DNA of 38,005 bases from Spirochaetaceae bacterium (GTDB lineage: Bacteria; Spirochaetota; Spirochaetia; SZUA-6; Bin103): NCBI GenBank assembly GCA_028821475.1, contig JAPPGB010000022.1:24148-62152 (forward strand). Reading direction: 5' to 3'. Below the pieces are notes generated by a model. The model saw nothing but the letters and a program-made list of their open reading frames with translations, made no database searches and was not told the DNA's origin. This document shows, in pieces, positions 1-38,005 of the stretch (the stretch's first letter is position 1; the number at the start of each line of letters is the position of its first letter). Both the position numbers and the translations under genes were made by a program.

Positions 1-144
1 TAAAACCCCAACCTACACCACCTTTTTTTTAAAATCCCGGTTATTTTTCGGCCGGGCCGCCGTTTTTTTTTTTAAAAAATTTAAAAACGGGGGGGGCGGT
101 TGGTTTGCCCGGCCACCCGGCGCCTTCAATTCAGAATGGAAACC
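1..144. other. Low-complexity contig-end sequence
   Basis: The first ~110 bases are dominated by runs of T, A and G (for example T9-T12 runs and a G8 run), quite unlike the high-GC, homopolymer-poor DNA that follows. No gene or structured element is visible. The most likely explanation is low-quality sequence at an assembly end; the real downstream neighbour of the binding-protein gene at 145-2070 is therefore unknown. Confidence 0.6.
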
Positions 145-2070
145 CTAGTTTTTGAAGAAGAGCTGTTCGGCGGCGAAGTTCGCGGTGATGGCGAATCCTC
201 CAGTAGGTACATTGCCGAGGTTCTTGTTAACGATCAGCGGTTGCTTGACGTCTTCGACGTTCAGGATGATGTAGACGTATTCGAGCATCCGTTCCTGCAC
301 TTCGGCGATCGCCGCTTCCCGCTCGGCGCCCGACAGGGCGATGGAACGGTCCATGGCGTCCATGAGTGCCTTCACGTCATCGGGCGGCTCCTCGCCACTC
401 TCGCCCCCGGTGTTGAACCAGGTCATCCATGCGGGGCCAAAGGCGCTCGGCACGAAGTCCCACAGTGCGCCCCACCACAATTCGGGGCCGTGATGCCACA
501 GCACGTCAGCCTTCAACTCGTTGGCATTGCGGCGCGTTCTCTGCAGTCCCGGTTCGATGGTCTTCATGGTCGCCTTGAGACCGACATCCTTCCAGTACTC
601 GATGATCATCTCGGTCACCGGCACGATGTCGGAGGCGTGCATGGCGATCTCGAACGGGATCTCGAACGTCTCGCCGTCCGGTCCGAGCCGGAAGCCCTGG
701 TCGTCACGCTGGTCCATGCCCACCTCATCGAGCAGTTGGTTGGCCATGTCGGGATCGAACGCCGCCGGCACGAAGGTGGACGGCGACGCGAAGCCGAAGT
801 AGATGGCGTCGATAATCTCCTCACGGTTGATCGCATGGGTCAGGGCTTTGCGGAAACGCACGTCGTTCACGACCTGGCGCCATGCGGGATCGTCGTAGGT
901 CAGGTTGATCCGCGGGTCGGTCGGGGTGATGTGCATGTCGAGCAGCACGACCGAGTATCCGGCGCGGTCTTCGTTTTCCTTGTAGAGGTCCACCTTGTCG
1001 AGGGTGGCGTCCTCGCGCAGGAAGTCCACCTCACCGGCCAGCACCTTCAGGTTGGACATTTCCACGTCGGCCACCACCTGCGAGCGCAGGCCGTTGATGT
1101 AGGGGAGCTGCTGGCCGGCGCTGTCGACCTTGAAGTAGTAGGGGTTGCGGTCGTACACCGCGGTGGTGGGGCTCTGCTCCACCAGTATCCACGGGTTCAG
1201 TACCGGGAAGTCCAGCGCCTTGGGCCGGGTCAAGTCCCAGTTGCGGGCGTCGCGGTTGTTGAACAGCGTCCACCACTCACCCTTGCCAAGGCCCTCCTCG
1301 GCGATTTCGTCTTCCAGGTCGGCGAGCGGCGTGTAGTCGGCGTGCCACTGCTTGAGGTGGTGGGCCGGCTTCACGAACTCGGTGTAGCCCTTCCACTGCA
1401 CGATCGACAGGTAGGCCGGGAAGCCGTCGTAGCGCTCGGCGAAGCTGATGCGGAAGGTGTAGTCGTCGATGATGCCGATCGTCAGCGGCTCGCCGTCGGT
1501 CTTGCTGGCCGAACGCATCCAGCGCGGGAACACCTTGGTCAGGTCTTCGTTGAGCAGGAAGTCCTCGTAGGTAAAGCGCACGTCCTCGGTGGTCACCGGC
1601 ACGCCGTCCGACCACTTGATCCCCTCGCGCAGCGTGAGCGTGAAGCTCTGGTTGTCGGGGCTGACCTCGAAGCTCGAAGCGACGTTGCCGCCGATGCCTT
1701 CGGCCAGGATGCCGGGCGCGGCGAGCAGGGACTCGTCGTTCATCACGAAAATGTCGGGGTTCCAGGTCGGGCTCGGCTGTACCGAGCGCATGATGCCGCC
1801 GTACTTGCCGACCTCGAAGTTCAGGTCGCTGGCGGGAATGTCGTTGCGCTCCGCGCTGAGCACGCGCGGCTCGAGCGGCAGGCGCTCCTCGACCGGCGGC
1901 AGCTCGCCGGCGGCCACCAGGGCGGCCAGTTCCGGCGCCTCGCTGTACTTGCCGCCGGATGCCATGGCAGCGGCGCCATCGGTGTCGCCGCTCTCCTCTC
2001 CTTCACCACCGGCAAACAAAAGCGCCGGCACCGCCAACAACGCGACGGCGATCAACCATCGAATTTTCAT
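145..2070 (-). CDS. ABC transporter substrate-binding protein, peptide/SBP_bac_5 family
   Basis: Extracytoplasmic solute-binding protein of the family-5 (oligopeptide/dipeptide/nickel/sugar oligomer) type, 641 aa, which would deliver substrate to a DppBC-type permease. A signal peptide is seen at residues 1-20 (KIRW, hydrophobic core, then LLFA before GGEGEES); no lipobox Cys is visible. The family hallmark GIKWSDGVPVTTEDVRFTYED lies in the first third, and a late NTGGESGEEPP segment is shared with the paralogue at 35405-37426, as is LPPVEERLP near the N-terminus. The start was chosen because GGAGG lies 6 nt upstream and the signal peptide begins there; the open frame continues further up without signal character. 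Its permease genes would lie beyond the contig end. The substrate cannot be told from sequence; peptides or oligosaccharides are both possible. Confidence 0.9.
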   Translation of the reverse strand: MKIRWLIAVALLAVPALLFAGGEGEESGDTDGAAAMASGGKYSEAPELAALVAAGELPPVEERLPLEPRVLSAERNDIPASDLNFEVGKYGGIMRSVQPSPTWNPDIFVMNDESLLAAPGILAEGIGGNVASSFEVSPDNQSFTLTLREGIKWSDGVPVTTEDVRFTYEDFLLNEDLTKVFPRWMRSASKTDGEPLTIGIIDDYTFRISFAERYDGFPAYLSIVQWKGYTEFVKPAHHLKQWHADYTPLADLEDEIAEEGLGKGEWWTLFNNRDARNWDLTRPKALDFPVLNPWILVEQSPTTAVYDRNPYYFKVDSAGQQLPYINGLRSQVVADVEMSNLKVLAGEVDFLREDATLDKVDLYKENEDRAGYSVVLLDMHITPTDPRINLTYDDPAWRQVVNDVRFRKALTHAINREEIIDAIYFGFASPSTFVPAAFDPDMANQLLDEVGMDQRDDQGFRLGPDGETFEIPFEIAMHASDIVPVTEMIIEYWKDVGLKATMKTIEPGLQRTRRNANELKADVLWHHGPELWWGALWDFVPSAFGPAWMTWFNTGGESGEEPPDDVKALMDAMDRSIALSGAEREAAIAEVQERMLEYVYIILNVEDVKQPLIVNKNLGNVPTGGFAITANFAAEQLFFKN

Positions 2071-2259
2071 AGATCCTCCATGATGCGAGCAGTATGCCCC
2101 CTCGATCTCAAGGGAGCCTCGCGCAAAATTTTCCAATTGATAATCATGGAGCGACCGATGTGTCAACCGTACCGGGCGTCCGGGTTCGGTGCCGCTGCGC
2201 CCGACAGGTCTTGCAGGCGCGGCCATGTACACCTCACACTCCAGCCAACGAGGTTACCA

Positions 2260-3156
2260 ATGCCAACAACAAGCGCCGGCACGTCAGCGCGCGCCGGTCT
2301 CAGCCCCGAACAGGTCCGCTCGTTTCAGCGCGACGGCTTCCTCAACGCCGGGCGCGTGCTCGACGACGGCGAACTCGACGAACTGTCCCACGAACTGGAC
2401 CGCATCATCGCCGTCGGTCCCGATGGCTTCGCCGACGGCGAGCCGCAGCCGGTGGTGTATCGCACGTTCGAGGTGGAGCGGCCGGTATGGCAGATCATCA
2501 ACATCTGGGAGGCGTCGCCGCTGTTCGAGCGGCTGATCCACCATCCCGTCATCGTGCGCGGCATCAGCCAGCTCACCGGCTTCGCCGACCTGCAGGTATG
2601 GCACGACCAGGTGCAGTACAAGCCGCCCCGCGCCGGCGGCGCCACCCGCTGGCACCAGGACGCGCCGCTGTGGCCGAGCATCGATCCCATGACCCCCGTG
2701 TCGGCCTGGATGCCGTTCGACGACGCCGACGTCGAGAACGGCTGCATGTGGATGGTGCCGGGATCGTACCGATGGGGGGACCGCCAGAACGAGTACCTCG
2801 CCTCACTCGACCACCTGCGCAACGTGGAGGACTTCGACCGGATAGGGGAGGGGTTCACTCCTCCGGAGGACGCCGAGATCCGCGACATCGTGGCGGTGCC
2901 GAGACCGGTCAGGCGCGGCGAGGTACACTTTCACCACTCCCTGACCTGGCACGGCTCGCCGGAGAACGACTCGCCGCGGCGGCGGCGGGCGCTGGCCATC
3001 CACTACATGACCGGCGAGGCGCGGTTCACCGGCCGCGATCACCTGATGCGGCCGTTCATCGACCTGGCCGTGGGCGAGCCGATGGCCAAGGCCGGCCCGC
3101 ACTTTCCGGTGGTGTGCCGGAACGGCACGCCGGTGGCCGCACCAGGGGCGTCGTAA
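2260..3156 (+). CDS. Phytanoyl-CoA dioxygenase (PhyH) family protein
   Basis: Predicted Fe(II)/2-oxoglutarate-dependent dioxygenase of 298 aa. The metal triad is visible: H132-x-D134 in RWHQDAPLW and distal H231 in LTWHGSPEN, followed by a run of Arg at 240-243 that would bind 2-oxoglutarate. The N-terminal LSPEQVRSFQRDGFL helix is typical of PhyH proteins. The start is ATG at 2260 with GAGGT just upstream; the frame stays open upstream for ~700 codons but that part is antisense to the binding-protein gene and is not coding. It diverges from the transporter gene at 145-2070 with a 189 bp gap. The family hydroxylates many small molecules, so the substrate is unknown. Confidence 0.88.
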   Translation: MPTTSAGTSARAGLSPEQVRSFQRDGFLNAGRVLDDGELDELSHELDRIIAVGPDGFADGEPQPVVYRTFEVERPVWQIINIWEASPLFERLIHHPVIVRGISQLTGFADLQVWHDQVQYKPPRAGGATRWHQDAPLWPSIDPMTPVSAWMPFDDADVENGCMWMVPGSYRWGDRQNEYLASLDHLRNVEDFDRIGEGFTPPEDAEIRDIVAVPRPVRRGEVHFHHSLTWHGSPENDSPRRRRALAIHYMTGEARFTGRDHLMRPFIDLAVGEPMAKAGPHFPVVCRNGTPVAAPGAS

Positions 3157-3267
3157 CCGAGTTCCGGTAGTGCCCGGGTCAATCGAGCGCCGCCCCGTCG
3201 CACTTCGCGCTGGATTGGCGTAAGGTTCGAGCCTGGAAGCCGAGCCGGTCGGCTCAGGTCGACCCGG

Positions 3268-3873
3268 GTGGCGATAGCCGCTGTGCTCTTCAAATACTCG
3301 TTTCACGAACAGATAGCGAATGGTGCGATCACCGTCACGTACCGGGCCTGGAAGCGCGCCCGCGTGAAGGTGGGCAACCGGTACCGGCTCAACGCCGACG
3401 GCGTGGTGGCGGTGGACGACGTGCACGAAGCGCCCGTGGCGCAGATCACCGATGCCGCGGCGCACGCGTCCGGGTTCCCGTCGCGGGACGCCCTTCTGCG
3501 GCAGTTGTTCCCGGCGGGCCCCGGGCATCATCCCGATACCGTGTTCGAGATTCGGTTTCACTACCTGCCCGACCCGCGCACCCCCGTGGCTGACGTGTCC
3601 GCCGACGTCGCCGCGGACGTACTGCACGACTTGCTGGCCCGGCTGCGCAACATGGACGCCCGCAGCCGCGCCGGCCCGTGGATCGGCGCAACCCTGGCCC
3701 TGATCGACGCCCATCCCCGGGTGGCGGCCTCCCGGCTGGCGGCGCAGCTTGGGCGGGAGACTGCGCCCTTCAAGAGCAACATGCGCAAGTTGAAAGCCCT
3801 CGGCCTCACCATCAGTCACGACACCGGCTATACCCTGACCTCCCTCGGCTCCCGCGTTCTCCGGGCCTTATGA
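3268..3873 (+). CDS. ASCH-domain protein with C-terminal winged helix
   Basis: A 201 aa cytoplasmic protein. Residues ~5-105 resemble an ASCH (PUA-like) domain: LFKYSFHEQIANGAITVTYRAWKRARVKVGNRYRL matches the family pattern of a helix, G-x-x-T-x-T-x-R and a K-V-G-x-x-Y turn (segment shown only to position its motifs at residues 7-40). Residues ~135-200 look like a winged helix (RLAAQLGRETAPFKSNMRKL). ASCH proteins bind RNA or nucleotides; E. coli YqfB hydrolyses N4-acetylcytidine using Lys21, Thr24 and Glu74. Here the position matching that Lys is Ile (NGAITVT) while the Thr is kept, so YqfB-type catalysis is doubtful. The start is GTG at 3268, with an alternative GTG at 3283. The stop overlaps the next gene's ATG (ATGA), so the two are probably co-translated. 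Confidence 0.7.
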   Translation: MAIAAVLFKYSFHEQIANGAITVTYRAWKRARVKVGNRYRLNADGVVAVDDVHEAPVAQITDAAAHASGFPSRDALLRQLFPAGPGHHPDTVFEIRFHYLPDPRTPVADVSADVAADVLHDLLARLRNMDARSRAGPWIGATLALIDAHPRVAASRLAAQLGRETAPFKSNMRKLKALGLTISHDTGYTLTSLGSRVLRAL

Positions 3874-4889
3874 TCAAGCCGCTTTCGGATTTCCGGATCG
3901 CACCGTCGATCGAGGCGCTGCCGAAGGCGGACATCCACGTGCATGCCGAATCGGGCGCGCGTCTGGAGCAGGTGCTCGCGCAACGAACCGGGCGACGCGG
4001 CACCGACTGGCGGGTCAAGGCGCGCGACCTGATGCGCGACCTGCCGCCGGGCATGGCGCGCCTGGAGACGTGGATCCCCGACCTGCCGTATCCCCGTTCC
4101 TGGGTGGACGAGGTGGACGGTAGCAAGGACTATCTCGAAGCCCGTATCTGCCGCGTGCTGGTCGAAGCGGCGGAAGACGGCGCCCTCCTGGTCGAAGTGA
4201 TGTTCGGCGCCCGCACGATCCTGCGCGACGACTTCCTGGACAAGTTCGCGACGTCCCTGGCCGCCGTGCGTGACCGCTATCCGCGATTCCACGCGGTACC
4301 GCTGGTGGTAGCGCCGGTCACCGGGGAGTGGGCCGCCACCCTGTTGCCGCGCTGCCTCGCCGCTGCCCGGCGCGGTCTGGCCGGGCTGAACATCCTGCCC
4401 GTGCCTTATGATCAGCCGGCAGACTGGTCGGTGGTACACCGTTGGGCGAAGCGCGCGCTCGACGCGGGGTTGGGCATCGCCGCCCATGCGGGGGAATTCG
4501 GCCCGCTGCACCTGGCCGAGGCGCTCGATGTCCCCGGTCTGACACGCATCGGCCATGCCCTCGCCGCCACCACCGACTTACGCCTGCTCGACCGGATCGC
4601 CGCCCGCGGTGTGACCGTCGAGTGTGCGCTCTCCAGCAACGTGGTGCTCGGCGCAGTGGAGGGCTACGAGGACCACCCCATCCGCCGGTTCGTGGAACGT
4701 GGGGTTCCGGTGGCGATCTGTACCGACGATCCGGTTCGGGCCTGCACCACGATCGGGCGCGAGTACGCGATCGCCGCGAAGCTCGGATTCTCCGCCGCGG
4801 AGTTGCGTGGGTTCACCTGCGCGGCGGTCCGCGCATCGTTCTGCCGCCCGGCTGAGCGTGACCGGCTGCGGCGGCTGATCGCTTGCTGA
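3870..4889 (+). CDS. Adenosine deaminase family hydrolase
   Basis: Zn-dependent amidohydrolase of 339 aa, expected to deaminate adenosine or a related (possibly modified) purine nucleoside. All adenosine-deaminase landmarks can be read: KADIHVHAE (two metal His), AAHAGEFGP (metal His plus catalytic Glu), RIGHAL (catalytic His), ECALSSNVVLGAV, and CTDDPV (metal Asp pair). The ATG lies inside the TGA of the ASCH gene (ATGA overlap), and no better start exists; the long frame upstream is a shadow. The HVHAESGA sequence, where true adenosine deaminases have HVHLDGA, suggests an adenosine-deaminase-like branch with altered substrate. Coupling to an RNA/nucleotide-binding ASCH protein points to nucleoside salvage; this is inference. 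Confidence 0.85.
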   Translation: MIKPLSDFRIAPSIEALPKADIHVHAESGARLEQVLAQRTGRRGTDWRVKARDLMRDLPPGMARLETWIPDLPYPRSWVDEVDGSKDYLEARICRVLVEAAEDGALLVEVMFGARTILRDDFLDKFATSLAAVRDRYPRFHAVPLVVAPVTGEWAATLLPRCLAAARRGLAGLNILPVPYDQPADWSVVHRWAKRALDAGLGIAAHAGEFGPLHLAEALDVPGLTRIGHALAATTDLRLLDRIAARGVTVECALSSNVVLGAVEGYEDHPIRRFVERGVPVAICTDDPVRACTTIGREYAIAAKLGFSAAELRGFTCAAVRASFCRPAERDRLRRLIAC

Positions 4890-5146
4890 TCCGACGTCGT
4901 AGCATCGTGCCGACGCGGTACCAAGAAAGGAGCAGGAGACTCGGAGTCATGATGCTGATTCGCTGTCGGGCTGTGCTTGCTGTGACGCTGAGGCACTGCC
5001 TGGCTGCCGGGCTTCACCGGGAACTATGGCGTTTCAAACCGCAGGTTTATCGCTGTCGCAGTCGCCGATCCACTGGGCTACGCTCCCGTCGCCGGGAGAC
5101 TCGCACTTACTCCCCCGTCTCCTGCTCTGGTTATTGGCTCTCTCTG

Positions 5147-5683
5147 CTACTCGTCCCCGAATTCCACCACGACCGAGAAGCTTGCCGCGCGCAGTGCGCG
5201 GTTCAGGTCCCGGAACGCCCGCCGGGCCGACTCCAGCCGCTCCATGCTGACGGCGAAGGTGGCGTCGTTGGGCTCCACGATGTCGCGATCTTCCTTGTAG
5301 ATCACGCGCACGTAGGCGGACTGCACGCTCTGGGTGTGCAATTCCCCGATGCGGTCGGACAGTCCCTTGCGCAACTCCAGCGCTTCGCTCAGGTCCAGCG
5401 TCTCGCCGCCGGCGTTCACGGTGTGGGCGTAGTTGGCGCGCTGGATGGCGTTGTTGAGCTTGCGCCGCTTGTGCTCCAGTGCGCGCAGCGATTCCTGCAC
5501 CGCCGCGGCATCGAAGTCGTCCGCGGCGCGAAGCTGCCCCTCGTCACCGCGGTACATGCCGAGCCGGTCCCGGTTCCTGCGCGTCTCCGGCAGGCAGTCG
5601 CGGAAGGTCTTGATGCGAGCGTCGTATTCGGCGCGCAATTCCAGCGCCTCGTAGAGGTAGAGCTTGTTCTGTCCGGTCGGCAT
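5147..5683 (-). CDS. DIP1984/septicolysin-like coiled-coil protein
   Basis: A 178 aa protein rich in charged helices. It resembles the DIP1984 (septicolysin-like) family by its YLYEALELRAEYDARI opening, the LNNAIQRANYAHTV segment in the middle and the LSEALELRKGLSDRIGELH helix; most of it should form helical hairpins or coiled coil. No signal peptide, membrane segment or catalytic motif is visible. The start is ATG at 5683 with GGAG upstream; longer in-frame starts have no ribosome site. The gene stands alone between an intergenic stretch (4890-5146) and a divergent DUF4019 gene. The family's biochemical role is not established, and the name septicolysin does not prove lytic activity. Confidence 0.65.
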   Translation of the reverse strand: MPTGQNKLYLYEALELRAEYDARIKTFRDCLPETRRNRDRLGMYRGDEGQLRAADDFDAAAVQESLRALEHKRRKLNNAIQRANYAHTVNAGGETLDLSEALELRKGLSDRIGELHTQSVQSAYVRVIYKEDRDIVEPNDATFAVSMERLESARRAFRDLNRALRAASFSVVVEFGDE

Positions 5684-5922
5684 CAGGTCACTCCATGTTA
5701 CTGTGTTTGTTCGTCCGTCATGCCCGGTCGCACCATTTATGGAACGAACGGTCGTAATATACGAGTCGTGGGCCACGAACGGCCACCACCGGGACCAGGG
5801 AGTTCGGGATTCATCCCCGGCCCAGCGTGGAGACTGTGCTTGCGCGGCGAGGTGGACAGATCGGGTAGACTGTCATGGGATGAAAGCGGGCGACAGGCAG
5901 GGCTGCCGTGGGTGGTGTTCCC

Positions 5923-6270
5923 ATGGCTGAACGGGACGAGGCGCTCGGAGCCGCCCAACCGTGGCTGGCGCTGCTCGACGTCGGCGACTACCGGGCCTGC
6001 TGGTCGACCGCGGCCGAGCTGATGCGTGGAGCGGTGACCGAGGAGCAGCTTGCTCAAACGCTGCGGGGTGCGCTCGAGCCGATGGGCAAACTTGTGTCCC
6101 GCTCGATGTCCACCGCCGAGTATCACGAAACCTTGCCTGGCGCTCCGGACGGGCGTTACTGGGTGATCAGCTACTCGGCATCCTACGTCAACAAGAAGAG
6201 CGCCGTGGAGACCGTCACCGCCATGTGGGACCGCGAAGCGTGGCGGGTGTCGGGCTACTACATCCGTTAG
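5923..6270 (+). CDS. DUF4019 domain protein
   Basis: A small 115 aa protein matching the DUF4019 pattern across its length: WLALLDVGDYRACWSTAAELMRGAV at the start, LPGAPDGRYWVISYSASYVNKK in the middle, and ETVTAM....WRVSGYYIR at the extreme C-terminus, which is the most conserved signature. DUF4019 proteins have an NTF2/SnoaL-like look and are often exported, but no signal peptide is visible here. The start is ATG at 5923; an in-frame GTG at 5908 would add five residues. Function unknown. Confidence 0.7.
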   Translation: MAERDEALGAAQPWLALLDVGDYRACWSTAAELMRGAVTEEQLAQTLRGALEPMGKLVSRSMSTAEYHETLPGAPDGRYWVISYSASYVNKKSAVETVTAMWDREAWRVSGYYIR

Positions 6271-6280
6271 CGTCAGCCAA

Positions 6281-6309
6281 TGTTCTACTTCAAATTATCA
6301 TGATATATT
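6281..6309 (+). promoter_or_regulatory. Candidate promoter of the DUF4143 ATPase gene (possibly leaderless)
   Basis: An AT-rich island directly before the ATG at 6317 contains TATATT at 6304-6309, a good -10 box, with TTCTAC at 6283-6288 as a weak -35. A start point 6-8 bases after the -10 would fall on or next to the ATG, and no Shine-Dalgarno sequence precedes it, so the mRNA could be leaderless. Seen by eye only. Confidence 0.35.
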
Positions 6310-6316
6310 AAAACAC

Positions 6317-7474
6317 ATGTTCGAACGGTCGCTGGCTCTACCGGAGCCGGGTCGTGAAACCTTCTTTTTGTGGGGGCCGCGGCAGGCGGGCAAGAGCACC
6401 CTGCTCAGGCGCCGCTACCCCGATGTGCTGTGGCTCGACCTGCTGAAGAGCGAGGTGTTCCGCCGCTACCTCGACCGTCCCGAGCTATTGCGCCAGGAGT
6501 TGGCATCGGAGGGGGCGCCCGCCGGGAGGCAGGTGGTCATCGACGAGGTGCAGAAGGTGCCGGCGCTGCTCGACGAGGTGCACTGGCTGATCGAGAATCG
6601 CGGCTACCACTTTGCCTTGTGCGGGTCGAGCGCCCGCAAGGTGCGCCGCGGTGCCGCCAACCTGCTCGGGGGGCGGGCCGTCCGCTACGAGTTGCGCGGT
6701 CTCACCGCCGCCGAGCTGGGCGCCGCCTTCGACCTGGACCGGATGCTGAACCACGGTTACCTGCCGCGCATCTACCAGGCGGCCCGTCCGCGCCGGCTGC
6801 TCGACGCCTACGTCGCCGACTACCTGCGCGAGGAGGTCGCCGCCGAGGGTCTGGTCCGCAACCTGCCGGCGTTCTCCGGCTTCCTGGATGCCGCCGCACG
6901 CAGCGACGGGGAGATGGTCAACTTCTCCAACATCGCACGCGAGTGCGGCGTGTCGAGCCCCACCGCCAAGGCCTACTTCGAGATTCTGGAAGACACGCTG
7001 CTCGGGCGCCGGCTGAACGCGTACCGCCGGCGGCGCAAGCGCCGCATGATCGGAGCCCCGAAATTCTACTTCGCCGACGTCGGGGTGGTGAACCGCTTGA
7101 CCCGGCGTGGTGAGCTGACTCCCGGAGCCCCGCTCTACGGGAAGGCGTTCGAGAACTGGGTATTTCACGAACTGTCGGCCGGTATCGAGTACCGGGAGTG
7201 GGACCTCGACTTGGCCTACTGGCGGCTGCCGAGCGGCATCGAGGTGGACTTCGTGCTCGGCGACATGGAGGTCGCGGTGGAAGCGAAGGCGAGCGCCCGG
7301 ATCACCCGCGACCACCTGCGCGGTCTGCGTACCCTGGCCGAAGAGCACCCCGGCGTTCGCCGGCGTATCGTCGTCTGCCTGGAACCGCGCCCCCGCCGTA
7401 CCGACGACGGCATCGACATCCTCCCCGCCCCCGAGTTCGTACGCCGTCTGGGGCAGGGGACGCTGGTGCAGTAG
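6317..7474 (+). CDS. AAA_14/DUF4143 ATPase
   Basis: A 385 aa protein of the widespread ATP-binding family with an N-terminal AAA_14 module and C-terminal DUF4143. The Walker A is GPRQAGKS at residues 20-27, Walker B is VVIDEVQK at ~73-80, and the sensor-like LCGSSARKVRRG follows. DUF4143 occupies roughly 165-335, ending in a PD-(D/E)xK-like core with D in EVDFVL (~310) and E-x-K in VEAKAS (~322-324). Such genes are abundant, patchily distributed and often lie in accessory DNA; their cellular role is unresolved. The gene converges on the Fic gene with only 10 bp between stops. Its upstream region is unusually AT-rich for this genome. Confidence 0.88.
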   Translation: MFERSLALPEPGRETFFLWGPRQAGKSTLLRRRYPDVLWLDLLKSEVFRRYLDRPELLRQELASEGAPAGRQVVIDEVQKVPALLDEVHWLIENRGYHFALCGSSARKVRRGAANLLGGRAVRYELRGLTAAELGAAFDLDRMLNHGYLPRIYQAARPRRLLDAYVADYLREEVAAEGLVRNLPAFSGFLDAAARSDGEMVNFSNIARECGVSSPTAKAYFEILEDTLLGRRLNAYRRRRKRRMIGAPKFYFADVGVVNRLTRRGELTPGAPLYGKAFENWVFHELSAGIEYREWDLDLAYWRLPSGIEVDFVLGDMEVAVEAKASARITRDHLRGLRTLAEEHPGVRRRIVVCLEPRPRRTDDGIDILPAPEFVRRLGQGTLVQ

Positions 7475-7484
7475 CGCTCGACGG

Positions 7485-8825
7485 TCAGCTTCCGGCCTGC
7501 GAGTCCCATTGGTCCATGGTTCTCATCATGTCCCGCAGCAGCCGGTTGAATGCACTGCGCAACTCGTCGAGGTCGGCGCTCTCGCACCGGGTGGAGAAGT
7601 CGCTGGCAGCGGGCGAGACGTAGAAGATCAGCAGTTCCCACTCGCACTGGCGCCGCCTGAGCGTGTTCCTGATGACCGTGGTAATCGACCAGTCGGTGTC
7701 CTTGAAGTCGACGCAGGAGAAGCCGAATTCGATTGCCGCGTCGGATGCCTGTTCCGGGACGCGGTCGGCCACCGTGACGCGCGCGACGCGGAAATGGCGG
7801 CCGTCGGCGTTGTGTCCGGAAATCTGCGGCAGCGACTCCGTGCCCGGGCTGAACAGGTCGCGGGTAAGTGCCCGGAACTTCGCCCGGCAATAGGATTGGA
7901 ACGGCAGCACCACGTCCGCCGTGTGCCGCCTCAGATGCACGTGATCCGGAGTCCCATCTCCCTCGACGAGCGCCTGCCGGAACAGGGCGATCTCGCGGTC
8001 GATTTCGTCGCTGTCTTCGAGCGGTTCGCCGCGCGCGGCACGCAGGTACAGGTTGAGCGAATATTCGCAGCACGAAGCGATGTAGTCGATGAATTCGCCG
8101 GGGTCCTCGGTCCGGTCGGCCCGTTCGAGTTCCTGCAGGTAACGGTCTCGGGTGTCCCGCCGGACGATCGCCAGAGGGTAGCCGTGCCCGAGCAGGATCC
8201 GGTTCATCAGCAGGCGCGCCATGCGGCCGTTGCCATCGTCGAACGGATGGATGCGGACAAACCGGTAGTGGAAGACCGCCGCGATGATGATCGGGTGCTC
8301 GCCGTCGGCCTCTTGCCCGTGGTACCAATCGACCAGTGCGCCCATCGCATGCGGCACCTGTTCCGGCGGCGTGAAATAGTAGGTCTCCCCAGTGGAGGTC
8401 ACGATGTTGTTGTCGGCGCTCTTGTAAGCGCCCACGGCTATCGGCCGCCGCGTGTTTCTGCCGTCGTCGGCGACTGTTTCGACTTCGTAGGGTTCCTTGA
8501 GCAGCACCCGGTGCAGGTTGCGGATGAAAGATTCGCTCAGCGGCTGCCCGTCGCTGGCCATGCGCGTGAGTTCCTTGACCGCCCGGTCGTAGCCCTCGAT
8601 GTCGACGTGTTCGCGCATCGGCTTGCCGCGCGCCGTAAGGCCATGCAGCAGCAGGCTGCGGGTCTCCGCCAACGTGAGGGTGTTGCCTTCAAGCGCGTTG
8701 GAGTGGTAGTTGGACTCGATTCTCAGTTTCTGCTCGACTCGGCCCGCCACCTCCGGCGGCAGCGCCGGCAGCGCGTCGAGGTCGCGTTTGAGCCGGTCTA
8801 TGGTTGCGAGGATGGTGCTCGGCAT
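7485..8825 (-). CDS. Fic family protein (class II, self-inhibited)
   Basis: A 446 aa Fic-domain enzyme expected to transfer AMP or another nucleotide moiety to a protein. The catalytic loop HPFDDGNGRMAR is at residues 193-204 with His193. An inhibitory motif of the S-x-x-x-E-G type (SNALEG, 42-47) sits N-terminal to the Fic core, which defines class II Fic proteins whose Glu blocks ATP; activity is therefore normally held off. An N-terminal Fic_N-like part (1-~110) and a long C-terminal region (~300-446) of unclear fold flank the core. The start is ATG at 8825 behind GGGAGGAACG. There is no separate antitoxin gene, which fits a built-in inhibitor. The target is unknown. Confidence 0.88.
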   Translation of the reverse strand: MPSTILATIDRLKRDLDALPALPPEVAGRVEQKLRIESNYHSNALEGNTLTLAETRSLLLHGLTARGKPMREHVDIEGYDRAVKELTRMASDGQPLSESFIRNLHRVLLKEPYEVETVADDGRNTRRPIAVGAYKSADNNIVTSTGETYYFTPPEQVPHAMGALVDWYHGQEADGEHPIIIAAVFHYRFVRIHPFDDGNGRMARLLMNRILLGHGYPLAIVRRDTRDRYLQELERADRTEDPGEFIDYIASCCEYSLNLYLRAARGEPLEDSDEIDREIALFRQALVEGDGTPDHVHLRRHTADVVLPFQSYCRAKFRALTRDLFSPGTESLPQISGHNADGRHFRVARVTVADRVPEQASDAAIEFGFSCVDFKDTDWSITTVIRNTLRRRQCEWELLIFYVSPAASDFSTRCESADLDELRSAFNRLLRDMMRTMDQWDSQAGS

Positions 8826-8942
8826 CGTTCCTCCCGGGATTCGCAATGTATCGAAACAGGCGGCTTGGTCCACGACGATCGGCGGAGCGTCGGACGAGGC
8901 GGGCTTATCAATGGCGCGGGGGCGCAGTACATTACGGTCGCG

Positions 8943-10298
<1,356 letters not shown>

Positions 10299-10509
10299 AG
10301 GTCTCTCTCATCGCTCCGTGCGTACTTCCGGCTCGGCGATCCGTGCACCCCGGACGTTTGGTGGAGCCGCGTGTTACACGGCGCGAGCGCCGGCGTAGAG
10401 CGAAGCGGATCGTGCGGCCGGTCGGCGGCGCGGCGGTCCGCGGTGACGGGTCTCGCGCGCCCGGGGTGCGCCGAACTGCCGGTCGCGCACCCTTCGGAGT
10501 AACCGTGGC

Positions 10510-11805
10510 GTGCTCGCGACGATGACCGGGTCCGGCCCGCCGATCGTGCTGCCGCGCGGGTTTCGCCGGCTGCCGCTGGCCGAGCGCCGGGCCGCGCTGG
10601 CCGCCGCGCTGGGATGCGAACTGCCGGCAGCACTGTGCGGAGATGCGGAAACGGGTGCGGTCGCCGACCTGCTGGTGGAGAATGCGGTCGGCACGTTCCC
10701 GCTGCCGGTGGGCCTGGCAACCGGTTTTCGGGTGGACGGGGTCGAGCTGGCCGTGCCTCTGGCCACCGAGGAGGCATCCGTGGTGGCCGCGGCGAGCTAC
10801 GGCGCGCGGCTGCTGGCCGAAGGGGAGGCCGGCGCCGGCATCCGCACCGAGGCCGATCCGCCGATTGCCACGGTACAACTCTTTGTCGAGCAGCCGCGCG
10901 ATGATGCGGAGCATGTCGTGCGCGAGGCGCGCGCGGAGATCGCCTCGCTGGTGGATGATGCCGTTGCCAGCCTGGTGCGGCGCGGCGGCGGCTTTCGGGC
11001 GCTGACGGTGCAGTGGGTCGGGGACACGCTCAAGGCGGAAATCGACCTCGACGTGCGCGACGCCATGGGGGCGAACAAGGTCAACACCGCCGGCGAAGCC
11101 GTACGCCCCGTGCTGGAACGGCTCACCGGAGGGCGCACGCTGATGGCGATCGTCACCAACGCGAGCCGGCGCGCCATGGTGCGTGCATCGGGGCAGGTGC
11201 CTTGCTCCCGGCTGGGCCGCGGCGGCTACTCCGGCGCCGAAGTGGCCGGGCGCATCGTGCGTGCCGCCGCGCTCGCCGCCTCGGACCATGACCGGGCCGT
11301 GACCCACAACAAGGGCGTGCTGAACGGCGTCGCCGCGCTCGCGCAGGCCACCGGCAACGATACCCGGGCGGTCGAGGCGGCCGCCCACGGCTGGGCCGCC
11401 TCCGGTAGCGGCTACGCTCCACTCACCGGTTACCGGGTTGCCGCAGGCGTGTTGCACTGCCGGGTGGAGTGCCCGCTGCCGCTCGGAACCGTGGGCGGCG
11501 CCATGGGCGTGCACCCGGTCAGCCGCCTCGCGCTCCGCATTCTCGGCAGCCCCGGCAGCCGCCGCCTGGCGGCCATCGCCGCCGCCGTAGGGCTGGCACA
11601 GAACCTGGCCGCGCTGCGTGCGCTGGTGTCCGAGGGCATCCAGCACGGCCACATGCGCTTGCACGCCGAGCGGCTGGCATTCGATGCCGGCGCGCGCGGC
11701 GTCGAGATCGCCGAAGTCGCCGCCGCACTGGCGGAAGCAGGGAAGATGGACGTCGCCGCCGCCCGCCAGCTCCTCCGTTCCCGGCGCGCCGCGCATCCGG
11801 CATGA
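10510..11805 (+). CDS. mvaA: Hydroxymethylglutaryl-CoA reductase, class II
   Basis: HMG-CoA reductase, which interconverts HMG-CoA and mevalonate plus CoA; here it is expected to run biosynthetically, first in a mevalonate operon. Class II landmarks: ENAVGTFPLPVGLATGF at ~57-73, the catalytic Glu in LATEEASVVAAAS (~87-88), DAMGANKVNT (184-193), THNKGVLNG with Lys268, Asp284 in GNDTRAVEA, and His381 in HGHM; these lie almost exactly where the Pseudomonas mevalonii residues (E83, K267, D283, H381) do. GTG at 10510 was chosen because GGAG lies 10 nt upstream; ATG at 10522 would shorten it from 431 to 427 aa. The 211 bp before it shows nothing recognisable. Confidence 0.92.
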   Translation: MLATMTGSGPPIVLPRGFRRLPLAERRAALAAALGCELPAALCGDAETGAVADLLVENAVGTFPLPVGLATGFRVDGVELAVPLATEEASVVAAASYGARLLAEGEAGAGIRTEADPPIATVQLFVEQPRDDAEHVVREARAEIASLVDDAVASLVRRGGGFRALTVQWVGDTLKAEIDLDVRDAMGANKVNTAGEAVRPVLERLTGGRTLMAIVTNASRRAMVRASGQVPCSRLGRGGYSGAEVAGRIVRAAALAASDHDRAVTHNKGVLNGVAALAQATGNDTRAVEAAAHGWAASGSGYAPLTGYRVAAGVLHCRVECPLPLGTVGGAMGVHPVSRLALRILGSPGSRRLAAIAAAVGLAQNLAALRALVSEGIQHGHMRLHAERLAFDAGARGVEIAEVAAALAEAGKMDVAAARQLLRSRRAAHPA

Positions 11806-11837
11806 CACCACGGGAAACGAGAGAGAGGCTCTACGCT

Positions 11838-12086
11838 CTACGGCATACGGTCTTCGGGGTCTGGCGGTGACCCTCCGGTACGTCGAAGCAGGCGTCGCGC
11901 CGCTTCGATGTCGGCATCGCCGCGACGCTCAGCGAAGAACTCCGCCGTCTTCATCGCCGATACCTTCTCGGCGACCGCCATCGCCACGAACTGGTTGATG
12001 CTCGTACCTTCCTCACGACTGATCGCGGCGACGGTTGCCTTCAACGACGCAGGCAACCGTAGTGGAAATGTACTCGTGAACGCAAT
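11838..12086 (-). CDS. Ribbon-helix-helix antitoxin-like protein (HicB-family type)
   Basis: A small protein with a ribbon-helix-helix DNA-binding pattern: TFPLRLPASLK (beta strand), then AISREEGTSINQFVAMAVAEKVSAM (two helices), then a tail AEFFAERRGDADIEAARRLL as in solitary HicB-type antitoxins. The only canonical start in frame is TTG at 12056, but it cuts off the conserved beta strand; the conserved part can only be included by starting upstream, for example at ATT 12086, since no ATG, GTG or CTG exists before the TAA upstream. It may therefore use a rare start or have lost it. No toxin gene is adjacent: it sits antisense inside the mevalonate operon. Confidence 0.55.
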   Translation of the reverse strand: MAFTSTFPLRLPASLKATVAAISREEGTSINQFVAMAVAEKVSAMKTAEFFAERRGDADIEAARRLLRRTGGSPPDPEDRMP

Positions 12087-12141
12087 CTCGGAAAGTGATG
12101 GCGGCGCTTATGTTTGAATTGCGCAGTTCAGTGGTGGCAGA

Positions 12142-13143
12142 ATGAAGCGGCTAATGGCCACGCGTGGCAATGGTGAGCAGCGTGAGATCCTGGTGCGGGC
12201 GGCGCCGTCGCTGGCGCTGGTCAAGTACTGGGGCAAGAGCGACCGCCGGCGCAACCTGCCGGCCACGTCCAGCCTGGCGGTCACCGTCACCGGGCTTGAG
12301 ACGGAAGTCCGAATGTGCGAGGCCTCCGGCGCCGACCACCTTACGGTCGACGGCGTGGCGGTGCCAGCCGAGCGGCATGGTACGTTCTTCGATGCGGCGC
12401 GCGCCGTCTTGGGGTCGACCACCGGCTACCGGGCGGAGGCGTGCAACAATTTTCCCGGCAGCGCCGGCCTCGCGAGTTCTGCTTCTCTGTTCGCAGCACT
12501 GGCGGTGGGATGCGGACGGATGGCCGGGTTGGACGACTCGGACAGCGGGCGATACCGGGCGTCGGCGCTGGCGCGCGTCGGTTCCGCGTCGGCGGCGCGC
12601 GCGGTGTGGGGCGGGTTCAGCGTCCTGGAAGCGGGTGCCGAGGCCGGCGCGGGCGCATTCCCGCCCGACCACTGGCCCGACCTGCGCCTGCTGGTGGCCG
12701 TCACCTCGCGGCGCCGCAAGCCGGTCCCGTCGCGCGAGGCAATGCACCACGTGGCGGCGACCTCGCCCTACTACGGTGCCTGGGTGGCGGCGGCGGACGC
12801 CACCTACCGGGCGGCGCTGGAGGCGGTGCGAAGCCGCAACCTGGGCCGGCTCGGTCCGCTCATGCGGGTCAGTTACCTGCGCATGTTCGGCACCATGCTG
12901 GCGGCCGATCCGCCGATCAACTACCTGCGTTCACGGTCGTTGCGCGTCCTGGAGGTACTCGAAGGGTTGCGGGAGACCGGCATCGAGGCCTGGGAGACCA
13001 TGGACGCCGGCCCGCAGGTCAAGATTGCCTGCTTGGCGTCCGACGTGGAGCGGATCCGGGCCGCTCTGCTTGCGGACACGGGCCTGGCTCCCGCCGACCT
13101 GATCGAGACCGCCCCCGGCCCGGGTCCCCGCATCGTTGGTTGA
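12142..13143 (+). CDS. mvaD: Diphosphomevalonate decarboxylase
   Basis: GHMP-superfamily enzyme (333 aa) that uses ATP to decarboxylate mevalonate 5-diphosphate to isopentenyl diphosphate. Family signatures are all present: PSLALVKYWGKSDRRRNLPATSSL near the N-terminus (residues ~22-45), the phosphate loop FPGSAGLASSASLFAALA, GSASAARAVWGGF, and AWETMDAGPQVKI with the catalytic Asp. The Asp in MDAGP supports the diphosphate enzyme rather than archaeal-type phosphomevalonate decarboxylases, though Gln replaces the usual Asn after the Pro. The start ATG at 12142 has only a weak GGTGG before it; ATG at 12154 is possible. The stop overlaps the next gene by 8 nt, indicating one operon. Confidence 0.92.
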   Translation: MKRLMATRGNGEQREILVRAAPSLALVKYWGKSDRRRNLPATSSLAVTVTGLETEVRMCEASGADHLTVDGVAVPAERHGTFFDAARAVLGSTTGYRAEACNNFPGSAGLASSASLFAALAVGCGRMAGLDDSDSGRYRASALARVGSASAARAVWGGFSVLEAGAEAGAGAFPPDHWPDLRLLVAVTSRRRKPVPSREAMHHVAATSPYYGAWVAAADATYRAALEAVRSRNLGRLGPLMRVSYLRMFGTMLAADPPINYLRSRSLRVLEVLEGLRETGIEAWETMDAGPQVKIACLASDVERIRAALLADTGLAPADLIETAPGPGPRIVG

Positions 13144-14302
13144 GTATTGCACCGTCGCGGCGCCGGGGAGCATCCTGCTGCTCGGCGAGTATGCCGTCAC
13201 CGAGCCGGGTGGTCCGGGAGTAGCGATGGCGGTCCACCCGGAGGTGCACGCCACGCTCGATGCCGGCGCCGCGCCGCGCATCTCGGGGCGCATGGGAGCG
13301 CGGCGGTTCACCTGGACGCCGAAGCGTTGCGACTCGCCGATGTTCTCGGCCCTGGTGGCCGAGTGCGGAACGCCCGCCGGAGCGATAACCGTGGATTCCA
13401 CCGGGTTCGCCGGGCCGCATGGCAAGTTGGGGCTGGGTTCGAGCGCCGCCGTGGCGGTGGCCGTCGCCGCCCTCCTGGTAGCGCCGCCGCGGGCGGGCGA
13501 GCGCGAGGACGACCGGGTGGGCGAGGTGGGTTGCGCAAGCGCGGCGGCGGACACGGCGGCCGCCGCGTGCGATCGTTCCGAAGCAGGCCGGCAAGTGCGG
13601 CATGGCGATCGGTCTGCGGGCGCCGATGCCGTTCCGGAATCGGTGCGGCGGCGCGTGTTCGCCGCGGCCCTGGCCGCCCACCGGGCGGTTCAGGGAGGGC
13701 GGGGCAGCGGCTACGACGTGGCCACCTCGGTGTGGGGCGGGGTGGTGAGCTTCCGCGGCGGCAGCACGCCGTCCGTCGCTCCACACCGGCCGCCGGAGGT
13801 GCCGGCACTCTGCCTGGTGCACGGGACCATGCCGCTGGCGACCGCTGCCGCGCTCGCGCGCTACGAGGAGTGGCGGCGGCGTGAACCGGCGGCCGCGGAC
13901 CGCTTTCGCGAGCGATCGCGCGAGGTGGTCGAGCACTTTCTCGCCGCCGGCGATGCCGCCGCCTGCTGCGCCGCGATCGAGGCCGGAGGCAAGCTGATTC
14001 GCCGGCTTGGGGCACGAATCGGTGTCGCCGTGGAGCCTCCCGAACTGTGCGCCCGCCTGGATCGGTTTCGTGCCCGCGGTTGGGTGGCCAAGCCGGTCGG
14101 GGCCGGCGGCGAGTTGGGCATCGCCGCATCGCCGGCCGGCACCTTGCCACCGGACCCGCCGGACGCGCCTGTGCTGCGTCCGGCAGCGGACGGAATGCGC
14201 TGGCTGGTCCGAAACAGGCCACCGGCGGGCGGCACCGGCGCGGCGCGTTCTTCGTCCCCGGTGTCACGGAGTGACCGTGTCGGCTCATCCGAGCGTAGCT
14301 GA
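13136..14302 (+). CDS. mvaK2: Phosphomevalonate kinase
   Basis: GHMP kinase (388 aa) converting phosphomevalonate to diphosphomevalonate. Motif 1 is AAPGSILLLGEYAV at residues 8-21, the phosphate loop is GKLGLGSSAAVAVA at 96-109, QGGRGSGYDVATSVWGGVV follows at ~186-203, and the C-terminal GAGGELGIA loop is near 323-331. HRAVQGGRGSG is characteristic of bacterial phosphomevalonate kinases. The best start is TTG at 13136, overlapping mvaD by 8 nt; no ATG is available. Residues ~117-170 form an odd insertion of low-complexity, charged and Cys/Ala-rich sequence not normally seen between the phosphate loop and HRAVQGG. The last ~50 residues are also low-complexity. Confidence 0.87.
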   Translation: MVEYCTVAAPGSILLLGEYAVTEPGGPGVAMAVHPEVHATLDAGAAPRISGRMGARRFTWTPKRCDSPMFSALVAECGTPAGAITVDSTGFAGPHGKLGLGSSAAVAVAVAALLVAPPRAGEREDDRVGEVGCASAAADTAAAACDRSEAGRQVRHGDRSAGADAVPESVRRRVFAAALAAHRAVQGGRGSGYDVATSVWGGVVSFRGGSTPSVAPHRPPEVPALCLVHGTMPLATAAALARYEEWRRREPAAADRFRERSREVVEHFLAAGDAAACCAAIEAGGKLIRRLGARIGVAVEPPELCARLDRFRARGWVAKPVGAGGELGIAASPAGTLPPDPPDAPVLRPAADGMRWLVRNRPPAGGTGAARSSSPVSRSDRVGSSERS

Positions 14303-15290
14303 ACGGACCGGGCACGCCACCGGCAAGCTGCTGCTGTTTGGCGAGCACGCCGCCGTGTACGGCCATCCGGCCCTGGGCATCAGCCTGCCGTGGCGGCTGG
14401 AGTTGAAGATCAGCCCCGTGTCCGAGACCGGCCGGGCCGAATCGCGCCGCGGCAGCGCCGCGCCTCCGCCGCTTCCGGAGCAGCTCGCGGCGATGTTCGG
14501 CACGCCCGGCATGCACGGCCTCGTCGAGATACGGTCACAGATTCCGAGGGGCCTCGGCTTCGGATCGAGTGCCGCGCTGTGCGTCGCCGCCGAACGCGCG
14601 CTTGCCGGCACCGTGCCGCCGCTTGCCGCCGCGGCGGCGTGGCGCGGCGCCCATGTACGCGAGCGGGTGTTCCACGGTACGCCCTCCGGCGCGGACACCG
14701 GGCTTGCGGCCATACCGGGAATCGGGTACCTGACCTGGGAGGGCGGCCGCGGGCTGCCGCATTACGAGGCGGTGCCGGCCGCCCGGCTGCACCTGGTGGT
14801 AGCCGCCGTGCCGCGGCGCGGCGACACCAGGGCGCACGTCGCCGCGGTGGCGCAACGAATGCGCGCCGGCGACACCGCGACGCGCGACGCGCTGCGTCGT
14901 CTCGGTCAGTGCAGCACGGAGGCGAGGGCGCTGCTATTCGAACCGGGACCGTCCGCGAACGACCTGGGCGCCGTGGCGGATCGCGCGCACCGCATGCTCA
15001 CCGAGCTCGGCCTGGGCGATCCAGCCCAGGAGCGGCTGCTCGATGCGGGCCGCACGACGGGCGCCTCGGGCGGCAAGCTCAGCGGTGCCGGCGGCGGCGG
15101 CGCGTGTTTCCTGGTGTGCCGCGACGCCCGCACGGCCGCTCGCGTGCTGGCCGCGATCGGCGAGCACGCGGTCCACTCGGCGCATGTCGTGCTCGGCGCC
15201 GGCGCCGCGCGGCAGCAGGCGCCTGAACTGCCCGCGTGGGCCGTGGATCGATGGTTCCATGCGTTGGGAAGGTCGGATCGTGCCGGGTAG
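14277..15290 (+). CDS. mvaK1: Mevalonate kinase
   Basis: GHMP kinase of 337 aa phosphorylating mevalonate with ATP. Motif 1 is ATGKLLLFGEHAAVYGHPA at ~14-32, the phosphate loop is IPRGLGFGSSAALCVAAE, the catalytic-Asp segment is HGTPSGADTGLA, and motif 3 is GKLSGAGGGGACFLV. The GEHAAVYG and GTPSGAD patterns are specific for mevalonate kinases as against galactokinases. GTG at 14277 was chosen because GGAG ends 5 nt before it; it overlaps mvaK2 by 26 nt. It closes the run of mevalonate genes; IPP isomerase and HMG-CoA synthase are not found in the window. Confidence 0.9.
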   Translation: MSAHPSVAERTGHATGKLLLFGEHAAVYGHPALGISLPWRLELKISPVSETGRAESRRGSAAPPPLPEQLAAMFGTPGMHGLVEIRSQIPRGLGFGSSAALCVAAERALAGTVPPLAAAAAWRGAHVRERVFHGTPSGADTGLAAIPGIGYLTWEGGRGLPHYEAVPAARLHLVVAAVPRRGDTRAHVAAVAQRMRAGDTATRDALRRLGQCSTEARALLFEPGPSANDLGAVADRAHRMLTELGLGDPAQERLLDAGRTTGASGGKLSGAGGGGACFLVCRDARTAARVLAAIGEHAVHSAHVVLGAGAARQQAPELPAWAVDRWFHALGRSDRAG

Positions 15291-15372
15291 CGGACCGCGC
15301 CGCTCGCGGCGTAACTTGTATTCATGACCTGCGCGTGCGGTCAAACGTCCGGCTGGTTGACGGCGAGCCGTC

Positions 15373-16581
15373 GTGACAAGCGATGAGTCAGTGAACCGAA
15401 CCGGCGGCGCCGCGGGGCGCCGGCGCTTGCGGCTGCCGCGCGCGTCGACGTGGTTCGCGCTGGTGATCGCGATCCACGGCCTGCTGCAGTTGACGTTGGG
15501 CGTGGCACGGCTGGTGGCGCCGGAGGTGGTGCTGATCCGCAACGACAGCGGCGACGAGGTGTCCGGCCTGGCGCGAATTCTGATCGGCATCCTGCTCGTT
15601 CTCCTCGCCAAGGGCCTCCTGGAGCGCCGTCGCCGCGCCTGGATTGCCTCCCTGATCCTGTCGGTGATGGTAGTGGTCACCAACGCGCCGCACTGGATCG
15701 GCAGCGGCCGGGGCATCGTTGCGCTTGGAGTCACGGTGCTGATGATCGCCGCGCTGCTGGCGTTCCACCGCACCTTCTCGGTGCGCGCCGCGCGACGGAT
15801 CAGCTACGGGCAGGCGGTCGCCGGGATCGCGGTGGCCCTGGCGGTGGCGTACGGCATCGTCGGATCCTACCTGTTGCGCGATCAGTTTCACGGCATCGAC
15901 GGCTGGACCGACGCCTCATACTTCGCACTGGTAGCGTACAGCACACTCGGCTACGACTACGATGTCGCCGAGATGTACCCCGTCGGCAGTGATGCGCGCT
16001 GGTTCGTGGTATCGCTGTTTCTGATCGGGGTGACGCTGTTCATCACGGCGTTGTCGGTGACACTCGGTCCGATTGTCGAAGGACGAATGAAGGGGGTGAT
16101 GAGCTTGGTGAAACGATTCCAGCGGCTAAGCAACCACGTCGTGGTGTGCGGCTACAGCGGCGTGGCCGCAAGCGTGGTCGACGAGCTGCGCGACCGCAAC
16201 GTGGCGGTGGTGATCATCGACGACCGCGAGCGGGTGGCGCAACTCCTGCGGACCAAGGGACACGACGTGCTGGAGGGCGACCCCACGTTGCGCGACACCC
16301 TGCTGGACGCCAACGTGGTCACCGCGCAGGCGGTGATCGCCAGCTACGACTCCGACTCGATGAATACCCTGGCGGCGGTCAACGCCAAGGATCTGCGCGA
16401 CGACACGCCGAGCGCGCGGTTTGCGATCCTGGTGCGCATCGAGGATGAGGAGAACGTCGAAAAGGTGCGCAAGCTCGGCGTCGACCAGGTGATCTCGCCC
16501 TCCACCCTCGGCGGACGCCTGCTGGCTTCGCGGGCGGTGGAATCTGCCGGTGAGCGCCGCGAGCTGCCAGGCGGTTCATGA
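15373..16581 (+). CDS. Kch-like potassium channel with RCK (TrkA-N) domain
   Basis: Membrane ion channel of 402 aa. Several hydrophobic segments precede the pore (about residues 27-48, 65-82, 90-104, 114-131, 147-167), followed by the pore loop 181-197, a last helix 209-233, and a cytoplasmic Rossmann domain from ~254 (HVVVCGYSGVAASVV) that ends in VISPSTLGGRLLA as in E. coli Kch. The filter reads STLGYDYD, where Kch has TTVGYGD: the last Gly of GYG is Asp. That could change or abolish K+ selectivity. GTG at 15373 is preceded by a 6 bp inverted repeat and no ribosome site; GTG at 15391 is an alternative. The stop overlaps the next gene's ATG (ATGA), so it is co-translated with the LuxR regulator. 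Confidence 0.82.
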   Translation: MTSDESVNRTGGAAGRRRLRLPRASTWFALVIAIHGLLQLTLGVARLVAPEVVLIRNDSGDEVSGLARILIGILLVLLAKGLLERRRRAWIASLILSVMVVVTNAPHWIGSGRGIVALGVTVLMIAALLAFHRTFSVRAARRISYGQAVAGIAVALAVAYGIVGSYLLRDQFHGIDGWTDASYFALVAYSTLGYDYDVAEMYPVGSDARWFVVSLFLIGVTLFITALSVTLGPIVEGRMKGVMSLVKRFQRLSNHVVVCGYSGVAASVVDELRDRNVAVVIIDDRERVAQLLRTKGHDVLEGDPTLRDTLLDANVVTAQAVIASYDSDSMNTLAAVNAKDLRDDTPSARFAILVRIEDEENVEKVRKLGVDQVISPSTLGGRLLASRAVESAGERRELPGGS

Positions 16582-17495
16582 TCGGGCGGCCCATCGAGGG
16601 GCGAGTGGCCGGCGACAAGCCGGGTGCGCCCGCGGTCCTGGAACCGGAGGCCGTGGCCTCGCTCGCCCAGGCGACGCGGCGCGCCGGAAGTTCCGGCGGT
16701 GCGCACGCGATACTGCGGTTCGTGGACGCGCTGCTGCCGTACACCTCGTGCCTGGTCACGATGCTCGCCGCCGGCCGCGCGCCCGCGCTGCTGTACGATG
16801 ACATCCGGCCGGAGTTGCACGAGGCGGTCGTGGAAGCCTACCTGCGCGGCGCTTATCTGCTGGATCCGTTCTACAACTGCCTGGCTCGCGGCCTCGACCG
16901 CCGCGTGATCAAGCTGCAGGAGATCCAGCCCGATCACTTCCGCAAGTCGGAGTACTTCTCCACCTACTACACCGACACGCGGCTGGTGGACGAGGTGGGC
17001 ATCTTCGTTCCGTGCCGAGGCGGCTCGCACGTCTTCGTGTCGCTCGGGCGCGCCGCCGGCACCGCGCCGTTCTCGCGCCGCAGCTTCCAGCGCCTGCAAT
17101 CATGGTTGCCGATCATCGACGCGCTGCTCGCGCGCCAGTGGGACGTCGACGCATTTGCCGATGCCGCCGCTGCCCCGGTGACTCTCGATGACACGCTTCG
17201 GCAGGGCGGATTCGCGGCGCTGTCGGCTCGGGAACGCGAAGTCGTGGCCCTGATTCTGAAGGGGCATTCGTCGACGTCGATCGCCTGGCAACTCGCCATA
17301 GCCGTGGGCACGGTCAAGAACCATCGCAAGAACATCTACCGCAAGCTGGCGGTCACCTCGCAGGCGGCGCTGTTCGCGCGCTTTCTGCGCGGCATCGGGT
17401 ACGAGCCGGCCGCAGCCTTCGTCCATCAGCGGGCGGACAGTATCCCCGAGGGGACATATTCGTCCACGCATCGCGGAGATACGCTGTCTCGGTAA
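16578..17495 (+). CDS. LuxR-type transcriptional regulator
   Basis: A 305 aa regulator with a C-terminal LuxR/GerE helix-turn-helix at ~213-272: LSAREREVVALILKGHS, then the recognition helix VGTVKNHRKNIYRKL. The N-terminal ~190 residues lack both the autoinducer-binding pattern and a receiver Asp; the segment YLRGAYLLDPFYNCL...YFSTYYTDTRLVDEVGIFVP looks like the GAF-like sensor of LuxR regulators found beside amine-metabolism genes (from memory, not checked). The ATG overlaps the channel gene's TGA, and aguA begins 17 bp after its stop. It is therefore the natural candidate to control the agmatine/putrescine genes around it. Confidence 0.85.
   Translation: MIGRPIEGRVAGDKPGAPAVLEPEAVASLAQATRRAGSSGGAHAILRFVDALLPYTSCLVTMLAAGRAPALLYDDIRPELHEAVVEAYLRGAYLLDPFYNCLARGLDRRVIKLQEIQPDHFRKSEYFSTYYTDTRLVDEVGIFVPCRGGSHVFVSLGRAAGTAPFSRRSFQRLQSWLPIIDALLARQWDVDAFADAAAAPVTLDDTLRQGGFAALSAREREVVALILKGHSSTSIAWQLAIAVGTVKNHRKNIYRKLAVTSQAALFARFLRGIGYEPAAAFVHQRADSIPEGTYSSTHRGDTLSR
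17441..17458. promoter_or_regulatory. Candidate operator upstream of aguA
   Basis: TATCCCC-GA-GGGGACATA inside the 3' end of the regulator gene, centred 64 bp before the aguA ATG. Its right half (GGGGACAT) is identical to that of the palindrome at 22896-22915, and the left half matches it in most positions. Both are ~20 bp dyads, the size of LuxR-type boxes. A binding role is inferred. Confidence 0.35.
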
Positions 17496-17512
17496 ACCGG
17501 AGTGAAGCGAGC

Positions 17513-18784
17513 ATGGTCGGCGAGCAGTTGAGACGCGGTCCCCCCGGATCGGACGACTTCGTCATGCCGGCGGAGGTCGAACCGCACGCCGCCATCTGGA
17601 TGGGGTGGCCCAAGGAGCAGTGGTATAGCGACTCCGCGCTCGACACGCGCCCGCCGATTGCCGGGGTCATGGCCGTGCTTGCCGCGCACGGCATCGACGT
17701 GCAGCTCATGTGCACCGACCAGGCGGGCGAGCAGGACGCCCGGCGCTGGCTGGCCGCACACGGGGTTGCCCTTACCGCGCGCGTCAACTTCGTGCACATC
17801 GACCAGGTGGACATCTGGCTGCGGGACTACGGACCGACGTTTACGCGCAACGGTGCGGGTCAGTTGGGGATGGCGCGCTTCCGGCAGAGTCAGTGGGGAT
17901 ACGCGACCGCCTCCGATCCGGTTTCCGCGGCGATGACCCGCGTTCCCGACCTGGTCGCCGACTATCTCGGCATCAAGCGGGTGGCGGCGGTCGATTTCAT
18001 CAGTGAAGGGGGCGACAGAATCGTCAACGGGCACGGAACCATGCTGGTGTCCCGCACCGTGGAGGGCGCGCGCAATCCCTGCGCCGCGCAGGCCTGCCTG
18101 GACCGCGGCTACCGGGACGCGCTCGGGGTCACGAACGTCATCCGTCTCGACAGTGGCCTCGGAGTGGACCTGCACTCGACCTGGGGGCCGGTCCCCTATC
18201 GGGACCAGTCCGGCGCCACGATTCTGCTGTACGGTCCGCAGACTACCGGCGGCCACCTGGACGAGCTGGTGAGATTCGCCGGCCCGCGTGACATCCTCCT
18301 GGCGCAGGTGACCGCGGATGAGGCCGCACGCGATCCGCTGGCGGCGCTGCACTATGCCGGCGGCACCGCGATCGCGCGTACTCTGCGGCAGGCTGCCGAT
18401 CAGTGCGGCAACCCGTTCGCGGTGGTGCAGCTTCCGGTGCCGGAGGTCGAATACATTGCCGTGGAGCCCGGCGAACCCATGTATCAGTGGCTGGCCGAAC
18501 TCGACTACCCGGCCGACGTGCCGGCGTTCCCGCACGGCCGTCCAATCCACGTGGTGAAGGCCGCCAGTTACGCCAACTACCTGGTCACCAACGGACTGGT
18601 CATCGCCCCCGCGTACGGCAACGCCGAAAGGGACGACGCCGCTGCCGCCACGCTCGAGGCCGCCTACGCGGGGCGAACCGTGGTGCAGATCGACCCAAGC
18701 GCGATCAACTTCGCCGGCGGCGGCATTCATTGTTGCACCGCCGAGCAGCCCCTCGGGTGCGCCGCCGCTGCGCGCGGCCGGTGA
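17513..18784 (+). CDS. aguA: Agmatine deiminase
   Basis: Guanidino-group hydrolase of the peptidyl-arginine deiminase superfamily (423 aa), expected to convert agmatine to N-carbamoylputrescine and ammonia. Signatures: MPAEVEPHAAIWMGWP at 18-33, DIWLRDYGPTF at 100-110, EGGDRIVNGHGTML in the middle, and GGGIHCCTAEQP with nucleophile Cys407 near the C-terminus. Most agmatine deiminases have HCITQQ(Q/I)P; here the Ile is a second Cys and the following residues differ, so a related guanidino substrate is possible. The start is ATG at 17513 behind GGAG. The last 80 bp, including the active-site Cys codon, overlap the 3' end of the convergent potI-like gene. Confidence 0.88.
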   Translation: MVGEQLRRGPPGSDDFVMPAEVEPHAAIWMGWPKEQWYSDSALDTRPPIAGVMAVLAAHGIDVQLMCTDQAGEQDARRWLAAHGVALTARVNFVHIDQVDIWLRDYGPTFTRNGAGQLGMARFRQSQWGYATASDPVSAAMTRVPDLVADYLGIKRVAAVDFISEGGDRIVNGHGTMLVSRTVEGARNPCAAQACLDRGYRDALGVTNVIRLDSGLGVDLHSTWGPVPYRDQSGATILLYGPQTTGGHLDELVRFAGPRDILLAQVTADEAARDPLAALHYAGGTAIARTLRQAADQCGNPFAVVQLPVPEVEYIAVEPGEPMYQWLAELDYPADVPAFPHGRPIHVVKAASYANYLVTNGLVIAPAYGNAERDDAAAATLEAAYAGRTVVQIDPSAINFAGGGIHCCTAEQPLGCAAAARGR

Positions 18785-19562
18785 CGACGCCGGCGGCGAT
18801 GACGCCGATGGAGACCACCAGCACCAACAAGGTGGCGAGAGCGTTGACTTCGGGGCTCACGCCGAGCCGGACCTTGGAAAAGGCCACCATCGGAAGGGTG
18901 CTCGAACCCGGACCGGAGACGAAGCTGGCTATGATCAGGTCGTCCAGCGACAGGGTGAAGGAAAGCAGCCAGCCGGACACCAGCGCCGGAGCGATGAGCG
19001 GCAGCGTAATGACGAAAAACACCTTCGCCGGACGCGCTCCCAGGTCCAGCGCCGCTTCTTCCAGCGACGGGTCGAGGTTGGCAAGCTGTGACTGGATCAC
19101 CACCGCCACGTATGCCATGGAGAAGGTGACGTGGGCGATCGTGATGGTGGTGACACCCCGTCCGCGCGGCCAGCCGATCGCGTTCTCCAGCGCCACGAAC
19201 AGCAGCAGCAGCGAGAGGCCGGTGATCACCTCCGGCATCACCAGCGGCGCCGAGGTCATGCCGCTGAACAGCACCCGGCCGCGAAAGCGCCCCATGCGTG
19301 CCAGCGCCAGGCCGGCCAGCGTGCCGAGCGCCACGGCGGCGGTCGCGGACACCACCGCGATGCGCAGGCTCAACCACGCCGCGCGCAGAATCTGCGCATC
19401 GCGCAACAGCTCACCGTACCACCGGGCGGAGAGTCCGCCCCACACCGTGACCAGCTTCGATGCGTTGAACGAATAGACGACGAGCGAGACGATCGGCAGG
19501 TAGAGGAAGGCCAGGCCGAACGCCACCGCCACGATCACGAACGCGGAGCGGCCGGTACTCAT
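18705..19562 (-). CDS. potI: Polyamine ABC transporter permease, PotI/PotC type
   Basis: Inner-membrane permease subunit (285 aa) with about six membrane helices; the first is at ~10-30 (FVIVAVAFGLAFLYLPIVSL). The coupling (EAA) loop reads EEAALDLGARPAKVFFVITLPLIAPAL. VVYSFNASKLVTVWGGLSARWY near the N-terminus is typical of PotC/PotI. It is the last gene of a set in the E. coli potFGHI order, its ATG overlapping the upstream permease stop by 4 nt. The final ~25 residues are Arg-rich and run 80 bp into the aguA gene on the other strand, longer than the family needs. Confidence 0.88.
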   Translation of the reverse strand: MSTGRSAFVIVAVAFGLAFLYLPIVSLVVYSFNASKLVTVWGGLSARWYGELLRDAQILRAAWLSLRIAVVSATAAVALGTLAGLALARMGRFRGRVLFSGMTSAPLVMPEVITGLSLLLLFVALENAIGWPRGRGVTTITIAHVTFSMAYVAVVIQSQLANLDPSLEEAALDLGARPAKVFFVITLPLIAPALVSGWLLSFTLSLDDLIIASFVSGPGSSTLPMVAFSKVRLGVSPEVNALATLLVLVVSIGVIAAGVVTGRAQRRRTRGAARRCNNECRRRRS

Positions 19563-20449
19563 CGGCCCGCCTCTCGCACGTGCGTGAACTGCAGCACGGT
19601 GATCGGAACCACCAGCAGGAGCAGTACCGCAATCGCCACCGCCGACGCCACCGGCCAGTCGCGGTTGGCGAAGAACTCATCCCACAGCACCCGGCCGATC
19701 ATCAGCGTGTCCGGCCCGCCGAGCAGCGCCGGAATCACGAATTCGCCCACCGCCGGGATGAACACCAGCATCGAACCTGCCACCACACCGGGCAGCGAGA
19801 GCGGCAGGGTGATGGTCAGGAACGCCTTGTAGGGTCGGCAGCCAAGGTCGGCGGCCGCTTCCAGGAGGGTGTGATCCAGGCGCTGCAGCTTCGCGTACAG
19901 CGGCAGGATCATGAACGGCAGATACGAGTAGACGATACCGAGGTAGACCGCGAAGTCGGTCTGCATCATCACCAGCGGCTGGTCGATGATTCCGAGCCCA
20001 ACAAGGAGGTTGTTGATCAGCCCGTTGTTCTTGAGAATCCCAATCCAGGCGTAGACGCGCAGCAGGAACGAAGTCCAGAACGGCAGGATCACCAGCATCA
20101 ACAGCACGTTGCGCAGCGCCGGCGCGGCGCGCGCGATGCCGTACGCCACCGGGTAGCCGAGCACGAGGCAGAACGTGGTCGCTATCAGGGCGATCTTCGC
20201 CGAGTTGAGGTATGCCCGCCAGTAGAGGTCGTCGCGCACCAGGAACAGGAAATTCTGGACGTTGAGTTGTACCGTAAGGGCGCCGTCCGCACCGCGGGCG
20301 AACAACGGGGCATAGGGCGGACGCGCGATCAAGGCCTCGGACAGCGCGATCTTCAGCACGATTGCCAGCGGCGCCAGAAAGAACAGCAGCAGCCACAGGT
20401 ACGGCCACGCGATCACCAGCGCGCGTCCGCTCCGCACCCGGCCGCTCAT
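19559..20449 (-). CDS. potH: Polyamine ABC transporter permease, PotH/PotB type
   Basis: Inner-membrane permease subunit (296 aa) that pairs with the PotI-type subunit to form the channel. The N-terminal helix WPYLWLLLFFLAPLAIVLKIALS, the LPFWTSFLLRVYAWIGILKNNGLINN segment and the EAAADLGCRPYKAFLTITLPLSLPGV coupling loop are classic for PotB/PotH. The start is ATG at 20449, overlapping the ATPase stop by 4 nt; the frame is open further upstream only as a shadow of the ATPase gene. Both gene junctions are ATGA overlaps, so expression of the three is coupled. Confidence 0.9.
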   Translation of the reverse strand: MSGRVRSGRALVIAWPYLWLLLFFLAPLAIVLKIALSEALIARPPYAPLFARGADGALTVQLNVQNFLFLVRDDLYWRAYLNSAKIALIATTFCLVLGYPVAYGIARAAPALRNVLLMLVILPFWTSFLLRVYAWIGILKNNGLINNLLVGLGIIDQPLVMMQTDFAVYLGIVYSYLPFMILPLYAKLQRLDHTLLEAAADLGCRPYKAFLTITLPLSLPGVVAGSMLVFIPAVGEFVIPALLGGPDTLMIGRVLWDEFFANRDWPVASAVAIAVLLLLVVPITVLQFTHVREAGR

Positions 20450-21588
20450 GAGTCGAGCACGACACCGCTCGCCGCGTGCCACGACACGAACACCGGCTCG
20501 CGCGGCGCCGGGCGCTCCGCTGCCGCGCGTTCCCGGTTGGGTTGCGTGAGGCGCAACGTGTGCCCGGTAGCGGTACGCAGCTTGTAGATCGAGAGCCCAC
20601 CCCGGTACGCGACCTCGTCGATCACCGCCGCGACGCGGTTGCAATCCGCGGCGGGCGGCTGGAGCGCCATCGTCAGCTTTTCCGGGCGCACCGCGACCGC
20701 GACCCGGGCGCCGGCGGCGACCTGCGCGGCGTGCTCGACGGCGAGTGTGCAGCCGGCCTCGTCGGAGGCGATCAGGACGTGGTTCGCGACGCGTTTTTCG
20801 ACGCGGCCCTCGAACAGGTTGACCGAGCCGATGAACCGGGCCACGAATCGCGACCGCGGGCACTCGTAGATCTCGGTCGGCGTGCCGGTCTGGACGATCC
20901 GCCCGGCGTGCATCACGCCGATCCGGCTGGACAGCGTCATTGCCTCCTCCTGGTCATGGGTTACCACGACGAAGGTGATGCCGAGCGCCTGTTGGATGTT
21001 GATCAGCTCGAACTGCATCTCCTCGCGGAGCTGCCGGTCCAGCGCACCGAGCGGTTCGTCGAGCAGCAGCAGCTTGGGCTGCTTGATCAGCGCTCGCGCG
21101 AGTGCGACGCGCTGGCGCTGGCCGCCGGAGAGCTGATGCGGCTTGCGCTGCGCGAGGGGGCCGAGCTTGACGAGGTCGAGCATCGAGGAGACGCGGCGCT
21201 TGATCTGCGGCGACGGGAGGCGGTCCTGCCGCAGGCCGAAGGCGACGTTGCCGCGCACCGTCATGTGCGGGAACAGCGCGTAGGACTGGAACATCATGTT
21301 GACCGGGCGCCGGTAGGGTGGAGTGCCGGTCACGTCCACCCCGTCGATCAGCACCCTGCCGGTGGTCGCCGGTTCCAGGCCCGCCAGGATGCGCAGCAGG
21401 GTGGTCTTCCCGCAGCCCGAGCCGCCGAGCAGGCAGAACACCTCGCCGCGGCGAATCTCCAGGGTCACGTCGTCGACCGCGGCGACCTCCCCAAACTTCC
21501 TGGTTACCCCTTCGACTCGAACGTAGGGCCGCGGTGCCGGTACGTCAGGATCCGGCCGTACTACGGGTTCGGGGCGCGGGTCGTTCAT
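20446..21588 (-). CDS. potG: Polyamine ABC transporter ATP-binding protein, PotG/PotA type
   Basis: ATPase subunit (380 aa) driving polyamine import. Walker A GGSGCGKT at residues 55-62, signature LSGGQRQR, Walker B LLLLDEPLGALD and switch His in VVVTHDQEEAM are intact. The helical region FPHMTVRGNVAFGLR and a C-terminal TOBE domain (about 280-370) place it in the PotA/PotG group. The start is ATG at 21588 with AAGGA upstream; TTG and GTG codons just before it would add seven or six residues. It lies 64 bp after the binding-protein gene. Confidence 0.9.
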   Translation of the reverse strand: MNDPRPEPVVRPDPDVPAPRPYVRVEGVTRKFGEVAAVDDVTLEIRRGEVFCLLGGSGCGKTTLLRILAGLEPATTGRVLIDGVDVTGTPPYRRPVNMMFQSYALFPHMTVRGNVAFGLRQDRLPSPQIKRRVSSMLDLVKLGPLAQRKPHQLSGGQRQRVALARALIKQPKLLLLDEPLGALDRQLREEMQFELINIQQALGITFVVVTHDQEEAMTLSSRIGVMHAGRIVQTGTPTEIYECPRSRFVARFIGSVNLFEGRVEKRVANHVLIASDEAGCTLAVEHAAQVAAGARVAVAVRPEKLTMALQPPAADCNRVAAVIDEVAYRGGLSIYKLRTATGHTLRLTQPNRERAAAERPAPREPVFVSWHAASGVVLDS

Positions 21589-21652
21589 GGTGCTGTCCTT
21601 GGCCACCAACGTACTGCCCCGACGCGGTCGCCGGCCTGGGCGGGTCGGCCGG

Positions 21653-22771
21653 TCAGCGGCCGGTCTTCACGGTAGTCCAGGCCCGGGTGAGCAATCGCGT
21701 GAATTCGGCCGAGTCGGCCAAGTCCGCGAACAGGTTGTCCTTGACCTCGACCGAGGGATAGATCGCGGGATCGGTCTTCACCTCCTCGTCCACGTGGGGC
21801 AGCGAAGCGCGGTTGGCGTTGGCGTAGAACACGTAGTTCGAGACTGCCGCGGCAACCTCCGGCTCCATCATGTAGTCCAGAAACAGGTGCGCATTGTCCG
21901 GATGCGGCGCGTCGCTCGGGATCGCGAGGGTGTCGAACCAGATGACCGCTCCCTCGCGGGGAATGGTGTACGCGACCTCGACACCCTGCCCGGCTTCCGC
22001 CGCCCGGTCGCGCGCGATCAGCATGTCGCCGCTCCAGCCCATGGCCACGCAGATTTCGCCGTTGGCGAGGTCATTGATGTTCTGGGAGGAGTGGAAGTAC
22101 CTGATGTGGGGCCGGATCAGCAGCATGTGCTCGGTGAATGCCTCCAGGTCGGCGGCGTCCTCGCTGTTGGGATCGCGCCCCAGGTAGCCCATCAGGTTGG
22201 CGAACACCTCGGTCGGAGCGTCGAGCACCGTGACCCCGCACGGCGCCAGCTTCGCGACCACCTCCGGGTCGAACAGCATGCCCCAACTGTCGGTGGGGGC
22301 GTCCGGCAGGACTGCGTTCACCTTGGCCACGTTGTAGCCGAATCCGGTGGTGCCCCACATGTAGGGGACGGCGTGCTCGTTGCCGGGATCGTGGGCCGCG
22401 ACGCGTTCCAGTATCGCCGCGTCGAGGTTGCCGTAGTTCGCGAGCCGGTCCTTGTCGAGCCTGGCAAAGATTCCTGCCCTGATCTGGCGCTCCAGGAAGC
22501 TGGCGGCGGGCACCACCACGTCGTAGCCGCTGTTGCCGGCCAGCAGCTTCGCCTCCAGTACCTCATTGGAGTCGAACACGTCGTAGTTCACCTTGATCCC
22601 GGTGCGTTCCTCGAAATCGGCGATCGTGTCTTCCGCGATATAGTCGGACCAATTGTAGACGTTGAGGACGCGCTCCTCCGCCGCGCGCTCCTCTTCCGCC
22701 GGCGATCCCATAGCGTGCGCCGCCGCCAGTGCCAGCACGACCGCACATCCCAGCCAACTCTTTTCGAGCAT
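21653..22771 (-). CDS. potF: Putrescine/polyamine-binding periplasmic protein, PotF type
   Basis: Extracytoplasmic binding protein (372 aa) with an N-terminal signal (residues ~1-20). It closely follows E. coli PotF as I recall it: VYNWSDYIAEDTIADFEERTGI, YDVFDSNEVLEAKLLAG, VVPAASFLERQ, IRYFHSSQNINDLANGEICVAMGWSGD and VFYANANRA (shown as separate motifs). The amine-binding residues of PotF have counterparts: Trp-Ser-Asp in NWSDY, Glu in DAPTEVF, Trp and Asp in GWSGD, Asp in WFDTLAIP. Putrescine is therefore the most likely ligand, with agmatine or spermidine possible. The start is ATG at 22771 behind GGGAGGA. It diverges from the aminotransferase gene across 177 bp. Confidence 0.92.
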   Translation of the reverse strand: MLEKSWLGCAVVLALAAAHAMGSPAEEERAAEERVLNVYNWSDYIAEDTIADFEERTGIKVNYDVFDSNEVLEAKLLAGNSGYDVVVPAASFLERQIRAGIFARLDKDRLANYGNLDAAILERVAAHDPGNEHAVPYMWGTTGFGYNVAKVNAVLPDAPTDSWGMLFDPEVVAKLAPCGVTVLDAPTEVFANLMGYLGRDPNSEDAADLEAFTEHMLLIRPHIRYFHSSQNINDLANGEICVAMGWSGDMLIARDRAAEAGQGVEVAYTIPREGAVIWFDTLAIPSDAPHPDNAHLFLDYMMEPEVAAAVSNYVFYANANRASLPHVDEEVKTDPAIYPSVEVKDNLFADLADSAEFTRLLTRAWTTVKTGR

Positions 22772-22895
22772 CGTAGTGTCCTCCCCGATAGTGGTTGTCG
22801 GCCCGCCGCGTGACCGAGCGCGCTCCCCGGTTCGTGGCGCGCCCAGGATCCCGGCAGCGGTCTCAGCAACCTATCAGGCCGGCAGAGTGCCGGTT

Positions 22896-22915
22896 AATGT
22901 CCCCTTGGGGACATT
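22896..22915. promoter_or_regulatory. Palindrome between potF and the aminotransferase gene (candidate operator)
   Basis: AATGTCCCC-TT-GGGGACATT: two perfect 9 bp arms around 2 bases. It lies in the 177 bp divergent gap, its centre 134 bp from the potF start and 44 bp from the aminotransferase start. It shares GGGGACAT and the CCCC-N2-GGGG core with the site before aguA (17441-17458). It could serve both divergent genes; the regulator is inferred to be the LuxR-type protein nearby. Confidence 0.45.
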
Positions 22916-22948
22916 TACGACGGCATGACCCCGCGCCGAGCATGAGTC

Positions 22949-24343
22949 ATGCACACTGACGCGTTGCGGTTGCACCGCGCGGACCTCGATCACTGCATCC
23001 ACCCCTGGACCGATTTCGCCGAATGGACCAGAAGCGGCTCCACCACGATGGTACGCGGCGAGGGCGTCTACGTGTGGGATGCGTCCGGCCGGCGCTTCCT
23101 GGACGGTATCGGCGGGCTGTGGTTCGCCAACGTCGGTTTCGGCCGCCGGGAACTGATCGACGCCGCCGCTGGCCAGCTCGCGCGCCTGCCGCAGTACTCC
23201 TACTTCACGAATCTGGCCAATCCGCCCGCCACCGAGTTGGCGGCCAGACTGGCGGAGCTTTCTCCCGGCGACCTCAACCACGTGTTCTACAGCACCGGCG
23301 GCTCCACCGCCAACGACACCGCGGCCCGCATTGCCCACTTCTACTTCGACCGCGTCGGGAAACCGTCCAAGCGCTACCTCATCTCGCGCCGCAACGCATA
23401 CCACGGCAGCACCTTCCTGGCGGCAACGCTGTCGGGAAAGATGGGCGACAAGCGCGGGTTTCAGTTCGCCGACGGGCTGGTGCACCATCTCTCGGAGGCC
23501 AACTGCTACCGCATGCCGGACGGGATCGCCGACGAGGACGCCTACTGCGACTACCTGGTGGACGAGTTCGAGCGAACCGTGGCCGGCCTGGGAGCGGACA
23601 ACGTGGCATGCTTCTTTGCCGAACCGGTCATGGGCGCGGGCGGCGTGCTGGTCGCGCCGCGCGGCTACCACCGGCGCATGAAGGAGGTGTGCGAGGCGCA
23701 CGACATTCTGTACGTGTCCGACGAAGTGGTAACCGGCTTCGGCCGGCTTGGGCACGTGTTCGCGAGTGATGCGTGCTTCGACGTGGTGCCCGACATGATC
23801 GTCGCCGCCAAGGGAATCACCTCCGGCTATCTGCCGCTCGGTGCAACCATCATTTCCGACCGGCTGTACGATGGCTTGGCGCGCACCCGGTCGGATGGGG
23901 CGCTGCTGGCGCACGGTTTCACCTATTCCGGCCACGCCGCGGCGTGCGCGGTGGGGCTGGCCAATATCGCGTTGCTGGAGCGGGAGCGGATCTGTGAACG
24001 GGTGCGCACCCTCGGTCCGCGGTTTCTCGAACGCCTTTCGTCGCTGCGGAACCATCCGATTGTCGGCGACGTGCGCGGCAGCCACTTCATGTTGTGCCTG
24101 GAGCTGGTCCAGGACCGGCGCAGCAAGAGACCGTTCCCGGCGGCCGTGGACATAGGCCGCCGGCTCGCGCGGGCGGCGCAGGAGCGCGGACTGATCGTGC
24201 GCCCGATCGGCAACCTGTCGGTGCTGTCGCCCGCGCTGATCCTCACCCGGGACCAGATCGAACGTATCGTCGAGATTCTCGATGCTTCGCTGCGGGCGAC
24301 GATCGCCGGCCTGACCCGTGACGGTGTCGGGTTCGCCGGATGA
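22949..24343 (+). CDS. Class III aminotransferase (putrescine/omega-amino acid type)
   Basis: PLP-dependent aminotransferase (464 aa) of fold type I. Landmarks: LDGIGGLWFANVGFGR at ~50-66, STGGSTANDTAARIA (phosphate-binding turn), YHGSTFLAATLSG, DEVVTGFGRLG (Asp that contacts the PLP nitrogen), AAKGITSGYLPLGA with Lys288 as the Schiff-base Lys, and FTYSGHAAACAVGLAN. The pattern resembles putrescine-pyruvate and omega-amino acid aminotransferases such as SpuC. With agmatine deiminase and a PotF-type transporter beside it, removal of an amino group from putrescine or N-carbamoylputrescine is a reasonable guess. The ATG at 22949 has no clear ribosome site; an earlier ATG at 22925 meets a stop at once. 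Confidence 0.88.
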   Translation: MHTDALRLHRADLDHCIHPWTDFAEWTRSGSTTMVRGEGVYVWDASGRRFLDGIGGLWFANVGFGRRELIDAAAGQLARLPQYSYFTNLANPPATELAARLAELSPGDLNHVFYSTGGSTANDTAARIAHFYFDRVGKPSKRYLISRRNAYHGSTFLAATLSGKMGDKRGFQFADGLVHHLSEANCYRMPDGIADEDAYCDYLVDEFERTVAGLGADNVACFFAEPVMGAGGVLVAPRGYHRRMKEVCEAHDILYVSDEVVTGFGRLGHVFASDACFDVVPDMIVAAKGITSGYLPLGATIISDRLYDGLARTRSDGALLAHGFTYSGHAAACAVGLANIALLERERICERVRTLGPRFLERLSSLRNHPIVGDVRGSHFMLCLELVQDRRSKRPFPAAVDIGRRLARAAQERGLIVRPIGNLSVLSPALILTRDQIERIVEILDASLRATIAGLTRDGVGFAG

Positions 24344-24416
24344 GCGGCGCGCAACGGCCTTCGGACCCTTCCCGACCGCTGGCTGGAATCACGCGGGTGT
24401 GGCAGGATAGCAGCCC

Positions 24417-25661
24417 GTGCGGGAGTTGCGGATAGACGGTGACCGGCTGTGGGCCGGCTTGTCGCGAATGGGGGAGATCGGCGCCACCCCGGCCGGCGGC
24501 GTGAACCGGCAGGCGCTGACCGACGGCGACCGGGCCGCCCGCGACCTGTTCATTTCGTGGTGCCGCGAGGCCGGATGCAGCGTCAGAGTCGACGCCGCCG
24601 GCAACATCTTCGCGCGCCGGGCCGGGAGGCGCGCCGGCGCGCCGGCGGTCGCGGCGGGCAGCCACCTGGACAGCCAGCCGGCGGCCGGCCGCTTCGACGG
24701 CGCACTGGGAGTGCTGGCCGCTCTGGAGGTGGTGCGCACGTTGAACGACCACGGCGTGGTCACCGAATCGCCCCTGGAGGTGGTCTCCTGGACCAACGAG
24801 GAGGGCTGCCGCTTCGCGCCCTCGATGATGGGGTCGGGCATATTCACGGGCCGGTTCGATGCCGCCCGGATGGCGGCCACCGCCGATACCGAAGGGCGCA
24901 CCTTCGGGGCGGAGCTGGAGCGCATCGGCTACCGCGGCAAGGACCGGGTCTCGGCGGCGGAACTCGCCGCCTGGTTCGAGTTGCACATCGAGCAGGGACC
25001 GGTCCTGGAACGGGAAGGGACTACGATCGGCGTGGTGACCGGCGCCAACGGGCTGCGCTGGTTCGACGTGGTCGTGACGGGAAGTGATGCGCATGCCGGC
25101 CCGACGCCGATGGCGGAACGGCGCGACGCCCTGCTCGGAGCGGCGCGCATCGTGACGGCGGTCAATCGCATCGGCCATGCCCACCTGCCGGGAGCGAGCG
25201 CGACCGTGGGCTCGCTGGCCGTGCATCCCAACTCGCGCAACACCGTTCCCGGCCGGGTCGAGTTCACCGTCGATCTGCGCCATCGGGACGAGGCGCGGCA
25301 GGCGGCGATGAAGGACGCCCTGGAAGCGAAGGCAGCCTCGATCTGCGCCGCGGACAATCTGGAGCTGGACTTGCAGGAGATCGCCAACCAGCCGCCGCTG
25401 CGCTTCGATCCCGGCTGCATCGCCGCGGTGCGCGGCGCCGCGGCGGCCTGCGGACTATCGTGGCGGGAGATGGTGTCGGGCGCCGGTCACGACGCCTGCC
25501 ACCTCGCGGAGCGGGTACCGACTGCCATGATCTTCATTCCGTGCGAGGGCGGGATCAGCCACAGCGAGCGGGAGAACGCCACCCGCGAGGACTGCACCGC
25601 CGGGGCCAACGTACTGCTGCACGCCGTGCTGGAGCGCGCCGCCGCGCGCGCCGCGCGCTGA
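24417..25661 (+). CDS. M20-family Zn-dependent N-carbamoyl amidohydrolase
   Basis: Binuclear-metal hydrolase (414 aa) of the group with N-carbamoyl-L-amino-acid hydrolase, beta-ureidopropionase and allantoate amidohydrolase. Metal ligands can be assigned: His83 and Asp94 (GSHLDSQPAAGRFDGALG), Glu129 next to catalytic Glu128 (TNEEG), His190 (FELHIEQGPVLE), and His382 (GGISHSERE). GSDAHAGPTPM marks the dimerisation domain. These enzymes remove a carbamoyl group from a nitrogen. It follows the aminotransferase by 73 bp on the same strand. In a cluster with agmatine deiminase but no nitrilase-type AguB, N-carbamoylputrescine or its transaminated product is a possible substrate; this is inference. 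The start is GTG at 24417 with AGGA upstream. Confidence 0.87.
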   Translation: MRELRIDGDRLWAGLSRMGEIGATPAGGVNRQALTDGDRAARDLFISWCREAGCSVRVDAAGNIFARRAGRRAGAPAVAAGSHLDSQPAAGRFDGALGVLAALEVVRTLNDHGVVTESPLEVVSWTNEEGCRFAPSMMGSGIFTGRFDAARMAATADTEGRTFGAELERIGYRGKDRVSAAELAAWFELHIEQGPVLEREGTTIGVVTGANGLRWFDVVVTGSDAHAGPTPMAERRDALLGAARIVTAVNRIGHAHLPGASATVGSLAVHPNSRNTVPGRVEFTVDLRHRDEARQAAMKDALEAKAASICAADNLELDLQEIANQPPLRFDPGCIAAVRGAAAACGLSWREMVSGAGHDACHLAERVPTAMIFIPCEGGISHSERENATREDCTAGANVLLHAVLERAAARAAR

Positions 25662-25723
25662 ACGACGAGCAGCCCGCGGCGATAGCCCACCGCTTGCGTC
25701 GAGGTGTTCCCGTTACGTGGAGT

Positions 25724-26947
25724 TCAGGCGATCGCGTTCCAGACGAGGCCGGCGAAGAGCGAGCCCGCGAACCCGATGCCGAGGTAGGCGGCGAACACGC
25801 GCCCTCTGACCAGCGCCCAGACCGCGATTGCCGCCGGGATGCAGCTTACGCCGCCGGCGATCACGAACGACATGGCCGCGCCGTTCGACATGCCCTGTGC
25901 CAGCAGCGCGTCGACCAGGGGCACGGTCGCGAAGCCGTTCAGGTAGGCCGGCGCGCCGACCACCGCGCCCAGGAGGATGGGCCGCAGCCCATCCCCGCCG
26001 AGCACGGAGGCGATTACCTCCGCCGGCACGTACTCCAGCATCAGCGCCTCCACCAGGTAGGCCAGGAGCAGCCACTTGGCCAGGAACAGCGCATTCCGGG
26101 CGGCGGTGTCGTGGAACGCCCGCAGGCGCGCCGGCGTGCGCCAGAACACCCACTCCGGACGGGTGGCGTCGGGACCGCTGTCGCACCCGGTGCCGCAGGC
26201 GGACGTGCAACTCGCCGCGGCGGGTTGTGCCCTGAGCGGGTCGGCAAACAGGCCGCGGACGGAGCATGCCTTCACCAGTAACCCGCCGCCGACGCCGAGG
26301 CACACTGCCGCCACCGTCTTGGCGGCCGCGAAGCCGGTACCCAGCGTACCTGCGGTGATCAGGAACATCGCCGGGTCCATAAGCGGCGAGGCGAGCCAGA
26401 ACGCCATCACCGCGGACAGCGGCGCGCCGACGACCAGCAGGGCGGAGATGAACGGAATCACCTCGCAGGAGCAGAACGGTGCGAGGGCGCCCACCAGTGC
26501 GCCCAGCAGAATCATGCGAGACTCCCGTCCCGTGAACGTCCTGCTCAGGAGCGCCTCGGCGCCGGTAGCCCGCAACCACGCCACCGCCAGCACCGCGCCG
26601 GCGATGAACATGCCGGTGTGCAGGATCGCGCCGCCGGCAAAGCGGAGGGCCGGCAGCACTTGCTCGGGATCAAAGACCGCCAGCAGAACCGGGATCAGCG
26701 CTATTGCCAGCCAGACCTTGTCGGTACGCCGCCACAGCCGGCGAAGCGAGGCAGCATGGCGCGCTGCCTGCCGTGTTGACGGCGCGGGCGGCGACGCGCT
26801 GCCGCAACACGCCGCAGATGTCCGGGCGGCGAGTGCCGACGCCGGTTCACGGACCTCGAGGCGGCGGCGCCCGTGCGACGATGCGGACGATGTCGATGCG
26901 TCGGCCACCGTCGCCGAGCGGGTCACGGACCGCCGGTTGCTACTCAC
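25724..26947 (-). CDS. COG0701 permease (ArsP / Cu-Zn efflux type)
   Basis: Membrane permease of 407 aa from the chosen start. About eight helices begin near residue 77 (KVWLAIALIPVLLAV). Both halves carry the family signatures: GALAPFCSCEVIPFISALLVVGAPLSAVMAFWLASPLMDP and, later, GAPAYLNGFATVPLVDALLAQGMSNGAAMSFVIAG (each read as one motif). The CSC in the first and a loop with four Cys (SCTSACGTGCDS) suggest soft-metal or arsenical handling. GTG at 26947 overlaps the end of the arsR gene by 8 nt; the first ~75 residues are low-complexity and the true start may lie further in. Families with this build include ArsP (organoarsenical efflux) and SO_0444 (Cu/Zn efflux). Confidence 0.8.
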   Translation of the reverse strand: MSSNRRSVTRSATVADASTSSASSHGRRRLEVREPASALAARTSAACCGSASPPAPSTRQAARHAASLRRLWRRTDKVWLAIALIPVLLAVFDPEQVLPALRFAGGAILHTGMFIAGAVLAVAWLRATGAEALLSRTFTGRESRMILLGALVGALAPFCSCEVIPFISALLVVGAPLSAVMAFWLASPLMDPAMFLITAGTLGTGFAAAKTVAAVCLGVGGGLLVKACSVRGLFADPLRAQPAAASCTSACGTGCDSGPDATRPEWVFWRTPARLRAFHDTAARNALFLAKWLLLAYLVEALMLEYVPAEVIASVLGGDGLRPILLGAVVGAPAYLNGFATVPLVDALLAQGMSNGAAMSFVIAGGVSCIPAAIAVWALVRGRVFAAYLGIGFAGSLFAGLVWNAIA

Positions 26948-27284
26948 GGTGAGCACACTCGTGCGGGTGGGCGCGGTCGGTGCAGCACTCCGACAGCAGG
27001 TATGCCGACAGCGCCTGCACACGCGGGTAGGCGACCGCGGCACAGATGATCGAGCGTCCCTTCTTGACCCGGTGCACAAGACCGGCCTGGGTCAGAATGC
27101 GCACGTGGTGAGTCAGGGTGGAGCCTGCGACCCCGCTACGCTCGCCCAGCGAGCCGATCGGCAGGCCCTCCGGTCCCGCCCGCACCAGCGTGTTGAGCAC
27201 GGCAAGACGCTGCTCCGAGCCCAGCGCGGCGAACGTGGAAGCCGCATCCTCGACCGCGAGCGGACGGTCAGCCTTGGTTGTCAT
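26940..27284 (-). CDS. ArsR-family metalloregulator
   Basis: A 114 aa winged-helix repressor: FAALGSEQRLAVLNTLVRAG, then IGSLGERSGVAGSTLTHHVRILTQAGLVHRVKKGRSIIC. The C-terminus SECCTDRAHPHECAHRE offers three Cys and several His as a likely metal or arsenic sensor site. The start is ATG at 27284 (MTTKADRP); upstream in-frame codons run into the palindrome at 27291-27306. Its stop overlaps the permease start, so it should control its own operon, releasing DNA when metal binds. Confidence 0.88.
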   Translation of the reverse strand: MTTKADRPLAVEDAASTFAALGSEQRLAVLNTLVRAGPEGLPIGSLGERSGVAGSTLTHHVRILTQAGLVHRVKKGRSIICAAVAYPRVQALSAYLLSECCTDRAHPHECAHRE

Positions 27285-27290
27285 AGTTGT

Positions 27291-27306
27291 ATATTTCGCG
27301 AAACAT
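27291..27306. promoter_or_regulatory. Candidate ArsR operator
   Basis: ATATTTCGCGAAACAT, a 16 bp dyad with a perfect 10 bp core (TTTCGCGAAA) and one mismatched pair. It starts 6 bp before the arsR start codon, in an AT-richer stretch, where a repressor would block transcription or the ribosome site region. Inferred autoregulatory site. Confidence 0.5.
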
Positions 27307-27439
27307 CGAACTATTGTCAAGCCCGGATACAGCCCTTGGGTGCGGCCGCGGGTGTGATACGCTTATGGCCATGAGCAAAGCAGCCGATGTGTTCTACGCC
27401 GCGCTCGACCTGAACGCCGTGCGGTAAAATGATGGACGT

Positions 27440-27462
27440 CGGCGTTCGCGGAAGCAACGCCG
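27440..27462 (+). other. Hairpin upstream of the short-chain dehydrogenase gene
   Basis: CGGCGTT / AACGCCG form a perfect 7 bp stem around a 9-base loop, 12 bp after the TAA of a tiny open frame (27371-27427, MSKAADVFYAALDLNAVR). There is no T-run after it, so it is not a standard terminator. It does not match the fluoride riboswitch pattern I know. Role unclear. Confidence 0.3.
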
Positions 27463-27501
27463 CGTTTGGGTGGCGTGGTGCCGGTGTGGCATACTCGCGG
27501 C

Positions 27502-28302
27502 GTGAAGACCATACTGGTAACCGGCAGCACGGATGGAATTGGGCGAGCCACGGCCCGTGAACTGGCCGAACGCGGCTGCGCGGTGGTCGTGCACGGGCGC
27601 AACGAACGGCGCGCGACCGTCGCGGCGCGGGAGTTGGCGGACGCCACCGGCAACCGGCGAGTGACCGCGGTGGCCGGCGACTTCGCGTCGCTGGCCGGAG
27701 TGCGGGCGCTGGCGGCGCAAGTCCGGGACGCCTGTCCGCGGCTCGACGTGCTGATCAACAACGCAGGTCTCGCCGTGCGCCGCCGCCGCACCTCGAAGGA
27801 CGGCTACGAGAGCACCTTCGCCGTAAACCACCTGGCGCCGTTCCTGTTGACCAACCTGCTGCTCGACCGTCTCCGGGCGAGCGCGCCGGCGCGCATCGTC
27901 AACGTCAGTTCCGGCGTGCATACCAGCGGCCGCATCGACTTCGACGACCTGCAGATGGAGCGCGGCTTCGACGGTTGGCAGGCGTATTGCAACTCCAAGT
28001 TCGCCAACGCCCTGTTCACCTGCGAGTTGGCCCACCGCCTCGACGCCGCCGAGGTGACCGCCAACTTCCTCCATCCCGGCGTAATCGACACCAAGCTGCT
28101 GCACGTGAACTTCGGCGGCGGCAGTCCGGTGGCGGACGGAGCGCGTACCCCGCTGCACCTGGCTCTGGCGCCGGACGTCGCCGACGTCACCGGAGCATAC
28201 TTCGTGAACCGGCGGCAGACGCGCGCATCGTCCGCGGCCGGCGACCGCCGCCTCGCCGCCGAGCTGTGGCGCGTCAGCGCTTCTCTCACTGGATTGACGT
28301 AG
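27502..28302 (+). CDS. Short-chain dehydrogenase/reductase
   Basis: NAD(P)-dependent oxidoreductase of 266 aa. The cofactor motif TGSTDGIGRATARELAERG is at the N-terminus, followed by HGRN (Arg favouring NADP), NNAG, the catalytic Ser in NVSSGVH and Y-x-x-x-K in YCNSK. The NSKFANALFTCELAHRL and HPGVIDTKL segments resemble the retinol-dehydrogenase/WWOX-like group. GTG at 27502 was chosen because the first beta strand (KTILVTG) starts there. The crcB gene follows after 8 bp, so they are probably co-transcribed. Substrate unknown. Confidence 0.88.
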   Translation: MKTILVTGSTDGIGRATARELAERGCAVVVHGRNERRATVAARELADATGNRRVTAVAGDFASLAGVRALAAQVRDACPRLDVLINNAGLAVRRRRTSKDGYESTFAVNHLAPFLLTNLLLDRLRASAPARIVNVSSGVHTSGRIDFDDLQMERGFDGWQAYCNSKFANALFTCELAHRLDAAEVTANFLHPGVIDTKLLHVNFGGGSPVADGARTPLHLALAPDVADVTGAYFVNRRQTRASSAAGDRRLAAELWRVSASLTGLT

Positions 28303-28310
28303 CTGAGGAC

Positions 28311-28709
28311 ATGAGCGACCTGTTGCGCGCCGTCGCCTGGGTGGGCGTCGGCGGGTTCCTCGGGGCCACCGGCAGGTTCCTGTTGAGCGGCTGGATCGGC
28401 GCCCACGCGGGGCGGTTCCCTTTCGGTACCTTGGCGGTCAACGTCGTTGGATCGCTGGCGGTCGGTCTCCTGGCGGGGGCTCTCGCCGGCAGGGCGCCCG
28501 CGGGCGATGCGGTTCGGCTGCTGGTGATGGCGGGGTTCCTGGGCGCCTTTACCACGTTCTCGGCGTTCAGCTACGAGTCGGTCCAGCTCTGGCAGGCCGG
28601 CCGCTGGCCGGCACTGTTCGCCAATGTCGGCCTGAACGTCGGCGGTTGCCTGCTGGCTGCCGCCGCCGGGACAGGCGCCGCCCGCCTGCTGACCGGCGAT
28701 CCCGGTTGA
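28311..28709 (+). CDS. crcB: Fluoride channel CrcB/Fluc
   Basis: Four-helix membrane protein (132 aa) forming a dual-topology dimeric fluoride channel that protects against fluoride. Signatures: GVGGFLGATGRFLLSGW at ~12-28, FGTLAVNVVGSLAVGLL with the pore Asn, and GFLGAFTTFSAFSYE with the conserved Thr and Phe residues. The length fits the family. The start is ATG at 28311; GAGGA ends 2 bp before it. Only one copy is present, so it should be a homodimer. No fluoride riboswitch is recognised before it or before the dehydrogenase gene. Confidence 0.92.
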   Translation: MSDLLRAVAWVGVGGFLGATGRFLLSGWIGAHAGRFPFGTLAVNVVGSLAVGLLAGALAGRAPAGDAVRLLVMAGFLGAFTTFSAFSYESVQLWQAGRWPALFANVGLNVGGCLLAAAAGTGAARLLTGDPG

Positions 28710-28902
28710 GCGGACTCCGGCAACGTTGACCGGTTTCGCCGGAGCGGCTGCGCAGCCTTGTGCCCGTACTGCCGGCGGCGTGCCTGCCACACCGCGGGCA
28801 GGGATGCGGTCCCGGCCTGTACTTTCCTGCCATCAGCACGTAGCATTGCGGAGGCTGGGGCGCCCGCGAGTGTGACGTGGCCCGCGCCGGACAAGGAGCG
28901 CC

Positions 28903-29286
28903 ATGGAACGGCAAACCCGACAGCGTGATGCGATCCAGGCGGTGGTCGAGTCGTACGATCGTCCACTGAGCCCCACGGAACTGTGCGATGCGGCGCGCGA
29001 ACACCTGCCCCGCCTCGGTATCGCCACCGTGTACCGCGCCATCCGCGACCTGGTGGAATCCGGCTGGCTGAGGGCGGTCGAGGTCCCCGGTTCGCCGGCC
29101 CGTTACGAGCGCGCCGGCAAGCCGCACCATCATCACTTCCTATGCCGGGAGTGCAACGCCTTGTGGGAGGTGGGCGGATGCCTGCGCGGCGTCGAGGCGC
29201 TGGCTCCTGACGGTTTTCTCACCGAGACACACGAAATCACCCTGTACGGACTGTGCAACGATTGCCACGGCGCGGACCCGTCCTGA
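28903..29286 (+). CDS. Fur-family metal-responsive regulator
   Basis: Winged-helix repressor (127 aa) with the Fur layout. The DNA-binding helix is GIATVYRAIRDLVESGW (~39-55). The hinge region carries HHHHFLCREC (His75-78, Cys81, Cys84), and a second pair CNDC (Cys118, Cys121) completes a structural Zn site. The usual long C-terminal metal-binding tail is short, so which metal it senses (Zn, Fe, Ni or peroxide) cannot be told; its neighbour, a His-rich transporter, favours Zn or Ni. The start is ATG at 28903 behind AAGGAG. Confidence 0.88.
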   Translation: MERQTRQRDAIQAVVESYDRPLSPTELCDAAREHLPRLGIATVYRAIRDLVESGWLRAVEVPGSPARYERAGKPHHHHFLCRECNALWEVGGCLRGVEALAPDGFLTETHEITLYGLCNDCHGADPS

Positions 29287-29353
29287 GCCGTACCTCGCCG
29301 AGCCTTGATTTGCGCCGGGGCCATCATCTCCATGGTCCGGTGGCCGCGTCGGC

Positions 29354-30394
29354 ATGACGTTCTGGATCGCCATCGCCCTGGTTTCGGCGCTGCTGTTCGG
29401 GGCATCGACGCCGTTGAGCAAGCTGCTGCTGGACCAGGTGAGTCCGTTCCAGTTGGCCGGGCTACTCTACCTTGGGGCGGCGCTGGGGGTGAGTCCGTTC
29501 GCGATCCGCAAGCGGGTCGTGCAGCGGGTGGTGCGCATGGACCGCGCCAACCAGGTAAGGCTGGCCGGAGCCGTGGTGCTGGGCGGAATGGCCGGCCCGG
29601 TGCTGCTGCTGTTGGGGCTGCGGCTGGCCGCGGCCGCGTCGGTGTCGCTGTGGCTCAACCTGGAGCTGGTCGCCACCGCCGTACTGGGCGTGGTGCTGTT
29701 CCGCGATCATCTGACCGGCCGCGCCTGGGTCGGAGCGGGGCTCGTCGTGGCCGCCGCGTTGTTGCTGTCATGGGAGGAGCATTCGGCCGGGCTCCTGCCG
29801 GGGATACTGGTGGCGCTGGCGTGCGTCTGCTGGGGCTTCGACAACCATTTCACCTCCCTGATCGACGGACTGACACCGCAGGAGACCACGCTGTGGAAGG
29901 GGCTGGTCGCCGGGACGACCAACCTCGCCATCGGGCTTGGCGTGTCGAGCTGGAGCGCCACCGCCGGCACCGCCGCGGCCACGCTGCTGCTGGGAGCGCT
30001 CGCCTACGGCGCGAGCATCGTGCTGTACATTGCCGCCGCCCAGAATATCGGCGCCACCCGCGGGCAACTCGTGTTCTCGGCCGCGCCGTTCTTCGGCGTG
30101 CTGCTCGCGGTGGTCGTACTCGGTGAGCCGTTCGGCGCCATCCAGATCGCCGCCACGGCGGTACTGGTGCTCGGCCTCCTGGTGCTGATGCGCGAGGGTC
30201 ACGCACATCGCCACCACCATCCGGCCGAGGAGCACGAACACTGGCACCGCCACAACGACGGCCACCACCTGCACGAGCACCCCGGGCTGCCCGCCTGGAT
30301 CGGCCACGTGCACCCGCACCTCCACGACGCGGTCGAACACGAGCATCCGCACGTGCCCGACGTCCACCACCGCCACCAGCACGACCACCGATAG
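29354..30394 (+). CDS. EamA/DMT-family transporter with His-rich tail
   Basis: Membrane protein of 346 aa: ten hydrophobic segments in two EamA repeats (residues ~1-140 and ~145-280). The typical GEPFGAIQIAATAVLVLGLLVLM closes the second repeat. The last 67 residues hold 25 His, arranged as HxH and HHH runs, and would lie on one side of the membrane as a metal-binding tail. The gene starts 67 bp after a Fur-family gene on the same strand, which suggests metal-controlled expression. Zn, Ni or Co transport or buffering is the likely theme; DMT transporters usually carry small organic molecules, so the direct substrate is uncertain. Confidence 0.82.
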   Translation: MTFWIAIALVSALLFGASTPLSKLLLDQVSPFQLAGLLYLGAALGVSPFAIRKRVVQRVVRMDRANQVRLAGAVVLGGMAGPVLLLLGLRLAAAASVSLWLNLELVATAVLGVVLFRDHLTGRAWVGAGLVVAAALLLSWEEHSAGLLPGILVALACVCWGFDNHFTSLIDGLTPQETTLWKGLVAGTTNLAIGLGVSSWSATAGTAAATLLLGALAYGASIVLYIAAAQNIGATRGQLVFSAAPFFGVLLAVVVLGEPFGAIQIAATAVLVLGLLVLMREGHAHRHHHPAEEHEHWHRHNDGHHLHEHPGLPAWIGHVHPHLHDAVEHEHPHVPDVHHRHQHDHR

Positions 30395-30419
30395 CGTGGA
30401 CTGGCGGGCGCCGCGTCGG

Positions 30420-31346
30420 CTACCGCAGGCGGGAGGTCCAGTTGGTCGGGATCGGCTCGGCGGCGCCGTCGTACCTGATGGCGAGCGGGCGCAGCAACTC
30501 GGTGATCTCCGGGGGTGCGTCGTCGCTGAGTTGCAGACCGTGTTCGACCGCCGCGACCGAGGCTTGCGTGCGTTCCGGGAGGTCCGGGAACGCGGGGTAG
30601 TACCACATGGTGAGGCAGGTGCGGCGCGTGTCGCTGCCGTTGGCGTGGGACGCGTGGAATAGCGACCCGTACCCGGCCACGAAGTCGCCGGCACGCAGCG
30701 GCACGTCGATTTCGTCGTCGTAGCGGGCGAATGCCGGGTTGCCGCCGGGGTTCCGGTACTGCCGGTTGTCGTGCGTGTGCGACTCCGGCACCAGGTCGTG
30801 CAGCGCGTGGCGCTTCAGGTGGGAGCCGGGAATGACGCGCAGGCAGCCGTTCTCCGGGGTCGTGTCGGTCAGGTAGAACATCAGGAACGCCTGGATCGGA
30901 ACGGGCGTGTAGCTCACCGGGTCGTCCCAGAAACGGCCATCCTCGTGCCAGAACAGCGGCGGACTGTGCGGCGGCTTGCTGATCACCCGCCCGTGGCCGA
31001 ACTTGGGGTCGTGAAAGCCGAGCCGCGCCAGCGCCTGCAGGACACCGGGGTGGGCGATGAACTCGGCGAATACCGGGTAGCGCTCGATGAACGGCCCGTT
31101 CACCAGGATCATGCTGCCGGTAGCCACCTGCTCGGCGAAGTGCTGTTCGTCCTGCTCGGCCAAGCTGGCGTCGCTGGCCTCGCGGAGGCGGTCCAGGAGT
31201 GCCTCGTCGAGCACGTTGCGGAAGATGTAGAACCCGTCGCGATCGAACTGCGCGCGTTCCGTGTTGGCTTTCGCGTGTTGCGCGTTGACACTCGCGTGGT
31301 TCGGACTGACGTTCGTCTGTTTCGTGCTCACCGTCTGCGTCGCCAT
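30420..31346 (-). CDS. Phytanoyl-CoA dioxygenase (PhyH) family protein
   Basis: Fe(II)/2-oxoglutarate dioxygenase of 308 aa, only distantly like the one at 2260-3156. Metal ligands: His134 and Asp136 in LFWHEDGRFW, and distal His234 in LFHASHANGSDTRR, with Arg241/242 for 2-oxoglutarate. The QFDRDGFYIFRNVLDEALLDRLREA opening and ENGCLRVIPGSHLKRH segment are typical of the family. The first ~30 residues (polar, Asn/Gln/Thr/Lys-rich) look disordered and come from a loosely repetitive DNA stretch. Three nearby genes on the same strand are separate functions. Substrate unknown. Confidence 0.87.
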   Translation of the reverse strand: MATQTVSTKQTNVSPNHASVNAQHAKANTERAQFDRDGFYIFRNVLDEALLDRLREASDASLAEQDEQHFAEQVATGSMILVNGPFIERYPVFAEFIAHPGVLQALARLGFHDPKFGHGRVISKPPHSPPLFWHEDGRFWDDPVSYTPVPIQAFLMFYLTDTTPENGCLRVIPGSHLKRHALHDLVPESHTHDNRQYRNPGGNPAFARYDDEIDVPLRAGDFVAGYGSLFHASHANGSDTRRTCLTMWYYPAFPDLPERTQASVAAVEHGLQLSDDAPPEITELLRPLAIRYDGAAEPIPTNWTSRLR

Positions 31347-31377
31347 GGACGCATGATAGCGCGCCGCGCGGTTCCTG

Positions 31378-33009
31378 TCAGGAAGGGCTCGCCCGCTGCA
31401 CGGTGAGCAGGGTGTTGGCGGCGGGAGCGGGCAGGGCGGAGCGGGCGCCGTCGGGCCAGGTAATCTCCAGCCGGTGCAGTTCGGCGCTATCGGGGAAGCC
31501 GAAGTGCACGCGGCTGGGGTCGCCGGACAGGAAGCCGCTGGAACTGCGGATGTCCCGTACGTAGGAGCCGGTCGACGCGTGCAGAGTGAGGCGCGAACCG
31601 ATGGCGCGCGTGTTGCCGCTGCCGGGCCACCGCAGGTCTACCTGCAGGCTCGAGCCGCCGCACAGCCGGTTCTCCAGCAGCTCCGCCGGCGCTCCCAGGT
31701 TGTTCACCACGATGTCGAGGTCGCCGTCGCCGTCCAGGTCGGCGATGCTCATGCCGCGGCCGCCGGCGGTGCTGCCCAGGCCCCACTCCGGGGCGCGGCG
31801 GAAGCTGCCGTCGCCCTGGTTGTGAAACGCCTGGTTCTCCTCGATCAGCTCGGCGCCGGGGAGGTGCCCGAAGGAGTCCTCGCTGTACATTCCGTTGACC
31901 ACGTACAGGTCCTGCAGCCCGTCGTTGTCCAGGTCGGCGAACTTGGCCGACCAGCTCCAGCCGCTGGCGTCCACCCCGCTGGCGGTGGCACGGTTCTCGA
32001 AACCCTCGGCGACGCTGCCCACCAGCAGAGTGTTCTCCTCGATCTGCGGGTCATCGGCCGCCAGCGCGTCGTAGTTCGTCCTCAGGGTGCCCCACGCCGC
32101 GCGGGTGGCGGCATCGTCGGCGTAGGGTTTCATGTCGGCGCTGAACAGTTCCAGCCGGCCGTCGTTGTCGATGTCGGCGGCATCGAGGCTCATCGTGTTG
32201 CGCGGCATGCGGGGCAGCAGGTTTCGGATCCGGAACCCGTCAGGAGTCCAGAGAAAGGCGTAGTCGGGCAGCTCGAAGTCGTTGCCGACCAGGATGTCGA
32301 GCCGGCCGTCACCATCGAAGTCGGTCAACAACAGCGCCAGTGCATGCGCGTGGCGCACCAGCTCGAACGGTTGCAGCTTGCCGTCGACGTTCTCGTAGTA
32401 CGCGACGCCGCCGCCGATCACGAAGCCGTCGTAGAACTCGGCGATCTCGCCGTCATAGCTCGCCCCCGCCAAGTCCAGGTCGCCGTCGCGGTCCACGTCC
32501 GCCAGGGCGATCGCGTTGAGCACGTGCCAGGGACCGAACCCCTCGGTGCGCGAGAAGGTGCGCGTCCCGTCCCCGGCTGCGCTGAGCCACAGGCTCGGCG
32601 GGTTGCCGGGGTGGGAGAGGATCAGATCCTGCCACCCGTCGCCATCGAAGTCCACGATGTTGACCGCGCGCGCGTTGTCGGCGGCCAGCTCCCGGCGCGT
32701 GAAGGTGAGCCCGCCGCCGTTCCACAGGATGCTGCTCGGTCCGTCCAGGTTGGCCAGGACGATGTCGATGTCGCCGTCGTTGTCCAGGTCGCCCAAGCCG
32801 AGCGCCGAGCCGACGCCGGCGAAGATCGGCCCCCGCTGCGGCGAGAACACGGTGGTGTGGGGCAGGGGATGGGAGACGAAGGCCCCGCTGCACTCCGCTC
32901 CCGCGGCAACCGGCTGCGCGCTATGCGTGATCTGCGGCTCCGCCGTCACCGGAACGGCGCACACGGCACAGATCAGCAGCAACAGCGCGAGAACTCGCGG
33001 CCGGACCAT
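31378..33009 (-). CDS. Exported FG-GAP/VCBS repeat protein with ASPIC/UnbV domain
   Basis: A 543 aa exported protein predicted to fold as a beta-propeller. The signal peptide is residues ~1-23 (VRPRVLALLLLICAVCAVPVTA). Seven Ca-binding loops of the D-x-D-x-D-G type are visible: DLDNDGDID, DFDGDGWQD, DVDRDGDLD, DFDGDGRLD, DIDNDGRLE, DLDNDGLQD and DLDGDGDLD. The C-terminus has the ASPIC/UnbV pattern (SGFLSGDPSRVHFGFPDSAELHRLEITWPDG, ~485-515). Such CRTAC1-like proteins are adhesive or carbohydrate-interacting, and common in marine bacteria. The start is ATG at 33009; a GTG about 30 codons upstream in frame is possible. It lies 98 bp after the dipeptide-type permease gene. Confidence 0.87.
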   Translation of the reverse strand: MVRPRVLALLLLICAVCAVPVTAEPQITHSAQPVAAGAECSGAFVSHPLPHTTVFSPQRGPIFAGVGSALGLGDLDNDGDIDIVLANLDGPSSILWNGGGLTFTRRELAADNARAVNIVDFDGDGWQDLILSHPGNPPSLWLSAAGDGTRTFSRTEGFGPWHVLNAIALADVDRDGDLDLAGASYDGEIAEFYDGFVIGGGVAYYENVDGKLQPFELVRHAHALALLLTDFDGDGRLDILVGNDFELPDYAFLWTPDGFRIRNLLPRMPRNTMSLDAADIDNDGRLELFSADMKPYADDAATRAAWGTLRTNYDALAADDPQIEENTLLVGSVAEGFENRATASGVDASGWSWSAKFADLDNDGLQDLYVVNGMYSEDSFGHLPGAELIEENQAFHNQGDGSFRRAPEWGLGSTAGGRGMSIADLDGDGDLDIVVNNLGAPAELLENRLCGGSSLQVDLRWPGSGNTRAIGSRLTLHASTGSYVRDIRSSSGFLSGDPSRVHFGFPDSAELHRLEITWPDGARSALPAPAANTLLTVQRASPS

Positions 33010-33107
33010 GAGGGCCGCGCAGCCCGTAGCGGAGCCCGGCGTCGCACCGACAGCGGCGCAGGGATGGAGCGTCGCGCGAACGCACGGGAGTTTCGTCACG
33101 GGCCGCT

Positions 33108-34253
33108 CTAGTTGCTCTTGTACGGGTCGGCGGCGTCGCGCAGGCCGTCGCCGACGAAGTTGTAGCATAGCACCGTGACGATCACCAGCAGGCCGGGAAT
33201 CATCATCCACGGGTGCAGCTCAATGGTGCGCACGTTCTGCGCCTCCTTGAGCAGCACACCCCAGCTCACCGTGGGTGGCCGCAGCCCCAGGCCCAGGAAG
33301 CTCAACGCGGTCTCGCCCAGGATCATGCCCGGGATCGACAGCGTCAGCGACACGATCAGGAAGCTCAGGAATGAGGGCAGCAGGTGCCGCACGATGATGC
33401 TGGTTGCGGTGGAGCCGGCGATCGCCGCCGCCATCACGAAGTCCTCCTCGCGCAATTGCAGCAGCTTGCCGCGCACCACCCGCGCCAGCCCGGTCCAGGC
33501 CAGCAGCGACAGAATGATGGTGATCCCGAGGTACACCTGCAGCGGCCCCCACTGGCGCGGCACCGCGGCCGACAGCGCCATCCACAGCGGAATGGAGGGG
33601 ATCGACTGCATGAATTCGATCAGGCGCTGAATTGCCATGTCGGCGGCGCCGCCGAAGAAGCCGGATATGCCGCCGAACGTGCAGCCGAGCACGAACGCCA
33701 GGGCCACCCCGACCAGGCCGATCGACAGCGACGTGCGGGCGGCGTACAGCGTGCGCGAGTAGATGTCGCGCCCGAACTTGTCGGCGCCCAGCAGGAACAG
33801 GGTGCCTTCTTCGACCCCGACCAGGTGTATGCGGCTGGGGAACACGCCCCACAACTCGTACTCGTCTCCGAGGGCGAACAAGCGCAGGTACGCCTTGCGC
33901 GAGGTGTCCGGGGCGTAGCGGTTGCGGAACGTCTCCAGGTCGAGCTCAACCCGCCACGGGTACACGAACGGGCGCAGCGAGAGGCCGTCTTCGCCCATGA
34001 AGCGGATGCGCTGCGGCGGCGCGTACAGGTGGTCGGAGTCGCGCCGGTAGATGTCCTGGGTGGCGAAGAATTCGGCGAACAGGGCCACGAAGTAGAGCAG
34101 CCCCAGCACCACCAGCCCGACGAGGGCCAGGCGGTGGCGCGTGAAGCGGCGCCGCATCAGCGTCCACTGCGACGCGAGATAGTAGCGCTCCGCCGCTTCC
34201 TCCTCGGTGGCGAGCAGTCCCGCCTCGCCGGGCCGGGGTATTCCGTCGCTCAT
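33108..34253 (-). CDS. Peptide-type ABC transporter permease (DppC/OppC)
   Basis: Inner-membrane permease subunit (381 aa), longer than usual because of a ~90-residue periplasmic insert after the first helix (residues ~65-150, containing YAPPQRIRFMGEDG). The first helix is LALVGLVVLGLLYFVALFAEF. Family features: LLGADKFGRDIYSRTLYAARTSLSIGLVGV, the coupling loop EEDFVMAAAIAGSTATSIIVRHLLPSF, and GETALSFLGLGLRPPTVSWG (separate motifs). The start is ATG at 34253 with AAGGAG; it overlaps the DppB-type stop by 4 nt. Long-insert versions of this subunit accompany large binding proteins like the one at 35405-37426. Confidence 0.92.
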   Translation of the reverse strand: MSDGIPRPGEAGLLATEEEAAERYYLASQWTLMRRRFTRHRLALVGLVVLGLLYFVALFAEFFATQDIYRRDSDHLYAPPQRIRFMGEDGLSLRPFVYPWRVELDLETFRNRYAPDTSRKAYLRLFALGDEYELWGVFPSRIHLVGVEEGTLFLLGADKFGRDIYSRTLYAARTSLSIGLVGVALAFVLGCTFGGISGFFGGAADMAIQRLIEFMQSIPSIPLWMALSAAVPRQWGPLQVYLGITIILSLLAWTGLARVVRGKLLQLREEDFVMAAAIAGSTATSIIVRHLLPSFLSFLIVSLTLSIPGMILGETALSFLGLGLRPPTVSWGVLLKEAQNVRTIELHPWMMIPGLLVIVTVLCYNFVGDGLRDAADPYKSN

Positions 34254-35251
34254 GCCGTGCTCCTTCCCGCCCCGAAGCGGATGCGCGGGTCGAGCCACAG
34301 CAGCAGCATGTCGGACACGAACACGCCGACGACGGTGAGTACCGAGAGCACCATCACGATGCTCGCCGCGAGTTGCATGTCTTCCTGGGTGAGCGCGTTG
34401 AACAGCAGGGGGCCGACGGTCGGCAGGTTGAGCACGATTGCCGTGATGATCGTTCCCGAGACGATCTCCGGGAACACGCCGCCGATGCCGCTGATGATCG
34501 GGTTCATGGCGATGCGCACCGGGTACTTGAACAGCAGCGAGCCCTCGTCCAGCCCTTTCGAGCGCGCCGTGATCACGTACTGCTTCTGCAGTTCATCCAG
34601 CAGCGAGCCGCGCATCACCCGAATCAGGCCGGCGCTTCCGCCGGTGGCAACGACGACAATGGCAACCGGCAGGTGCAGCAGCATGTCCAGGAACTTGGCC
34701 ACGCTCCACGGCTTATCCAGGTACTCGGAGGAGAACAGGCCGGTGATGGGGAACCCGAACCAGCTCAGTGAAATCCACATCAACAGCAGGGCGAGCATGA
34801 AGTTGGGCGTGGCCAGCCCGACGAAGCCGAACACGGTGGCCGTGTAGTCCCCGAGCGAATATTGATGAGTGGCCGAGTAGATGCCGATCGGAACGGCCAA
34901 CAGAAAGGTGAGCATGATAGTGAGCAGCGACACCAGCACCGTGAGCGGCAGCCGGTCCCCCAACAGTTCCCCGACCGGGATCCGGTACGAGTACGACTCG
35001 CCGAGGTCGCCGCGCAACATGTTGCCGACCCACACGAAGTACTGCATGTAACCCGGTTTGTCCAACCCGTAGTAGGCCCGGATGTCCTGCAGTTCCTCCT
35101 CGCTGAGCTGGGTGCCGGTAAGTCCGAGCTGGCGCAGGTGGGTAGTCAGGAAGTCGCCCGGAGGCAACTGGATGATGGCAAAGCCCACCACCGATACCAA
35201 TGCCAGGGTGATGATCATGTAGAACACTCTGCGCACCACGTACGCGGTCAT
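34250..35251 (-). CDS. Peptide-type ABC transporter permease (DppB/OppB)
   Basis: Inner-membrane permease subunit (333 aa) with six helices, the first at ~9-28. LPPGDFLTTHL, YGLDKPGYMQYFVWVGNMLRGDLGESY and the coupling loop QYVITARSKGLDEGSLLFKYPVRIAMNP are classic for DppB/OppB, as is the FPEIVSGTIITAIVLNLPTVGPL segment. The start is ATG at 35251. It follows the binding-protein gene by 153 bp, a gap that holds a strong hairpin, and is coupled by ATGA to the DppC-type gene. No ATPase genes of this system lie in the window. Confidence 0.92.
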   Translation of the reverse strand: MTAYVVRRVFYMIITLALVSVVGFAIIQLPPGDFLTTHLRQLGLTGTQLSEEELQDIRAYYGLDKPGYMQYFVWVGNMLRGDLGESYSYRIPVGELLGDRLPLTVLVSLLTIMLTFLLAVPIGIYSATHQYSLGDYTATVFGFVGLATPNFMLALLLMWISLSWFGFPITGLFSSEYLDKPWSVAKFLDMLLHLPVAIVVVATGGSAGLIRVMRGSLLDELQKQYVITARSKGLDEGSLLFKYPVRIAMNPIISGIGGVFPEIVSGTIITAIVLNLPTVGPLLFNALTQEDMQLAASIVMVLSVLTVVGVFVSDMLLLWLDPRIRFGAGRSTA

Positions 35252-35273
35252 CCGTGCGGCTAGCCCCCTTATA

Positions 35274-35305
35274 TGCAGGAGGCCCGCGCGAGCGGGCCTC
35301 CTGCA
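35274..35305 (-). terminator. Strong intra-operon hairpin after the binding-protein gene
   Basis: A perfect 14 bp stem (arms 35274-35287 and 35292-35305, GC-rich) closed by a 4-base loop, between the binding-protein stop (35405) and the DppB start (35251). On the minus strand it is followed by TATAAGGGGG, not a T-run. It is better read as a partial terminator or an mRNA-stabilising hairpin that raises binding-protein output over permeases. Confidence 0.55.
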
Positions 35306-35404
35306 GCAATGGTCGCCTGAACTATCGCCCCAGGAGCGCGGCGTGCCGGCAACGCTCCCGGCCCATTCCGTCCAGCGGCCAGTAGCCTGTCGTGATCCGC
35401 CAGA

Positions 35405-37426
35405 CTACTGGCTCTTGATGTACCACTGGTCCGGCTTGACGTCGCGCAGGAACTGCACGTCGTCGCCGATGTACCGTACGTCGCGCGGGACGTTGCCCAT
35501 CTCGTTGCCCACGACGACCGGAATCGGGGCGTAGCCGACCGTACCGATCAGCAGCACCTGCTCGGAAGCGAAGTCGAACAGTTGCGTCGCGATGCGGTCG
35601 CGCTCGGCCTTGTCGGCCGTGATATACCACTGGCCGGCCAGCTTGAAGAAATCCTGGAACTCAGGCGGCGGCTCCTCGCCGCTCTCGCCACCGGAATTGT
35701 GCCATTGCCACCACAGGGGAGCGTAGTGGCCGTCCGGGGAGGTGAACTTGTTGGACGGCAGGTAGCCCTTGCTCTCGTTGGTGCGGCGCAGGAACCAGAC
35801 GGCAATGTCATAGTCGTTGGTGCCCAGCCGCTCGCCCACCAGGTCGATGCTGTACGAGCGCGGGTCCACCTTCACGCCCACATCCTGCCAATACTCGGCC
35901 ACCAGCTCCCCGATCGCCACGTGGATCGGCCATTCCAGCGGAATCAGAATCTGGGCGTGCAGCACTTCGCCGTCGGGCCGCAGGCGGAACCCGTCGCCGC
36001 CGCGCTCCAGGCCCATTTCGTCAAGCAGCCGGTTGGCGGTATCGGGATCGTACTCCGCGTGGCGGGTCGCCCACTCCTCCTTGTAGAAGGAGTTCTCCGG
36101 ATCCATCGCCGCCTGCCGCGGGACCGCGAGCCCGAAGAACAGCACCTTGTTGATCTCCTCGCGGTTGATGGCCAGCGACATCGCCTGCCGGAAGCGCACG
36201 TCCTGGAATACCTCGCGCTGCGCCGGATCCTGGTGCGTGAGGTTGAACGCGTAGAAGCTCTCGGCGCCGGCGGCACGCGGCCACATCAGCGTCTGGTAGC
36301 CTCCCGACTCCTCGTTTTCCTTGAACAGCGGGAAGTCCGGAGTCGCCAGTCCGAGGGCGGCAATCGACAGCTCGCCGGCGATTATCTTCAGGTTGAGGGT
36401 CTCGGAGTCGGCCACCGTCTCCACCCGCAGGCGGTCGATATAGGGGAGCTGGTTGCCGGCCGGGTCGATGGCGAAGTGATACGGATTGCGCACGTGGAGG
36501 ACGTAGGTGGTGGTGATCTCCTCGTGGTTCCACGGCTTGGTGCTCGGCGTGTCGAGATCCTGGACCCGGAAGTCGCCGCCGCTGCTTTGTTTCTGCCACA
36601 CTGCCTGCACCCAGTTTTCGAAGCCTTCCTCCTTGGCCAGGGCGTCGGCGTTCTCATTGTACTTGGCGTGGTACTTGGAGAGGTGGTGCTTGGGATAGGA
36701 GTGCGGATGCCAGCCGCCCCAGAACTCGTACCAGCCCGGCAGGGTCGGAAACGGGTCGGAGTAGTGCAGCCGCACCGTGTAGTCGTCCACCTTCTCGGCG
36801 TGCGTCATCGGCCCCCAGCCGCTGCGATGCCAGCCGGACGGGAACTCGTCGATCAGCAGGAAGTCCTCGAACGAGAACATCACGTCGTCCGCGGTGTAGG
36901 GGTGGCCGTCGGACCACTTCATGCCGCGCCGCATGTACAGGGTGACGGTCTTCTGGTCGTCCGACATCTCCCATCCCTTGTGGATGTAGGGCACGATGTC
37001 GATCGGCTTGCCCGGACCGCGGTTGGCGGTCTGCACGGCGCCGACCAGCCCGCGAATCGGCGTCACCTCGGTGTACTCGGTACCGATCGAGGCCGTCTTG
37101 AGCGTCCCGCCGTAGGTGCCGATGCCTTCGAACACGTTGTACACCAGCGGCTCCTCGGGAAGCCGTTCCTCGACCGGAGGCAGATCTCCGGCCGCCACCA
37201 TCGCCGCCAGCATCGGCGCCTCGCCGAACTGGGTTATGGTGTTGCCGGTGTCCCGCTCGTAATCCTGCAGGGTGTCCCACTGCCACACGTCACCGTACTC
37301 GGCCATCATCTCGGCCGCCGGGGCGGACATCTGTACGTCGCCTTCACCCTCCCCGCCGGCGAACGCGGCAGCCGCCGCCAAGCCGGCGATCAGGGCGGCC
37401 GGTACGAACCGCCGTATCACTTTCAT
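35405..37426 (-). CDS. ABC transporter substrate-binding protein, peptide/SBP_bac_5 family
   Basis: Extracytoplasmic binding protein of 673 aa, feeding the DppBC-type permeases encoded after it. The signal peptide is residues 1-23 (KVIRRF, Ala-rich core, AFA before GGEGEGD). The family-5 signature RRGMKWSDGHPYTADDVMFSFEDF and the late NSGGESGEEPP segment match the paralogue at 145-2070, as does LPPVEERLPEEP. The C-terminus DVKPDQWYIKSQ recurs in a remnant upstream (37516-37596). The start is ATG at 37426 behind AAGGAGGAAG. The size fits binding proteins for oligosaccharides as well as peptides; ligand unknown. Confidence 0.93.
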   Translation of the reverse strand: MKVIRRFVPAALIAGLAAAAAFAGGEGEGDVQMSAPAAEMMAEYGDVWQWDTLQDYERDTGNTITQFGEAPMLAAMVAAGDLPPVEERLPEEPLVYNVFEGIGTYGGTLKTASIGTEYTEVTPIRGLVGAVQTANRGPGKPIDIVPYIHKGWEMSDDQKTVTLYMRRGMKWSDGHPYTADDVMFSFEDFLLIDEFPSGWHRSGWGPMTHAEKVDDYTVRLHYSDPFPTLPGWYEFWGGWHPHSYPKHHLSKYHAKYNENADALAKEEGFENWVQAVWQKQSSGGDFRVQDLDTPSTKPWNHEEITTTYVLHVRNPYHFAIDPAGNQLPYIDRLRVETVADSETLNLKIIAGELSIAALGLATPDFPLFKENEESGGYQTLMWPRAAGAESFYAFNLTHQDPAQREVFQDVRFRQAMSLAINREEINKVLFFGLAVPRQAAMDPENSFYKEEWATRHAEYDPDTANRLLDEMGLERGGDGFRLRPDGEVLHAQILIPLEWPIHVAIGELVAEYWQDVGVKVDPRSYSIDLVGERLGTNDYDIAVWFLRRTNESKGYLPSNKFTSPDGHYAPLWWQWHNSGGESGEEPPPEFQDFFKLAGQWYITADKAERDRIATQLFDFASEQVLLIGTVGYAPIPVVVGNEMGNVPRDVRYIGDDVQFLRDVKPDQWYIKSQ

Positions 37427-37515
37427 CTACTTCCTCCTTGTTGGGAAACGTCGCGCCAACCTATCGTGGCCCGCGCCCGCACGTCAACGTCCCCGTGGCG
37501 GGGCAATTGCCCGAA

Positions 37516-37596
37516 CTACCGCTTGATATACCACTGGTCGGGCTTGACGTCAGCGTGCGCCTCGATATACGTTGAAAAGGCGCCGATGGCGCCGAA
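37516..37596 (-). pseudogene. 3' remnant of a second SBP_bac_5 gene
   Basis: An open stretch of 26 codons ending in DVKPDQWYIKR and a TAG. Ten residues (DVKPDQWYIK) are identical to the C-terminus of the binding protein at 35405-37426, and 28 of 30 bases match between 37522-37551 and 35414-35443. The frame is closed upstream by a stop at 37597-37599 and the rest of the gene is gone. It is in the same orientation, so it is the tail of a former tandem copy, cut off near the transposase gene. Confidence 0.7.
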
Positions 37597-37687
37597 CTAT
37601 CAACTCCAGACAAATTCGTAAGGAGGACCTAGCGTGAGTTTCCTAGTTATTTCGGGTGGCTGGTAGTCTGAGTGGATAAGTGATTTG

Positions 37688-37712
37688 AGGATAGCAAGTT
37701 ACTCGCTATCCT
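37688..37712. other. Hairpin beyond the transposase stop
   Basis: AGGATAGC / GCTATCCT, an 8 bp perfect stem with a 9-base loop, 37 bp past the transposase stop on the minus strand. It could end transcription from the IS or belong to its terminal region. There is no T-run. Confidence 0.35.
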
Positions 37713-37748
37713 GTCGGACGGGGCTTGTATACACTGACCGTGGTGCCG

Positions 37749-38005
37749 TCAGGGATGGGCGTGTCGGTATACGTCAAGTAGGCGGCACAGTTTGTCTTGC
37801 AGGGACGAGCGTTCAGAGAGCACGTATTGAGCCCGGTAGCGCCCTCTGGTGGCCGGCTCAGGCGCGGCGTAGAGGTTGACCACTTCGGTCACGCCACTGA
37901 GTTCCGCCAGTAGTTGGTCGATGGTAAGGAGTTGTCCGCCGTCGGCCGCCTTGCGTTGCAGCAGCGAACTCAGCAGCAGTGCCAACACACAATAGAACAC
38001 GTGTA
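37749..38005 (-). CDS. C-terminal part of an IS4/IS1634-type transposase (cut by window end)
   Basis: The reading frame enters from beyond the window and stops at 37749; 85 codons are visible. HVFYCVLALLLSSLLQRKA followed by LTIDQLLAELSGVTEVVNLY is the typical tail of IS1634/IS4-type DDE transposases, after the catalytic Glu region. The GTG at 38000 is an internal codon, not the start. Codon use is less GC-biased than in the surrounding genes. The catalytic residues lie outside the window, so whether it is intact cannot be judged. Confidence 0.6.
   Translation of the reverse strand, partial: HVFYCVLALLLSSLLQRKAADGGQLLTIDQLLAELSGVTEVVNLYAAPEPATRGRYRAQYVLSERSSLQDKLCRLLDVYRHAHP

Follow-up and report, generated by a model that had tools for sequence, protein, structure and literature searches.

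The two overlapping genes at 3268-4889 of the window (the whole stretch of 38,005 nucleotides analysed here, from a 5.7 Mb spirochaete genome, G000) are with moderate confidence explained as a small operon found in one spirochaete genus that combines two unrelated, separately evolving genes: ORF1, a putative nucleic-acid binder consisting of an ASCH domain and a winged helix-turn-helix (wHTH), and ORF2, a divergent putative deaminase of the adenosine deaminase (ADA) family. The architecture, the overlap, the residue losses, the selection on both genes and the distribution in the named samples were read directly from the data and suggest the following picture. ORF1 would be a dead ASCH (PUA-like) domain that keeps the pocket Arg and an invariant Trp, with a winged helix attached. 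Its most likely role is the binding of nucleic acid, as a regulator or as a binder of RNA or modified bases, and it is probably not an enzyme. ORF2 is most likely a metal-dependent deaminase with a nucleoside-like or other heterocyclic substrate, and its purine site would be built differently from that of adenosine deaminase. The two genes are likely to be co-transcribed.

Both open reading frames were confirmed on the forward strand, as was the ATGA by which the initial annotation had joined the two genes (Table 1). ATGA overlaps are frequent in bacteria and, taken alone, hint at co-transcription and nothing more. The relatives of ORF1 start at a codon that matches GTG 3283, and the true start is therefore probably this codon and not position 3268. 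Nei-Gojobori dN/dS values between the window and the corresponding locus of a sister species (L035) are 0.28 for ORF1 (195 codons) and 0.18 for ORF2 (338 codons), indicating purifying selection on both genes: neither resembles a chance reading frame.

Table 1. Coordinates of the two genes and their predicted features within the window
Feature	Position	Strand	Basis or remarks
ORF1, predicted ASCH-winged helix protein	3268-3873 as listed; 3283..3873 likely (196 aa)	+	start by comparison with relatives; fold
ORF1, predicted ASCH domain	3283..3570 (residues ~1-96)	+	Ile at the Lys21 position, Ser at the Glu74 position; Thr24 and Arg26 retained
ORF1, predicted winged helix-turn-helix, CggR/MarR type	3616..3870 (residues ~112-196)	+	model comparison
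ATGA start/stop overlap of ORF1 and ORF2	3870..3873	+	
ORF2, putative ADA-family hydrolase of a divergent group	3870..4889 (339 aa)	+	Pfam, tree, residues

The Pfam ASCH profile matches ORF1 barely above its curated cut-off (21.7 versus 21.2 bits) and finds 43 of the 81 aligned family members at E <= 0.1. A structure model built from the alignment of these 81 members is confident (mean pLDDT 94.7, pTM 0.68), and the structure ranked first by Foldseek is YqfB, with further matches to other ASCH structures. A second structure aligner gives Z 12.3 over 91 residues for residues 1-95 against YqfB, and Z ~11 for residues ~112-196 against the winged helices of both CggR and MarR. By its predicted structure, ORF1 is an ASCH/PUA-like fold followed by a winged-helix fold, and the architecture first proposed from the sequence is upheld by this model. 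With the MarR and CggR regulators ORF1 has the winged helix in common, but its other domain is ASCH. ASCH domains fused to an XRE HTH are described from (PIN)-GNAT-EVE operons and are predicted to bind modified DNA (PMC7641849). They resemble ORF1 in joining ASCH to a helix-turn-helix of DNA-binding type, whereas the helix-turn-helix of ORF1 is a C-terminal winged helix of the MarR/CggR type; EVE was absent from a general listing of the families among close neighbours of ASCH-wHTH loci.

YqfB is the N4-acetylcytidine amidohydrolase of Escherichia coli, with a proposed mechanism that involves Lys21, Thr24 and Glu74, and an Arg as oxyanion hole; the mutants Lys21Ala, Thr24Ala and Arg26Ala are described as inactive (PMC6972931). 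The signature of the ASCH superfamily is given as GxKxx[ETS]xR (PMC9599836). We judged the pocket of ORF1 by residue identity, with YqfB positions mapped onto the 81 family members by a weak profile alignment (E 0.083). In this weak mapping, the position of Lys21 is Ile (40), Val (39), Met (1) or Leu (1) and in no member Lys, the position of Glu74 is Ala (56), Ser (15), Gly (6) or Cys (4) and in no member Glu, and the position of Thr24 is Thr in 57/81. Arg26 is Arg in all 81 members, and two residues further Trp28 (numbered from 3268) is equally invariant (81/81). The family does not match the superfamily signature: Gly is present in 79/81 and Arg in 81/81 members, Lys in none. The change of the YqfB Lys to Ile, previously noted for ORF1, is thus confirmed, and the Glu is lost as well, in all 81 aligned members. 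ORF1 is similar to YqfB in its ASCH fold, in Arg26 and, for the window copy, in Thr24, but differs in both of the other catalytic positions and in the winged helix added throughout the family. With the triad incomplete in every aligned member, a YqfB-type amidohydrolase activity is unlikely as judged from the residues, and we infer a binding role instead.

The winged helix is better conserved (mean top-residue fraction 0.71) than the ASCH domain (0.54), but partly so by construction, because the patterns used to gather ASCH relatives fixed part of the winged helix. The recognition helix (PFKxDVRKLK) is invariant, which at first suggested a universal target; this reading was dropped, as the invariance is partly an artefact of the same search pattern. 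Outside the pattern, the wing residues Gly174, Leu175, Thr176, Gly182, Tyr183 and Gly189 (numbered from 3283) are invariant in 81/81 members. ORF1 itself was found in 3/61 genomes, its own included, and in the phylum sample in one of 392 genomes, its own. The wider family is larger: a scan of genome contigs gave 367 ASCH-wHTH relatives. We retained the best 80 (a set that may leave out the record of the window itself), and these belong, by record title, to Myxococcota, Actinomycetota, Chloroflexota, Planctomycetota and other phyla.

A same-strand gene within 60 bases of the ASCH gene was called at 18 (downstream) and 23 (upstream) of the 79 loci outside the genus; these operon counts are rough, as they come from a crude GC-frame caller that picked up the ASCH gene itself at 68 of 84 loci. 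No family recurs across lineages among these 41 close neighbours: only two DAHP synthase domains occur more than twice (5 loci), all within one Chloroflexota synteny block. The largest neighbour clusters, by our own reading of the names, are a protein kinase (8 loci) and an ABC ATPase, a luciferase-like and an SDR protein (7 loci); they were rejected as fixed partners, because they are common families at scattered distances and strands or come from related genomes, and some are antisense artefacts. Full-length ASCH-wHTH relatives are also present on plasmids of Embleya, Tsukamurella, Devosia and Agrobacterium, and tblastn of ORF2 on these four stretches (that of Embleya without annotation) found no relative. 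On the Tsukamurella plasmid (L030 4502-6621), a nucleoside hydrolase gene, a DUF664 gene and the ASCH-wHTH relative follow each other almost without gaps; the nucleoside hydrolase, two genes upstream, was seen once. On the Agrobacterium plasmid (L032 5314-7082), the relative comes after a TetR gene and overlaps with a GNAT acetyltransferase gene at the start of the latter. Phages had a single half-length ASCH match. In viral contigs no relative of ORF1 or ORF2 was found by searches from single proteins, whose reach is limited to close relatives. Judged by these sequence searches, the ASCH-wHTH family is widespread and mostly stand-alone in bacteria.

This wide distribution without a fixed partner, together with the invariant wing residues, is what would be expected if the whole family had a common cellular target, for instance RNA or modified DNA, and no operon-specific role, and the deaminase were an unrelated passenger; RNA or modified bases are what PUA/ASCH domains generally bind, and the prediction for the fusions with another HTH type points the same way. 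However, the two spirochaete copies differ at otherwise steady wing positions (SPRG to TSLG), so that the role may have changed there, and we regard this explanation as rather unlikely.

ORF2 matches Pfam A_deaminase (PF00962) at 2.6e-33 and has His23, His25, His206, Glu209, His229, Asp286 and Asp287. A quick tree of 61 ADA-family sequences places ORF2, its counterpart in the sister species and three Chloroflexota proteins in one group (SH-aLRT 99) on a stem of 1.99 changes per column; a sixth member, the fourth from Chloroflexota, was found later in one further genome, from a class of 47. The motifs HxH, HAGE, GH and D, which we take to be the metal and catalytic residues of PF00962, are present in all six: His 23, 25, 206 and 229, Glu209 and Asp286 are kept in 6/6, and Asp287 is Asn in 3/6. 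In contrast, the motif [AG]GxE, which we assume from adenosine deaminase structures to belong to the purine site, is found in 0/6 group members but in 54/56 of the other sampled ADA-family sequences, and one of the two exceptions has the near form YGDE. ORF2 carries PVPYD at the expected position, and the group has a PPGMxRL stretch in common. On these sequence features ORF2 is not a plain ADA, which supports the initial annotation on this point. The sequence HVHAESG in place of HVHLDG, to which it had drawn attention, is indeed present but has no special meaning: Glu for Asp after HxH is frequent in ADA-family proteins (HLHLEG, HLHIEA). The predicted model of ORF2 is poor (pLDDT 54.3). A Paraclostridium sordellii plasmid (L034 3947-4885) encodes another ADA-family protein, small, very divergent and annotated as hypothetical, in which HNHGGLG replaces HxHLDG. 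Its long branch joins the group with weak support (38), and it was not counted as a member.

ORF2 is the only PF00962 match found in its genome, and the same is true for its counterpart in the sister species. Together with the complete set of metal and catalytic residues, this would fit an ordinary adenosine deaminase of the organism with drifted motifs. This possibility is improbable too: the stem is long, [AG]GxE is missing throughout the group, all three Chloroflexota genomes tested carry a further PF00962 member besides the group member, and ORF2 stays below the cut-offs of the NCBIfam ADA equivalogs (120.7 versus 426 bits; TIGR01430, 111.4 versus 216.6).

Some ADA-family match is present in 229/297 genomes of the class sample; among the matches listed by E-value, the best after those of the window's own genome and the sister species have ~39% identity, over part of the protein. 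Members of the deaminase group (E 1e-83 or better, rounded) occur in 3/201 Chloroflexota genomes, while 26/201 have a match at 1e-20. The best match in 240 genomes of the class of an alphaproteobacterium reaches only 2.7e-27 and covers the C-terminal half, and no match reaching 1e-24 was found in 296 Actinomycetota genomes, in a search without positive control. Three of 146 Myxococcota match the profile at 1e-40, and the tree places them with other ADA-family sequences. On plasmids, matches spanning most of ORF2 reach at best 24% identity, so that a close relative is missing there, and a Chloroflexota group member has none at 1e-20. When 30 of the 80 genomes with ASCH loci were searched whole, 23 had an ADA-family match, and apart from that of the sister species no ORF2 match exceeded 33% over most of the protein. 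Thresholds differed between the genome searches (1e-3, 1e-18, 1e-20, 1e-24, 1e-40, 1e-60) and most genome sets were samples; the absence of ORF1 or ORF2 relatives elsewhere is thus not proven.

Is the pair conserved? The sister species (G002) has both genes (identities of 70% for ORF1 and 81% for ORF2), with a 1-base gap instead of the ATGA overlap and with a GTG start. The flanks are syntenic between the two species, and insertions of ~3.4 kb upstream and ~0.6 kb downstream part the pair from its other neighbours in the sister. That the pair nevertheless stays tight counts against two unrelated genes and would fit a linked function. However, as the neighbourhood is syntenic within the genus, the adjacency in the sister is not independent evidence. 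G001, the third genome in the genus and 81% complete, lacks an ORF1 match; its single PF00962 match is of the ordinary kind and carries LGGAE. In G003, a genome of the same family, an ORF1 relative (43%) stands without an adjoining deaminase, and there is no PF00962 match at all. Outside the genus, we found no adjacency of the two genes: tblastn of ORF2 on the best 80 of the 367 ASCH loci found an adjoining deaminase in one, the locus of the sister species, and none of the stretches flanking the four Chloroflexota relatives of ORF2 has an ASCH gene (one contig ends at the gene). Of the outcomes named at the outset as refuting, a pair that is not conserved is what these samples show outside one genus. 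The gene neighbourhoods compared do not support a functional coupling of ASCH and deaminase beyond this genus, in which the two genes probably came together recently. A search of the open-access literature found no paper joining 'ASCH domain' with 'adenosine deaminase' and none on the deaminase group.

These data also bear on a dedicated sensor-enzyme pair, in which the ASCH pocket would bind the substrate or product of the deaminase, a modified nucleoside, and the winged helix would repress or activate the operon. The ATGA overlap, the near-contact kept in the sister species despite the insertions, and the invariant Arg26 and Trp28 are compatible with such a pair, as is the ASCH fold itself, which forms a nucleoside pocket in YqfB (structure 9kyh is, by its title, a complex with ac4C). 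The ASCH family, however, is without this deaminase at 79/80 loci, the deaminase group is without ASCH in all four Chloroflexota stretches and the same-family genome has the ASCH gene alone, making a dedicated pair distinctly unlikely.

Just upstream of the pair (window 2308-3156) lies a gene for a PhyH dioxygenase, and PHYHD1-type dioxygenases are described to demethylate 2'-O-methyl nucleosides (PMC12709175). A modified-nucleoside cluster of this gene and the pair was considered and rejected as evidence: the genome has 51 PhyH-type matches, in the sister species ~3.5 kb separate the PhyH gene from the pair, and among solved structures RESC14 and SnoK match best, PHYHD1 only in third place. 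The 51 PhyH-type matches amount to a large expansion; the sister species likewise has 51, the same-family genome 25 and G001 15. Some 4 kb beyond the pair on the downstream side (window 8940-10298) is a gene for a radical SAM / UPF0004 / TRAM protein, with the architecture of a MiaB-type methylthiotransferase.

The boldest combination, a deaminase group whose substrate is a modified or non-adenosine heterocycle used by no known ADA, with a dead ASCH protein recruited in this genus as its ligand-sensing winged-helix regulator, is very improbable; if true, an enzyme fold would have become a nucleoside sensor that controls a deaminase. With the operon preferably read as two unrelated genes, it is ordinary as a pair and mildly interesting as two uncharacterised families. 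The ASCH-winged helix family is present in several phyla, matched no dedicated Pfam or NCBIfam model in our scans, and has lost the YqfB triad in every aligned member; the ADA-family group has an apparently rebuilt purine site. The pairing itself explains little, and it is the families that matter, since either might lead to a new ligand, target or substrate.
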